Shown here: positions 1-64,000 of the stretch, piece by piece | Layout: every line of letters begins with the position of its first letter | Position numbering within the stretch: position 1 is the first letter of the stretch | Origin: Letharia columbiana | Lineage: Eukaryota > Ascomycota > Lecanoromycetes > Lecanorales > Parmeliaceae | Length of the DNA: 64,000 nt | Direction of reading: 5' to 3' | Assembly: GCF_014066305.1 (NCBI RefSeq) | Contig: NW_023501129.1 | Coordinates: 1-64,000 of the forward strand | Notes under the pieces: model-generated | Databases searched by the model: none | What the model was told of the DNA's origin: nothing | The model's input: only the letters and a program-made list of their open reading frames with translations | Position numbers and translations under genes: made by a program

Positions 1-81
1 TATCGCTTTTCTGGCGATTAGTTAAGTCTGGGTTTTGATAAAGTTTATCTGCTTCTTGAGCATACTCCTCCGCAAGAATAA

Positions 82-453
82 CTACATGGGAGGTACGTGC
101 ACTCCCTGTGTCTTTTTCTTTTCCTTTACCTTTTTATGTGAATCAGGGTAAATATATGAAGTATCCGGCCCAGGGCCACCTCCACTAGGTTCTTGTTGAG
201 GTCCTGACCCTGGGCCGCTGGAATTGCCTTTATCATTAGAATCACTCTTTTTAACTTGTATGAAATAATCATCAATTAGGTGCGAAATCATACTGTAAAG
301 TACGAGAAGTAAAAGTATAAATACAAATAACAATAATAAACAAACACAAGTATAAAGTGAAAATAATAGAGGATGTTTTTTATAAAAACTTTTGTTTACA
401 ATAGTAATATATGTTAGTATGGAAATTATAAAAAACGGTAAGTGTATTGTCAT
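82..453 (-). CDS. Hypothetical membrane ORF with Gly/Pro-rich linker (123 aa)
   Basis: I do not recognise this family. The protein has two hydrophobic stretches, at about residues 5-20 and 33-58. A charged patch and a Gly/Pro/Ser-rich linker (about residues 70-98) follow, and the tail is Lys-rich. It starts at an ATG and ends at TAG. In the next frame, bases 1 to about 115 read openly as protein-like sequence (containing VILAEEYAQEADKLY). The true product may therefore have been longer and been shifted in the A-rich run near base 115. Membrane segment plus Gly-rich linker plus C-terminal part is the same layout as the extension on cox1 at the other end of the window. It lies 28 bases downstream of another membrane ORF. 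Confidence 0.5.
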   Translation of the reverse strand: MTIHLPFFIISILTYITIVNKSFYKKHPLLFSLYTCVCLLLLFVFILLLLVLYSMISHLIDDYFIQVKKSDSNDKGNSSGPGSGPQQEPSGGGPGPDTSYIYPDSHKKVKEKKKTQGVHVPPM

Positions 454-481
454 ATATACTAGTGATATAATTAATCAAAAG

Positions 482-817
482 TTATAACCCTAAATAGGTT
501 TGGTAAAGACAAATACATTGAAGCGCAACCATATAATATAGGTTACGCTGTATATAACAGGTTGTCTCATAGTGTATCAATGTGGCCAGCTGATTTAATA
601 GGGGAAAAAAACCCCCTTTGTAGTAAGTGCTATTAAGAGTTTTATAATAAGTGGTAGAAGTAAATGTGAAAATCATAATACTTTGTATTTTTTCAAATAC
701 AACACTTAATAAACCATTTATTGGTGACATAATTAGTATGACAATGGATCTTACTAAATTAATTAAAGTGAGCAGATATAGAATTATATCTGTAAAGATC
801 TCACGAATGTTATTCAT
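482..817 (-). CDS. Hypothetical membrane ORF (111 aa)
   Basis: Open frame from ATG to TAA with no recognisable family. About residues 12-32 are strongly hydrophobic and the rest is mixed and Tyr/Thr-rich. Its first 34 bases overlap the 3' end of the upstream ORF 784-1080 in another frame. It is followed 28 bases later by the membrane ORF at 82-453, so the three could be one transcription unit. It could also be a frameshifted continuation of ORF 784-1080. Nothing beyond frame length and hydrophobicity supports it. Confidence 0.35.
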   Translation of the reverse strand: MNNIREIFTDIILYLLTLINLVRSIVILIMSPINGLLSVVFEKIQSIMIFTFTSTTYYKTLNSTYYKGGFFPLLNQLATLIHYETTCYIQRNLYYMVALQCICLYQTYLGL

Positions 818-1080
818 AGTTGAATAAGGTTTATAGCTTTGTCAGCTGTTCTTGTCTTATTTATATAATAAAAATTACTAGTATAATCAGTTAACCGCAA
901 TAATAGTATAAGTATAAAACTAAGATGCAATGAGAAATAATTTCAGCCTAAAATATAATAAGAGATGAAATACAAAAAGGAGCCTAGTAGCAAAAGTAAC
1001 AGTAAAGATTGTATTGTTTTTTCACGTCTAAATGTGACGGCATTAGATAATAATAAAAATAAAAGTGAATAAGTAATCAT
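784..1080 (-). CDS. Hypothetical membrane ORF, nad2-like N-terminus (98 aa)
   Basis: Two TGA codons must be read as Trp to obtain this 98-residue frame. The first 20 residues (containing LLLSNAVTFRRE) remind me of the amino end of fungal Nad2, which is hydrophobic and then carries an RR(D/E) motif. The next about 60 residues are Leu-rich membrane segments that I cannot align to Nad2 from memory. It may be a broken or chimeric copy that uses a nad2 start, or the resemblance may be chance. It overlaps the next ORF downstream. Confidence 0.35.
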
Positions 1081-1421
1081 TGTTTTTGGAGGGTTCAAAC
1101 CTACCTTACATTTTCCCTTAGTTAGTGCCTAATCTATATTTAGTTTAGTTTTTATAAACTAAAGGGTCATGTTTCATAATCGCAACCAATTAATAAGATA
1201 TTGTTACATTGTCATATATGACAATGTAAAAAAAATTATAAAAGATTGCATTAAATGCTAGCTGGGACCTAAACTTATATTCCTAATTTTTAAATTAAAT
1301 TTTCGTCCTGTTTAAAGAAAAATTACCATTTTTTTAACTTATTTTACCCATTTAATAAATTATTAACCTTTAAACAAACCCCCCTTAATTTATAAAATTA
1401 AAAAGGTTGGCTGGGTTACTT
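1081..1421. other. AT-rich spacer
   Basis: No convincing gene is seen. The stretch is mostly A and T, with several homopolymer runs near 1440-1500 that continue into the end of the neighbouring GIY-YIG ORF. A short GC-richer patch at 1086-1110 resembles a T-arm but lacks matching acceptor and anticodon arms. Confidence 0.5.
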
Positions 1422-2093
1422 TCAATTCTCTGGGCGGCAAAAAAAATAAAATTTAATAATATTATTTTTTTTTATTATTTTTAAGTAAAAATAAAAAAAA
1501 TGGGAAGAGAGTGGGTCGTTTTTGGTTAAGGGGAAAAAAACTGCACCTACTCTTGCTTTTCTCAAGTTGTACAAAGCTTTATCACTCAACTTACGCGATT
1601 TAAATTTGAATAATGTTTCTTCAGAATGTCTAAAATGTAAACTAGATCCTGCTGTAGTTAATATGTTATATTCGGGTTTAAAATGATCAATATTAAATTG
1701 CTCTCTTTTAATAACATCAGATCTATCACAAACTTCTAATATCTCTAGTTGGAAATTCTCATGTCCGTGGGCCAACAGAGCATTGTAAATTTTACTTTTA
1801 TATCTTGAGGTTCTTGTAATTAAGTAATTTAAAGAAAAATAATTGCGGAATCGTGAGCTTAACCTAACAGAGCTTCCTATGTAACATTTACCATTTATTT
1901 TATTAACTCACCTATAAACTCCACATCTTTGTTTATTGTCTTGTAATATCTTATTTTTATTACTTAACGCGTCATCGTATATTATAATATTATGGGAGTC
2001 ATAATAACAGAATCTTGCTTTTTTTATATTTGTCTCGAAATGCTTCATCTTTCGGCTTTTGGAATGTATATTGTTTAGTGTGTTTTTTATCAT
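1422..2093 (-). CDS. GIY-YIG homing endonuclease abutting tRNA-Met (223 aa)
   Basis: GIY-YIG family nuclease, predicted to cleave DNA and promote its own spread. The frame is open from ATG (2093) to TAA when TGA is read as Trp. The catalytic signature is seen as CGVYRWVNKINGKCYIGSSV near residues 58-77. A Glu-rich REQFNID helix and the usual HFKPEYN motif follow near residues 130-145, then a NUMOD-like segment (RHSEETL). The C-terminal about 40 residues are low-complexity Phe/Tyr/Lys encoded by poly-T DNA and look like non-conserved read-through. It is free-standing rather than intronic. The start codon lies one base after the 3' end of tRNA-Met, so tRNA processing would release its message with almost no leader. 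Confidence 0.75.
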
Positions 2094-2094
2094 A

Positions 2095-2167
2095 AGCCAG
2101 AGGAGAAATTCGAATTCTCGTTCTTAACGCATGAAATTAATGTTCTAACCCTTTGAACTACTCGGGC
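2095..2167 (-). tRNA. trnM: tRNA-Met (CAU)
   Basis: Cloverleaf with anticodon loop TTCATGC on a good stem and T-loop TTCGAAT. There is one mismatch in the acceptor stem. It is one of three CAU tRNAs in the window. The GIY-YIG ORF at 1422-2093 starts one base after its discriminator. Confidence 0.85.
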
Positions 2168-2289
2168 TTTAAATTTAGCATTACTAAACGTTTATAAATG
2201 AGAAAAAAGCGCTTTTTTGTTAAGCTAACTAATTTTCCATTACCTAGAATATAAGAAAGTATCGGAAAAGGTAATATAACAAAATAAAG

Positions 2290-2364
2290 GGGTGGATACC
2301 CTGGCTCGAACAGGGAACTCACTGTTCCACATACAGTTGCTCTACCAATTGAACTATAACCACC
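2290..2364 (-). tRNA. trnH: tRNA-His (GUG)
   Basis: Full cloverleaf: acceptor GGTGGTT pairs with its 3' strand, the anticodon loop is ATGTGGA on stem ACTGT/ACAGT, and the T-loop is TTCGAGC. Confidence 0.9.
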
Positions 2365-2413
2365 TATATTATTTATTTGTTAAATATGTCATATAAAAAC
2401 AAATAATTTAACA

Positions 2414-2486
2414 TTATGTTGGAGTGATTCGAACACTCAATAATAAATACCAAAAATTTATGACTTACCGATTAGTCTACAACATA
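2414..2486 (-). tRNA. trnQ: tRNA-Gln (UUG)
   Basis: Cloverleaf with acceptor TATGTTG paired to CAACATA, anticodon stem TAAAT/ATTTA around loop TTTTGGT (anticodon UUG) and T-loop TTCGAAT. A register shift in the T-run could suggest UGG, but the perfect stem fits UUG and a separate tRNA-Pro(UGG) exists. Confidence 0.85.
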
Positions 2487-2584
2487 TATGAATGTAACAA
2501 TATCATCACATTAAAACTTAAAATCTTGATTATATAAGGTAGATCCAACTTGAACGGATAAAATTAAAAGGGGGGTTTACCGTA

Positions 2585-3256
2585 TTAGCCGTATTTAAAG
2601 TAATATTTGTCATTTCAAAAAGTGCCTTTTGATATATATTTACTTATACTAGAGTAGGACAAGCCCACAAAATTACCTGCTTCTTTCATAGTAGGCAATG
2701 ATTTTATTAAATTCCAGTTTTTATCGTATATGCATACCGGAGTCCCTCTTGTCCTCAATTTTAGTTTATTTCTAGTCTTTTCACTTACTATACGTTTGCT
2801 ACCCGGTTTAAACGCTCATTTGTATGACTTACTTCTACGTAAATCACCCATTTTCAGTTTGTCCGTATCTGAATGCTTATAACCTAGCATAGACCCTGCT
2901 TTTTTACTAGTATTTAGCGATGGTAAATATTTATTTAAGTAGTTTTGCTCTCTATTTACTATTGCCTTATTTACCAAGTTGATATTTTCTAATATACCAT
3001 ATTCAAAGTTATTTCACTCATATTTTTTAACTGCGTTATAAAATTTGCTGTTATTACCTTTATATTTAGAACATTTATATCTGTGTTGCCTGAAACGTTG
3101 TGCTAAATTGATAGCCGAACCTATGTAAAACCTAGTTTCGTCAAAAATTAACCTGTAAGCATATATGCCTGACCCCATGCCTAGCATATTATCGTTGCGA
3201 ACACGATTGAGAATACAGCCTTTTTTGTTTAGTTTTAGTCATTTTGTGTTTTCCAT
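2585..3256 (-). CDS. GIY-YIG homing endonuclease abutting tRNA-Leu(UAG) (223 aa)
   Basis: Intact free-standing GIY-YIG nuclease, visible only when TGA is read as Trp. Motifs in order: SGIYAYRLIFDETRFYIGSA (about residues 29-48), an arginine-rich QRFRQHRY helix, NREQNYLNKYLPSLN (about residues 95-109), a NUMOD3-like LGYKHSDTDKLKM, and a C-terminal NUMOD1-like helix-turn-helix (GLSYSSISKYI) expected to bind DNA. It starts at the ATG ending at 3256, one base after the tRNA-Leu(UAG) 3' end. It is not within an intron and no exon flanks it. Confidence 0.8.
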
Positions 3257-3257
3257 G

Positions 3258-3339
3258 TATAGATAACAAGACTTGAACTTGTACGGCCTAAACCATTCCA
3301 TCCTAAATGGAAATTGTCTACCAATTCCAACATATCTAT
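3258..3339 (-). tRNA. trnL1: tRNA-Leu (UAG)
   Basis: Type II tRNA with perfect acceptor ATAGATA/TATCTAT, anticodon stem TTCCA/TGGAA around TTTAGGA, a variable arm and T-loop TTCAAGT. A GIY-YIG ORF starts one base beyond its 3' end. Confidence 0.9.
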
Positions 3340-3487
3340 TTGAGTCCATCTATTTTAATTCATGTATACCAATTCCATCACTACCCTTTTTTTATGTATA
3401 ACTATCTGCTTTGCTGAACACTTTACAATAATTATAATATTATATGTTAGTATAAGCAAGTAGTCGTATACTGGATATGCCTATGAA

Positions 3488-3560
3488 TGCCCAAGATAAG
3501 ATTCGAACTTATAGCCTAAACATCTTCAGTGTTCCGCTCTACCAATTGAGCTTCTTAGGC
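3488..3560 (-). tRNA. trnF: tRNA-Phe (GAA)
   Basis: Cloverleaf with acceptor GCCTAAG paired to CTTGGGC, anticodon loop CTGAAGA (GAA) and T-loop TTCGAAT. Confidence 0.9.
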
Positions 3561-3668
3561 TATGTTTTGCTTGTGAAGCAGAACATCATACTTATCTTTA
3601 CATAATAAAATATGCATTAAGGTATAACTAAAACTATACATTACAAAAAGATACACTTAATTTAGCAT

Positions 3669-3740
3669 TGGAGACAGCGGGGGTCGAACCCGAATTAACG
3701 ATGTGCAAAGTAGACGTTTTACCAATTAAACTATATCCCC
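3669..3740 (-). tRNA. trnA: tRNA-Ala (UGC) with broken anticodon stem
   Basis: Acceptor GGGGATA/TGTCTCC, D-arm and T-arm (T-loop TTCGACC) are all sound, and the loop TTTGCAC gives anticodon UGC. The anticodon stem, however, is TCTAC against ATCGT, with only two of five pairs. Fungal mitochondrial tRNA-Ala normally has a complementary 3' strand here. No other tRNA-Ala is seen in the window; a relic 5' half lies at 4050-4100. It may be non-functional, edited, or a recombinant of two copies. Confidence 0.65.
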
Positions 3741-3752
3741 TACATTGCTTGC

Positions 3753-3870
3753 TGCTAAAATCAGGGGAATTGATCATGTTGCTATAATTATTGTTGCTAT
3801 GATTATTGTCTTTCATTGTATCCAAGAGATGACTTAAACGTCTAGGATATTATACCAGCTTGCATATTGC
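3753..3870 (-). pseudogene. Relic of tRNA-Leu(UAA) 3' half plus HEG N-terminus
   Basis: The sequence at 3822-3870 matches the 3' half of tRNA-Leu(UAA) at 4943-5025, including the T-arm in diverged form. It is followed by an ATG and about 24 codons (Asn/Ser-rich, ending NSPDFSSK) that match the first residues of the GIY-YIG ORF at 4237-4941. The relic then runs directly into tRNA-Ala. It appears to be a decayed partial copy of the tRNA-Leu/HEG junction inserted beside tRNA-Ala. Confidence 0.55.
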
Positions 3871-4049
3871 TCTGCCTGATTTCCTCCTCACTTACATGCG
3901 CTTTTTTTACCTCCAACGAGGAACGAAGGTAAAAAGAGCAATTGATGAAAAGCTTTGCATCAAAAGATGAATGAGAGAAAAAGCAATAAGGTACTTTTGC
4001 CTTACCAAGTTAAGTAAGCTTTTTCTTTTTTCGTGATATATTAGGACTC

Positions 4050-4100
4050 AAATAAATAGAAAAATGCAAGCTGTTTTACCAATTAAACTATTTTTTACCC
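4050..4100 (-). pseudogene. Relic tRNA 5' half, tRNA-Ala-like
   Basis: A D-arm-like segment (TAGTTTAATTGGTAAAAC) followed by CTTGCA is nearly identical to the 5' half of tRNA-Ala at 3669-3740, but no T-arm follows. This suggests that the tRNA-Ala locus was duplicated or split when the neighbouring relic was inserted. Confidence 0.45.
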
Positions 4101-4236
4101 AACTATGGTATTTTTTTTTACTAACGGTGTATTATTTACCTCTCTAAAAATTATGTTTTCTAATGTATTTAGCCACAACAGAAGGATGTACTCCTATATA
4201 CTCTGCCGCTCTTCTAATAGATAATAACTCTTTATC

Positions 4237-4941
4237 CTAACGGGTATTATTGTCTGTAATAATTACACCTTGTGATTTAGGACAAGAGGCCAGCATCTTT
4301 GCTTTTGACACATAAATATGGGTACGTCCTAGGTTATTTAACCGCATAATATCTTTAGTAGCCTCAGTATGTTTTAAACCTAAATTAGAAAAAGCAAATT
4401 TACGAATATTATATTCAGGTTTAAAGAGATCCAGGTAATATTGTTCTCTTTCAGTGAGAGCAGTAACATCACAAGACTTAAGAATGTCTAAACTAAAGCC
4501 GGAAGATCCGTGCTTTAAAATGGCTCTATGTATTAGACTTTTCTTTATATTAAATTCTCCTTCTAAATAGGATATCTTAAAGTAGTTTTTTAGCCTAGCC
4601 TTTAAATCTACAGATGAACCAACATAGGATTTACCTGACTCCCTACTAGTTCATCTGTAAACACCTGTTTTTCCTTGATTCTGATTTAAGATATCAAGCT
4701 TCTGGGTATCCGAATTTAAATAAGTAGCTGCGGGGACAACAATTTTGCCTTCAGTAGCAAAGCACGGACTAATAATGTTGCTAAGATCAGTGGAATTATT
4801 GTTGCTGCTAAGATCAGTGGGATTGTTGCTAGGATCAGTGAAGTCATTGTTGCTAAGATCAGTGGTATTCTCGTTGCTACTAAGATCAGGGGAATTATTA
4901 CTGTTACTATGTTTATTGTTATTTAAATTGTTGTCTTCCAT
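4237..4941 (-). CDS. GIY-YIG homing endonuclease abutting tRNA-Leu(UAA) (234 aa)
   Basis: Free-standing GIY-YIG nuclease with TGA read as Trp. The first about 60 residues are an Asn/Ser/Asp repeat (units like TDLSSNNN). The catalytic region GVYRWTSRESGKSYVGSSVD follows (about residues 94-113), then TEREQYYLDLFKPEYN (about residues 165-180) and a NUMOD3-like LGLKHTEATKDIM. A TAG at 4237 ends it, yet the same frame stays coding-like to about 4150 (NUMOD1-like RRAAEYIGVHPSVV). The C-terminal DNA-binding helix has thus been lost by one stop. The start codon lies one base after tRNA-Leu(UAA). Confidence 0.7.
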
Positions 4942-4942
4942 G

Positions 4943-5025
4943 TATCCGAGAGACGACTTGAACGTCTATGATATTATATCAGCTAAGCTTAAGTTAGCTC
5001 TGTAAACCAATTCCAGCACTCGGAC
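4943..5025 (-). tRNA. trnL2: tRNA-Leu (UAA)
   Basis: Type II tRNA. Acceptor GTCCGAG pairs with CTCGGAT, anticodon stem CTAA/TTAG surrounds CTTAAGC, and T-stem AGACG/CGTCT carries loop TTCAAGT. A GIY-YIG ORF begins one base downstream. Confidence 0.88.
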
Positions 5026-5064
5026 TTCTCTTTGTAAATAACCATACAAATATACTTGCAGTGT

Positions 5065-5137
5065 TAAGGCCAGAATGATTCGAACACTCATCTGAGCTGT
5101 CATGAGCAGCTTGCTTTACCTATTACGCTATAGCCTT
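5065..5137 (-). tRNA. trnM: tRNA-Met (CAU), second copy
   Basis: Acceptor AAGGCTA with a wobble-paired 3' strand, a perfect anticodon stem AGCTG/CAGCT around CTCATGA, and T-loop TTCGAAT. Confidence 0.88.
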
Positions 5138-5144
5138 TTTAGGC

Positions 5145-5240
5145 TTTTTTTTTCTTGCTTGTGAATGCGAAGCATCATGGCAGAGCAAAAAATTTGCAAC
5201 AAACAGTTTTCATTGCGAAGCAGTCTGAATGATGCACTTT
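5145..5240. repeat. Hairpin repeat cluster
   Basis: This holds a copy of the short interspersed element that contains TGTGAATGCGAAGCATCATG, plus a nearby ATTGCGAAGCAGTCTGAATG piece. The core ATGC-GAA-GCAT can fold with a three-base loop. The stretch from here to tRNA-Met at 5459 has no gene that I can see. Confidence 0.55.
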
Positions 5241-5458
5241 TTTATTTAGAAAAAAAGCAACACAAGTAATAGTGGTATATTTGGTAAATGTACTAAAAGC
5301 ACAAAAAAACAACCATAAGATAGTTGAGTGCTTATCTGTGTTTTTAACTATCTATAATTGCATCAGGTATAATATAAGTTTGTATGTATAAAATTAAACA
5401 CTATCTGTGAAATCGTCTAGATTTGCTTAATAAATGTAACATACACCAAAAAGCCAAT

Positions 5459-5529
5459 ATGCGGATAAAGGATTCGCACCCCTATAGACTGGTTATGAGC
5501 TAGTTATGTTACTATTACATTAATCCGCA
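5459..5529 (-). tRNA. trnM: tRNA-Met (CAU), third copy
   Basis: Perfect acceptor TGCGGAT/ATCCGCA and anticodon loop CTCATAA (CAU) on a stem with one A-C mismatch. The T-loop is TGCGAAT. It could be an initiator, an elongator or a modified Ile(CAU) species; sequence alone does not decide. Confidence 0.8.
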
Positions 5530-5574
5530 TGTATTATAGAACATAACACTCAGTTTGTTAGTGAAACAACTGTA

Positions 5575-5646
5575 TAGCCCAGACGGGAATCGAACCCGTG
5601 CTATAATGGTGAAAACATTATGTCTTAACCATTTGACCACTGGGCC
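5575..5646 (-). tRNA. trnE: tRNA-Glu (UUC)
   Basis: Acceptor GGCCCAG/CTGGGCT, perfect anticodon stem TAATG/CATTA with loop TTTTCAC, and T-arm GGG TTCGATT CCC. Confidence 0.92.
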
Positions 5647-5687
5647 TAAAATACGACCAGCAAGGTACTTTCTAAAACAATAAAGTA

Positions 5688-5758
5688 AGCCCAGTGCAAG
5701 TATCGCACTTACTTCTACCGATTACAAAACGGTTGCATTACTTTTATGCTAACCAGGC
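5688..5758 (-). tRNA. trnT: tRNA-Thr (UGU)
   Basis: Acceptor GCCTGGT/ACTGGGC and loop TTTGTAA (anticodon UGU). The anticodon stem ACCGT/TCGGT has a closing T-T mismatch. The T-loop reads GCGATAC, which is slightly unusual. It lies just 3' of rnl. Confidence 0.8.
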
Positions 5759-7427
5759 ATTATACTCGTATTTAATTAGAGATAAGTTAAGATTAGATCT
5801 TAAATCCAAATATATAAACAGCAATCTTTAGATAAGCGTATTATTTAGTAGGTTATAAAATTAGTACCTAACGCCTAAGAACATCACAATTCTTTAAACT
5901 TAGACCTATTAATTAATATCCTGCTTTAATCTTCAGTCATATATATTTCTTAAATTCCGGTGTGTTTTCTTTGAGAGAGATAAACACGAAATTAATATCA
6001 TATATAGACTTAAAAAGAAAAAGGACCTAAAATCGTAGTATTAAACTACATATATTTAAGAATATCCTAAGGTATGTTTCGTGCCTATATGCATTCAGCA
6101 CTTATCATTAACTAACGTAGCCTTCCTGCCGTGCCTATCCTTTTATTCTTTATTTTAGTGAAAAATAAAATACCAGTGTAAGTCATAGTACTTAGCGAGT
6201 TTCACACTTAGCTCTAAACTTACAGATCACAGCTATAAAAGACATTAGGGTCCTATTAAAACTATATTAATATAGAAAGATAAACAACAGGTAAACCATA
6301 GGTTAATATACCCAACTCCTTTCGTACAAGGGGCTATCCTTATTTTATTCTAACTTCCTCTAGAAGATAGAAACCATACTGTCTCACGACGTATTTAACC
6401 CAGCTCGTGTAGCTCTTTAATCGACGAACAGTCGAACCCTTCATGACTCCTGCATTCATGTGGATGAGCTAAGCCGACATCGAGGTGCCAAACTCCGCAC
6501 TCAATTTGAACTCTCTGGCGCAATTAGCCTGTTATCCCTAGCGTAGCTTTTTCAATAATCCAAGACCTTTCCTTTCTGCATCTTGTGATCATATGCCCCG
6601 CTTACGCGACTGAAAGACGTGTGAGTCAAACAGTAAAGCAAGATTAAGCCGTTAAACTTGATAAGTATAGTAATTACCATTTAACCAGATATCTCTAAAA
6701 CAGAGATAATTCTTATTCTTCTCCTGGTGGATATACTGGTAAACAATAAAAATCATTATTTAATCTTTCTCATTCTCTTATGTTTATTTGGTGCCAGTTA
6801 CCGGGCCTTTTGCTATATACATCTTACTAACTTATGTATACTTATTTAGTAATAAAGTTATTTCTGGGCTCATTGCATGATGCTGATAACAAAGGCATAA
6901 CGATTTAATTACATCTATATTTTAAAATAGTGAAAATCTTACTTATTTAAAAAAAAAAAGTTCCAACTTACATGGATATATAACTGAATTAGCAATAAAA
7001 TATTAAAAAAAATATTAAAATAACACCAACTTCAGACTAAAAATAAAAAACATGTAGGCCATTTTTCTTATCAAAAAAGATGAAAAAAGCCTGTACATAT
7101 TTAATTGCATATTGCGATTTTAAATATATAAATTTGGATACTCCCAGGTACTTTTTATGGGATCTGTGCCCCGCATAAACTGCCACCTAGCAATTGTTCC
7201 TTCCCTGGTAAGGTTTATATAATATGATCAATGAAGTAAAGGTGTTTCAATTTTATCTCACCAATTACCTTATACACTAAAACTATTTATATCATATTCG
7301 GTAACTAGCAACAGTAAAGCTGCATAGGGTCTTCTCGTCTAACTAGAGGTAAACTGTATCTGCACAGTTATTCCAATTTCACCGAGCCAATCATTGAGAC
7401 AGCTGTTGTATCGTTACATCATTCCGT

Positions 7428-8797
7428 TATAATATTTGCCATAGGTTACTACCCTTAGGCTAGGATTATTATATTAACTTTAATTTTGGGTTACTTTAAT
7501 TTTCTACCAAAAGCCACTTTCATGGTGACTAGAGCGCACCTTAAATATGTAAAAACTATTAACATACCAAGAAGCATCCGCTCGTTGCTCTTTTACACAA
7601 TATTTCTTGTGACTTAGATCCGCGATTACCCATTATATTTTCATATATCTTTTTTGATGTTACTATACCTTAATGATTAGTTAAGCCAGATATAACTTTT
7701 CAGTCATACTTTAGTTAAAAAAGCTTTAGGGCTTTTCCGGAGTTTGCCTCTTTATTTTGCACAAAACATCATATTTCCTAAGTACAATGCTCCCTACATA
7801 TTTATAATTTTATTTTCATTTGCAAATATAGCCATTATAAGCAATTCCTCAATCTATTCGTCTATACAACGTGGTCTTATTAGCAGGTTTTATAGTCTTT
7901 AGATAGATCACACAATTTTTAATGCTATTAAATTCCAACGTATTATTATCTTTTACAGATATTAACACTACAGGTCTGTTATTCATTTCTAATCTGTCAT
8001 TATCTAACATATTGTTTATCTCTACTAGACTCATGTTAGTTATAAGCGCATTAGCTACAGGCTTACTAGTAAATGCATATTTCTCTAAATAAAACGTATT
8101 TGTATCTAAATATTTACTAAAAGTGCTATAATGAACGTGTAATTTATAAATAAAGTCCTCCTGAATCTCTGAATAATATATAAGCCTAGAGTAATCCTTG
8201 GTATATAAATACAAAGGTTTATTTTTAGTACTATATATGCTATTAACGATCTTCAAAGTGTTCAAATTATACTCTTTGTGTAATAAAAAGTATTGTTCTA
8301 ATACGAGTTGCATACCATTGTCTACTGTAATAATGTCTAAAGTAAAACTATCAATATTATTTTCATACAAAAAGGGCAAAAATATACCTGTTAGTATATG
8401 TGCGCTTTTAAAATACCCAATCAACCTACGAGAAAGTTGACAGGATGAACCTACATATTTAGAATTTGTAGTTTTATGAGTAAATATACATACACCCGAA
8501 ACTTGTTTTTTACTTCTTACTTTACCAATGTTATCTATAAATACGGTTGAACTTATAGTTTGGGTATTGATATTTTAAAAGTGTAATTTAAGTAAAGATT
8601 TTAAATAATTTAAACCTGCTCTAGACACATTAAGGGCAACATTAGATAATATAGAGTTAACTTCTGACTCAGAAATTACTAAATTATCGTTGTTAATGTA
8701 GCTGAAGGGTAAACTATGCGCTTTTTTATTAAAGAAATTATTCATTGTTTTACTAATTGTTTTGTCTTATTATAAATATGTGTTTTTGTGGGATAAC
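7428..8797 (-). other. Group I intron in rnl domain IV
   Basis: Exon sequence matching the E. coli CCUGCACGAAUGGCGUAAUGA region is split between a 5' part ending GGTCTTGCAT (near 8797) and a 3' part starting GAATGATGTAAC (near 7427). The 3' part of the intron (about 7560-7790) contains the core-like blocks GGATCTAAGTCA and ACTCCGG. Blocks very like these occur in the atp6 intron. The HEG ORF lies 5' of this core. Exact splice sites were judged by eye. Confidence 0.7.
7849..8745 (-). pseudogene. GIY-YIG intron ORF in rnl, one internal stop
   Basis: The frame opens at the ATG ending at 8745 but has a TAA near 8577, before the nuclease domain. The domain continues in the same frame: VSGVCIFTHK then SKYVGSSCQLSRRL (GIY-YIG), then LEQYFLLHKEYNLNTL, and a tail with a NUMOD-like repeat ending at a stop at 7849. 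It is most similar in layout to the larger GIY-YIG ORF beside cox2 (34268-35647), including the EQYxLLxKxYxLNTL motif. Either the 5' stop inactivates it or translation starts downstream at a non-ATG codon. Confidence 0.65.
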
Positions 8798-10803
8798 CAT
8801 GCAAGACCGCATTTAACGGCCAGGGTATTCCGCTACCTTAGGACCCTCATAGGTAAAGCCGCCATTGAACGGGGGTTCCATCAAAGCCTAGCTTATATTA
8901 GTCAACTAAGCAAATCCGATAGCCAGCCGCCATCGGGCAGAGATCACACCCAATACTTCGAATTTATTTCTTTGCAGCGTGCTTTGTTTTAATTAAACAG
9001 TCGTACAACACCATTCTGTGCCTCCTATCCCATATCTGATATTAATCAAAAGGGACGGCCCACCTTCTCCCGAAGTTACGTGAGTCAATTTGCCGAGTTC
9101 CTTAATGATTGTTCACTCGAACGCCTTCGTATACTCTACTTGCTTACTTGTGGTAGTATTTAGGTACGGTAAAGCATCTGCTAAACATGTCATCTGATTT
9201 AGTTTATTACTATTTAGCAAACGAGATATACAGTTTTCCAGAACATTTGTCACTATGTAAAAATGATATTTTCTATAAATCTTAGATTTGCTCATCGTTT
9301 ACCCCTTTTGGGATTATTAACAAATAATAGATTATTCATTAAAGATATAATAAACTTAGAGGCCGTAACTTTAATTAAATTCCATAAGCTTTAGGCGAGG
9401 GTATTCCCCTTTATCGTTACTTATATTAGTATTCTCGCTTGGGTTTTTTTTTTTTTTTTTTTTTAAGAATAATTTTATGCCTTATAAAGGCATAATAATA
9501 AACTTCCCCAATGTTCCGCTACCCCTAATATACAATGTAAAATTTAGATACATTAATATATTTGGACAAGGTCTCGGTATATTATTTAGATTCGTTAAAT
9601 CTTCGATACTTTTATTCTTAAAATAAAACCAGTGCTCTGTTACGAGGTCTTCAGAAAATGGCCGCTTCTAAGCCTATTCCCTGGCCGTTTGGGATAAATA
9701 CTGCCTTAATTTCACTTAACAATAATTTTGGAACCTTATTAACTCTTGTTCTGGGCTGTTTCCCTTTAGACATACAACCTTTTCGTACTATGTCTGATTA
9801 TTCAATATTCATATCTAGTCCTTCCGAGAACAAAAACTCACTGATAGAGTCTTCACGACCCCCCAATGTCCGCAAAAAGCACCTTATTTATTTTTCCTAA
9901 ATTAATAGGAAAAATGAGTACTAGTTGCATGAGATCACAATTCTGTACCTTCTGATATTCTATTTAAATTACCTACTTAGATAGGTTTCGCAGAAAACCA
10001 GCTATCTTAGTCAGTATTGTCTTTCACTAACTTACCACAATTCTTCGGATATCTTTACAACGATAACCCGTTCGGACTTTTATATTCCTGATTGTGGTAA
10101 GATCACTAAGCTTCGGGTCTAACCTTTGATACTGCATTATTATATTCTAATTGTTTTATCTTCGCAATATGTAAAGCAACTCTTAATTCTAAACTTCTAT
10201 ACTGCTCGCATCAAACATTAACTTGCTGACCCATTATGCAAAAGGTACGCTCTTATCGTTTATTTAAACTTTTTTTGAACTGCTTATAAAACTGCTCTTT
10301 CAATCATTTCCCTCACGGTACTTTTCGCTATCACATATATATCATATTTAGTCTTAGAGGAAGGTTCCCCTTTTATTCAAACAGATATGCACTCTAATTT
10401 ACTTGTTTAAGACTTTTCTTATTTCATTCACATTACTTAAAGAATCTCTTTTGATTTCTTTTCCTGAAGTTAATAAGATATTTCAATTCACTTCGTTTAT
10501 TTTTAAGACACATAATTTCTTATTAGAGTTGAACATGCACTTCATGCATGTATCGTATATATTACACATTTCATTTCAGCCGATCCATATATAAGCTATA
10601 AATAGCTTATATAAGCTAGCTCTCTTTGATATATAGCTATGATTCCATAACAATCTCTTTGTATACTTGCTTGTCATTTTATCATCTATTCTTCTAAGAA
10701 TAGAAGAAATGACAAAAATAATACTTTCCATATCATTTACACTACTAGTGTAGATTATATTTAAGATCTATTTTATCATTCTTATTCTTTATGATAAGAT
10801 AAA

Positions 10804-10876
10804 TCGGGTCATTATGATTCGAACATAACACTTCCTCAACCCAAATGAGACGCCTAACCAACCTGGCTCTAACCCG
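10804..10876 (-). tRNA. trnP: tRNA-Pro (UGG)
   Basis: Acceptor CGGGTTA/TGACCCG, anticodon stem TCTCA/TGAGG around TTTGGGT, and T-loop TTCGAAT. Confidence 0.88.
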
Positions 10877-10919
10877 TATATAAAGATAATATCTAAATAT
10901 AATATGTCTATGTTTACTT

Positions 10920-11005
10920 CAGAGAATATCCGATTCGAACGGATGTGATCATTTTAACCAAATAAGTTTCAAGCTTATCACCTTAAACCACTCAGACAAT
11001 TCTCT
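10920..11005 (-). tRNA. trnS1: tRNA-Ser (UGA)
   Basis: Type II tRNA. Acceptor AGAGAAT/ATTCTCT, perfect anticodon stem ATAAG/CTTAT around CTTGAAA, a long variable arm and T-arm ATCCG TTCGAAT CGGAT. Confidence 0.92.
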
Positions 11006-11025
11006 TATAATAATATACTAGTAAA

Positions 11026-11097
11026 TGATTCCTCAGCGGTTTGAACGCCGAACCTACTCTTATCAAAAGTATACTTTACCAGTTAAGTTAAGGAACC
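11026..11097 (-). tRNA. trnI: tRNA-Ile (GAU)
   Basis: Acceptor GGTTCCT/AGGAATC and anticodon stem TACTT/GAGTA with loop TTGATAA. The T-loop is TTCAAAC. Confidence 0.88.
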
Positions 11098-11208
11098 TTT
11101 ATTTTAAATACATAAAAAAAATACCTTCATAAAATATTAACAATGCCACTACTACTAGAGTAAAGAGTGTTTATTCTTTTTTTAATAAAATTGAATTTTT
11201 AATACTTA

Positions 11209-11290
11209 CGGAAAAAAGATGATTCGAACATCCAGGTGTTTATTACACAATATTTAGCAAATATCCTGCCTTACCGATAGCAATTTTTCC
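11209..11290 (-). tRNA. trnS2: tRNA-Ser (GCU)
   Basis: Type II tRNA. Acceptor GGAAAAA/TTTTTCC, anticodon stem GATAT/ATATT around TTGCTAA (GCU), and T-loop TTCGAAT. Confidence 0.87.
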
Positions 11291-11366
11291 TCCTTTTCTC
11301 CCTGGTCCTTGGAGGAAAATAAAAATATAAAGTAGAAAAGGGAGCAAAACTTGCAAAAATTATAAA

Positions 11367-11439
11367 CGAGTTAGACCGGCTACGATCCGGCATCCTCCTT
11401 CTCGACAAGAAGGCCCTTTACCAATTAAGTTACTAACTC
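11367..11439 (-). tRNA. trnD: tRNA-Asp (GUC)
   Basis: Acceptor GAGTTAG/CTAACTC, anticodon stem CCTTC/GAAGG with loop TTGTCGA, and a T-arm with loop ATCGTAG. Confidence 0.88.
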
Positions 11440-11453
11440 TAAATCTTATAATT

Positions 11454-11526
11454 TACGGCCAGCCGAACTTGAATCGGCACACATCGTTTGGAAGACGAAC
11501 GGTCTACCAGATTAACCTATGGCCGT
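11454..11526 (-). tRNA. trnG: tRNA-Gly (UCC)
   Basis: Acceptor ACGGCCA/TGGCCGT, anticodon loop CTTCCAA (UCC) on stem TCGT/ACGA, and T-loop TTCAAGT. Confidence 0.9.
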
Positions 11527-11556
11527 TTTTTTTGTTTTAGAAAGGAGGGCAATGTT

Positions 11557-12474
11557 TTAATCTTCTACTCTTCCATCTTCTCTTTTTATGTTAACAATAT
11601 ATCTACCCTTGAAAATGAATGGTCAGTAATTTAGACCCTTTTTATTGAGAGTTTTCTCTCTCTTCAGAAGAGATGAATGTTTTGAACGCGTAAAATTAGC
11701 AGCCTCACGTCTAGAATCATAAGAGGTTGTAATTCCAGTCTCCTGATCTGTTACTTCTACTTCTAAACCAGGATTGGGTTTATGTATTCTATTAGCAGCC
11801 TTTTGCTTCATTTTATCTGAAGCTTCATGCGTATGCTTGTAACCTAACAAGGAATGAGCAAATTCAAGTATGTTGTACTTATGCTCCAAGTGTTCTAGAT
11901 AGTACTGTTCCCGCTCTTTTAGTATGGATAGATCACAGTACTCAATAATATCTAGACAAAAGGCGGAAGTACCATACTTTAACAGGGCTCTCTAGATTAG
12001 ACTATTAGTAGTCTTAATGCGTCCTTACAGGTACTTAATACTAAAGTAGTTAGCCATCCTTTCATTGAGATCTCCAGTTGAACCAATATATGATTTACCA
12101 GCCTCTCTTCTAATTCAGCGATATATACCTGCTTTACCTTTGTTTTCTCTTAAAATATCAATCTTCATAGTTCCAGTGTCATTCTAAGACATACGTGGTA
12201 CCGTTGTGATCTTGTTTTCGCTATCGGGGACAACAGCTAAAACCTCTTCACTATAGGGGATGCTTCGCAACACAACTGCTATATTGTTACCGATATTTTG
12301 GGCATAGCTAATTGAGTTATTATCAGTATTAGGCTCAATCTCGACTATTATGTTATCAGCAGACTTAAAGGCCTTGAAACACACAGAGAAAGGGGCAAAC
12401 TGTATTCTGGATGCTGGGACATTGTAGTATCTCTTAGCGTTAAAAGTTAATTTCATTGTTTTATTACTTTTCAT
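11557..12474 (-). pseudogene. Degenerate GIY-YIG ORF downstream of cox3
   Basis: The frame begins at or before the ATG near 12474, only a few bases past the cox3 stop; the open frame even overlaps the cox3 3' end. It carries a GIY-YIG domain (AGIYRWIRREAGKSYIGSTG), KEREQYYLEHLEHKYN, a NUMOD3-like LGYKHTHEASDKM, and a NUMOD1-like tail. It is closely related to the ORF at 4237-4941. Three in-frame stops (TAG near 12184, TAA near 12018, TAG near 11994) break it. It sits between cox3 and tRNA-Gly, so it is a free-standing element in decay. Confidence 0.7.
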
Positions 12475-12485
12475 TTTCCTCTTAA

Positions 12486-13295
12486 CTAAGATCCTCAATA
12501 ATAAATAGAAATAAAAAGAATTAATCAAACAACATCAACAAAATGTCAATATAGTATAGAAGACTCTAGACCCAGATGATGGTTTTCAGTAAAGTGGTAG
12601 GCTAATACTCTTCATAAGCCTACACCTATAAAAGCAGTCCCTATCATTACGTGAAGACCATGAAAACCTGTACCGAAATAGAAACAAGAACCATATGTAC
12701 TGTCGGAAAATGTGAATGAAGAAACTGTATATTCTAAACCTTGTAAACCAGTAAATATTAAGGCTAACATTACAGTAAGCACTATACCATACAAGGCTCC
12801 ACTTCTATTTCCCTGTATTAAAGAATGGTGGGCATAAGTAACTGTAAAGCCTGATGATAATAATATAACTGTGTTTAGTAAGGGTAGCTCAAACGGATTA
12901 ACAGAATCTATACCCTTAGGTGGTCACTGAGATCCCATTTCTGCAGCAGGTGATAATGCACTATGGAAAAATGTTCAAAAAATAGCCAGAAAAAACAATG
13001 CTTCACTAACTATAAACAAAGCAACTCCCATATTTAGACCCCTTTGTACAGCTAAAGTATGATTACCTAAGTATGTTGCCTCACTAATAACGTCTCTAAA
13101 TCAAAATGACATGGAAAAGATTACTAGAAGTAAAGCCATGTACAAAAAATACTGTGCTAAAGAAAAGCCATGCATCGTTAAAACACCTGATGTAGTAAGA
13201 GCTAAAAGAGATATACATGTAAAAATAGGCCAGGGTGAGGGAGAAACAAGATGAAAAGGATGAGCTTGAAAATTACTCCTTACTAAGTTTGTCAT
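12486..13295 (-). CDS. cox3: Cytochrome c oxidase subunit 3
   Basis: Cox3 is an integral inner-membrane subunit of complex IV. The 269-residue frame is complete once TGA codons are read as Trp. Family signatures are the N-terminus [12 protein letters not shown], the central [34 protein letters not shown] with TYAHHSL, and the C-terminal YWHFVDVVWLILF followed by YYWGS and a stop. Length and ending match fungal Cox3. The start is the ATG ending at 13295, 45 bases after tRNA-Val. The tRNA-Val and this leader are duplicated at 33182-33299 in front of an unrelated ORF. Confidence 0.97.
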
Positions 13296-13340
13296 CTAAG
13301 TTTTACATTAAGTTTTACGAATACACAGCAGAGTAAACAA

Positions 13341-13412
13341 TAAGGAATAGCTGATTTGAACACCTAACCTACCGTGTGTAAAACGGTTGCTCTACCGTTG
13401 AGCTAATTCCCT
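13341..13412 (-). tRNA. trnV: tRNA-Val (UAC)
   Basis: Acceptor AGGGAAT/ATTCCTT, perfect anticodon stem ACCGT/ACGGT around TTTACAC, and T-loop TTCAAAT. It lies directly upstream of cox3. Confidence 0.9.
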
Positions 13413-13510
13413 TATATTTGTTTTGCGCATACGAAGCATGCGTATCATGATATAAATACATAAACTATGTTGCCATATACATAAATGTATCTATTAATAA
13501 TTGGTTTAGA

Positions 13511-13584
13511 TAAGACCTACGGGGTTCGAACCCATATAATGATGATTAAAAGTCACATATTTTACCAGTTAAACTAAAGTCTCT
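13511..13584 (-). tRNA. trnK: tRNA-Lys (UUU), copy 1
   Basis: Acceptor AGAGACT/AGGTCTT, anticodon loop CTTTTAA on a mostly paired stem, and T-loop TTCGAAC. The copy at 14848-14921 is identical as far as I can read, and a third near-copy lies at 31726-31799. Confidence 0.88.
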
Positions 13585-13676
13585 AGGTTTATTAACGATC
13601 ATCTAAAATAGTACGTACTGTTGTTTACTTTAGGTGTTAAGCTTTAACAGGATAGTTTACATAAAGATAAGCTAGT

Positions 13677-14324
13677 CTAATCCTTTTGTTTTATTGTTAT
13701 AACAATGGCACCAACCATAGCTAATAATAGTATTATAGATGTTATTATAAGCCATATAGAATAACTTGTATACATAATGTTACCTATACTTGTTATATGT
13801 GTTGTTTCTGCCAGACTACCATCTCAGGTTTTAGAAGTTGCAAACATTAATTCACTATTGTTACTAGTGGGATTGAAGGATTTATTTAGAGAAAAGATAA
13901 TAAAGATAAAATCTTTAAAGACATCATTTAGATTAAAGCTTGATGAATTGAGAGGTAGTACTTTATATACAGGATAAATAAAAGACACACCTATTAATAG
14001 TGCTAATGGTATACTATTACTAGTATCAGACAAAAGCTCAGATATTCTCACGTTTATTAACATTAATATAAATAAAAATAAGATTGAAACAGCTCCAACA
14101 TAAACCAATAAATACGATAAACCTATAAAGTTTAAACCTAAAACTAGTAAATAAGATGCTATACTTAAAAAGAGTCCTATTAAAAACAATACTGACACTA
14201 TGGGGTTTTTATTTATTATAACAAAAATACCCGATAAGATAGAAGCCAAGGAGATAAGGTCTAAAGCTTCCGCACTATAACCATTAGTAAAAGTTTCACT
14301 TAGAAGATCTAAATTATCAATCAT
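13677..14324 (-). CDS. nad6: NADH dehydrogenase subunit 6
   Basis: Nad6 is a membrane-arm subunit of complex I. The frame has 215 residues with one TGA as Trp. Features seen are the hydrophobic N-terminal helices, the conserved NPIVSVLFLIGLF and SYLLVYVGAVSILFLFILML segments (about residues 40-95), and the C-terminal helix AMVGAIVITIKQKD. It has five membrane helices, as usual for this family. It starts at ATG (14324) and ends at TAG (13677). tRNA-Lys follows downstream. Confidence 0.96.
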
Positions 14325-14436
14325 ATTAAATTGTAGAGGATTTATATCTCATGATTTATGTTAACTACATAATTTTTATTTTTACATAGCTCTTTTTAAT
14401 GAGAAACATGTGGCAATTTTTACTATACATGGGGGT

Positions 14437-14509
14437 TAGCGCGTATAAGACTCGAACTTATAATCCTTGTGGCCGAAACACATCGCTTAACCAGTTAAGC
14501 TAACACGCT
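14437..14509 (-). tRNA. trnR1: tRNA-Arg (UCG)
   Basis: Acceptor AGCGTGT/ACGCGCT, loop TTTCGGC (UCG) on stem ATGTG/CACAA with one mismatch, and T-loop TTCGAGT. An interrupted copy lies at 31612-31703. Confidence 0.85.
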
Positions 14510-14609
14510 CTAATGTAAAAAAGAGAAAACGTATAGCCTTTTAGCTAAATTATAACAATATTATATGTAATATTGTGTTGTTTTTTTTCTCATTTTCACA
14601 TATTTTTTT

Positions 14610-14695
14610 TTTAGATAAATCAGATGCTGATGCCATGATGCTGATGCCATGATGCTTCGCATTCACAAGCAACCGCAATAAAAAGTGCATCCATG
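14610..14695. repeat. Short interspersed hairpin repeat
   Basis: Copy of the element that contains CATGATGCTTCGCATTCACA, followed by AGCAACCGCAATAAAAAGTG. The same block occurs in inverted orientation at 15280-15350, flanking tRNA-Lys copy 2 and tRNA-Asn. Shorter versions are inserted in HEG ORFs at 21823, 22376 and 44676. Confidence 0.7.
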
Positions 14696-14847
14696 GGCTT
14701 TAAGTTACATTATAGTATCTTCTCCTATTAATAGTAAAAACTAATAATGAGAACTATGTGTATATTTCCTTTCATTGTTCTACAAAAGGGACTGCCAGCT
14801 TAACTGTATAAACTACCAGTTATCTACAAAAGATATCTAGACAAAGA

Positions 14848-14921
14848 TAAGACCTACGGGGTTCGAACCCATATAATGATGATTAAAAGTCACATATTTT
14901 ACCAGTTAAACTAAAGTCTCT
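14848..14921 (-). tRNA. trnK: tRNA-Lys (UUU), copy 2
   Basis: Apparently identical to the copy at 13511-13584, including about 10 flanking bases on each side. That points to a recent duplication or gene conversion. Confidence 0.82.
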
Positions 14922-14939
14922 AGGTTTATTAAGATATAT

Positions 14940-14992
14940 TACACAAATTACAGAAACACATCGGTTAACCATTTAAGCTAAGATGCTTTAAT
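14940..14992 (-). pseudogene. Relic 5' half of tRNA-Arg
   Basis: Resembles the 5' half of tRNA-Arg(UCG) (an AGCTTAAATGGTTAACCGATG-type D-arm followed by TGTGTTTCTG) but has no T-arm or acceptor 3' strand. It was left when the neighbouring block was duplicated. Confidence 0.5.
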
Positions 14993-15115
14993 GTAAAGAT
15001 AAAAAAGTCTTATATTATTTAGGATGCTTCTTGTGCTGATGTTTTTAATAAAAACAAGCAAGAAACACAACGCATAAAAAAAATAAGCGTGATGGCATCA
15101 AGCAAGCAAATAAAC

Positions 15116-15186
15116 AGCCCTTAAAGTGAATCGAACACTTATCAAAATATTAACAGTATCTCGCTCTACCGTTGAGCTACAAAGGC
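15116..15186 (-). tRNA. trnN: tRNA-Asn (GUU)
   Basis: Acceptor GCCTTTG/TAAGGGC, anticodon loop CTGTTAA on stem AGATA/TATTT, and T-arm AAGTG TTCGATT CACTT. Confidence 0.87.
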
Positions 15187-15279
15187 TATGGATGCTCTGC
15201 TTCTTGTTCCACAAAAGCAACACAAATAATAGTTATCTGCTTCGCTGTTTAAATAAAACATATGATGCTTCTGATGCTG

Positions 15280-15350
15280 ATGCACTTTTTATTGCGGTTG
15301 CTTGTGAATGCGAAGCATCATGGCATCAGCATCTGATTTACTGAGGAAGA
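15280..15350. repeat. Short interspersed hairpin repeat, inverted copy
   Basis: Inverted copy of the block at 14610-14695 (contains GATGCACTTTTTATTGCGG and the TGTGAATGCGAAGC core). Nearby at 15185-15215 and 15500-15540 are copies of a second hairpin family that contains TTTTGTGGAACAAGAAGCAG. Confidence 0.65.
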
Positions 15351-15380
15351 AAAAAAGCAACCGGCCACAATAAGCACAAC

Positions 15381-15449
15381 AAGAATACTCGGATTTGAAC
15401 TGAGAATTTGAAGTTTGAAGCTTCCTATTTTACCATTAAATTATACTCT
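15381..15449 (-). tRNA. trnW: tRNA-Trp (UCA)
   Basis: Acceptor AGAGTAT with its 3' strand GTATTCT, stem GAAG/CTTC around CTTCAAA (anticodon UCA), and T-loop TTCAAAT. The UCA anticodon supports reading TGA as Trp, as the protein genes require. Confidence 0.9.
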
Positions 15450-15577
15450 TTGGCTTTAAATCTGTTTTATGCAGTACTTTAATTTTTTTTAGGCTTGCTT
15501 GTGTAGCTTTTGTGGAACAAGAAGCAGAGCATCCATGGCAGAGCATGTAAAATGTTTTTAACTTGCGGAGCATTAAT

Positions 15578-15660
15578 AGGAAACAAGAGACTCGAACTCT
15601 TAAAAGCTTAGTGCTATTGAGTTTACAGCTCAACCCATCTTGCCAATTATGGAAGTTTCC
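15578..15660 (-). tRNA. trnY: tRNA-Tyr (GUA)
   Basis: Type II tRNA. Acceptor GGAAACT/TGTTTCC, perfect stem TTGAG/CTCAA around CTGTAAA, a long variable arm and T-loop TTCGAGT. A second, degraded tRNA-Tyr with the identical anticodon arm lies upstream at 16364-16461, with a GIY-YIG relic between them. Confidence 0.9.
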
Positions 15661-15689
15661 TTTAGTTGCTGATTAGATCTCAGGGGATG

Positions 15690-16350
15690 AAAATAAAAAC
15701 TTATCCAACAAAACTTTTCCTGATCTTATCTAACGCCCAATGGTAGAGTCAGAAACACCCAAGACTAAACCAGCTTCTAATTTAGATAGGTCTCTATATT
15801 TTTCTGTGTTTATATTAACAACCAACACGGGTGTAGCTATAGACTTCCTAATTTTATTTTTGGTTTCTTCCGTCTGTACTATAGTTCTCATTTTGACCAA
15901 GGTAGCTTCAGGTACAGTACGCCTGCTTCTTTTTAATATGCTTGCCTCATTATGGGTTGCTAACGAAGTTGAGCATCACCATAAGAAGAACCTGCCTGCT
16001 TTAAAATATTATAATCGGGTTTTAGGTTATACAAATATAACTGTTCCTTTAAAATAACGTTTTTAAGAGAACAATCTTCAATAATATCTAGCTAAAGTTC
16101 TTTCTTGTTATTGCGAAACATTTCAAGAGTGCTAAATTAATTAACATACGAATTTTAGACAAAGCATCGTGGTTGAAGTCTTTGACAAATATTTTGGATA
16201 AATTTATGCTTGATCCAACCTAAATTTTATTGTTTATTTTGTTAGTCCATATATATACACCACACTTTACTCTGTTTTCCTGTATAATCGTATTTTGCAC
16301 GGATAACTCGCCTAATTTATCATGTATTATTTCTATTTTTGTTTTCATTA
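15690..16350 (-). pseudogene. Degenerate GIY-YIG ORF between two tRNA-Tyr copies
   Basis: An ATG ending near 16350 opens a frame with CGVYIWTNKINNKI, which is a GIY-YIG first motif, followed by a TAA where the YIG motif VGSS continues. Further fragments downstream (NYNIL-like, at about 16000-16060 on the complement) are scattered over frames with several stops. A GTTGCTAACGAAGTTGAGC hairpin repeat sits at 15958-15980. This is a decayed free-standing HEG whose start follows a tRNA 3' end, and an intact tRNA-Tyr copy lies downstream of it. Confidence 0.6.
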
Positions 16351-16363
16351 TCTGCTTCGCTGA

Positions 16364-16461
16364 GGAAGATAATTGAACTCTTGTAGTATTTTTATACCTT
16401 TTACGGTATAATACCATTGAGTTTACAGCTCAACCCCTCATACCAACAAATGGAACCTTCC
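16364..16461 (-). pseudogene. tRNA-Tyr-like copy with enlarged variable arm
   Basis: It shares the anticodon arm TTGAGCTGTAAACTCAA with tRNA-Tyr at 15578-15660 and has an acceptor GGAAGGT/ATCTTCC. Its variable arm is expanded to a long AT-rich hairpin (GGTATTATACC...GGTATA), and the T-loop reads TTCAATT. It is probably a second, degraded tRNA-Tyr. The HEG relic starts just beyond its 3' end. Confidence 0.6.
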
Positions 16462-16504
16462 TTGTATTGGTGTTGCAAAGCATCATCTTTAATAAAACTC
16501 CCTA

Positions 16505-16582
16505 TGTACAACAGTGAACAGTAAACAATAAACAGTAAACAATAAACAGTAAACAATAAACAGTAAGCAGTAAACAGTAAAG
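16505..16582. repeat. AACAGTAAACAATA tandem repeat
   Basis: Five to six imperfect tandem copies of a 14-base unit (AAACAGTAAACAAT) in the spacer between tRNA-Tyr and rns. Confidence 0.85.
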
Positions 16583-16734
16583 AGGTATATTAGTTAAGTG
16601 TTTAGATGTGGCTAAATCATACTGTTTTCTAGTTAAACACAAAACAAAAAAAGTACGTATGTATTGGGGGTGTTACAAAGCAATAAGGAGTTATTGATCC
16701 CTTATTGCTTTGTAACTGGGGTATTTTTAATATT

Positions 16735-18330
16735 CATTAATCCCGTGCAATTTCCACTACACGAACCATATTTCGACTTAACACCAATCAAAGTCACGCA
16801 TACGAAGACATCATGCCTAAGTTATTAGACCAAATCGCCTAAATTATAAATAAACACTAGCCGAACTTATTGCACATACTTCTTCCGGCGCCTGACGAGT
16901 AGTTAGTACCTATCTGAGATTAGATTCACCGTGCCGTACTTATACACGATTACTAGTAATTCCTATTTCACGCAGTCGAGTTACAGACTACAATCCATTG
17001 TTAGTGTTTATCCAGTTTTGGGGGATTAGCTCAATTTCGCAATTTCACACCCTTTTGTAAGGCCTACGTGGCACGTCTATAGCCCACAATATTTAGGCCA
17101 TGATGACTTGTCCTAGTCCCTGTTATCATATCCAATATAGCGGGGAACTACTCTATCTAAAAATAAAGTAAGGGTTTACGTTAATTTAATGGAACTAACC
17201 ATAGTCTCGCGACATTAACTGAAGACAGCCGTGCAACGCTTATAAAGATATCTTATTACCTCTTTTTCTTTTTCTTCTTTAATTAATATTATTATAATAA
17301 AAAAAAAAATAAGAAGATTAAAAATAAAAATAATAAAAGATATAAATATTTAAATTGTGGTAAGGTTTTTTGCGGGTTATCAAATTAAACAACATACTTC
17401 ACTACTGGTTTCAGAAACGGTCTAATGATTTCAGTTCCAATGTTGCCAAATTACTCTTGAGGTGGAATGCTTATACTTTTATTTATAGAATAAACTTATT
17501 TATCTAATTTATAATATTTATTATTTTCTACTTAGACTACTGGGGTATCTAATCCTGTTCGCTACACTAAGCCTTCGTCCCTCAACGTCAGTTATCACAT
17601 AAGGAGATGCTTTCGCCTATGCCTGTGCCATCTTTTTGGAGGTATAACAGAATTTCATCTCTACACCAGCAGTACATTATAGCCCCCTCATAAGTAACTC
17701 TAATAAATTAATCTCTTTTTATTATTTTAGGCTTGATTTACCGTCTAGGTACCCTTTAAACCGATTAAACATGAATAACACTAGTCTTCTACGTATTACC
17801 GCGACTGCTGGCACGTAATTTGGTCAAGACACATAAGCAGACAATGTCATTATCATAATTCTACCTAGAATTTTATTCGACATAGTCGATCTTGCATCAT
17901 CTGTACAATGATGCAAGTAGCTATTGCTATACATTCCTCCAAGTTGCTGGTTCAGCCGTTAGGCTATTGACCAATATTCCTCACTGCTGTGACAATCGTC
18001 ATGGGCTTTATTCAGGCCCACTGTGGTCGATCAACCTTTCAGTTACGACTTCGTGCGTATAGCTAGTTAGGCTTTTAATCTTAACTACTACCTGGCACGA
18101 GATACGAACTTCTAAGAGCGAAACTTAACTTTCTTTATTATTATAAGGCATTTTTTCCTTACTCCAAGGTAGTTACATTATCTTAAACTCACCTGTACAC
18201 CACTACTAGTCAAAACTAGTCGTTCGATTAGCATGTGTCAAGCATTTGGACAGCGTTCATTCAGAGCCATCATCAAACTCAACTCTAAAGTAGTATATTT
18301 TACCATCGTAATGATACTACTACTAATGTA
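16735..18330 (-). rRNA. rns: Small subunit ribosomal RNA (rns)
   Basis: 16S-like rRNA on the minus strand. The complement shows the 5' AGTTTGATGATGGCTCTGA-type start near 18270, the 530-loop region (GTGCCAGCAGTCGCGGTAA, complement near 17810), the 900-region and the 3' helix TTGGTGTTAAGTCGAAATATG near 16790. No intron is evident. An AT-rich variable insertion lies at 17265-17350. Ends are approximate. Confidence 0.92.
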
Positions 18331-18787
18331 GTGTTTTAACAAAGAGACAAATGTAAAATATACATATTATTATGGTTTTACATATTTTACATTTGCTAGT
18401 TATGCCTCGATCAAAATCGTGGTGAAATATAAATACAAACTTGAACTCGATAATTTGTTCGTTATTATTCCCATCAGTAAAATAAACTTTACTTGCGGAG
18501 CATGTAAGTTATACCTCTTATTAGGTAAGACATTTTTGTATTGATTTGCTCAGACGTCTTGATATTTAAAGTCTGAGAATGGAACTTTAGTGATTTTAGA
18601 ATTTAAAAAAGACCACTAATAAATGATTTATCTAAGAAAATAAAGCCTGTATACTTAGGGGATATATCAGTTTAGTGGTATCTTTTATAGCTATTACCAA
18701 ATTTTGTTGCAGGGTTAAAGAAAAAACTTTTAACATTTATATTATTAAGCGGCATTATAGTGTTAGGTTTTTATATAAACATATGAT
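18331..18787. other. Spacer upstream of rns
   Basis: AT-rich, with a short inverted repeat around ATGTAAAATATACATATTATT near 18345-18390. I see no gene. Confidence 0.5.
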
Positions 18788-18990
18788 GATTTGACTTGTT
18801 TCAGATTCGAACTGAAAGATTAGTAGTTTTCTTTTCGTTTTTTATTTTTATTCATTTTCTTCTATTGTTGTTACTTTTATCCTTTCTCTTTCGAGAAAGG
18901 AGAAAATGCGAATAAAATTAGAATAAACTTAAAAAGAAAAACAAAGATGAAACTACTTGGTTTACCAATAAACTACAAATCTGTTTAACT
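18788..18990 (-). tRNA. Split tRNA-like sequence with a hairpin insert in the anticodon loop
   Basis: The 5' half (about 18948-18985, complement) has acceptor GATTTG, D-arm AGTTTATTGGTAAACC and an anticodon 5' strand AGTAGTTT. The 3' half (about 18788-18835) has AAACTACT, T-arm TTTCAG TTCGAAT CTGAAA and acceptor 3' strand CAAGTC. The two anticodon strands pair over 8 bases. Between them lie about 110 bases that fold on themselves around CCTTTCTC...GAGAAAGG. The arms still pair, so it may be an intron-like insert or a tRNA killed by a mobile hairpin. The anticodon cannot be assigned; all expected tRNA species except a sound tRNA-Ala are seen elsewhere in the window. Confidence 0.5.
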
Positions 18991-19432
18991 GGATACAAAT
19001 AAGCCGGTTCCTGTTATTGTCTGTGAGTCTAAATGAAGGCTAGGTTTAGGATTGACATTTAATAGCTAGACTAAACTGGACAAAGTAAACTTTTAATTCT
19101 TGTCACATATATAAAGTATACCTCTTATTTTCTGCTAAAGACCAACACTTTCGTATCTGCACGAATTTGTATAAGATATAAAAATTATCAATAGACGTAT
19201 GCATAAACCTAATAAGCTTTGGACTTCCCTATGCTATTTACTTAAAAGTAGCATTAAACAATGTGTATCACAGTACTAAGCGTTTTTAGATGTAATTTTA
19301 TAATGGAAAAAAAAAAATTATATCTACACAACCTCTGGAGATGTGCACCAGCCCTAGGTTAAAATTGATATTAGATAGACAAATTAAAAACATAATCAAA
19401 TAAAACAAGTAGAATAACTATGTTAGCAGTAA

Positions 19433-19579
19433 CTATAATTTAGTTATAAAAACGCGTGTATTAAATAAACGTACAAACCTAGTTAAATTGTATTTTGAAA
19501 ATATATATATCATTACTATAAGTAAAATAAAAGCAAAAGTTATTTGATTTAAGAAATAAAAAGGTACTAGTTGTGGCAT
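19433..19579 (-). CDS. atp8: ATP synthase subunit 8 (48 aa)
   Basis: Atp8 is a small F0 stator subunit of ATP synthase in the inner membrane. The frame begins [12 protein letters not shown], the hallmark N-terminus. One membrane helix follows ([13 protein letters not shown]), then a basic tail [15 protein letters not shown], and it ends at TAG. The length of 48 residues is normal for fungi. It lies about 1.6 kb downstream of atp6 on the same strand. About 90 bases just upstream of its ATG are repeated at 61085-61190 in front of another small membrane ORF. Confidence 0.95.
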
Positions 19580-19589
19580 ATCATTAGAA

Positions 19590-19680
19590 TACTATTAATT
19601 GTTGGTGCTATCCATTCTAATATATGCATCGTAACCTAATTAAAGATAAAAGGGTCAAGGTATAAAATAATACATAAATG
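19590..19680 (-). repeat. atp8 leader, repeated at 61085-61190
   Basis: Contains GTTGGTGCTATC, ATATATGCA and CTAATTAAAGATAAAAGGGT in the same order and spacing as 61095-61180. In both places it ends a few bases before the ATG of a short membrane protein gene. This suggests a 5' leader or promoter-bearing segment that was duplicated. Confidence 0.6.
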
Positions 19681-20640
19681 AGCTCTTTAGACGTCTGTTT
19701 GTAAGACTTAAAAAGCCTTTTTTGTAATTAATCAAAGCTATCAATCTTAACATTGTGCTAGGCCAAGACTTTCTTATTAAAACATAGTTGTTATAATTTA
19801 TTAAGAATAGTTTATGTAAAAACACATTTAATTATAGAAGAAGGAGAACTAACTGTGATGCATCGCAACAAGCAAGCCAGTACTGAGACTGGTATCGATA
19901 AACATATAATTAACACGCCTTTCTCCCCGCCGGCCTGTCATCTGTCCATCTTTTATATTTAACAGCTGGAGAGTGCCTGTTGCTATTAAGTGTTGGGTTA
20001 ATACTAAAATAAAAGGTTAACAATACTAATATTGCGATTAAGGATATGAGAAAAACCAAATTAATCCATATTGTAAGAACCGTGTATCAGGGTAAAGAAA
20101 TTGTAGAGTTATCCTTGTAATTATCCTCATAATAATAATTAAGGAAATTGCCCTAGCACTCAGCAATTATCTCTTTTTTACTTCTGATACATTTACATGT
20201 ATCACTGCTAAAATTAAGATTGAAAACATTAACACAATTGTCATTGTATGATAACTGACTATCATATAGATATTGTTCTATACTGTTTTGTAAGTTTTTA
20301 TCTCGAGTTTTACTAAATGGCATTTTTTCTAGTTCAAAGAAGCAGGCAGGTAAAAGGGCCTGACGATTTTTTTGACAGTCTAAGCTGGGTCATAAGACGT
20401 TTTTTGTTTGCTTTATTTTATGATTTTTCATCTGATTTTCCATGTGATTTTTAATCTGATTTTTAATCTGATTTTTCCTTTTTCATCTGATTTTTCATCT
20501 GGTGAAAAATGAAAAAAGAAAAAACAGAAAAAGAAGTATGGCATCTCATTTAAATTATGTGAATGACTACGATCGATTAGAGTGGAGTAGCTTTTTTTAC
20601 CAAACAGCCTAGTTTTTGCAGAATTATAAGGAAGAGCTTA
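19680..20640. other. Spacer with repeats between atp8 and the plasmid relic
   Basis: No recognisable gene. A frame of about 43 codons starting MPFSKTRDKN lies on the minus strand near 20190-20330 but has no support. At 20430-20545 there is a run of imperfect ATCTGATTTTT repeats that ends in a fold-back (AAAAATCAGATGAAAAATC-type) related to the hairpin family seen at 31963, 33309, 49868 and 53530. Confidence 0.5.
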
Positions 20641-20679
20641 CTTCTCCTGTATATGTATATAAGTGGTTTAGTGTTCGGA

Positions 20680-21020
20680 TCTCCAAGGTCAGAGGATCAA
20701 AGATTTAAAACAATATTGACCTGTTTTGGGGTCTTACCAGCTAAATGTATAGTTTGAGTTAGTAGATCTAACAGGTTTTGTACTTCAGATTTGCTAAAAA
20801 AAAAAAGCAAAGTTTTTTCATATGTAAGCTTCAGCATAATTGTCTTTACCATTACCAAAAACTCCTATAAGATCTGTATACGCTATATTAGTGGTTAGAT
20901 GAGGAGGATTTAATTGTTCTAAAATAAGGTGATAGTTTGTAGCTTATAGCCCTGACATATCTATAGCTATACCATTATTTTTGGGTTTATTTTTTTCAGA
21001 TTTTGGACGATAATACATGG
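20680..21020 (-). pseudogene. Relic of the plasmid N-terminal module
   Basis: The minus strand reads NNGIAIDMSGL, then a TAA, then ATNYHLILEQLNPPHL, and after a shift in a run of about 10 T it reads VQNLLDLLTQTIHLAGKTP followed by QVNIVLNLWS. Blocks of the same kind, in the same order, occur in the plasmid-derived ORFs at 46087-47142, 47240-49618 and 50183-52483 (for example GEQATNYSYLLDELD and VHELTELISETIESAEKTP). It is a decayed fragment of that plasmid module about 25 kb from the main plasmid block. Confidence 0.65.
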
Positions 21021-21029
21021 TATGAGGGA

Positions 21030-21085
21030 TCTTATTCGCATTTTCTCCTTTCTCTTTAGAGAAAGGAGAAAATGCAGAAAAAAGG
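21030..21085. repeat. Perfect palindrome TTTTCTCCTTTCTC/GAGAAAGGAGAAAA
   Basis: GCATTTTCTCCTTTCTC pairs perfectly with GAGAAAGGAGAAAATGC across a TTTA loop. The same palindrome core forms the insert in the split tRNA at 18835-18945. Confidence 0.8.
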
Positions 21086-21144
21086 GGGTAGTTTTTTTAA
21101 AGTGTTAATACCTCTGTGAAGTAAGATTTTTTTTCATTCCGTTT

Positions 21145-23742
21145 TTAATGTAAATCTAGGGCGTCTTTAATATATGAAGAAGTTAAGACTACGAACACTT
21201 GTGCTTGAATAAAAGCTATTCCTAGTTCTAAACCTGAAAATGCTATAATAAAGCCTAATGGTATTAAACCTATGAAAAAATAAACGAATCCTGATGTCAT
21301 AATATTATAAGCGAAACCGCTCAAGATGTTAAGTAACATATGACCACTTAATCGGAACCACAAATTTATCCTCTCATTATATAATATAAGTAACTTTTAT
21401 TGTGTCTAAAACAACATGTAATACTGAAGCCCTGTATAGCTATAACTAGAATATTTAATAACGTTTTACCTTAAAAAGCCCATATATTCTAGTAATTTTA
21501 AACTAACTTAAATAAATGTGTACCTTTAAAAGGGTTAGTTCTATTTTCTTTTAAGTCTAAAGATATACTAGCTTGACGATAACCTAATGCTCTAGCTGCG
21601 GCACCTATAGAAGGGTATATTGTAACCTCCTTAGTATCGACATTAGTAACCTCCACTTTCTTAAAAGTTTTTTGAACTTTTTCCACGTTAATTAAATTTG
21701 GACTTTTATCTTTAGAGATGCTCCGCAAGAGTAATTTAAAAGTATATCTAGCAAAAACAGGTTCATCTTGATTCAAGAAAATGTAATGTTCGAGATATCT
21801 TTTATCGATACCTAAGATACGGTTGCTTGTGAATGCGAAGCATCATGGCATCAGCTGCTCTAATGGCGTGGTAAATAGTAGTAGTATTTGTTTCCATATC
21901 AGTTACCTCAACTTTGATACTTCTAGCTTGAACTGCGGACAATTTAGCTAAACTTTCTGGAGATCTTTTATAGGCAGCAATACGCATCTTCTCTAGAGAA
22001 GCTTCTGAATGTTTTCATCCAGATCCTCGAGAAGGGCTTCCAGGAGTTTTTAAGATATTATACTCTGGAGAGTATACTTCAAAAAAGTGTTTTTCTCTAG
22101 AAATAAGACTATAAATGTCAATGTCACATCTTTCTAGGATAGTAACACTAAAATTATGAGAAGCGTATTTTAATAATGCAACACAAACAGGCATACTTTT
22201 TTCGTTTAGTAGTCTATTAACATTGTAATACTCCAACAATCTACGTCTTAAATCTACGGAACTACCGACATACTTTTTACCATTTATTTTATTAGTTAAC
22301 AAATAAATTCCGGCTTTACCCTTAACATATTTAAGGATATCTAGTTTGTCTTTGTCAGCGTCAGAAAAAAGAGCTGATGCCATGATGCTTCGCATTCACA
22401 AGCAACCGGAAAAAGAACCATCCTTACTTGAAGTTGAATACGCTCTTGCTTGCAGAGAGAATTTGGCCTTAGCCCTGGCAACGCCTCCCAAACAGGTAGA
22501 TTGATAAAAAAAGCTACGGTATCTAACGTTATTTAAGTTAAAGCTATAGAGTAAAACAGACTTACTAATTGAATTTTTAATAATGCTTCCCATCCCCATA
22601 GACTGAGACGAAGTCTATGCATAGGGGGATAAATAAGACAAGTCGTCCACAATTCTATCCTTTATTTAATGGTAAATAAACTTCATTTTTAATCAAAGAT
22701 GTTTAAATTATCCTTTCTTCAAAGGTGTGCTATACGAAGTATGGCATCAACAAGATTAACTTTACTATTTATATAATAACAGAATGTATAAGAATATTTA
22801 ATGAGGAAAGGCTATTGTGGTATCTTTAATCTTGAATTATTTAATTTATTTCAAGAACCGGATTTCCCGGCGTCGAGAGTACACCTTACAGTATTACCTT
22901 TTAATACTGAAGAACCGTCTACTCGTTGCTCTTTTACAGAAAATGTCTGACTTAGATCCGCGATCACCCATTTCTATTACTAGAATCTCTAATGATATTA
23001 CTATACCCTCAGTGATTAATGAGGCCGGATAAGAAGTTTCCGTCTTATCTTTAGTTATTAGAGCTTTAGGGCTTCCCCGGAGTTTGGCTCTTTAGACACA
23101 AGAATAACGAGGCGCCTACTCTCAGCTTATTATGTTGGCTGCTAATCTAAGACCCAAAGAAACATTTCTAGCTAAATATGAAATAAATTCTATTAATACC
23201 AGTAGAGGTAACAGTCCTAAGGGACAACCTGCAGGTACGAATAAAGAGAAAAAGTTTAGGCCATGTTTTTGAAAACCTAAGATAGTTGCTCCTAATACTA
23301 CGGTGAAACTAATAAAAAATGTTAAAATAAAATGTGATGTGGAGGCAAAACTGTACGGTACCATACCTATCAAATTATTTATTAGGATAAATATAAATAA
23401 TGCATAGATAAAAGGAAAATACATTTGTCCTTTGTTTGCGTTTATTTGGTTTATTACTATGCTGTGTATAGTAGCATAAACAGACTCTTGACTTATTGAT
23501 CAGCTATTAGCTATTACTTTATTATAGGTTGTAGCTAAAGGGTTTAAAACTAAAGCTACAGATGAAGTTGTTGTTAAATATAGTCCAATATTAGTTAAAG
23601 AAATATGAAGGTTAGCTAAAATAGGGGCATCTAAACTTAAAAGATTCCTTATCTCAAATTGATCTAAAGGACTCTCAAGAGGGCCAGAAGAAAGATTTAA
23701 GGAGCTGCTAGAGTCAAGAATTAGCGTGTAACTAGTTAGCAT
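21145..23742 (-). CDS. atp6: ATP synthase subunit 6, two exons
   Basis: Atp6 is the F0 proton-channel subunit. Exon 1 (about 23742-23128) starts MLTSYTLILDSPL-like with SPLDQFEIRNLLSLDAP and contains YFPFIYALFIFILINNLIGM, FASTSHFILTF and the essential-Arg helix SLGLRLAAN. Exon 2 (about 21350-21145) continues SGHMLLNILSGFAYNIM and ends GIAFIQAQVFVVLTSSYIKD then ALDLH and a stop. I chose the ATG at 23742 over an upstream one at 23844 because the conserved propeptide starts there. The intron (about 21350-23128) begins with a group I core resembling that of the rnl intron and carries a broken HEG. Confidence 0.93.
21498..22599 (-). pseudogene. GIY-YIG ORF in the atp6 intron, hit twice by a hairpin repeat
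   Basis: Order along the frame: a presequence-like start (MGMGSIIKNS), then repeat 1, then LFSDADKDKLDILKYVKGKA with a GIY-YIG domain (GIYLLTNKINGKKYVGSSVD), REKHFFEVYSPEYNIL, a NUMOD3-like WKHSEASLEKM and a NUMOD-like segment. Copy 1 of the repeat (22376-22410) is read in frame because its TGA is Trp ([11 protein letters not shown]). Copy 2 (21823-21856) is about 32 bases and shifts the frame. The original frame resumes after it as RILGIDKRYLEHYIFLNQDE and a NUMOD1-like IGAAARALGYRQASIS tail. Removing copy 2 would restore one long ORF, so the repeat inserted after the HEG was intact. Confidence 0.75.
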
Positions 23743-23985
23743 GTGGCAATCTCTATATATAAATGCAAAATTAACCGAACTTAATACTATTATAACATGT
23801 GCTGTCAACGTATTACACTGCCTAGGTTCAGCACATGTTTTCAATTTAAAACTTATTAATAACGTTAATTGATATCTGAGTAAGGTGATTTTTATTGTGA
23901 CTTTTATTAGTTATATGTTTAAGCGGCATTAAAGATATTTGATTTAATAAGTCTTTTTGTAGCTAGTGAAGCTGAGCTTCATTTT

Positions 23986-26900
23986 CTATAAGAGGAAAAC
24001 ATTAGTAGGTATGATTTCAAAACTGTATAAAATACAGGGAAGTAATATTATAAAAGCTATTACTAATGGTAAAAGTATAGTTCAGCAAAATGACATCAAT
24101 TGATCATAACGTATTCTAGGAAAAGAAGCTCTTCCCCATATGAACACAAATATCATAATGCAGGCCTTAAATCCCAAGGTTAGGCCATATATCATTCCTT
24201 CTATTAAGGGGTCAGATAATAAAGTTTCATATCCACTATATATAATACTAACATATAAATATAAATCGATGTATTTAATCAAGTCTAGAAGAGATGTAAA
24301 ATTTAGTAAATAACCACCCAAAAAGAGTATACTTGTTAAAATACAAATAAGAACAATACTAGCATATTCGGCTAAGAAGAAAAAAACAAATATAACTGCT
24401 GCATGTTCTGTCATAAAACCACTAACTAGCTCAGATTCCCTATGTAATGTATATAAAAAGAAAATTAAGGTTTTAATTTATCTAATTATTATTCACCTTA
24501 AACCTATATTGGTTTTTATAAACAAGATTTGAATTTAAATATTTACCTACTGTAACTTTAGATATGTTTAAATGTTTGGCTAACTCAAGATTATTTTTAA
24601 AATTTTTAATTAAATTATTGTTTAAATCATATATACCTACTCCATTAGGATGTTTACTTATTCTACCGCTTCTCTTTTTCTTTGCTTCTTCACTATGTTG
24701 TTTACCAAACATAGGATTAAACTCACCTGGTTTACTTCTCAATTTTAAAGTTTCCTCCTTATGTGTTGCTAACGAAGTTGAGCATGACCATACATAGAAT
24801 GATTTGATTTATTCTCAAATCTCTTTAACATTTTTAACTTAGCTTCATCAGTATGCTTCTAACCTTCAATACTTGTAGCTGTTCTCCTAAAATTATACAA
24901 ATTATCAAAGGGATACTTTTTAATGTAACTTGTTTCTAAGTCTGTTAAAGCTTTATTACTTACTCTTTTGCTATGAGAAGTAAAGTACTCGTATACACAA
25001 AAGTCAAACTTATCTAAACCATATTTTAAAATAGCACTTTGTAAAGCTGTATTAGATTTTTTGTTTGCAAGATGATGCTCAACTTCGTTAGCAACAAGAA
25101 GTCTTAAGTATAAATCCTTGGCACTACCTATATATCGTTTGTTATTTACAGTATTTATAAAACAGTATATACCTGCCTTCTTTCTTAATATTTTATTATA
25201 AGTAATAACTGCTTCATTATTATTTAAATTATGAAAAACTTTTATAGGAATATGTGTAGCTAAATTGTTTACTGATTGAGATGAATAAGTAGAAATAAAA
25301 GTAGAAAAGCCTCTTCTATGTTCAATTATAAAACGAAACCCTGTTTTATAATTGTTATGTGCGGAGGCTATAGGTTTCAGATAAATACATTACTTTTACA
25401 TTCACATGCAAAGTTGGACTATATCTTCTTAAACACAATATAATTTTGTATTTAATGATTGCATGTAGTCTCTGAGGATCCTACTAGGATACGTTAATAT
25501 CTTTCGGTTTCCTGCTGATTGTCTTGTAGAATATAAAGGTTTTCCAGCATATAGCAATCTTTTACGAGACCAAATCATATTGTTTTTATTCAGTAGCCTC
25601 GGCTAAATCAAAGGGAGCTCTATTTGTTTCTGCTATGGATCCTATAAAGAAAATTATAAAGATAGGCAATAGTGGTACAATATATCAGATTGCTTTTTGC
25701 ATTTCTGTATTAACGGTTAAGCTCAAGCTACCTGATAATAATACAACAAGCAGAATGGCTGAGCTTAAGATCAATTCGTAACTAATTAGTTGAGCAGTAC
25801 TTCTTAATGAACCTAAGAACGCATATTTAGAATTAGCTGATCCAAATTTGTTATTGTAGAAGCTCTTTATCTTATACTTCCATAATTCACATTATGGTTC
25901 AGACTATATCATAATCTTATATATATTAATATTTTTATCAAAAGATACTACAAAGAATCTGTGACTCTTAATTTATAAACGGGTTGAAGTAAAGATATCT
26001 ACTACATATTCTTTTTAAGTTATTTTGTTATAAAATAATCCAATTATTTACTAAAAAGATATAGTTTTTCAGGTCTAGCTGTTTTTGTCTCTAAATGTCT
26101 TCTATTAGTTCTATATTCTACATTAAAAGATTCAGCAGCTAACTTTAAACTAGGAAAATTATTTATTAAATCTAATGTTTGTGAATTAGAAGCTCAAACC
26201 TTTTTCTTATTACCTAATTGTAAAGTATTTATATTAGTAAGTAATTTCCTGATTTCTTCATCAGTAAGTTGCTTACTAAATAAATATGTACCTTTTATTC
26301 CTTCTGCCTTACTAGTGTCAATGAAAGAATTAATAACATTTCTGCTGATACCTATAGCATGTGATGCTTGAGTTTTAGATACAAAAGGATTTCCTTTTAT
26401 TAATTCTAGTGTTTGAGCATCATATGCTCAAACTTCTTGAGCTATATTGCTGTTAAGTTTGAAATCATTTGATACAGTTTTAACTAACTTAAATGTTTCT
26501 TTTAGATCTATAATTGGTTTACTATTATACAATTTACCTCTAAATGGAATATTAGTATCTATATAGATAGATATTGTTCCCCTAGCTATTTTTTGTAGTT
26601 GGCTAGCTTCTATAATGCTTTTATGTTTAGCATATTTTTGATTTATCTGATTACACATAATTTCATAAACATACACTTCTTTAGATTTACCACTTACATA
26701 AATTGTATTATTATCTTTTAACATGGATAATTTAGTAGCTAAAGTTTCATGTATTTGTGATTCAGAAAATGAAGAAGAAAAGCTAGTATTTAATAAAGGA
26801 AGGTATTTTTGTAAATAATAATTCTCTCTAGCTCCTTGTTCTGGTGCTGAACATATTTCTATTATTGATATTTTAAAATGTTCTCAACCTACTAGATTTA

Positions 26901-28103
26901 CAAAGAGATGAAATTTACTATTAGTATTAGGTTGTAAATGGTTGTTTAATCTTCTTTTAAATAAAGTAGTTCTACCTATATAGTATACTAGACAATTATA
27001 TTTATATTCTATAAGATATATACAACTAAGAGATCCTCATTTTTTTACAAGTTCAGACCTCTTCTTTATATCATTATAAGTAACTAAAACTTTATCATCA
27101 AAAGGTTTTGCAATAGCATTTCTATCTTTGTATAGATCTTTTATATAAAGATTATGTAGTGGCTTTAATTCCTCAATGTTTAAACTTTTTTTTCCTTTTT
27201 AGTTGCGCAAGCAATACCTTCAATTTTAGTTGAATAATATCTTTTACCTACTGGATTAGGCTTGCCCACTATATAGAATATACTAAAAAGTCTATAAGTA
27301 GGTATATAAGTAGTAGATTGAATCAAAACCTTAGAGTTGAAGGCTTTGTTACCCTTAATAACAAAAAATAAAAGAGTCGGGTCTATAGTAGCGTTATTTA
27401 AATTTGTAGCTAATACACTAGATAATTTAGGCTTAGCCTTTAAACTTGATAATAAAATAAAATTTTTAAGATTTTGGGCGCTCGTGGTAAAGTTATCGAC
27501 TTCTCTTGAGTCTCATCTACTAGTCGTTGAGTATTTAAAGTTTAATCAATAGTTTATTAAAAGAATTAAAACTATTTCATACCTTATATTAACAAAATAT
27601 GTTAAGAAAATTAAACTAGACTTTTCTTCAAGTTGACTTTGAAAGTTTCAAAACGTTTCTTGAAATTCACCCAATGTTTTACTTATTACTCACGTAATAA
27701 GGGGACTAATCGTTAATCCTGCTAATAATATACCATAAGTAGATAAGGAAGAAACTGCTAACATATATAGTATTCCTAAATCAAAGTCTGATATAGCTAG
27801 ACCAGGACCATATGGTATAACAGAAAATCCTAACAAGGAAAAGATTAAAGTTATGATAGGTCCAAGAAAAAATAAAACTAAATTAGCTTGTGTGGGGGAA
27901 ACATATTCTTTTAAAAGAAGCTTTAAGGCATCTGCAAACGCCTGTAATAAACCGTAATATCCTACTATGTTAGGACCTAATCTTCTTTGCATACTTGCCA
28001 TTGTTTTTCTCTCTGCAACCGTAACATAGGCCACAGTTAATAATACTGGCACGGTTACTATTACAACTTCTATAACAGATATAAAGATAGGTGAATATAA
28101 CAT
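23986..28103 (-). CDS. nad1: NADH dehydrogenase subunit 1, three exons
   Basis: Nad1 joins the membrane and quinone-binding parts of complex I. Exon A (28103 to about 27719) has [36 protein letters not shown] and [20 protein letters not shown]. Exon B (about 25842-25593) has [20 protein letters not shown] and [12 protein letters not shown]. Exon C (about 24447-23986) has [38 protein letters not shown] and ends NVFLL then TAG. Both introns carry GIY-YIG ORFs. Exon A is duplicated, with its upstream tRNA, at 30424-31210. Splice points were set by the protein pattern and may be off by a few bases. Confidence 0.93.
24482..25420 (-). pseudogene. GIY-YIG/NUMOD ORF in nad1 intron 2, degenerate
   Basis: The domain reads [37 protein letters not shown], a stop (TAG) before [11 protein letters not shown], then NHSMYG and, after an insertion, NUMOD3-like [20 protein letters not shown] and a NUMOD1 tail ([19 protein letters not shown]). 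The hairpin repeat CTCAACTTCGTTAGCAA is inserted twice. At 25076-25098 it is in frame (VANEVEHH). At 24768-24790 it brings a stop and separates the C-terminal part. It is a HEG that has been invaded by repeats. Confidence 0.7.
26044..27719 (-). pseudogene. GIY-YIG/NUMOD ORF in nad1 intron 1, in frame with exon A, one frameshift
   Basis: The reading frame of nad1 exon A continues without a stop into the intron for about 175 codons, as intron HEGs often do. It ends in TAA after a run of eight A (27186-27193 on the complement). In the next frame the protein goes on: [20 protein letters not shown] (GIY-YIG), [16 protein letters not shown], then several NUMOD1-like repeats, ending LYLFSK and TAA at 26044. 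One added A in the run would join both parts. It may be a real frameshift, slippage, or a sequencing error in a homopolymer. Confidence 0.7.
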
Positions 28104-28492
28104 GGTATTAATAATAAAACATATAATATCTCATCAAAAATAAAGCAACCAACTTAAAAACTTTTTCTCACCTAGATATAAATTAAAGATAGAAGTAAAC
28201 TAATATTTTATTAGTTTTTGGGTCTAGCGATAACGCTTCTTGCTCATCCTTTCTGATTTTTCACATGAAAAAACAGAAAAGAATAAACATGGCGCAAGAA
28301 GCATATACTACAATAACAACTAAAATGTTGTAAATGGAACAGGAGAACTATTTATTATTAGTATATATATTTGTAAAAAAGTGAGCAAGGAAATAAGGAA
28401 ATAATGGGTGACGATAAACATTACGTATACAAAAGCAACTCTATGGTTTATCATGAAGATTAGTGATACATATGAACTATAAACAAACTTGT

Positions 28493-28563
28493 ATTCTTAT
28501 CTAAGAGTTGAACTTAGATCTAAAGATTAGGAATCTTCTGCTCTACCATTGAGCTAATAAGAA
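28493..28563 (-). tRNA. trnR: tRNA-Arg-like, anticodon CCU, copy near nad1
   Basis: Acceptor TTCTTAT/ATAAGAA, anticodon stem GAAGA/TCTTT around TTCCTAA (CCU), and T-loop TTCAACT. It is a copy of tRNA-Arg(UCU) at 32179-32249 with a changed anticodon. A matching CCU copy lies at 31140-31210 in front of the same downstream sequence. Confidence 0.65.
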
Positions 28564-28569
28564 TATAAT

Positions 28570-29631
28570 AAATTATCATTTTACTCTTAATACTTAAAGC
28601 CTGAACTATTCTTTTTTATAATAACATAAACGTATGACGCCATACTTTGTTACCAATATAGTGTTAAATTGTATCTAGACTAAATTTACCCTTCCTAATA
28701 CTTAGTAAAGATAATGTTGAGTAAGCAAACCTTATGGTAATGATCCACTATTAAACCATACAACCTTATACATAATATCCCTTTATTTTATATTTTTGCA
28801 TTCACAATATAAATTAGGTAAACTTACATTTATACCTATTAGATTGTTTAATATACTATTGACATATGCTTGTAAAGCATAAAAGTTGAGAGGCAAATTG
28901 GGTATTATGCTAACTATAATATAATTAGGTACAGGATATTCTATTAATGCTCAAGCATGATCCATATTGTATGTAATAAGGCACATATATTATCCATTAT
29001 CAATATGACCTAATAATTATCAAAAATATTATATTTTAAATGTAAAATTGGGTCATGTTGCCAATTACAAATATATTAATAAACAAAAAAGATAAAAACC
29101 TAATCTGATTATCAACATCTAAATATATCCATAAAACCTATTAGTGAATAACCCATTAGTAAGAGACCTAAACCAAATGGAAAATAAATCACTTATATTA
29201 TTTCATAATTATAAGGGTAAGCTTAAAAAGGCATGAGCTAATAAGAATGCCATGGGTTAGTTAGCGGGCTTTATGCCCTATAAATATACATGTTATTTAG
29301 CTCAAATATGCCATATGTCATATAGGACCCTTCTCCCCAGATATCTTATCATTTATAACTTTTTTTTTCAATAAATTATAAGGCACCTGTCACGCATTTC
29401 CATCCCTAAGGACGGGATAAGTGTCTATGATTACATAAATACCAGTTAACAATAAATTGCCCTGTCTGAATTCTATCACTTATCCTTCTAGGGCAACAAA
29501 TAAGTTCTTTATGCGTACATTTGTAAAACTATCTGTTTTAGTCTTATACATAATGAGATAAGGCAAATACAATCGTAGCCTGGGCTTTATGCCCTATGAG
29601 ATATATGTTGTTACTGAAAATAATGCTTTGT
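28570..29631. other. Spacer with tRNA-Cys relic and short ORF
   Basis: At 28750-28795 there is a relic of the tRNA-Cys 5' half plus flank (compare 31440-31490), so this stretch is a diverged copy of the region after 31211. An open frame of 67 codons (minus, 28783-28986, MCLITYNMDHAWALIEYPVP at its start) has no recognisable family. The repeats GGGCTTTATGCCCTAT occur at 29266 and 29582. No other gene is seen. Confidence 0.5.
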
Positions 29632-30822
29632 TTAATTAGCTCGATGCAAAGTATGTTTTAATATACCTTGAAATATATAATTGACAGCTTCCTCATGATG
29701 CTGAACATGTCATATATCGCCTATTCTTGACTTGTTCTCATCATCATCAATATATAATGGTCTAGATTGCGATAAGTCAAGGCCTTCATATCTTAAAGGT
29801 AAAACTTTATCTCAAGTAACATCCACTGCATCATTTGTTAATGGTATTTTGAAGAATGCTATTTCTCTACCAACGGCTACAATAACAAAACCACCATATT
29901 GTCCATTAGGGTCCGCATAGCCTCTTCTTAAGTAAATAGCTGCGGTTACCTGATCCAGAGCTTTAAAAAAGCTCTCAAATGGTCTTTTAGACTCAACTCA
30001 TAAAAAATCGAAAGGATCCTCTGCTAACCTTTCATTAATATAGCTGAGTGTAAAGTCTGGTTTTCTTCTACCAGGACCGGGGAATTCATGGGTTCAAGAT
30101 TGGGGAGCTATAATAAAACCTGCAGGTACCCTCTCGCCCTCATGAAATTCGTCGCGTTGCCATGGAAAATGGTAGGTTAATATCCCATTCATATAACAAT
30201 CTACTCTATCTTCCAAGGAAGGATGCCTATGATCGGTATCATCTACCAAAGCTATTGCTTGACTTATAGATATTAAGTCAATATAGCTACTCCTACTCTG
30301 TAATGGTAAGCTCACAAAAGAATAAGGGTTCGGTGGAGAAACTATAAATAGATAAGCGAATACACTTATAATATATATTGCTCAATTAATAGTTAAAAAA
30401 ACATACTTTCCTAAATGAAGGGTTCAGGTACATGGAAACGCATATAACAGGGCACAAGCCGAGAAGTAAAAAAGTGCTAACGTATAAAGTATTCCTAAAT
30501 CAAAGTCTGATATACTTAGACCAGGACCATATGGTATAACAGAAAATCCTAACAAGGAAAAGATTAAAGTTATGATAGGTCCAAGAAAAAATAAAACTAA
30601 ATTAGCTTGTGTGGGAAAAACATATTCTTTTAAAAGAAGCTTTAAGGCATCTGCAAACGCCTGTAATAAACCGTAATATCCTATTATGTTAGGACCTAAT
30701 CTTCTTTGCATACTTGCCATTGTTTTTCTCTCTGCAACCGTAACATAAGCCACGGTTAACAGTACAGGCACGGTTAATATTATGACTTCTATAATAGATA
30801 TAAATATAGGTAAATATAACAT
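29632..30822 (-). CDS. Chimeric ORF: nad1 5' copy + cox1 tail signature + PD-(D/E)XK-like domain (396 aa)
   Basis: One uninterrupted frame with TGA read as Trp. Residues 1 to about 115 are a near-identical copy of Nad1 exon A. Residues about 116-165 are unrelated membrane segments. SPPNPYSFVSLPLQS (about residues 160-174) is the characteristic C-terminal signature of Cox1. The rest is a soluble domain with GPGRRKPDFTL (about residues 249-259) and, about 22 residues later, WVESKRP. That spacing and pattern fit the PD-(D/E)XK nuclease superfamily, with E-x-K as the catalytic pair, followed by an ALDQ helix. The upstream leader and tRNA are copied from nad1. Function is unknown; the nuclease call is inference from motifs. 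Confidence 0.75.
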
Positions 30823-31139
30823 GATATTAAAAATAAAATATAAAATATCTCATGAGAAAGAAAGATAATCATATGAACTTAAAAACTTTTTCTCATAATA
30901 ATATAAAATAAAAATAGAAGTAAACTAGGATTTTGTTAATTTTAGGGTGTGATTCTGCTACGATAACAATTATATTGTTATAGATTGAACAGAAAAACTA
31001 TTTATTATTAGTATATATCTTTGTAAAAAAGGAAACAAGTTATAACAATAGACAAAAAGCCATTATGTGTACAAAAGTAACTTTATGATTTATCATAAAG
31101 AAAATATTAGTAATACATGTAAACTAGAAACAAACTTGA
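30823..31139 (-). repeat. Duplicated nad1 leader
   Basis: Corresponds to 28104-28492 with substitutions and indels (shared blocks ACTTAAAAACTTTTTCTCA, AGAAGTAAACTA and ACTATTTATTATTAGTATAT). The duplicated unit runs from the tRNA-Arg(CCU) through the leader into nad1 exon A. Confidence 0.7.
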
Positions 31140-31210
31140 ATTCTTATCTAGGACTTGAACTTAGATCTAAATATTAGGAATATTCTGCTCTACCATTGAG
31201 CTAATAAGAA
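31140..31210 (-). tRNA. trnR: tRNA-Arg-like, anticodon CCU, copy near chimeric ORF
   Basis: Same structure as 28493-28563, with anticodon stem GAATA/TATTT around TTCCTAA. The T-loop is TTCAAGT. It belongs to the duplicated nad1 leader unit. Confidence 0.65.
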
Positions 31211-31284
31211 TATAATAAATTAGCATTTTCCTCTTAATACTAACCTATACTATTTACTTTTTCACAATAACATAAATGTATGAT

Positions 31285-31320
31285 GCCTTGTGAGATGCTC
31301 AACTCCGTTAGCAAATCACA
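31285..31320. repeat. Small hairpin repeat (GTTAGC/GCTAAC family)
   Basis: GATGCTCAACTCCGTTAGCAAATC; further copies at 31843-31870, 36910-36945, 25076-25098, 24768-24790 and 15958-15984. GCTCAAC and GTTAGC flank a three-base TTC/TCC loop. The copy at 31843 sits in TGTGTGAGATGCTCAACTTC, and that longer context recurs at 36905. Confidence 0.65.
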
Positions 31321-31403
31321 AGGCATCATACATTATTAAATTATAAGTATAAACTAGATTAGCGCTTACAGTAATTTGACCAACGTGATGCTTTGCAACT
31401 AAA

Positions 31404-31475
31404 AGGGATGCCGAGGAATCGAACCTCATGAATATGATCTGCAATCAAACTGTACAACCTTATACACGACATCCC
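31404..31475 (-). tRNA. trnC: tRNA-Cys (GCA)
   Basis: Acceptor GGGATGT/GCATCCC, anticodon loop TTGCAGA (GCA) on a stem with one mismatch, and T-loop TTCGATT. It is the only complete tRNA-Cys in the window; a 5' relic lies at 28750-28795. Confidence 0.85.
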
Positions 31476-31611
31476 TTTATTTTATTTTTATCTTTTTATT
31501 ATTACATAATAGTATAATTATTATTATTAACAATTTCATGCTTCGCAACACATATCATTTGAATATGCATCTGCCTCTTTTATGTTTATGTACATCTGCT
31601 TCTTGCGAAGC

Positions 31612-31703
31612 ACTGGTATATAAGACTCAAACTTAGAATCCTTGTGTTGCGGAGCATGGCCTAAACACAACACTTAATCAGTTAAGCTAAAGCGTACTAA
31701 TAT
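31612..31703 (-). pseudogene. Interrupted tRNA-Arg(UCG) copy
   Basis: Matches tRNA-Arg at 14437-14509 across the T-arm and D-arm, but about 12 extra bases (GTTGCGGAGCAT) interrupt the anticodon arm and the acceptor is altered. It is non-functional. Confidence 0.65.
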
Positions 31704-31725
31704 GTATATTAACAATTGGTTTGTT

Positions 31726-31799
31726 TAAGACCTACGGGATTCGAACCCATATAATGATGATTAAAAGTCACATATTTTACCAATTAAACTAAAGTCTCT
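31726..31799 (-). tRNA. trnK: tRNA-Lys (UUU), copy 3
   Basis: Differs from the other two tRNA-Lys copies by only two or three bases (in the T-stem and D-loop), so it may still be functional. It is part of a duplicated tRNA cluster. Confidence 0.75.
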
Positions 31800-32034
31800 A
31801 GATTTATTAACAATCATAAAAAGTAGTTGCTTGTGTGTGTGAGATGCTCAACTTCGTTAGCAAATCACATCACATGGCATTATATCTTTATTTAAGCAAT
31901 TAAGCCAACACGCTTCTAGATAAAACATAAGATACTTTTTATCTTGATATTGCTCTTCTTTTCTGATTTTTTATCAGAAAAGAAGAAGCAGAGCAAGTAA
32001 AATATGTATGCTTTAAACATTCTGTATAGTACCT

Positions 32035-32108
32035 TTAAATAAGTTCGAACATTTATCTAAAAACTAATAGTATTTATATTAGCCAGTTGAGCTATAAAGA
32101 TTATAGAT
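32035..32108 (-). pseudogene. Degraded tRNA-Asn copy
   Basis: Resembles tRNA-Asn at 15116-15186 (CTTTATAGCTCAACTGG, ATGTTCGAAC) but the acceptor no longer pairs and the anticodon arm is rearranged. Confidence 0.55.
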
Positions 32109-32178
32109 TTATAACATGTTTGCACAGTACTAAGTTACCCCAATCTGCTTCTTGCGAAGCACTGATAGATAAAGTTAA

Positions 32179-32249
32179 ATTCTTATCTAAGACTCGAACT
32201 TAGATCTAAATATTAGAAGTATTCTGCTCTACCATTGAGCTAATAAGAA
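32179..32249 (-). tRNA. trnR2: tRNA-Arg (UCU)
   Basis: Acceptor TTCTTAT/ATAAGAA, perfect anticodon stem GAATA/TATTT around CTTCTAA (UCU), and T-arm CTAAG TTCGAGT CTTAG. It is probably the functional member of a four-copy family (28493, 31140 and a 5' part at 33492). Confidence 0.85.
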
Positions 32250-32259
32250 TATATTACCA

Positions 32260-32795
32260 CTTTTACAGTAAGACGTAGGGGTCAGTAAGGGTGCATACCG
32301 CATTTGCTACTAGCTTACAGAGCTAATAGCTTAGAAAAATTCAAACAAAATAATCTGAAACAAGTGGTCATAGTTAAAAGGTCAATCTCAACCTGGTCTT
32401 ACGGTAAGCTGTAGGCTACTAGGAACAGACCAAGATAACGAAAGTGAAATAAAAGTTAAGAAAAAATACTCGTAGTATAAAGTATAGAGTGTAAGATAAA
32501 TTAAACGCGGAACACTATTTAGAGGATTAGTTCTAATATTCTAAAAGTGTTCTACCTCTAAATTAAAACCTGATATTAAGTGTATAAAAGACGTTTTATT
32601 TATTATAAACCCGATAAAGTCGAATATATATAGGGTCTTATATAGGTGTAGATTAGTAGACGTATTTATAGCTTTAAGTATATTAAGGTTATAATAAATA
32701 TTAATAAATAAAATAGATACTATAAGTAAGTAATCTAGACTTAAAATAAGACAATTAGCTTTATTATTAGCTGTTATAAGAAACTCTTTACCTAT
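32260..32795. other. Spacer of unusual composition
   Basis: No gene seen. The first half has moderate GC (CTTACGGTAAGCTGTAGGC). The second half (from about 32580) is dominated by TTATAA/TATTAA words and resembles the composition of 59280-59680. Confidence 0.4.
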
Positions 32796-32939
32796 TATAA
32801 GATATCCATCATGTGAATTATTAGCAACTGGGGTAATGCTGCAACTACCTTTGAGATAATCTCAACCCACTTGGCAACTTTTATTAAATTAATTAATTTC
32901 GGTTGCGGTATTATAAAGCTAATATTTAATAAATTTATC

Positions 32940-33182
32940 TTAATTATTATTAGATACATTAGTATATATAGAAGACATATCAGAATGTGTCTCCCTAGAT
33001 AGAGAACCCATAGAACTATTAAACTCATAAAGTAACCCGTTAATGTTATCATATGAATCAACAGGCATATCATGTGATGATGCCAAGTAATATAATAATA
33101 AAATAAAACTAGTAAATTCATTTAATATTATACCCCCTGCCAATATGCCCCACATTGTTAGTAATACTAATGAGTTAGTCAT
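32940..33182 (-). CDS. Membrane ORF on a duplicated cox3 leader (80 aa)
   Basis: The frame begins MTNS, like cox3 (MTNL), then differs completely: hydrophobic LVLLTMWGILAGGIIL and TSFILLLYYLA, then a Ser/Asp-rich tail with a TAA end. Upstream, both the 45-base spacer and tRNA-Val are copies of those before cox3 (13296-13412). A second frame at 32795-33121 overlaps it and is probably spurious. No family is recognised; expression through the cox3 signals is inferred. Confidence 0.55.
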   Translation of the reverse strand: MTNSLVLLTMWGILAGGIILNEFTSFILLLYYLASSHDMPVDSYDNINGLLYEFNSSMGSLSRETHSDMSSIYTNVSNNN

Positions 33183-33227
33183 GTTAAGTTTTACATTTTA
33201 TTTTGCGAATACCACAATGGTAAACAA

Positions 33228-33299
33228 TAAGGAAGAGGTGATTTGAACACCTAACCTACCGTGTGTAAAACGGTTGCTCTACCCTTGAGCTAATTCCCT
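33228..33299 (-). tRNA. trnV: tRNA-Val (UAC), second copy
   Basis: Matches tRNA-Val at 13341-13412, with the perfect anticodon stem ACCGT/ACGGT and an even better T-stem (AGGTG/CACCT). The acceptor has one weakened pair. It may be functional. Confidence 0.72.
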
Positions 33300-33304
33300 T
33301 ATAT

Positions 33305-33348
33305 GATGCTCATCTTTTCTGATAAAAAATCAGAAAAGAATAAACAGA
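33305..33348. repeat. Hairpin TCTTTTCTGAT/ATCAGAAAAGA
   Basis: A self-complementary element with an AAAA loop. Relatives occur at 28245-28290, 31963-31992 and 49868-49905, and as an expanded tract at 53530-53650. Confidence 0.75.
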
Positions 33349-33427
33349 GCACTGAAAATATAAACATACAAAACCTAGAATAAAAACATACATATATGCA
33401 TGTATGTTTTTATAACAAGTGTAAATT

Positions 33428-33545
33428 ATCTATTGTTCTTGTAGTCAAGAAACAAATTTTTCTATAGACACTGATTCTATAACAATAGGCATTGAACTTA
33501 GATCTAAATATTAGAAGTATTCTGCTCTACCATTGAGCTAATAAG
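33428..33545 (-). pseudogene. Relic cox2 tail fused to tRNA-Arg 5' half
   Basis: Complement of 33492-33431 encodes [20 protein letters not shown] then Q and a stop, the Cox2 C-terminus. Directly upstream, bases 33492-33545 are the 5' two thirds of tRNA-Arg(UCU), so the upstream part of this cox2 end is missing. It is probably the original cox2 3' end, displaced when the HEG-linked copy took over. Confidence 0.7.
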
Positions 33546-34117
33546 AATATTATTTAACTAAAACGTAAAACTAAGACCAAATTAAAAACAATCCGGGTAA
33601 GTATAGCTTAGTTTTTACTACGTAGTAACATATTTAAAGGATTAACTAAGATCCTAAATAAAAAGAAATAAACACTTGATTTTAAGTGACAAAATTTGAG
33701 TATACATATACTTGCCAAATATTAATAATCTAAAGGATAAAAGAAATTTTACCATGCAAGAAAGACAGCATAGGAATGCACCGCAATGAAACTATATTGT
33801 GGACTGAAAACAAATGTGTGGTTCTAAGCTAATAAAAGACATTAGATTAGAAAGATGCAAAGGTGGCCAAGAAAATGTTATAGTTGTAAAAAAAGGGGTA
33901 TTTTCTAATAATGTCATAGTATAATAATTAAAAATAAAAAAAAGGGGCTAGGTCCCCGAACCATATAATGTACCAAGTTATTAGTAATATGTGAAACCAA
34001 TTTAATATATATAATTATGCAAATGTAAAATTTGTTAACTACCTTAAAACAGTAGATTAACTGTTTAACAAGATGATGATAATAATTACTGCTGAATTAA
34101 TAACAATACTTGTGGTT

Positions 34118-34205
34118 ATAAGGTGAATTTTTATGTTGAAACGGACTATACAACTATAGGTATTGAACTGTGTACTATACCACAAATCCCTCTTAGACAC
34201 TTATT
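34118..34205 (-). pseudogene. Second relic cox2 tail
   Basis: The complement reads GICGIVHSSIPIVV, a stop, SVST, a stop: a decayed Cox2 C-terminus (compare [20 protein letters not shown]). It lies just beyond the 3' end of the GIY-YIG ORF. Confidence 0.7.
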
Positions 34206-34267
34206 CTATTACCATAGGCATGCAGTTGTTTTTTTGTTGTTTATTAAGTACATTACCACATGGAGGT

Positions 34268-35647
34268 TTAATATATTTCATACTCAAAAGTTAATCCCTT
34301 ATACACTCCACCCTTTGTAAGGTTTCTGTTTATACATTTACGATCTAACTTTATACCCTGAGTTTCGTAATGCCTAACTATATCCATAATACTGAAAAAG
34401 ATCTTTTTACTATTATCAGAAATAGATTTTACAACTAGACCTTTGTTTTTTTTGTTTTTTTTAGGTTCAACTACTACTTTGTTTTTGTATTCCTTCATTA
34501 ACAGGTCTAGCTTTTCATAATCAAAATTAGCGGGTAAAGATTTTTCTTGGTATTTACAAAAAAAACCATGGAATTCCCTACCTTCCTTAATACGTTTAGA
34601 TAAAGTGGCTCTTTTTATAGTCAAACCAAGAGATCTTAAGTAAGATACACAACTTTTTAAAGAATCAAATTCTAAACTCTCTTGAAAAGGGGCCACCAAT
34701 TTATTTACTTTTTTAAATTCAAGAACCACAGTTTTACATGCCCGAGTACCTAAGGCATATAAAGCTTTACGTTTTTCATTCATAACATTTAAAAGCTCTT
34801 TGCTGCTTAAGTTACTAGCAACAGTTGAATCTATAAGGAAACTTAATAAAATAAAATAACCCAGGTAAGGTACTTTAGTATTCACATATTTATTACAAGA
34901 AGATTGATGTATACTTAAGACCCTTTTTAAGCTAATTTTTGATTGAGCATGATAATAGAGAATGGTACAAGACAAATTGTATACATATATAGAATTAGCT
35001 GTTTGAGATCCAAAGTTAACAACCCTCAATGTATTTAAGTCATACCTTTTATCTAATAACATATACTGTTCTAGTAGTAAGCAATCTGTAGTTTTAAATT
35101 CGTCATTACCTAGTCTATATATTTTTAGCTTAAAAGCACTAAGACCTTGCTTGTTGAGAATAGGTAGAAATAGGCCACCAATACGTTGAGCGTCGTCTTT
35201 AAAATAATATTCCATACGTCGCCTCAGAAGGTTAGATGAACCAACATACATAGACCCTGAAACTATGTGAGTAAAGACATATACTCCTCCAAAACCACTA
35301 TATTTAGATTTACCAACCAAACTATAAAAAAAACTTTTACTATCTTTAGTAATAGGAAGATCAAACTCTACCCCTTTAACCCTTAACAAAGCTTCTAGTT
35401 TTTGTGGAGTAATAAATACATTTTTATATTTAAGTATACTGTTTAAAACTAAACTAGTTGTAGTATTACCACTCTGCATGTGTTCCAAAGCTAATCTTTC
35501 AGGACTATGAACTAAACTAGTATAGTTTTTTGTAGCTAAACGGTTGAAAGTTACTGTTCCTGTAGTCAAGAAATGAATTTCTCGATTGAAACGGACTCTA
35601 TAACAATAGGCATTGAACTGTGAAGTATACCACAGATTTCTGAACAT
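34268..35647 (-). CDS. GIY-YIG endonuclease overlapping the last cox2 exon (459 aa)
   Basis: Large intact ORF ending at a TAA. The ATG at 35647 lies within the last cox2 exon in another frame; a later in-frame start is possible. GIY-YIG motifs are GVYVFTHIVSGSMYVGSSNL (about residues 138-157), then RRRMEYYF, LLLEQYMLLDKRYDLNTLRV, and a long C-terminal region with NUMOD1-like segments. It resembles the rnl intron HEG. It is not inside an intron: it sits between the active cox2 3' end and two relic cox2 tails. This matches the known class of HEG elements that bring their own copy of the host gene 3' end, as described for Allomyces atp6. Confidence 0.82.
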   Translation of the reverse strand: MFRNLWYTSQFNAYCYRVRFNREIHFLTTGTVTFNRLATKNYTSLVHSPERLALEHMQSGNTTTSLVLNSILKYKNVFITPQKLEALLRVKGVEFDLPITKDSKSFFYSLVGKSKYSGFGGVYVFTHIVSGSMYVGSSNLLRRRMEYYFKDDAQRIGGLFLPILNKQGLSAFKLKIYRLGNDEFKTTDCLLLEQYMLLDKRYDLNTLRVVNFGSQTANSIYVYNLSCTILYYHAQSKISLKRVLSIHQSSCNKYVNTKVPYLGYFILLSFLIDSTVASNLSSKELLNVMNEKRKALYALGTRACKTVVLEFKKVNKLVAPFQESLEFDSLKSCVSYLRSLGLTIKRATLSKRIKEGREFHGFFCKYQEKSLPANFDYEKLDLLMKEYKNKVVVEPKKNKKNKGLVVKSISDNSKKIFFSIMDIVRHYETQGIKLDRKCINRNLTKGGVYKGLTFEYEIY

Positions 35648-38163
35648 TGCAAATCTACCACTAATTAACCCGTATTTTGGTTAAAGAGGGTACTTCTTCC
35701 TGAGTATAAATAGCAATATTTATACCCTTTTAACAAAGAACATTACATATATAAGCGGTTCTTCTGCATCTTTTCAGGTGGGGTTTGACTATATCTTAAG
35801 CTTGCGCCAACCAACTTTTAGTCGATGAACTGCACACCATTTACGTATAAATGGTGCTTGGCTGCGGATTGCCCATATTCTTAATTAAATAAGTTATCAA
35901 TTTCGATTTTACCGTACCACGAGTCATTACCTGTGCCACCAGAGTATTACTAGCCTGGTTTGGTTGAAATTGCTTTAGGGATTTCCCGCAATTTGAAGGT
36001 TTTGAGCCGAAGGTTCACTTCGACTATGGCCTCAGACCATAAAATGTTCCTTCTCTGTTAATCATAACAGAAACTTGATTTAATCTTCCAGGATAGGCGT
36101 CACATTTAATACCTAAAGCAGGGCAAGCAAAAGAATGGATAACGTCAGCACCTGTAACTATAAATCTAACATGAGTTAGTTCTGGTATAATAAGTCTATT
36201 ATCCACTTCTAACATTCTTAAAGCACCGTCTTCTAAGTCAGATTCAGGCACTAAATATGAATCAAATTCAATAAACTCATCATCACTATTTAAAAAATCA
36301 GGATATTGGTAGCTTCAGTATCATTGGTGCGGAAGTTTTTAAACAACCTTTCGACTGTACATTAAGCATCATAGATATACATCTAAAACACCCACAAGTG
36401 ACCCAGTCTGTTGCAACAGACATAAAAAAATAAATTGTCTACTGACAGTCTTGTATTCTTAATAGATATCGGATAAAAATAAGATATTAACTGTTTTCAC
36501 TCATGTCGCCAAAGAGAAAAATCTTTTTCTCTTTAAGATCCCCGTCGGGATCTTAGAAATTAATAGATTCAACTTATTGCCTTTTAAAATAAATAACTTT
36601 ATTATGTTTGATGCCCATTATTCGCAATCGCAACACTTAAAGAGATAAAAGCAATAAAGAGCACTAACTAAGGCTCAATTAAGCTAGTGGTCTATATTCT
36701 ACCCCTTATTCTACCCTATTCTCCAACATAAAAATTATGTTTACTTAAACCGGATTGAATAAAAAAAATAAATATAAACATATCAATTAAGATCACGACT
36801 ATTACATATATGTGAGGGGATTAAAAGAACTTATACTTTATTGCTTTTGTGTTGCTATTGCGGTTGTGCGAAGCACATCAGCATGAGTATAACCTTGTTT
36901 TTGCTTGTGTGTGTGAGATGCTCAACTTCGTTAGCAAATCACATGACATGGCATCAGTAACTATAAACCTAATTTATAGCGCATACTAGGTATAACAAAG
37001 GGTAAGATCAATTTTCTTAGCTTTAATACTGATTCACCTTTAATATATATTGAAGATTGGCGAGGTGTATTAATCTTTTGAACGGTACAACTTAAATAAA
37101 AGAGTTTTTTTAACAAATTAGCTAAAAGTTGCACTTCTTCTAATTTAAAACTATTGCTTGATATTCTAACCCCTGGCTTAGCTCAGCCACCATCATCCAT
37201 GATCCAAATTGCTAAAGCTAAGGGTGTCAAATATTGCTCTAGCTTAACACTAAGCGTTTTTGTACCTTTTTTGTAAAACAGTTTGTATATTCAATTAAAA
37301 CTTCTGAAAGTAAAGGTATTAAACTCATAACCGTAGTACTCTTTAATTTCGTTAGATATTTTATTCCGTAGTTTTCTAGTGTACATTCTAGGTTTTAAAT
37401 TGGAACAATAACCTCTTTTGTAATAAAATTCATACAATCAAAATAAATAGTCTTTATGTACTTGACTTTGTTTATAAGAAAATCTAGTACCTTCTAGAGT
37501 TCTTGCACTAGCATAGGAATCACCCAATAATGAACCAATAAGAACGGATATTACTTCCTCATTATGTGGTCCTATTCTATTAGAAGCCTTAACTTTAGTA
37601 TGAAATGTTTTCTTGAAATAAACAGGCTTAGTTAAAAAAGTAGTAAAGTTATGTTTTGTATATCTGGTGATGCTCATGTTTGGCAATTGCAACAAAAAGC
37701 TTGTACTTTGGACTTGAGCTAGTCTAGGTACTAAAGTATTATTTTTTTCACCAGTACGGTTTGACATAGGTAGTCAAACCGTTAAACTGGTATCTTTTAT
37801 TTTATTTAATATATGTAATTTAAGGCCACCCGTAAAGAAACCTTCTGCTAACACTGCCATAGCTGGATCACTTACTTCATCCATTAAATATAACAATTTA
37901 AAAGATGGAAAAGCGATTAAAATTAATATTAAGGCAGGTGTAATAGTTCATATTAGCTCGATCAATGTTCCATGACTTAAATATTTATGTGAAATTGGTG
38001 ACTCTGTATTAGTATAGTTTTTAACTATTGATATTAATAATCATCCTACCCCAAATAATATTATAACTAAATAGAACAATATATTATCATGTAACTCCAC
38101 TAAACCTTCCATTTGTGGTGTTGCACTATCTTGAAAATATATACCTCAAGGTCTAGGTGCATC
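35551..38163 (-). CDS. cox2: Cytochrome c oxidase subunit 2, three exons
   Basis: Cox2 carries the CuA centre of complex IV. Exon 1 (about 38163-37840) starts [20 protein letters not shown] and ends [10 protein letters not shown]. Exon 2 (36329-36036) starts HQWYWSYQYPDF and has [20 protein letters not shown] and [16 protein letters not shown]. Exon 3 (about 35650-35551) has [16 protein letters not shown] and ends SWLQEQ. The CuA ligands (His in VIHSFA; Cys, Cys and His in [11 protein letters not shown]) are present. Intron 1 holds a LAGLIDADG ORF; intron 2 (about 385 bases) has none. There is no stop between cob and this gene: cob reads in frame through a linker into cox2. Internal ATG codons (MSYMSYMSY) just before DAPRPW could give a separate start. 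Confidence 0.93.
36961..37840 (-). CDS. LAGLIDADG endonuclease in cox2 intron 1, fused to exon 1
   Basis: The cox2 exon 1 frame continues into the intron with no stop. LAGLIDADG motif 1 is [11 protein letters not shown] and motif 2 is [13 protein letters not shown]; both keep the acidic residue. Between and after them are [13 protein letters not shown] and [13 protein letters not shown] segments, ending MRYKLGL then TAG. Such fused products are usually processed to release a homing endonuclease or maturase. Downstream of it is a group I core (36330-36560, AATGTACAGTCGAAAGG-type on the complement). Confidence 0.85.
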
Positions 38164-38766
38164 ACAATATGACATATATGACATATATGACATAGGTAAA
38201 GCTGCAAAAACGAAAACGATACTTGCACAATATAATAAGAGAATTATGCTTGTAATAATAAGAATTACTTTTTTAACTATAATAGGATTGTCTTTGCTAG
38301 ATCCAACCTCAGATGATCCACCTCCACCAACAGATGATCCGCCGTTACCGTTATCTCCTTTATCATTACCTTTTTTATCGTCGGAGTTTTGATAAGCCTT
38401 AACAGGTGCGACGGGATTAGGTGCGCCTTTTGCTACCTCTACTATACTAACAGCAGAATAAGGGTTATTACCTTGTAGCCATTCTGCTACAGCTGTAGGT
38501 CTGTCACGCCATGGATCTATTCCCAAATGGCGAAGAGGCATTATATGTGAATTTATATGCATGCCCGTGTTGGTATGATATGTAGTTATAATTCCCGTAA
38601 AAGGATCTATCCAGCAAGTAGTGTTATTGTTATGAATTGCACGTATGAATCGTACACTCCTCTCCATAATATAATCAGAGGCAGGAGCATTTAATTTAGG
38701 AGAAGGGAAGAATCCTGATTGCACCTGTACCAAATCTAATTTAGATAACACGTAGCTGTTATTATA
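38160..38766 (-). other. In-frame linker joining cob to cox2
   Basis: After the usual Cob end ([10 protein letters not shown]) the frame goes on for about 200 residues to Cox2 DAPRPWG, with no stop of any kind. The linker holds a His/Trp/Asp-containing segment ([20 protein letters not shown], then [16 protein letters not shown]), a Gly/Ser/Asn-rich stretch ([18 protein letters not shown]), one membrane helix ([20 protein letters not shown]) and three ATG-led MSY repeats. I recognise no family. Whether the product stays fused, is cleaved, or cox2 is started internally is unknown. Confidence 0.8.
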
Positions 38767-41700
38767 TGATTTTGTAGATAATTCTATTAAACTATTCTCA
38801 AATAAACTTATTAAAGGAACTATAATCAAAAAATGTGCGAAATAGATAACTGTAGATATTTGTCCAAATTCTATAAATGGAGATTCCACGTGTTTAGCAC
38901 CTAATTCCATTAATATTAAAAAGTTACCAACAAATATAAAAAAGGCTGCTTTGCTTAAAGGTTTAAATTGTATACCTCTGGATCTAGAAAGATCAGTGAA
39001 AGGCATAACTAATAAAATTAATATAGCAGAAAACATGGCGATAACACCTAACAGTTTATTAGGTATAGATCTAAGTATAGCATAAAATGGTAAAAGATCA
39101 AAAAAAAAATTTTTAACATGCGAATTAAAATTGTACATTCTTAATTCGCAAATGACAGGCTTATAAACCCAGCTTATATAACATTTCTTTTATGAAAAAC
39201 GGATTGACTAATAATATCAAACTGTCCATCGATTCTTTAAATATATAAATACGGGGTTTATTGTCCCTGTTATAATGTATAGAACATTTAAGTTTAAACT
39301 TATCTTGTAGAGTAAACATAAGTTTGTCTACATCTGTATTAGAAAAAGCATAAACACTAATATGTAAGCCAGCTCCATGACGGCTTCCGTCATCCATTAT
39401 TCAAAAGGCTAGTCCTCTAGCAGTCAAAATATTATGGATATTATCTGGCACCTTTTTTACATTTAAAAGATAAAACATTTCTCTATATAGATTAAAACAA
39501 GGTAGCTGCATAGTTGTAAAAGAGATAGCACTATATGTCTTTTTAGTCCTATTGTCTCTAACCACTCTAGACTGGGGTATATAACCGCTAACACAAAAAG
39601 GTTTAAATATACTATATACATAGTTAAAATACTCCTTGTGTGCTATGGCTGTCTGAGCGTATACCAATCTAGAATTACCAGTCTGAGATCTTTTTGCTAT
39701 GTGACCGTCACCGAGCATAATACCCACCAATATATCCTTTATATCACTAGGTAGAATTATAACAACTCTTTCAGCAGCAGATAAACGTATAATACCTTTT
39801 GTTGAACGAGCCACATAACACAATGAGCCAGTACATAAAGGTATGCTGAGTATATGATCATGTTGATAAATATATACATATATTTATGCATCATATCACT
39901 ACAATGATTGGACTATATCTTAATAATAAAAATTACCATAAATAATTTTTATTATATCTTGCGTATAGTCTCTGAAGACCCTATTAAATAGTAAATTATT
40001 AGGTTTCCTGCTGATTGTCTAGATATATTTAGGTATATAAGAGTTTCCAGCATATAGCAAGATTAAGTGACATCTTTTTATCACTCGGGTACTATAGCAG
40101 GAGGAGTTTGCATAGGATTAGCCATTACATAGTTTTCACTATCACCTAAAAGGTTAGGCATAAAAAACACAAACATTGACAACACTAAGATGAAAATAAA
40201 GATAGTAATTAGATCTTTAAATATAAAGTAGGGGGCAAATGGCAATCTATCATAATTACCTGAAACACCCAAAGGATTACCTGAACCAGCACTATCATGC
40301 AGTGCTATTAAATGCATTAAAGCTAATGCAGCTAATACAAAAGGTAAAACAAAATGTAATGCAAAAAATCTATTTAATGTGGCATTGTTTACACTGAAAC
40401 CGCCCCAGATAAATTCGACTATGTCTTGTCCAACTCACGGTATGGCACTCATAAGGCTAGTTATAACTGTAGCGCCTCATAATGACATTTGCCCATAGGG
40501 AAGAACATACAAGTATACTTAATATAAACTGTAAGTTATCTATAAAAAGCTAGAATAACTTTGAATTCATTTATTCTATTAGTCTATGAGAACTAAATAC
40601 CCCGACTGTGCATTAAGCATCATTTCAGACACCCATCAGTGACCCAGTCTGTCGCGGTCATTATAAGAACCGACGATCTCTAACTTAATAATATAGCCGG
40701 CTATCTAGTTAACTTTACACTAGATAACAAGATTAAAAGTTCTTTGATCGTTTTCACTAATATCGCCTAAGAAAAAGCATTTCTTAAATACCCCTGACGG
40801 GTTATTCCACTTTAATTTTTATTTTTTTTATAAAATTGCATAAAATTTTATACTCATGGGACTATGGTTTAAATTAAACAATGATTGAATAAACAACAAT
40901 TCAATTTGTAGGAAAGGGGCAGTTAAATAAACAAGAAAGTAATGCCAATTGGCATTAGGGTGTAATTTTATCTTGTTAAAAATTTAATAATTCAATGCCT
41001 TTTTAATCTTTTCTTAGGTGTGTTCATAGCTATTCATATAGTTATTACACTACACCTTAATGACTTAGCCCCGGGCGTAATACTAGGGTATTCGCCATAT
41101 ACAGTTTTATTTAAGTTATATACTATTATGGGTTTAGAGGATTTTGTCATATTAACTAAGCTTTCCTTGGAGTAGGCAGGCTTTTTACGAGTTAAAGCAG
41201 CTGCTTTTATCTTTGCCTTGTGTTGTTCACTGATTACTTTACCTCTATTTAGATCACCTCTTTTTAAACGACGCTTTGAGCTGTAATTCTCTACCATTTT
41301 TATCCTAGTTATTTCGGAGTGTTTAGAGGCAAAAGTATTTCCAGCTTCAGTCACTATATTATAATCAGGGAATAAATATTTCAAATAATAATCCTCCAAG
41401 TTTAACAACTCCTTATTGTTTTATTTAGTAACGATTTTAGGGAATACATGTAATATCATAAAAGCAAAATTGTTTCTTTTATGCTTTCTTACTGCAGCTT
41501 TTACTATCTTGTTGCGAAGCATACCAGTGAAATTAAATAAATGCTTACGGAATCTAGCATTGAATTTGTTTGTGGAAGCAGATCCTACATAACAGCTTAA
41601 GTTAATTTTATTCAAAATTAAGTATACACCGGCAATATCCCTAGTATCGTTTAACACTTTATCTTGAGTTGACTTTTCGTTTAGACTTTCATAAATGTAA

Positions 41701-44700
41701 ACAGGCCTAAGGTTATTGCTACTTAAAAAGTCTATAACATCTTTAGAATGTCCTTGTAGGAAATTCTTGTCTAATTGTTTTGGTTTTAGACATAGTGACC
41801 TAGAAAAAGTAGAAAAATGCTTTACTTAAAAAGAATGTATTTAAATCAGTAGTTAGTTTTGTGTTGCTTTTGTGGAACAAGAAGCTTTTGTGGAACAAGA
41901 AGCAGAGCATCACTTGTTTATAATTTACTTTTTTTCTTGCTTGAAGCATCATGGCAGAGCTCTTTATTGCTTATATTGTTATTTATCTCCTTGTTTTTCT
42001 TTAATTTATACCATCTTGGGCTATTTCAAAAACCCAAAAATGCTGTCTAAGTTTCCACTAGCTATATCTATAATATCTATATAGCTTGCCTGTACTTTAT
42101 CAATGTATTCATCCCGCATAATAAGGAATATTTTCATAACACATAAAGCCTTATGTAACCCTTACATGAAAGGTTAGAAACTTCCGACTGTACATTAGAT
42201 ATCATTTCAGATACCCACTTGTGAGCCAGTCTGTAGCGACTCTGTATTGAACCGACGGTCTTCACTCAGATATAAAGTATTTAACCGTTTTCACAAGTGT
42301 CGCCAAATAATAATATATTATCTTATAACCCTGTTGGGTTATACTACTAAAATCCATGTATGATCTTTAGACATGAATAATGTATTTTTAAATACATATT
42401 ACATACACTATATTTTATAGCAGGACTTTGATTTTTAATTCCATGTAAAGTTATTATATAGCATAACCGATAAATTTATATTTCATTTCTTTAATAATAT
42501 AAGGTTTAACTATCGTAGCTAAGTTAGACATAGATTGTTTTCATATATTAATTCTTCATTGATTAGGTGTTCCTGTTTTCACAACCGTACATCTAAGGTT
42601 AAATTTTTTACCTATAATGTTACATAACATTTTACACTCTTCATAAGTGAAACTATTAGTTGCTAATGAAATTCCTTGTTTGATTTGTCTAGAACCACCT
42701 TGCATTATTCAATGGGCTAGACTTAGCGGTGTTATATATTCAGCGATTCAACTAGGAACTCTTTTTTTCATAACGCCATCTATGTTATGATAAAAAGAGT
42801 CATATATCCATACAAAAGATGTAAAAGTAAATAAACATAACCTATAATTAAATCTTGTAACTGTATTATCTAATCTCTTATCTGTAATTGCTTCTGACTT
42901 TTTTACTAAGGTAGGTGTTATATTTGAACAATAACCCTGTTCATTGAATAATAAAGTAAGATGATGAATATAAGCAGTATTATTAATTGCTTGTTCTATA
43001 TTAAACCTTATGCTTGGAGAGATTTGACCTTTAATTTTATCAGCCCATCAGTCCCCTAACATTCCACATATTAATAGAGACAAAATGTCTTTGTTATGAG
43101 GACCTATTCTATGCAAAGCTTTAGTTCTAGCTTTACTAAAATGAGATATGTAAATATTTTCTTTATAATTCTGCGAATTTGCTTTATTAACATGAGAAAT
43201 TAACATTCAATTTGGCCACATATTTCTAATAGCCATCATTAATATAAAGATAACTGTACCTATTGTTCAGACTAATGTTCTAGGAGCTTTATATGATCCA
43301 TAGTATAGTCCTCTACCTATGTGTAGATAAACTATAAAAAAAAAGGCTGATGCTGTATTTGAGTGTAAATATCTTATTAACCATCCATTGTTCACATCAC
43401 GCATTATCAAATTAGTGTTTATTATCTATTCTCTTCTAAACTTTAGACGTACTATCTATAGGTTTAGATGAAAAAATATATTTATTTTTATACAACCTAT
43501 CTGTATCTATGTAACGATTACATGTATTACTACTAGGTTTTAAGCCCAACGACTTATGTGCATTACTGTATGAAGCAAAAGGAGAACCTTTAACCATGTT
43601 TTTATTTTCAGATACGTAAACTGTAATTGGTTTTTCAGATCTATTAGCTATACTTAATTTCCGTACGTTATCAGTATGGGGTATATTAGCTCGGACATCC
43701 AACGGAGGATCTTTTGCTAATATGGTTTGGTATTGCTCAAATATCTCTGTAATAATTCCATCTATGTTGCTGCTAGTTATTGTACTGTACCTTTTGTTAA
43801 TAGTGTCTTAAATCTTAAAAAATAATATTTTACCTTCAGGTAAAAAGTAGTAACCATGTATTGTTAGTAATAAGGCTGCTCTTCATAGTTTAAAATCCAT
43901 AGCTTTACGTGTATACATATTAGACGAATCCAAAAAAGGTAAAACATAATAATATAGACTATCTACACTATTAACTGCTAAGGAGACTACATTTATTTTT
44001 ACATTAATCGTACTTACTACAGTTAAAGGCAATATTTTACTATCTTGTAAAGCACCGTTATGTAATTTAGTTAAAAAGGTTGTTATGGCATTTAAACTTT
44101 TTTGACTAGTATTTTTTTGAGCTACTTGTAAATACAAAGCAGATCCTGTTTTAATACCAAAAGTACCTTCAGCTTCTATAAATCCTATAAGTCAGTTAGG
44201 GTTTATTATAATTTGAGAGTTATTAACTTGATGTGTAAATTTTTCTCTTTTAGAGTTCATACCATTTTTAAGAGATGTGATTGTTTCCACTTCAGCATAA
44301 GACAAATTTTTATTTATATAATCTTTAATAAGGACAGCGTTATTAAAGTCTTAAAAATCTAAAATTTTACTGGTATGTAAAGGAAAACCCTTTAAAAGAG
44401 GACAGATTACATTTTTATGTCTGCATATTTTTCTACAATAAAAGAACAACAGTTTCGACTATCTTCTACTGTAACTCTTCCTATTTTTAACTTAGATCTT
44501 ATTGTGGTAATTACCTCAATGTCGTCAAGATGTAATGATATTTTAAATCTAAATTTGACAAAAAAACGATCTAATGTAATTAGGAAGTTACCTTCTGCGT
44601 CAGTAAACCCTTAAAATCAGAATAAGAAATCATCAGACACACCTGCTAGTCTTAAGGTATCTGTATTTGATTTGCGGTTGCTTGTGAATGCGAAGCATCA

Positions 44701-45290
44701 TGGCATCAGCATCTCAGACTTTTTATTGTAAAGAGCCGTAAGATTAGAAAATCCCATTTTATTTTTATTACTATGCGTATACGGAGTCTAGGCATCAGAT
44801 ACAGAAATGAATAATAATAAACTTATCCCTATTAAAAGGTATAGATAATTAACCGTTAATCTCTTATTTTTCAATAATAGTTGGACTATCTCATCACCTC
44901 TATTTATATACATATCTAGGATGCCAAGCGTATAGTCTCTGAAGATCCTACTATGACTAAGATTAGTCAGTTGGTTTCCTGCTGATTGCCCTTCTGTCTA
45001 TTTGTACTACGCTATTATAGTATATTTATATTTTAAGGGGTTTTCAGCATACAGCCTGGTTTAAAGAACACATATTGCGGATTTTAAATATGTTCTACTG
45101 AGTTGAATGCATCTAAAACATTAGCATTATAATGCATTGCTAGAGTTACCCCTGTAATTATTTGTATTACTAAACAAAAGGCTAATAGTGAACCAAAATT
45201 CCATAAGAAACTTATGTTTGATGGTTGTGGAGAGTCTATTACGTATGAATTAACCAACTTTAATAAAGGATGACTTTTAAAGATTCTCAT
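38766..45290 (-). CDS. cob: Cytochrome b, at least four exons
   Basis: Cob is the haem-bearing core of complex III. Exon 1 (45290 to about 45087): [20 protein letters not shown] to AFNSVEHI. Exon 2 (43404-43231): [20 protein letters not shown] to FILMMA. Exon 3 (about 40509-40081): [58 protein letters not shown], and PPAIVPEW. Exon 4 (about 39092-38766): [20 protein letters not shown] to [10 protein letters not shown]. Between exons 2 and 3 there are two group I cores (about 42190-42300 and 40590-40760), so a very short exon (TAFLG region) may lie between them, possibly near 42150. The 3' end has no stop and runs into the cox2 linker. Confidence 0.92.
39161..39890 (-). CDS. LAGLIDADG endonuclease in cob intron 3
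   Basis: Motif 1 is [12 protein letters not shown] and motif 2 [13 protein letters not shown], both with their acidic residue, then [12 protein letters not shown] and the C-terminus KEMLYKLGL with a TAA. One TGA is read as Trp between the two parts. The start is unclear: the frame is open upstream past 39880, toward the exon. It lies within the intron between exon 3 (ending EW) and exon 4. Confidence 0.8.
40968..41830 (-). pseudogene. GIY-YIG ORF in a cob intron, one internal stop
   Basis: Segments in order: [33 protein letters not shown] (GIY-YIG), a TAA near 41418, then [25 protein letters not shown]3-like [22 protein letters not shown] and a tail ending LKRHWIIKFLTR. A single stop splits an otherwise coherent protein. 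Hairpin repeats with TTTTGTGGAACAAGAAGC lie just upstream (41870-41960). Confidence 0.65.
42454..43230 (-). CDS. LAGLIDADG protein in cob intron 2, fused to exon 2, motif 2 acidic residue lost
   Basis: The cob exon 2 frame continues into the intron. Motif 1 is [11 protein letters not shown]. Motif 2 reads LAHWIMQGGSR, where the related cox2 intron protein has [11 protein letters not shown], so the catalytic Asp is replaced by Gln. Shared blocks are [28 protein letters not shown] and [13 protein letters not shown]. The protein ends IGYAI then TAA. Endonuclease activity is probably lost; maturase activity, which does not need that residue, could remain. Confidence 0.8.
43436..44790 (-). pseudogene. 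LAGLIDADG ORF in cob intron 1, degenerate
   Basis: Motif 1 is preceded by a stop ([14 protein letters not shown]), and motif 2 is [15 protein letters not shown]. Further TAA stops fall near 44348 (ILDF-stop-DFNN) and 43802 (FFKI-stop-DTINK). A NUMOD1-like C-terminus ([15 protein letters not shown]) is still readable. The 32-base hairpin repeat sits in its 5' part at 44676-44710. It is clearly inactive as one protein. Confidence 0.75.
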
Positions 45291-46086
45291 TTTAGTTTTG
45301 TATGTGTATTATGGTTATATATTTAAAAGTAATAAAAGGAAAGAGGTAAGCCTGTCACTAATGCATTCTTTTTTAGTCAAAACATAAGTGATTTTATAAA
45401 TATTTTAATAAATTTGTAGTAAATTCTGATTTTAACGTAGATATAAAAATTGTTTATCCTTATAACAATACGCGGGTAAAAGATATATATTTTTTTTTTG
45501 TAAAGCCAATTTTTCTTCTGCTTACTGTAGCAGCAGGTGCAGTATATTATAAACCTCATACATAGTAAATATCTTTTTTTTTATAAACAGAAAAGTCTTA
45601 CTATATGTAGTCTTTTACACTACACTAATAAAGTAACTTAACGACATATAGTATTGGGCTTATTCATAAATGCTATACATTCGCTGCCCCAGGTAAGTCT
45701 TGGGCGCTTATTTACCATAAATAATGTTTTTAATTATAATTAATAAATGTAAGTAGAAAAACCTCTAACTTTAGGTACTTGTGAAGCATTGATTAAAATC
45801 AACTAGCTCTTTGGACCATACAGAGTAGATTCAAGTCTATAAATTAAGTTACCATGTAAAACTGTTAAATTATTAATGTCGGCAATTTCAAGGGGTAACT
45901 TGCTTCCTAACATCTTTAAAGAGATAGACCCCACGGAACAAAGCCTGAATAAAATGGATAATCTGACATTATGTTGCAACACGCAGAGTTTAGTTATAAA
46001 AGCATATAAGTTGTACAGGTCTAAAAATAAATATATATATATTTGATCCTATTTTAAGTATGTTTATCATATGTCACCTCATCTCT
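45291..46086. other. Spacer upstream of cob
   Basis: AT-rich with no recognisable gene. A 60-codon frame at 45377-45559 is low-complexity and unsupported. It probably holds the cob leader. Confidence 0.5.
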
Positions 46087-47142
46087 CTAAGAATGAGAGG
46101 AAGTAGGCAAATATTTACCTTTGGCTTCACATAAAAGTCTCTGATAACATGGACCTAACATCTTTCTAGTTAAAGAATTATAAGATCAAAAGTGTAAATG
46201 AACATTTACCATCTGAGGAGTTTTCTCGGCTGATTCAATAGTTTCAGATATAAGCTCTGTAAGTTCATGTACAGTTCCACACCCTAAATAAAAACTAAAC
46301 TGTCTTCAATCCCGAGTATTATCATTAGAAGTATCCTTATTATAAATAGTCAGAAAGCCAGTATAACAAAGGTAATCTTTTAGAATAATATCTAATTCAT
46401 CTAAAAGATAGGAATAGTTTGTAGCTTGCTCTCCAGTCAGAGTTAGATCTAGTTTTTTAGATGGCCTGTCATATGGTTTTACAGCACTATGATAAGAACA
46501 AGTAGAAAAAGATCTAATAAAACGCGAGTCCTTAGCAAGCGACTTGGTATTATTATTGAAAGTTACATGGTCACACATGTAAGGAAAAATAGGAGTAGGT
46601 CAAAGATATAAAGTAATTTTAATGTCTTTAGGGCTTTTATTTGACAATAGTATAGTTCGACTTATAAGATCATGCACATAGAAAGCAGCAAATTTGCCAT
46701 AATTAAGATCAAATCCTTTTTCTAGATAAGATTGGCCTTTAAAAACTAGACTATTAACTCTAATAATCCCTCTAAGACATCCTTGTCCTTCGCGAACAAA
46801 GCCTTTGAGATTAAGATTGTCTAAAGCAGATGAAAGAACACTAAGATTTACAACCTCACGTCCAGAAATAACTAATTTTTTATCTTTTTCTGGTAAGTTT
46901 TTAGAGTCATTGCTTCCAGGTTTATAAAGACGAGGAACTGGAAACAAAATGTTAAAAAAGATTCTTATTAAATAAGGTACAAGAGGAGCCTTTTTTTTAT
47001 TTGAGGAATTATTTATGTAAGGGAATTTAGATGTAATTAAAAATTTTTTAATTCGTTGCTTCAGCTTCGCCTCGCTAACAGGTTTTTCGTGGGCCTTCTT
47101 AGGTTTGGATCTTTGTTTTCCCTGCTTGCGAAGCAGAGCAGA
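46087..47142 (-). CDS. Plasmid-derived ORF with two N-terminal modules
   Basis: Open on the minus strand with TGA as Trp; the first clear start is uncertain (no ATG before the conserved part). It contains the recurring module twice: KKLVISGREVVNLSVLSSAL to SPKDIKITLYLWP, and LDLTLTGEQATNYSYLLDEL to HELTELISETIESAEKTP followed by VNVHLHFWS. RSFSTCSYHSAVKPYDRP before the second module is nearly the same as RSFSTSSYLNAVKSYNRP in the plus-strand dpo ORF. It ends at a TAG after about 50 further residues, so it is the amino part of a linear-plasmid protein without its catalytic domain. It diverges from the plus-strand dpo ORF. Confidence 0.65.
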
Positions 47143-47239
47143 TAACTAGATTCCTTTGTATTAAGTTGAGATTTACACTGCCTACTCAAGTTTAGTCGCT
47201 AAAACACGATTATCTCACAATTATTCTAAATTTAAACAC

Positions 47240-49618
47240 ATGATAATATCAAATAACTTATTAGGTTGCTTCTGCTTCTGCTTCGCAGAAGCAGAAGCAG
47301 AAGCAGAAGCAGAAGCAGAAGCAGAAGCAGAAGCAGAAGCAGAAGCAGAAGCAGAAGCAGAAGCAGAAGCAACAGTCGGTCGATCTCGGTATTATTCTCG
47401 ATTCGGTTCTCTTGAACTTTCTACTTTATTAAATATTGCTTGGCTAAATGGTGGGAAAAGATCCTTTGCCTCTGCTACTGATCTTTTCTCGAATAGGTCT
47501 GCTGTCAGGTCTTTTTCTACTTCTTCTTATCTTAACGCTGTAAAATCTTATAATAGACCTGTTACTTCTTTAAACTTACACATGTCTGGTGAACAAGCTA
47601 CTAGCCTTATCTTTGTTATGGAAGGATTAATGGATGCTTTATGTAACACTACAGGTCTGGATTATGAATAACTTGTAAATGATGAATATAATGGTGTCAT
47701 TGCCCTTGTAGAGCGAGTTGAGGGTATTGAAGATTGAACTGATGAAGATGTTCGTAATGCTGTTCCTTACCTTTGAGAAGATTTTTCTTTTAATTTTAAT
47801 GTTGTTACAGTTCAAGATCTTGTTGATCTTATAAGCAAAACAATAGAAGACGATAGTAAGAGTCCTAGTGAAATAGACATTTTTTTATCTTTATGACCTT
47901 CAAGTTTTAAATATGACAACAATCCTCAGGTTCCTTCTAGCAGATGTTTTGGTAAAGAGAGAAATACTCTGTATAATACGATAAAAACTATTGGTGGTGC
48001 TAGTTTTGGTTTTGGGAATCGTAGAAAGTATTCTACTCAAACCCCAAGTCACGTTACTTTTACAAATCCTTTTTACGCTCCTATCGGTAAATTGTACTCT
48101 AGGAATAGGAAAAATAAGCCTATTTATGTATATCTTAGTATATATGATGTTCATAACTTAGACGGTTTCAACAAGAAAGTTAGAGCTGTTATCAGTGAAA
48201 ACCAATATTATCACGTTTTTATTAAGGTTAAATTTAGTCGTGAAGTTTTTAGAATGTGTGGTAGACAATTCGCATTTAAATTGTCTATACAACAAAATAT
48301 ATTAGATCTTAGTCAAATAATTTCTGCTAGAATAAGTGATTTCTATAACAGTTATCAAGTTGCTGAACCAGATATCGTGTACATACAACTTAGTTTTAAA
48401 GAAGTGGACTCAAAATTACTAGCAGAGTTCTCTTTAGACAAGGATAATGCTGATTATCAACTTATATCTAAACCTGTTAACAAAGCAGTTGAAGATCTAA
48501 GTGTTATACCGAGAACCATCAGTGAGACTACGTTAGATAATTATTTAAAAACTAGTTTGGATGTTGTTGGTAATATCAGTCATATACATTTAGTTAAAGG
48601 CGGTGTACCCGTAAACTTTCTTGATATAATTAGAGAAAAAGCTTCTGTGTTAGGGATAAAACATCCTGACCATATCATATCCTTTGATGGTTATTTTAGA
48701 TTTTATTACATAAAATATCCTAAATCGGACTATGTATTAGCTGTTAAAGAGTTAGATAATTTTAGTATACATAAACTACGTTATACTCTGGATGGAATTC
48801 TTCTCAGTCAATTAACTGATAGACTTATTGGACCTAATACCGTTTCTAGAAAATTAGGTAATAATGAGTTAATAATTAAAAACAACAAATCTGTTGAAAT
48901 GAAACAAAGTTTAACTCTTAGACCCTTAGAAGGCCGTAAATCTGCTGCTCGACACATCGAGAATCCTAACATCGGTGTTATAGACTTAGAGACGTATATG
49001 GACCCTGATACTAGTAGTTCTAAAGTGTATGCATTGGGTTTTAAAACACCTAATGATATAAAAACTTACTATGTAGATTCTACTATTAACAGTGATGCTA
49101 TAGTGTTGAAATTATTAGATGAATTGTTGAGACCTAAACACTCTAAAACAACGTTTTATTGTCATAACTTAGGAGGCTTTGATGTCTTTTATATACTTAA
49201 AGTTCTAACTATATTTAATGAAGGTGTTGAATCTAAGGATGATGAGTATAAACTTAATTGAGTGTTCAGAGATTCAACTGTTTTAAAGCTAACTATTAGT
49301 AAGGACGTAGATGGTCACAAACGTACTCTTACCATTTGTGATAGTTTGGCTAGACTTGATAAAAGTTTAGACAAGTTAGCTAAGAGTTTTAATGTTGAAA
49401 CTCAAAAGGGGGTATTTCCTCATAAGTTTTCAACTAAAGCTAACTTGTTTTATGTAGGTGATACGCCAAGTATTTTTTATTATAATGATATGACTGATAA
49501 AAAATATAAAGAGCTAGATCTATTTAAAACAAACTGGTCATTTAAACAAACCGCACTAATTTTTTTGTTGTTAACGAAGTATATAAGCATTTTTGTAAAA
49601 AAATTACTTATTGCTTAA
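47240..49618 (+). pseudogene. dpo: Linear-plasmid type B DNA polymerase, N-terminal and exonuclease part
   Basis: Protein-primed family B polymerases of mitochondrial linear plasmids replicate the plasmid ends. Here the frame (TGA as Trp) has a (Glu-Ala)n run from a GCAGAA tandem repeat at 47280-47370, the module HMSGEQATSLIFVMEGL to VQDLVDLISKTIEDD, then Exo I (VIDLETYMDP), Exo II (YCHNLGGFDVFYIL) and a Pol-adjacent FRDS block. One TAA at 47669 interrupts it. After NWSFKQTALIF the frame shifts and ends at 49618, before polymerase motif A. It is truncated and inactive as polymerase. It lies on the opposite strand to all standard genes. Confidence 0.82.
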
Positions 49619-50182
49619 TATACTTCCTATGCCAGAAAACGCTTTTTCTGGCTATTCTCAGCTTCTCAGCTTCTCAGCTTATGGGTAATGTTTAAAATAT
49701 TTGTTTCCATTGATTATTCACCTCTTTTGTGTGACCTTATTGATGGAAAAAATGCTGATATTCCTCAATCAATAAGGAGATGCAAAGTTGCTATGCAACG
49801 GAACAATAAAAGAATTGATTAGTTGTGTTGTTGCTATTTAAAAAAAAAAAATAAAAATTGAATTATGTTGCTCATCTTTTCTGATAAAAATCAGAAAAGA
49901 AGAAGCAACTATGCAACTTAAGAATAAAATAATTGATGGATTGATTGACTTTTAAGCATTACTAACTCCTTGCCTATATCTTTTATGCTGATTAAGTCGA
50001 CGGGCCTTATTAAATGCGAATATTATATAGGAGGGCCGCTTAAGTTAATTGCCCAAAGTGTTATAGCTTTAGACAAAGTAACTAGTTGCCATTTATTTGC
50101 TAATGAAGTATACGAAGTTTGGCATCATCATAGAATGACTAGCGAAATTTCTTTAGTAAAAACCTAGGGGGTTACAGTATTT
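49619..50182. other. Plasmid-derived spacer with hairpin
   Basis: Fragments of open frame (VSIDYSPLLCDLIDGKNADI near 49710-49770) may be leftovers of a plasmid gene but are not assignable. A TCTTTTCTGAT/ATCAGAAAAGA hairpin is at 49868-49905. Confidence 0.45.
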
Positions 50183-52483
50183 ATGGCTACGATAAAGTTT
50201 ATAGCGGGATTTGCATACTTAAATATTAAAACTAAAATGAAAATGAAAACTAAATTATATACTCAAACTGCTACTTTACCTTTTTGTGGCTACTTACTTG
50301 CTAGGTATCCCTCACTTTCTCCTCTTATCGGTATAAACTCTTTTGGTTTAACTTGCTTTTGTGGAACAAGAAACAAGGCATCTCTCGGTTTTAGGTCTTT
50401 TTCTGTATTCCCTGGCCCCATTGACATACCTGACAATTCTACAAATGTATTATTGACTGGTAAAGAGGCTGTGCATCTCGGGTATATATATGATGAGTTA
50501 CTAAGTGTTCTCGGAGCATCTGAGGTAGATGAAACAAAAGCTAATAATAATATTATTTATAGAGGCTCTATGTCAAGATTAGAAAATACATCGGATTGAA
50601 GTACCAAACGATCGATAGATCCTAACACTTTTGTCTGAAACACAAGCCAATTTGTTTTCCAATTTGGTAGACGTGAGGTTATACGCTTTTCTAGACATAT
50701 TGGGTATATGATTGAATAAGCTGATCAAACTCCCGATGTGGTTAATATTTCTTTTGATTTCTGACCTATTAATGAAGGAATGCCAGATAGCAGATATATC
50801 CATACTTTTATTACTAAACAGTCCAATAAGAATAAGAAAAAGACAAAAGTTAATAATAAAAGTAAGTCAAATCCTAGTAATAGAAATCTATCTAAAGACG
50901 TAACTATGGATAGTAGAGGTAGGTTATATTCTACTCCCAAAAATCCAACATTATCTATTAGTAACCATGATTCTAGATATTATTTCACATTAATTCATCA
51001 TAATAGTTTTACACAAACTTGAAATAGACAGTTTGCGTCTATGAGTAAGGGTAAACAGACCCATTCATTAATTAGTGATTTACTACAAAATATGCATAGT
51101 AAATACAGCATTGATGGATTTACTGCTAATGAAGAAACCCAAAGGTCTATTGAAAAGTATGTTTCTGATGAATTTCGTAATATTGTTCCCTCAAAAACCT
51201 ATGTGGCTAGTGTTGATACAAGTTTATTAGGTAATGTGGTGTCTAGTTATGTTAATAGTAAATTAGACTTGTTGAATAGGTATACAGATAGCTTATTTAA
51301 GGTAGCTGAACAGGAAGCTCGTAATAAGAAAAAGGTCACTGCTGTTTTCACATATGACATATTAAATAAAGTTGATAAATATTTTATCATAGGTGTTTGT
51401 ATACACCACTTTCTTACTACACTTACACATCAAGATACGGAAAATGATTCCAATTATACCAATTTATTGGGTGTTTCCGTGAAGATAGGAAAAAAACTTG
51501 TTCAAAAATATATATTTGAATTAAGTAAAAATGTTGTGGATGTTAACAATGTTAAGGTTAGTTATTCTTCTTTTCTCAACACATGAAAGTCTAGTAATAA
51601 TACCTATGCTGGGTTATTAGATAAAGATGATACGTTCCACTCAAACTTGGGTTGTAAATTAATAGAAATATTGCAGTTTAGTGAGATGTTAAAGACATCG
51701 TTAGTTAGAACTGGGCATGATCAACAACACCAAGAACTTGTCATGTATGATGATAATCTTAAGTCTCAGGTACGAAGTCATAAGATATATGCCATTCCTG
51801 CTAAATTACCTATGATAGTAAAACCTAAACCTTATAGTATTAATGTTTCAGGAGGTTATCTGTTAAATGACATTGAGCACAATGAAGAGCTAATTATTGA
51901 TAATAAAACGTTTAAATATCAAGCTTTATATACTAAAGATATATGTGTTATGGTTAATAACATTAGCGGAACAGCCTTTAAAGTTAATTCCGCAATGTAT
52001 GATTTCATTACTGATCCTATCAACGAAAAACATAACTTGTTATTGGATAGCAGTGTCGAACATGAATATGCTCATGTAAAAAGAACTAGAAGTCAAAATA
52101 GAGCTTATAAGTCATATAATAGCAAACTAATTCTACAGGAAACGATACTAGAAAGAGCTAATTTCTTTAAAAACTTTAATGAAATATATTTCCCAGTAAG
52201 ACTTGATAATAGAGGTAGGTTATATTGCACTGCAGGATTCTTTAATTACCAATCAACTGAATTGTCTAAAGCTCTTATACAATTCGCTAAACCAGGTATA
52301 ATTCTAAATACTAATTATGAATCCAGAATGTATCTGAAAGCTTACGGAGTTAATTGTTTTGGAGGTGCTACGTCTAAACAATCAATACAATCCAAACAAA
52401 AATGAGTTGATGATCATATAGATGATATAGTTAATTTTGACAACGGGGTTTTATTACTGTCGTATCACAACAGACAATGATAA
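50183..52483 (+). pseudogene. rpo: Linear-plasmid phage-type RNA polymerase, C-terminus missing
   Basis: Single-subunit (T7-like) RNA polymerase of a mitochondrial plasmid. The N-terminus has the recurring module (VLLTGKEAVHLGYIYDELL to TPDVVNISFDFWP). The core is recognised by YFPVRLDNRGRLYC (about three quarters along), the region of the first catalytic Asp, followed by STELSKALIQFAKPG. One TAA at 50717 interrupts the module. The frame runs to KWVDDHIDDIVNFDNG and is cut near 52450, where dpo sequence takes over. The parts with the later polymerase motifs, including the second catalytic Asp, are absent. Confidence 0.82.
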
Positions 52484-53669
52484 GTATTTAAGTCTTTTAC
52501 CCGTAAGAGGAACATACGGTATATACTTTCCTTTGGGTACATGGGAAGGATGATACTTTAGTGAATAACTAAAGTTTGCCAAAGAAAATGGCTATAGAAT
52601 TGAGGACGTTAAAGGTTATGAATTCAGTAGAAGTACTGGGGTATTTGATGATTACGTAAAACATATCTACAATATCAAATCTAATACTGTTAATGACACT
52701 CAAAAATCTGTTGCCAAGAGTTTACTTAATAACCTACTTGGTAGGTTTGGTATTCGCTTCAATAAGTCTGTAACTAAAATAGTAAGCAACGATACATACA
52801 ACAGAATTCGTCTTAAATATGTAATAGTGGATGATAAAGATATCGCAGAGGATAAAACCTTAGTTACTTATATACCTCAACTTGATCCGGAGTTGATATT
52901 AGAGGCAAACTTAGATATAACCAAATTAGCATCAGGTCATAAGGATGAGGAAACTCAATCCGTTGATGTTACTTCAATACCAATCAGTGCTGCGGTAACA
53001 GCCTATGGTAGAATACACATATCTAGAATCAAATTGGATGTCTTATCACGAGGAGGTAACATATACTACTCAGATACTGATAGTTTAGTTACTGATGTAA
53101 GATTAGATGATAAAGAAGTTGATTCCAAAGAGATTGGTAAAATGAAGCTTGAACACGAGGTTCGTTCAGGTGCTTTCATAGCAGGTAAAACATATTGTTT
53201 AATTCTTAAAAAGCAGGAACTTGTTGACGGAAAACTTCAGGATATAGTTTTACGTAAAGCGAAAGGTGTTAAAGCTAAATCTCTGGAATATAAACATTAT
53301 CTTGCTTTGTTGGATGGAGAAGAGTTTGTTAATGGTGTAAAACCCAATCTAATAGAGTTTTGTTACAACTTATGTTATCACATGGGTTATTTATCCCTTG
53401 TATCCACATCTCACAATATGGTTCAGACTATTTCATCATTTTTATTTGCTTTCTATATTGAGGGAGGCATCGCGAGAATTGTAAAAGCATTAGATGCGAT
53501 ACGTTTGTATTATGATGCCATACTTCATTTTATGATTTTTCTGATTTTTCATCAGATGAAAAAGAAGATGAAAAAGAAGATGAAAAAGAAGATGAAAAAG
53601 AAGATGAAAAAGAAGATGAAAAAGAAGATGAAAAATCAGAAAAGAAAGCAAGCAACACAAAGAAGTTAA
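52446..53669 (+). pseudogene. dpo: Linear-plasmid type B DNA polymerase, C-terminal part
   Basis: From about 52450 the frame reads GFYYCRITTDNDKYLSLLPV, GIYFPLGTWEGWYFSE, a TAA at 52573, then KFAKENGYRI, the motif B-like block SVAKSLLNNLLGRFG, motif C YYSDTDSLVTD (catalytic Asp pair), and a Lys-rich AKGVKAKSLEY block. This is the continuation missing from the dpo ORF at 47240-49618, except for the region with motif A. The end is replaced by a hairpin-derived (GATGAAAAAGAA)n tract that encodes MKKKMKKK. It is fused behind the truncated rpo. Confidence 0.82.
53530..53655. repeat. Expanded (GATGAAAAAGAA)n hairpin tract
   Basis: Begins TTTTTCTGATTTTTCATCAG, folds back on ATGAAAAA, then repeats a 12-base unit about seven times and ends AAATCAGAAAAG. 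It is an amplified relative of the TCTTTTCTGAT hairpin family. Confidence 0.8.
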
Positions 53670-53730
53670 CTGTAAAAAAAAAATTAGATGTCATCTGGAG
53701 GCAAAGAGTATAAAGAAAGAGTATAAGAGA

Positions 53731-54618
53731 TTAGCCATCTGGATCAAAGATATCCATAGGCTCACTTTGTTGCTGATTACTAAGGTATTCATCTGTTTCA
53801 TCTCTTTTACGCCTTTTTTCTTCTTTCTCCAAACGCATTTCTTCATCTATTCCCAAACGCTTGAGTTTTAGCTCATAACTCATTCGTTTAATGGCAGATT
53901 CGTAATCTTTTTTACCAACCTCCAGAGAAGAATCTTCTTTCTTCTCTAACACATTATTATCTATAGAAGATTTCATTAAAGCATCTCATTCTCTATTGTA
54001 TTCTTTTTTAGTATTTAGAACGGCTGAATCATCATCAGGTAAACCTTTAACTTCATGCGCTTGCATATCTATAGCGAATTGTGCCTTAAGATCTGCCATG
54101 ATATCCTTAACTTCACCTAATTTCCTGTCTTTACTATCCTCCCCAGAGAGATATTCATTGTATAAACTATAAGATTTTTTACTCTTCATAATTTCATTAT
54201 ACTTCTTCTCTGTATCTTGTTGACACTTATGGACACGGTTCTCTCACGTTTTAGCATTGCGTATGTCTAACCTTTTCTGCTTATCAACACGAGGAGGACG
54301 AGGGCCAGCTTTACTTATGGTAGTAGAAAACAGCCTAGCATCTTTTTTTATCGGATTATGAGTTAGATGCTTCGCAACTGGTAATTCACTTTTTAATGCA
54401 AGAGATACGCTAAAATTAGGTTTGGGTATGTTGTTTATTGCATTCAGCGTATTGTTTATATAAAGGGATTTGTATGTGTTGTATGTAATTAGAAAATTTT
54501 TCATTCGTTGTGTGATATTAAATAGAACTTTGCGGTTATATAACCTTTGTGTTGTTCTTAACTTAACTTTTAGGCCCTTTTTACTTTTGTTATTTATTAA
54601 GAATAAAAAAGAACACAT
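53731..54618 (-). CDS. Chimeric ORF: rps3 5' copy + charged coiled-coil-like domain (295 aa)
   Basis: Frame with two TGA as Trp. About residues 1-72 (MCSFLFLINNKSKKGLKVKL to NAINNIPKPNF) match the rps3 N-terminus almost perfectly. The rest is new: an RLFSTTISKAGPRPP stretch that looks like a mitochondrial presequence, then a highly charged Lys/Glu-rich region likely to form coiled coil (KLKRLGIDEEMRLEKEEKRR), ending QQQSEPMDIFDPDG. No family is recognised. It is preceded by about 360 bases copied from upstream of rps3. No ribosomal S3 core is present, so it cannot replace Rps3. Confidence 0.7.
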
Positions 54619-54985
54619 AAAATGTTAGCTCTTTTTCATTAATTTTATATAAGTAAAATTAATCATTATACTTGCTGTGCTTTGTAAGTGAAGCAGGCAA
54701 AAAATAATATAGAAAGCATTTAAAAATGCTGAGCATGATTTAAAAGTTATTGCTAGCAATGCTCACTTTCTAGTCGTTGAACGTTCCTACTTTTTATATA
54801 AACTATATAATGCTTAAGTAAGCTTCGCTTCAAATACACTTATCGCTTTAATAAGTCTTTCTTGAAATTTGCCCAGTTTTTTCCAATGTTACATTGAACA
54901 TTGGAGGACTAACATTAATCCCAAAGATACACCTTTTACAAGGTGTTGTGTACAGCACTACACTAATGTAATGTTTTAGCTCTTT
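54380..54985 (-). repeat. Duplicated rps3 5' end and leader, copy 1
   Basis: Almost identical to 56617-57223 over about 600 bases. The unit covers the first about 75 codons plus 360 bases upstream, including AGCATGATTTAAAAGTTATT and CAAGGTGTTGTGTACAGCAC. Very low divergence suggests a recent duplication or gene conversion. Confidence 0.9.
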
Positions 54986-55175
54986 GATCTATTTCTCGTT
55001 CTTAGATCTTTAAAACTGTATATCTAATAATTGGTAACTTTAAATTGGTGATGCTTCTTGTGCTGATGTTTTTAATAAAAACAAGCAAGAAGCACAACAC
55101 ATCTAAGTTAACTGTAAATTTCTATGTATGATTCGCAAAACCTTATATTTAAAGATATATATAAAAGCCAAGTAT

Positions 55176-56855
55176 TTAACTACTACTTACCCATCCTTTT
55201 AGACCAAAAGATCCAATACGTATTCTAGATTTTAATTTAGTATATTGTAAATTAGATTTTGCATAACCTCTTAGAAGAACTGCCGATAAACCTTTATAAG
55301 AAGAATCCATGTTTTTTATATTACCTTTATACCTAAGTTTAAATAGAGATCTCTCGGCTGTATTACGTCTAGTTAATCTACCCGCTGCCTCTAACCTTAT
55401 ACCACTTACAGATTTATTTCTAATAGATTTTAAAATGGTATTTACTATAAATAATGGATAATCACAATAGATTAAATTTTGAGGTCGATATAATTTAAAA
55501 TCTTTTAGTTTAGATATAGAATCTTTAGGATCTGTATTTAACAACGACCGTTCTAATAGATCACTAAATTGTGATTTAACCTTGGATTTCAAACTTATAA
55601 CCCTAGTCGTTGTATTATCAACTTTTAAACTTTGAAGCTTCCTTTTTCTATTATAAATTTCTTCGTATAAAGCTGATCTATCCACAAAGGGTAGTTTAAA
55701 CATTAATAAAGAAGTTTTCAAGACTCTTAATAACCTATTTTCTCTATTTCTTATTTTTGTAACTAAAGTTTCTGAAAAAATATAGCTGTTAAGGTATAGA
55801 TATTTTAAATTTACAAGATTAAATTCTACTTTTTTATTATAGACCTTTCTTACTAAACTAGTTATAGGTAAAAGATATCTTTTTTCAAATTTAGATTCAT
55901 TAAAAGATACTAATTGTCAAAGATAAATAGATAGCATTTCCTTACGTAGAGATCTGGTAACATAATGTTTCAAATAACTTGTCTCATAGTTTTTAAACTT
56001 ATTATTATCTGCCTTATTTTTATTTGAAGATAATAAACCAAGCGTTCTTCAAACTATTTCTTTTTGCTTTTTAACTCTCGATCTAATCTTTAAGCTTTTT
56101 TTTTTAATTATTTTTATTTTAATTGTATTAGGAAGGAGATTCTTTATTGTGCCTATCCTAATTATTTTATTAAAATAATATTTTTTTTGTCTGTTATAAA
56201 CATATATAGTAACAACCACTTTGTCATTTGTATGTTTCAACTCTGCTCTACTAATTAGTATCCTATTAGTTGATAACCTTCTTCCTCTTATACGCAAACG
56301 TCGAGATTTTATTTTTTTCTCTAGTTTACGGCTATAAAAGTTAAAATAACTTTTAACTAGTTTAAGTGTAACTTTGTCTAAAGTGGGTAATGACTTAATT
56401 GTGTTATTATTATATACGTATATACTATTAAATCACTCCTTATTTGCAGGTGGATAGTGTCTAGGTTTCCCTATATAATTATAGTTTTTTTCTGACTTTA
56501 CTTTTTGTTGCGATTGCAGAGGATCAGCATCATTGTATTTTTTTAACCTTGCATTAAACACGTTTAACATGTCAGTAGAGCTATTATAAGTATTAGTTAG
56601 ATGATTCGCAACTGATCATTCACTTTTTAATGCATAATAAACAAGGAAATTAGGTTTGGGTATGTTGTTTATTGCATTTAGCGTATTGTTTATATAAAGG
56701 GATTTGTATGTGTTGTTGTATGTAATTAAAAAATTTTTCATTCGTTGTGTGATATTAAATAGAACTTTGCGGTTATATAACCTTTGTGTTGTTCTTAACT
56801 TAACTTTTAGGCCCTTTTTACTTTTGTTATTTATTAAGAATAAAAAAGAACACAT
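55176..56855 (-). CDS. rps3: Ribosomal protein S3 (559 aa)
   Basis: Mitochondrially encoded small-subunit ribosomal protein of fungi. The N-terminal 350 residues are Lys/Asn/Tyr-rich and poorly conserved, as usual. The C-terminal core has VSGIRLEAAGRLTRRNTAER, LFKLRYKGNIKNMDSSYKG, LLRGYAKSNLQYTKLKSRIR and IGSFGLKGWVSS before a stop, the standard fungal Rps3 end. Two TGA codons are Trp. The start is the ATG at 56855; its first about 75 codons and upstream region are duplicated at 54380-54985. Confidence 0.92.
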
Positions 56856-57223
56856 AAAATGTTAGCTCTTTTTCATTAATTTTATATAAGTAAAATTAAT
56901 CATTATACTTGCTGTGCTTTGTAAGTGAAGCAGGCAAAAAATAATATAGAAAACATTTAAAAATGCTGAGCATGATTTAAAAGTTATTGCTAGCAATGCT
57001 CACTTTCTAGTCGTTGAACGTTCCTACTTTTTATATAAACTATATAATGCTTAAGTAAGCTTCGCTTCAAATACACTTATCGCTTTAATAAGTCTTTCTT
57101 GAAATTTGCCCAGTTTTTTCCAATGTTACATTAAACATTGGAGGACTAACATTAATCCCAAAGATACATCTTTTACAAGGTGTTGTGTACAGCACTACAC
57201 TGATGGAATGTTTTAGCTATTTA
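56617..57223 (-). repeat. Duplicated rps3 5' end and leader, copy 2
   Basis: Partner of 54380-54985. This copy is attached to the complete rps3 gene and is therefore probably the original. Confidence 0.9.
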
Positions 57224-57411
57224 AACTGTTTTTAGTTTTCTTCTCTATCGGAAGATAGATCAGAATAAAATGAGTAATAAAATTGGTTTATTAAAATTAG
57301 TTTCTAAACATAACTTAATACAATTATACAAGAAGTAAGAAAAAGCTACTTAGCTTTTATATATTTATAATTTTATTACTAGTGCATGAGCGAATAAGTA
57401 ACATTATACGT

Positions 57412-58914
57412 TTAAAGGGAAGGAACAGAATAAATTAAAGTTGTTACTGAGTAATGTAAACCGTCTAGCACAGGGGCAGGATATATACCTAAAGCTACTG
57501 TAAATAAAACCAAGGTTAATAAAATATAAAATTCACGTTTATTAAGATCAGATATATTTACAATAAAAAATTTAGAATATGACCCAGCAAAAGCTATTCT
57601 GTTAAACATATATATAGTATAAGCAGCCGAAAAAATAATAGAGGAACTAGCTAAAGCACCCAAGATAGGTAATCTTTCAAATGCTCCATATAGCGATAAG
57701 AATTCACCTACAAAGTTTAAAGTAAGAGGTACACCACAATTACCTAAACACAAGATAAATAAGATAACGGAAAAAACAGGCATCATTTGAGCTATACCTC
57801 TGTAATAGGTTATTAATCTAGTAGAAGATCTGTCATATAATACACCCCCAGCACAAATAAATAGTCCAGAAGAAACAAACCCATGAGCTAATCCTAATAC
57901 TATCCCACCTTCTATACCTTGTATTGTATTACTGAAAACTCCCATAAGGTATACTGCAGCATGTGAAACGGATGAATAAGCAATAAGCTCTTTAACATCA
58001 ATAGTTCTTAACGTGCTTACACTGGCATAGACAATGGTAATAACACCAATTAAATAAATTAAAAAAGTACAGTTTATATAAGCTTTTGGCAGTAGAGGTA
58101 ATATTAAGCGAAGTATACCATATAAACTTAATTTTAACACTATTCCGGCCAATATAATACTACCACTTAAAGGTGATTCAACGTGAGCTTTTAGTAATCA
58201 AGTATTCAAGAAGATAATAGGTGTTTTAACTGCAAAAGCTAAAAAAACGCCGCTAAATAAAAATAGCTGAGTATAATAATTAAAATTTGTTTTATATAAA
58301 GCATCAAAATCAGTAGTTCCTGTTATTGAAGACATTGTAACAATGGATAACAATAGAAACAAGGAACCTAAAAGTGTATATAGAAATAAATAAAAACTTG
58401 CTCTTACCCTGTTACTTGAACCAAAGGATCCAATCAGTATGAATAAAGGAGGTAGAATACTTTCAAAAAATATGTAGAATAATAAAATATCTAGCACTAA
58501 AAACACTGATAATAATAGTGTCTCTAATAACAAAATGGTTATTAGATATGTTTTTAGGTTATGTGATATGGATGTTCAGTTTGACAAGAATGAAACAGGC
58601 ATTATTATCGTTGTAAGTAAAACAAAATATATAGATAGGCCATCCACTCCTAAATAAAAATTAAAATAGCTTATTTCGTGGTATTCTTGCACAAACTGAA
58701 ATTGATTATTACTAAAATCATACAATGCGAATATAATTAAAGAAACAAATAAAGTACATATAGATGTATGTAAGGCAATAGATTTAAGTTGCCTATTGCT
58801 TCAATCCGAAACTGCATTAACACCCGTAATAGTTATAGTTTTATTACGGTACATTTTTGTAGATATAAGAAACACACCTATTAAAGGTATCAATAATAAA
58901 AAAATTATTATCAT
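57412..58914 (-). CDS. nad4: NADH dehydrogenase subunit 4 (500 aa)
   Basis: Nad4 is a proton-pumping antiporter-like subunit of complex I. The complete frame runs from ATG (58914) to a stop at 57412 with TGA as Trp. Signatures: YLGVDGLSIYFVLLTTIIMP, FYIFFESILPPLFILIGSFG (with the conserved Glu), LPKAYINC (weakly matched), AYSSVSHAAVYLMGVFSNTI, GIEGGIVLGLAHGFVSSGLF and NFVGEFLSLYGAF. Length is normal. No intron is seen. Confidence 0.95.
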
Positions 58915-60884
58915 GATAAAGAAAAAACTGAAAGAAATTTACCACACAATCCCCTTTTTTATCTATTATAGTTGCCTGAAAAACAAAATAACTGGCGAAG
59001 CATACGAAACATCACATATATATGAAAATATTTTCTATAAGTAGAGATAAAAATACCTGTATTTTTATCGAAAGCTATGGGATGTAAGTTAAGGAGCTTA
59101 TTATATTATTGCGCTTGCTGAAATTAATTACTACTAAATTTAATAAGTGCAATTAATATCAATTAAATAAATAGAGTTATTATCGATGTTTATAATGTAA
59201 TAGACTTATTACGTTTATTACTTTAATCTAATAATAAAAAAAAATAGTTAGGTTAGTAGACCTCTCTCTTAAAGTACTTTAATTTATTTTAAATCTTATA
59301 TTTATAGTATTATAATAAGATATTTTTATAAATATAATAAGTATATTAACTAAGCTAATTAAAAATAATAAGTATATTATATATATATAATAAATATTAA
59401 TCTCTTAATTCGTATATTAGTAAATAAAAGTATTATTAATATTAATTATATATGAATATTAATTTAACGAATTATAATAAAGTTAAAAAACTTAAAATAT
59501 AAGTCGTTATACCTTTAGGCTAGTATATTAAAAGCTTAGGTTGATATATTTATAAGATATTATAGTAAGATCGATAATTATCTTTAATAAGATAAGCCTT
59601 CTAGAATCATTAATAGATCTCTTAGTAAACCTTATTCTTCTCTAGAATAGTAATTTATTATTTTTATCCTTTCTAGATTAGATAGTGGATCTGGCTTTTA
59701 GTCTACTATTAATGGCGGCGGTGCGGATGAATCTTTATTTGGCCTTAGTAAAGTGTTAGAATAAGTAGATTAATATAAAAAGTAATCTGAAACTTAGAGC
59801 TAGGCGCTGGTTTAGAGTATTTAATCTTAACGTAGTTTGGCGGTATATCATCTAAGAAATATATCTTACTTAGACGATTAGGTTAGGTAAAAATATAGCC
59901 GTAAGGCCTTTTACACTCTCGAGCTTTTCCGGGAAGTATGCGAGGACGAGCTTTAAAGCCAGTTTTTGCTTTATTGCGTCTGCCCCTCCGCCCTTTCTAG
60001 GTTTTAACCACGTAATTATATGATCGAAAGCCTATGGTTTTGTAGTTCTTATTTTTGAACTCTTTAGATAAGAGCCGCGTTAGTAATAGATAACTTATTA
60101 AAACAATAGAAAAATTCCTTAAAGAGGTATTAAGTCTATGTGCAGGAGTGGAAAAAATAATGAAAAGGAGAAACTAGGTTTATATGTATACAGATAAAGG
60201 GTTAACTTAATAAAGCTTGCCATAGACCGTAGTAGCTAAGGATGTAAGAGCTTTATATAACGTATAATGATATAACTTGTTACTATAAACCCCGAAACTA
60301 AAAACTAATAAAAGTACTTTGATTCTAAATAATTTATAGTGATTAGTAACTAGTGGCAAGGATTAATAATATAGACTATTTAAGCAGTAACGCATATAGA
60401 CAACTGATATCTATGGATGACCTACTTGGGCAGGCTTGCTTATGCAAGGGTGCCTAAGCTAAAAATGTTCTTGTTCACTCATCTGTTACAGAGCTATCTT
60501 AAAGCCGAGAGCCAGAAAGCAACATCTCTACTAGCTCCTTTCTTAATACCGAAACCTGCATTAGCTCACTAACTAAGGGTGATGCAAGCATCACCCATAG
60601 ATAAGCAATGCACCACATATGAGTAACAATGAGGCATTTATGCAAACCTGACTACTGAATATAAGCTAATGCATATCGAAAGGGCAAAATGAAATGCACA
60701 TTATTTTTGTATGACTTATAGATAAGAAAAGATAAGCAGGTGTGACTAGTTTCGCAAGCACACACCCTTTTTTCTAAAACATACCGCCCCACCCCGCGGT
60801 ATATCGTGACAACAGCCATATATTATGTCTCCGCAGCCTTTTGCCATAAATAAAGCCAACCTTAATAAGACCTAAAATTTAGGT
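58915..60884. other. Gene-poor stretch of unusual composition
   Basis: No gene recognised in either strand. 59280-59680 is extremely AT-rich with many TTATAA/TAATATA words. 59690-60130 has GC islands such as GGCGGCGGTGCGG and CTGCCCCTCCGCC, unlike the rest of the window. 60420-60620 has several short inverted pieces (GATGCAAGCATCACCC, CAGGCTTGCTTATGCAAGG). It might be a decayed insertion of nuclear or transposon origin, but nothing identifies it. Confidence 0.45.
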
Positions 60885-61067
60885 TTATTTAGATGAAATG
60901 TATTTATAGATCTGTATACAAAAAGTATATATCTTAGCAACATATACGTCTACGCCTGGCACATAATTTATAGCTAATATAAATATAATTTCAAAAACAA
61001 TAGTATATCAAGCAATTATGATAATTGTTTTAAACAATTTATCTAAGAAATGGTATAATCGTGGCAT
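60885..61067 (-). CDS. Small membrane ORF behind an atp8-like leader (60 aa)
   Basis: Starts MPRLYHFLDK, faintly like the atp8 start [10 protein letters not shown]. One membrane segment (TIIIIAWYTIVFEIIFILAI) with a TGA as Trp, then a Tyr/Lys tail to a TAA. About 90 bases upstream match the atp8 leader at 19590-19680. It could be a diverged atp8 copy or an unrelated ORF placed behind the atp8 leader; the real atp8 at 19433 is intact. Confidence 0.5.
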
Positions 61068-61084
61068 GTATAATAAAGGATCAG

Positions 61085-61190
61085 TTGTTGGTGCTATCTA
61101 GATGCAATCCTGATATATGCACCGTCATCTAATTAAAGATAAAAGGGTTGAGGGATAGACTAATTGTTATGTATAATAATGAACTAAGGT
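61085..61190 (-). repeat. Copy of the atp8 leader
   Basis: Shares GTTGGTGCTATC, ATATATGCACCGT and CTAATTAAAGATAAAAGGGT with 19590-19680 in order, immediately upstream of the 60-residue membrane ORF. Confidence 0.6.
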
Positions 61191-61372
61191 AAATTAGCAG
61201 CTGTAACTATAGTAGATAGCTTATTGGGGCTTTAAACTTTTAGTTGCGATTGTGGTTGTGCTCAACTAGAAGTTGAGCACATCAGTATGAACATCACAAA
61301 CTACATATTATTAAAACATAACGCATAAGCAATTAAGCTAATATGCTTTAATATGAGTATAAAATGTAGTTA

Positions 61373-63252
<1,880 letters not shown>

Positions 63253-63307
63253 TATATAAGGTAATTAATATAAGTTGTGGACTATATCTTTACCAGTAAT
63301 AAATATG

Positions 63308-64000
63308 CTAGTTATTTTTAGATAATAGATGTTTACTAACAAAAGGAACCTTATATCATAAGGGATTTTCATATTTAATTCAATCTATTACAAAGTCTGA
63401 ATATATTTTATGCTCTATACTATGTTTAGCAAATGTTTTATATTTTCTAATTGCTATAAAGGGTTTAATTTTAGTAACCCTATAGAACTTAATATCACAA
63501 TATAGCCTATTATGCATAAAATAATCATATATAAATAGCATATTATTAACGTTTTGAAATTTAAATGCAATAGATGTGAACTTTTTAGGACCAGCTGAGC
63601 TAGAAGATTTTTTACGCACAAGAATTGACGGTTTACAACTCAATATGGTATTATCAAAATTTAATTTAGACGTATATTCATTATATTGGAATTCTAGATT
63701 ACATTCTATTCTATTACCAGCGTAATTGAATACTATGCTACCGTCAGTATCTACTAAACCGGCTAAATACGGATCATATAAGCCAATGCTATAATTGGCT
63801 TCAATCCACTTTACATTAAATAATTCACATGCTTCTTTAAAAGCAGGTACTTTAAGTCTTATTAAGCCATTAACATTTTTAATAACATGCATCATATCCT
63901 TATTAGTAGATACTACATATGTAGAATAGGGTTTTTTTTTATCCGCTCTAATTCTACCAATATGTAAAAAATTTTGAATACGTGTTAATATTCTCATATC
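63308..64000 (-). CDS. LAGLIDADG endonuclease in the last cox1 intron, partial
   Basis: The frame enters from the right edge and ends at a TAG at 63308, with two TGA as Trp near the end. The second LAGLIDADG motif is PYLAGLVDTDGSIVF with its acidic residue; the first motif must lie outside the window. The C-terminus (KYKTFAKHSIEHKIYSDFVI) is typical of cox1 intron ORFs. It sits in the intron directly upstream of the HFHYVLSMG exon. Confidence 0.85.

Follow-up and report, generated by a model that had tools for sequence, protein, structure and literature searches.

How did a single open frame come to join the start of one respiratory gene, the end of another and a domain with nuclease-like motifs, and where did that domain stand before? 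The locus raising this question lies in a window of 64,000 nucleotides, bases 1–64000 of contig C94 (109,691 bp), from an assembly of 52.2 Mb in 161 contigs. Judged by its gene content, C94 is a fungal mitochondrial genome, with rRNAs, tRNAs, group I introns and, mainly on the minus strand, nad, cox, cob and rps3 genes; its mitochondrial genes use TGA for Trp. The ends of the contig overlap, its first 19,166 bases matching the last 19,187 at 99%, and the molecule is therefore probably a circle of ca. 90.5 kb whose assembly has errors close to the contig ends. Elsewhere in the window, frame reading pointed to frames resembling the DNA and RNA polymerase genes of an integrated linear plasmid (47831–53669, plus strand). 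The end of cob and the start of cox2 lie within one open frame (36961–39177, minus strand), separated by ca. 200 residues of uncharacterised sequence and with a LAGLIDADG intron ORF at the end.

A four-part ORF ahead of nad1

The frame runs on the minus strand from an ATG at 30822 to a stop at 29632; it stays open up to 30906 without a further ATG (424 aa), and the plus strand across it is stop-rich. The initial annotation had described a chimera of a Nad1 N-terminus, a Cox1 tail and a domain with KPDF and VESK motifs, and we indeed found these in an intact frame of 396 codons. It consists of four parts, all on the minus strand: a copy of the nad1 start (30460–30822, 121 codons), a hydrophobic linker of 40 codons (30340–30459), the Cox1 C-terminal tail SPPNPYSFVSLPLQS (30295–30339) and a domain of 220 aa, a putative PD-(D/E)XK nuclease (29635–30294). 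Alignment with relatives places the KPDF motif at 30052–30063 and the E-S-K of VESK at 29986–29994. A Pfam scan returned NADHdh in front (4.5e-33) and nothing above cut-off behind it. The same protein is found in an independent record, P0001, from a contig of 88,745 bp: only two of the 396 residues differ, both in the nad1 part, and the domain is identical.

The frame is broken in C110, another contig of this assembly, whose first 1323 bases begin within the chimeric ORF. We considered a decayed second gene copy (a pseudogene), and rejected it because these bases are 98.8% identical (8 mismatches, 7 gaps), so that the breaks are better read as contig-end errors. The 52 Mb assembly contains no nuclear copy of the 220-aa domain at E ≤ 10.

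The nad1 part derives from the gene that it precedes, since DNA comparison aligns 27742–28223 (minus strand), comprising upstream bases and the start of exon 1 of the real nad1, with 30461–30948 at 90.2% over 489 columns. Further upstream, 28308–28641 matches its copy at 30958–31287 (minus strand), which includes a tRNA-Arg(cct) at 31138–31211, at 82% over 342 columns. The copy stands directly ahead of the real nad1. Differences between the two are unevenly spread: the middle 85 codons hold no silent and three amino acid differences, against seven silent and nine amino acid differences in the preceding 37 codons (Fisher test, p = 0.00015, a value that overstates the evidence for gene conversion because the boundary was picked post hoc). 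This pattern fits a recent gene conversion with nad1, in which case the duplication may predate the age implied by its best-matching part.

The linker is partly conserved in another relative of the ORF, P0003 (see below), with 12 of 20 residues alike in the best stretch and a score reached by 2 of 5000 shuffles. Sequence comparison gave no significant match of the linker to cox1 or nad1, and its origin as a decayed Cox1 helix was unsupported (4342 of 5000 shuffles reach the score).

Relatives of the 220-aa domain

Three protein searches yielded five relatives of the domain, P0001 among them. P0003, from a different contig (71,501 bp), has the same succession of nad1 copy, tail and domain, the latter 75% identical; P0002 contains the tail and the domain without nad1 (64% identity), and P0004 is a fragment of 107 aa (65% identity). 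In P0005, the last part of a real Cox1 is followed by the tail and then by the domain, within one protein that has the Cox1 Pfam domain, and the similarity, at 29% identity, covers 96% of the query (E 1.1e-23). It had been predicted that the same domain would follow the Cox1 tail in other fungal mitochondrial DNAs, as it does in P0005, P0003 and P0002, and that it once sat behind cox1, for which P0005 provides a precedent, with the domain directly behind the last exon of a real cox1 and the tail. P0005 is also the only one in which the domain is in frame with the end of a respiratory gene and carries that same end; in the window ORF, a tail from cox1 is preceded by a copied nad1 start instead. 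No relative of the domain appeared in the viral contigs or genome contigs scanned, nor in plasmids (using P0002 as query). The start of P0002 was also compared with Cox1 as a possible decayed helix, without significance (921 of 5000 shuffles reach the score).

The ORF might be a neutral fossil, that is, gene pieces joined by mitochondrial DNA recombination into a frame that is open merely because it is young. The assembly indeed holds several other copied gene starts and fragments, and within the converted middle part of the nad1 copy, all three differences alter amino acids. Additionally, both P0003 and P0004 are truncated, lacking the end of the domain, which suggests that decay may be common. 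Nevertheless, P0003 has the same build of nad1 copy, tail and domain despite a domain identity of just 75%, and all five relatives, one of them at 29% identity, retain the motif residues, which is unexpected for a decaying frame. We thus consider a fossil unlikely.

A probable PD-(D/E)XK domain

The initial annotation had assigned the domain to the PD-(D/E)XK nucleases, and conservation of the motif makes this plausible while database searches lend it no support. Both the PD and the ExK are kept in the five relatives, as KPDF or RPDF and as VESK, VECK, VEDK or CEAK, with the caveat that the ExK of P0005 is placed by one alignment, three others putting a gap inside it and missing it. KPDF and VESK are separated by a D-to-E spacing of 21 residues (25 in P0005), and an upstream EDRV occurs in four of the five relatives, with QDRV in P0004. 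By eye, the order of elements is a helix with EDRV, a strand with PDF, a strand ending in ExK, a helix with Gln and a further strand, which we take to fit the architecture of the PD-(D/E)XK family.

Sequence and profile searches against Pfam, NCBIfam, PADLOC and PDB chains gave no significant nuclease match for the domain. The best sub-threshold hits were to MS_channel_TM1 (Pfam, E 0.01 and 0.037, below cut-off) and to PDB entries with E values of 0.48 to 1.1. The fold is left unconfirmed by two poor AlphaFold models (mean pLDDT 41.9 and 44.6), and Foldseek with the second of them returned 0 of 240 matches at E ≤ 0.001, a list that is not interpretable. Away from its mitochondrial contigs, the assembly has two matches to the fungal family PDDEXK_12 (PF20516); for the one nuclear gene compared, similarity to the domain was not significant (hhalign probability 0.1; 3134 of 5000 shuffles reach the pairwise score). 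A cox1 intron LAGLIDADG ORF of the same genome (L007:1632–4028, equivalent to C94:65632–68028, minus strand) has a long C-terminal part with SDLQI...IVENKA, which by eye is PD-(D/E)XK-like; only LAGLIDADG families match this ORF, and its similarity to the nad1-linked domain is not significant (z 2.2).

From the retention of PD and ExK in every relative found, we consider it likely that the domain belongs to the PD-(D/E)XK nucleases, and give less credit to its having nuclease activity. Four of the five Trp codons within the domain are TGA, indicating that it is adapted to mitochondria. About four hydrophobic stretches precede it in the chimeric ORF and may hold it across the membrane from the mitochondrial DNA: with the topology that we presume for Nad1, the domain could face the intermembrane space, provided that it is not released by cleavage and that all of these stretches span the membrane.

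The Cox1 tail

The assignment of SPPNPYSFVSLPLQS to Cox1 is robust, because none of 2000 shuffles reached its score against the canonical Cox1 tail. In three of the four alignments with PDB Cox1 chains shown, the tail ends one residue short of the chain end (537/538, 534/535 and 529/530), and in the fourth, 7jro, at 518 of 527. The cox1 of the window has its own tail of 15 residues at 62789–62833 (minus strand), located from the reading frame and by comparison. A core F-x-S-L-P-L-Q-S at the join is common to the window ORF, P0003, P0002, P0005 and the cox1 of the window.

In the chimeric ORF, the tail may be a mere scar. A different proposal is that it is an active peptide: it could mark a protease boundary at which the cargo is freed from Cox1, from the Nad1 copy or from Nad5, or it could act as a decoy that engages the factors sensing the end of Cox1. 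Truncation of yeast Cox1 by its final 15 residues is described as abolishing the feedback control of Cox1 synthesis (PMC10132202), and a regulatory peptide of the same length makes an active role a serious alternative to a scar. The core retained at the join in those five sequences, with close forms occurring twice in a nad5 fusion (see below), points in the same direction. Nonetheless, the sequences are few, and the tails of the window ORF and P0003, with 11 of 15 residues alike, change at about the same rate as the domain (75%), so that we find an active tail rather improbable and prefer the scar.

Different cargos behind the same tail

The chimeric ORF is not an isolated case in this mitochondrial DNA. 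The last exon of cox1 in the window (61373–63271, minus strand, from frames and Pfam) continues in frame into a different extension of ca. 470 aa, in which a stretch GGxITTLxMNxDN recurs in P0006 (a weak match, E 0.005). A second ORF of the same build (53731–54618, minus strand) joins a copy of the rps3 start (88 aa, 91%) to a cargo; the real rps3 lies at 55176–56855 on the minus strand (VAR1, 7.2e-12). Almost the whole of this rps3-linked cargo can be aligned with extensions that follow cox1 in P0015 (z 11.8) and P0020 (z 11.3; 60 shuffles each). From these alignments and from P0005, it follows that two cargos of this genome, the nuclease-like and the rps3-linked one, occur in other genomes as extensions of cox1. 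Outside the window, the nad5 frame (C94:80698–84120, minus strand) continues past the gene into the two Cox1-tail-like motifs mentioned above, a piece of 66 bases matching the start of cox1 at 64 positions and, after a Gly-rich linker, a cargo. Frame reading also revealed a copy of the nad2 start with hydrophobic segments behind it and then a cargo preceded by a Pro/Gly-rich linker (C94:89885–91636, the same as window 82–1098, minus strand), whose frame is broken at the contig start but open at the other end. The G+C content of the cargo parts is 0.36–0.37, compared to 0.26 for rps3 and 0.29–0.35 for those nad and cox genes for which it was calculated. No second copy of the cargos of cox1, the rps3 copy and nad5 was found in the assembly at E ≤ 0.01.

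Two further sequences are worth recording. A cox1 intron remnant (C94:64458–65249, minus strand) comprises a nad2 fragment, then CLPKAHAFTKITL, which resembles a degraded Cox1 tail, and then a soluble cargo. In P0007, the last part of the cox1 extension is rich in Cys (CDCCRGNQERCNCDC, CCNCGTALYHKWC) and by eye looks like a zinc finger.

Among the matches listed, the tail is present in 26 of 27 proteins, and 23 of the 26 run on beyond it for at least 76 residues; an all-against-all comparison (E ≤ 1e-3) sorts the 24 extensions of more than 20 aa into 17 groups. These counts come from a biased set, because the query contained the tail and 22 of the matches have E values of 0.07 to 9.8 and short coverage, mainly over the tail. 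Even with this bias, the sequences indicate that unlike cargos stand behind the same Cox1 tail. The other tail-borne cargos scanned have no nuclease domain in Pfam, and homing may therefore not explain the whole pattern.

A larger system may lie behind the chimeric ORF. The end of cox1 in such fungi could be a slot for swappable cargos, placed exactly behind the 15-residue tail and exchanged between genomes, with displaced ones kept on copied nad1, rps3 or nad2 starts or at the end of nad5; the tail would then be a portable processing or assembly peptide, and the PD-(D/E)XK protein one cargo of a mitochondrial cassette system. We offer this broader scheme tentatively, as a possibility that we doubt more than we believe.

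Plant cytoplasmic male sterility ORFs consist of a copied gene start with an extra domain and hydrophobic stretches. The chimeric ORF has this build, a copy of a mitochondrial gene start joined to foreign hydrophobic or soluble sequence, and could by analogy encode a membrane protein made of pieces of respiratory genes and harmful to mitochondria, or to matings, in which a nuclear restorer is missing; the wide variation of the extensions behind the Cox1 tail would suit such an incompatibility or sterility-like gene. The same build is, however, expected from plain recombination too, and we hold this role to be very unlikely.

Origin of the chimeric ORF

By a slight preference over all other explanations together, we favour the view that the chimeric ORF is a relocated cox1 extension, a probable PD-(D/E)XK nuclease gene that moved from the end of cox1 to a position behind copied nad1 sequence. 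This gene would first have been appended in frame to cox1, in an ancestor or donor, as in P0005. Recombination would then have attached the last 15 cox1 codons and the nuclease, via the linker, to a copied nad1 upstream region with its start codon and first membrane segments, placing the fusion just ahead of the nad1 gene proper. Signals for mitochondrial translation could come from the copied start, as suggested by gene-specific activation in yeast, where activators are described as acting on 5′ UTRs (PMC12450462). The nuclease, free or released by proteolysis, would most likely act, or have acted, as a mobility enzyme that cuts element-free mitochondrial DNA near the 3′ end of cox1; repair would copy in the tail and the nuclease, and the tail would restore cox1, as in known mobile mitochondrial ORFs. 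At the nad1 position, the tail would survive as a scar, while the gene would be a selfish copy that was displaced or else have been retained for another use. The selfish or incompatibility role proposed in the initial annotation is conjecture, as is DNA cleavage by the putative nuclease.

The tail is the one feature that suggests the direction of the move, from cox1 to the nad1 copy. Relocation gains from the second relocated cox1 extension, behind the copied rps3 start. Against it stand the nuclease reading, which comes without a structure or family match, and the piece copied at nad1, which is a gene start whereas known mobile ORFs carry a gene end.

Comparison with known systems

If relocation and the wider scheme hold, fungal mitochondria bear a moving set of cargo genes attached to the respiratory gene that is most conserved, and one of these cargos can be traced through its history, first at the end of cox1 and later after a copied start of nad1. 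This would add a nuclease type beyond those in the descriptions of mobile mitochondrial ORFs consulted (PMC3630166), and make the capture of translation signals by such ORFs testable. There is also a warning for annotation, in that records named ‘cox1’, ‘nad5’ or ‘truncated nad1’ may conceal extra proteins. Among the open-access papers listed by our searches, there was no report of a nad1–tail–domain chimera or of swapped cox1 extensions.

The chimera had been called a new kind of gene. That is too strong, because mobile mitochondrial ORFs carrying host-gene C-termini are already described for atp6 of Allomyces and for atp6, atp9, cox2 and nad3 of Glomus sp. (PMC3630166). As in those accounts, a nuclease-type ORF lies in frame with a respiratory gene (there atp6 and nad3) and brings a copy of its C-terminal part. 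The mobile ORF described for atp6 is a LAGLIDADG ORF with the displaced native C-terminus downstream (PMC3630166), whereas here a PD-(D/E)XK-like domain stands behind a copied nad1 start. At nad1 there is no displaced native C-terminus downstream, the copied part being the start, ahead of the real nad1 exon. A further contrast with the mobile ORFs as described (PMC3630166) is that the tail position is also used here by cargos without a recognised nuclease domain. In a basidiomycete mitochondrial DNA there are likewise in-frame extensions at the ends of respiratory genes, presented as putatively non-translated and, unlike here, with no relocation or shared tail reported in the description.

For the domain, one parallel is I-Ssp6803I, a PD-(D/E)XK homing endonuclease encoded by an intron ORF of a cyanobacterium. 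With such enzymes the domain shares the type of catalytic motif and differs in having no sequence match among PDB sequences; the PD-(D/E)XK type is listed as one of six homing endonuclease families (PMC6083498). By eye, it is also like the fungal PDDEXK_12 (PF20516) in the order of ExK, Gln helix and next strand, a likeness that is not significant for the one gene compared. Finally, the ORF resembles the plant cytoplasmic male sterility ORFs in setting a copied mitochondrial gene start on foreign sequence with hydrophobic segments, but its cargo, in contrast to theirs, is nuclease-like and can be traced to a place behind cox1 in another genome.
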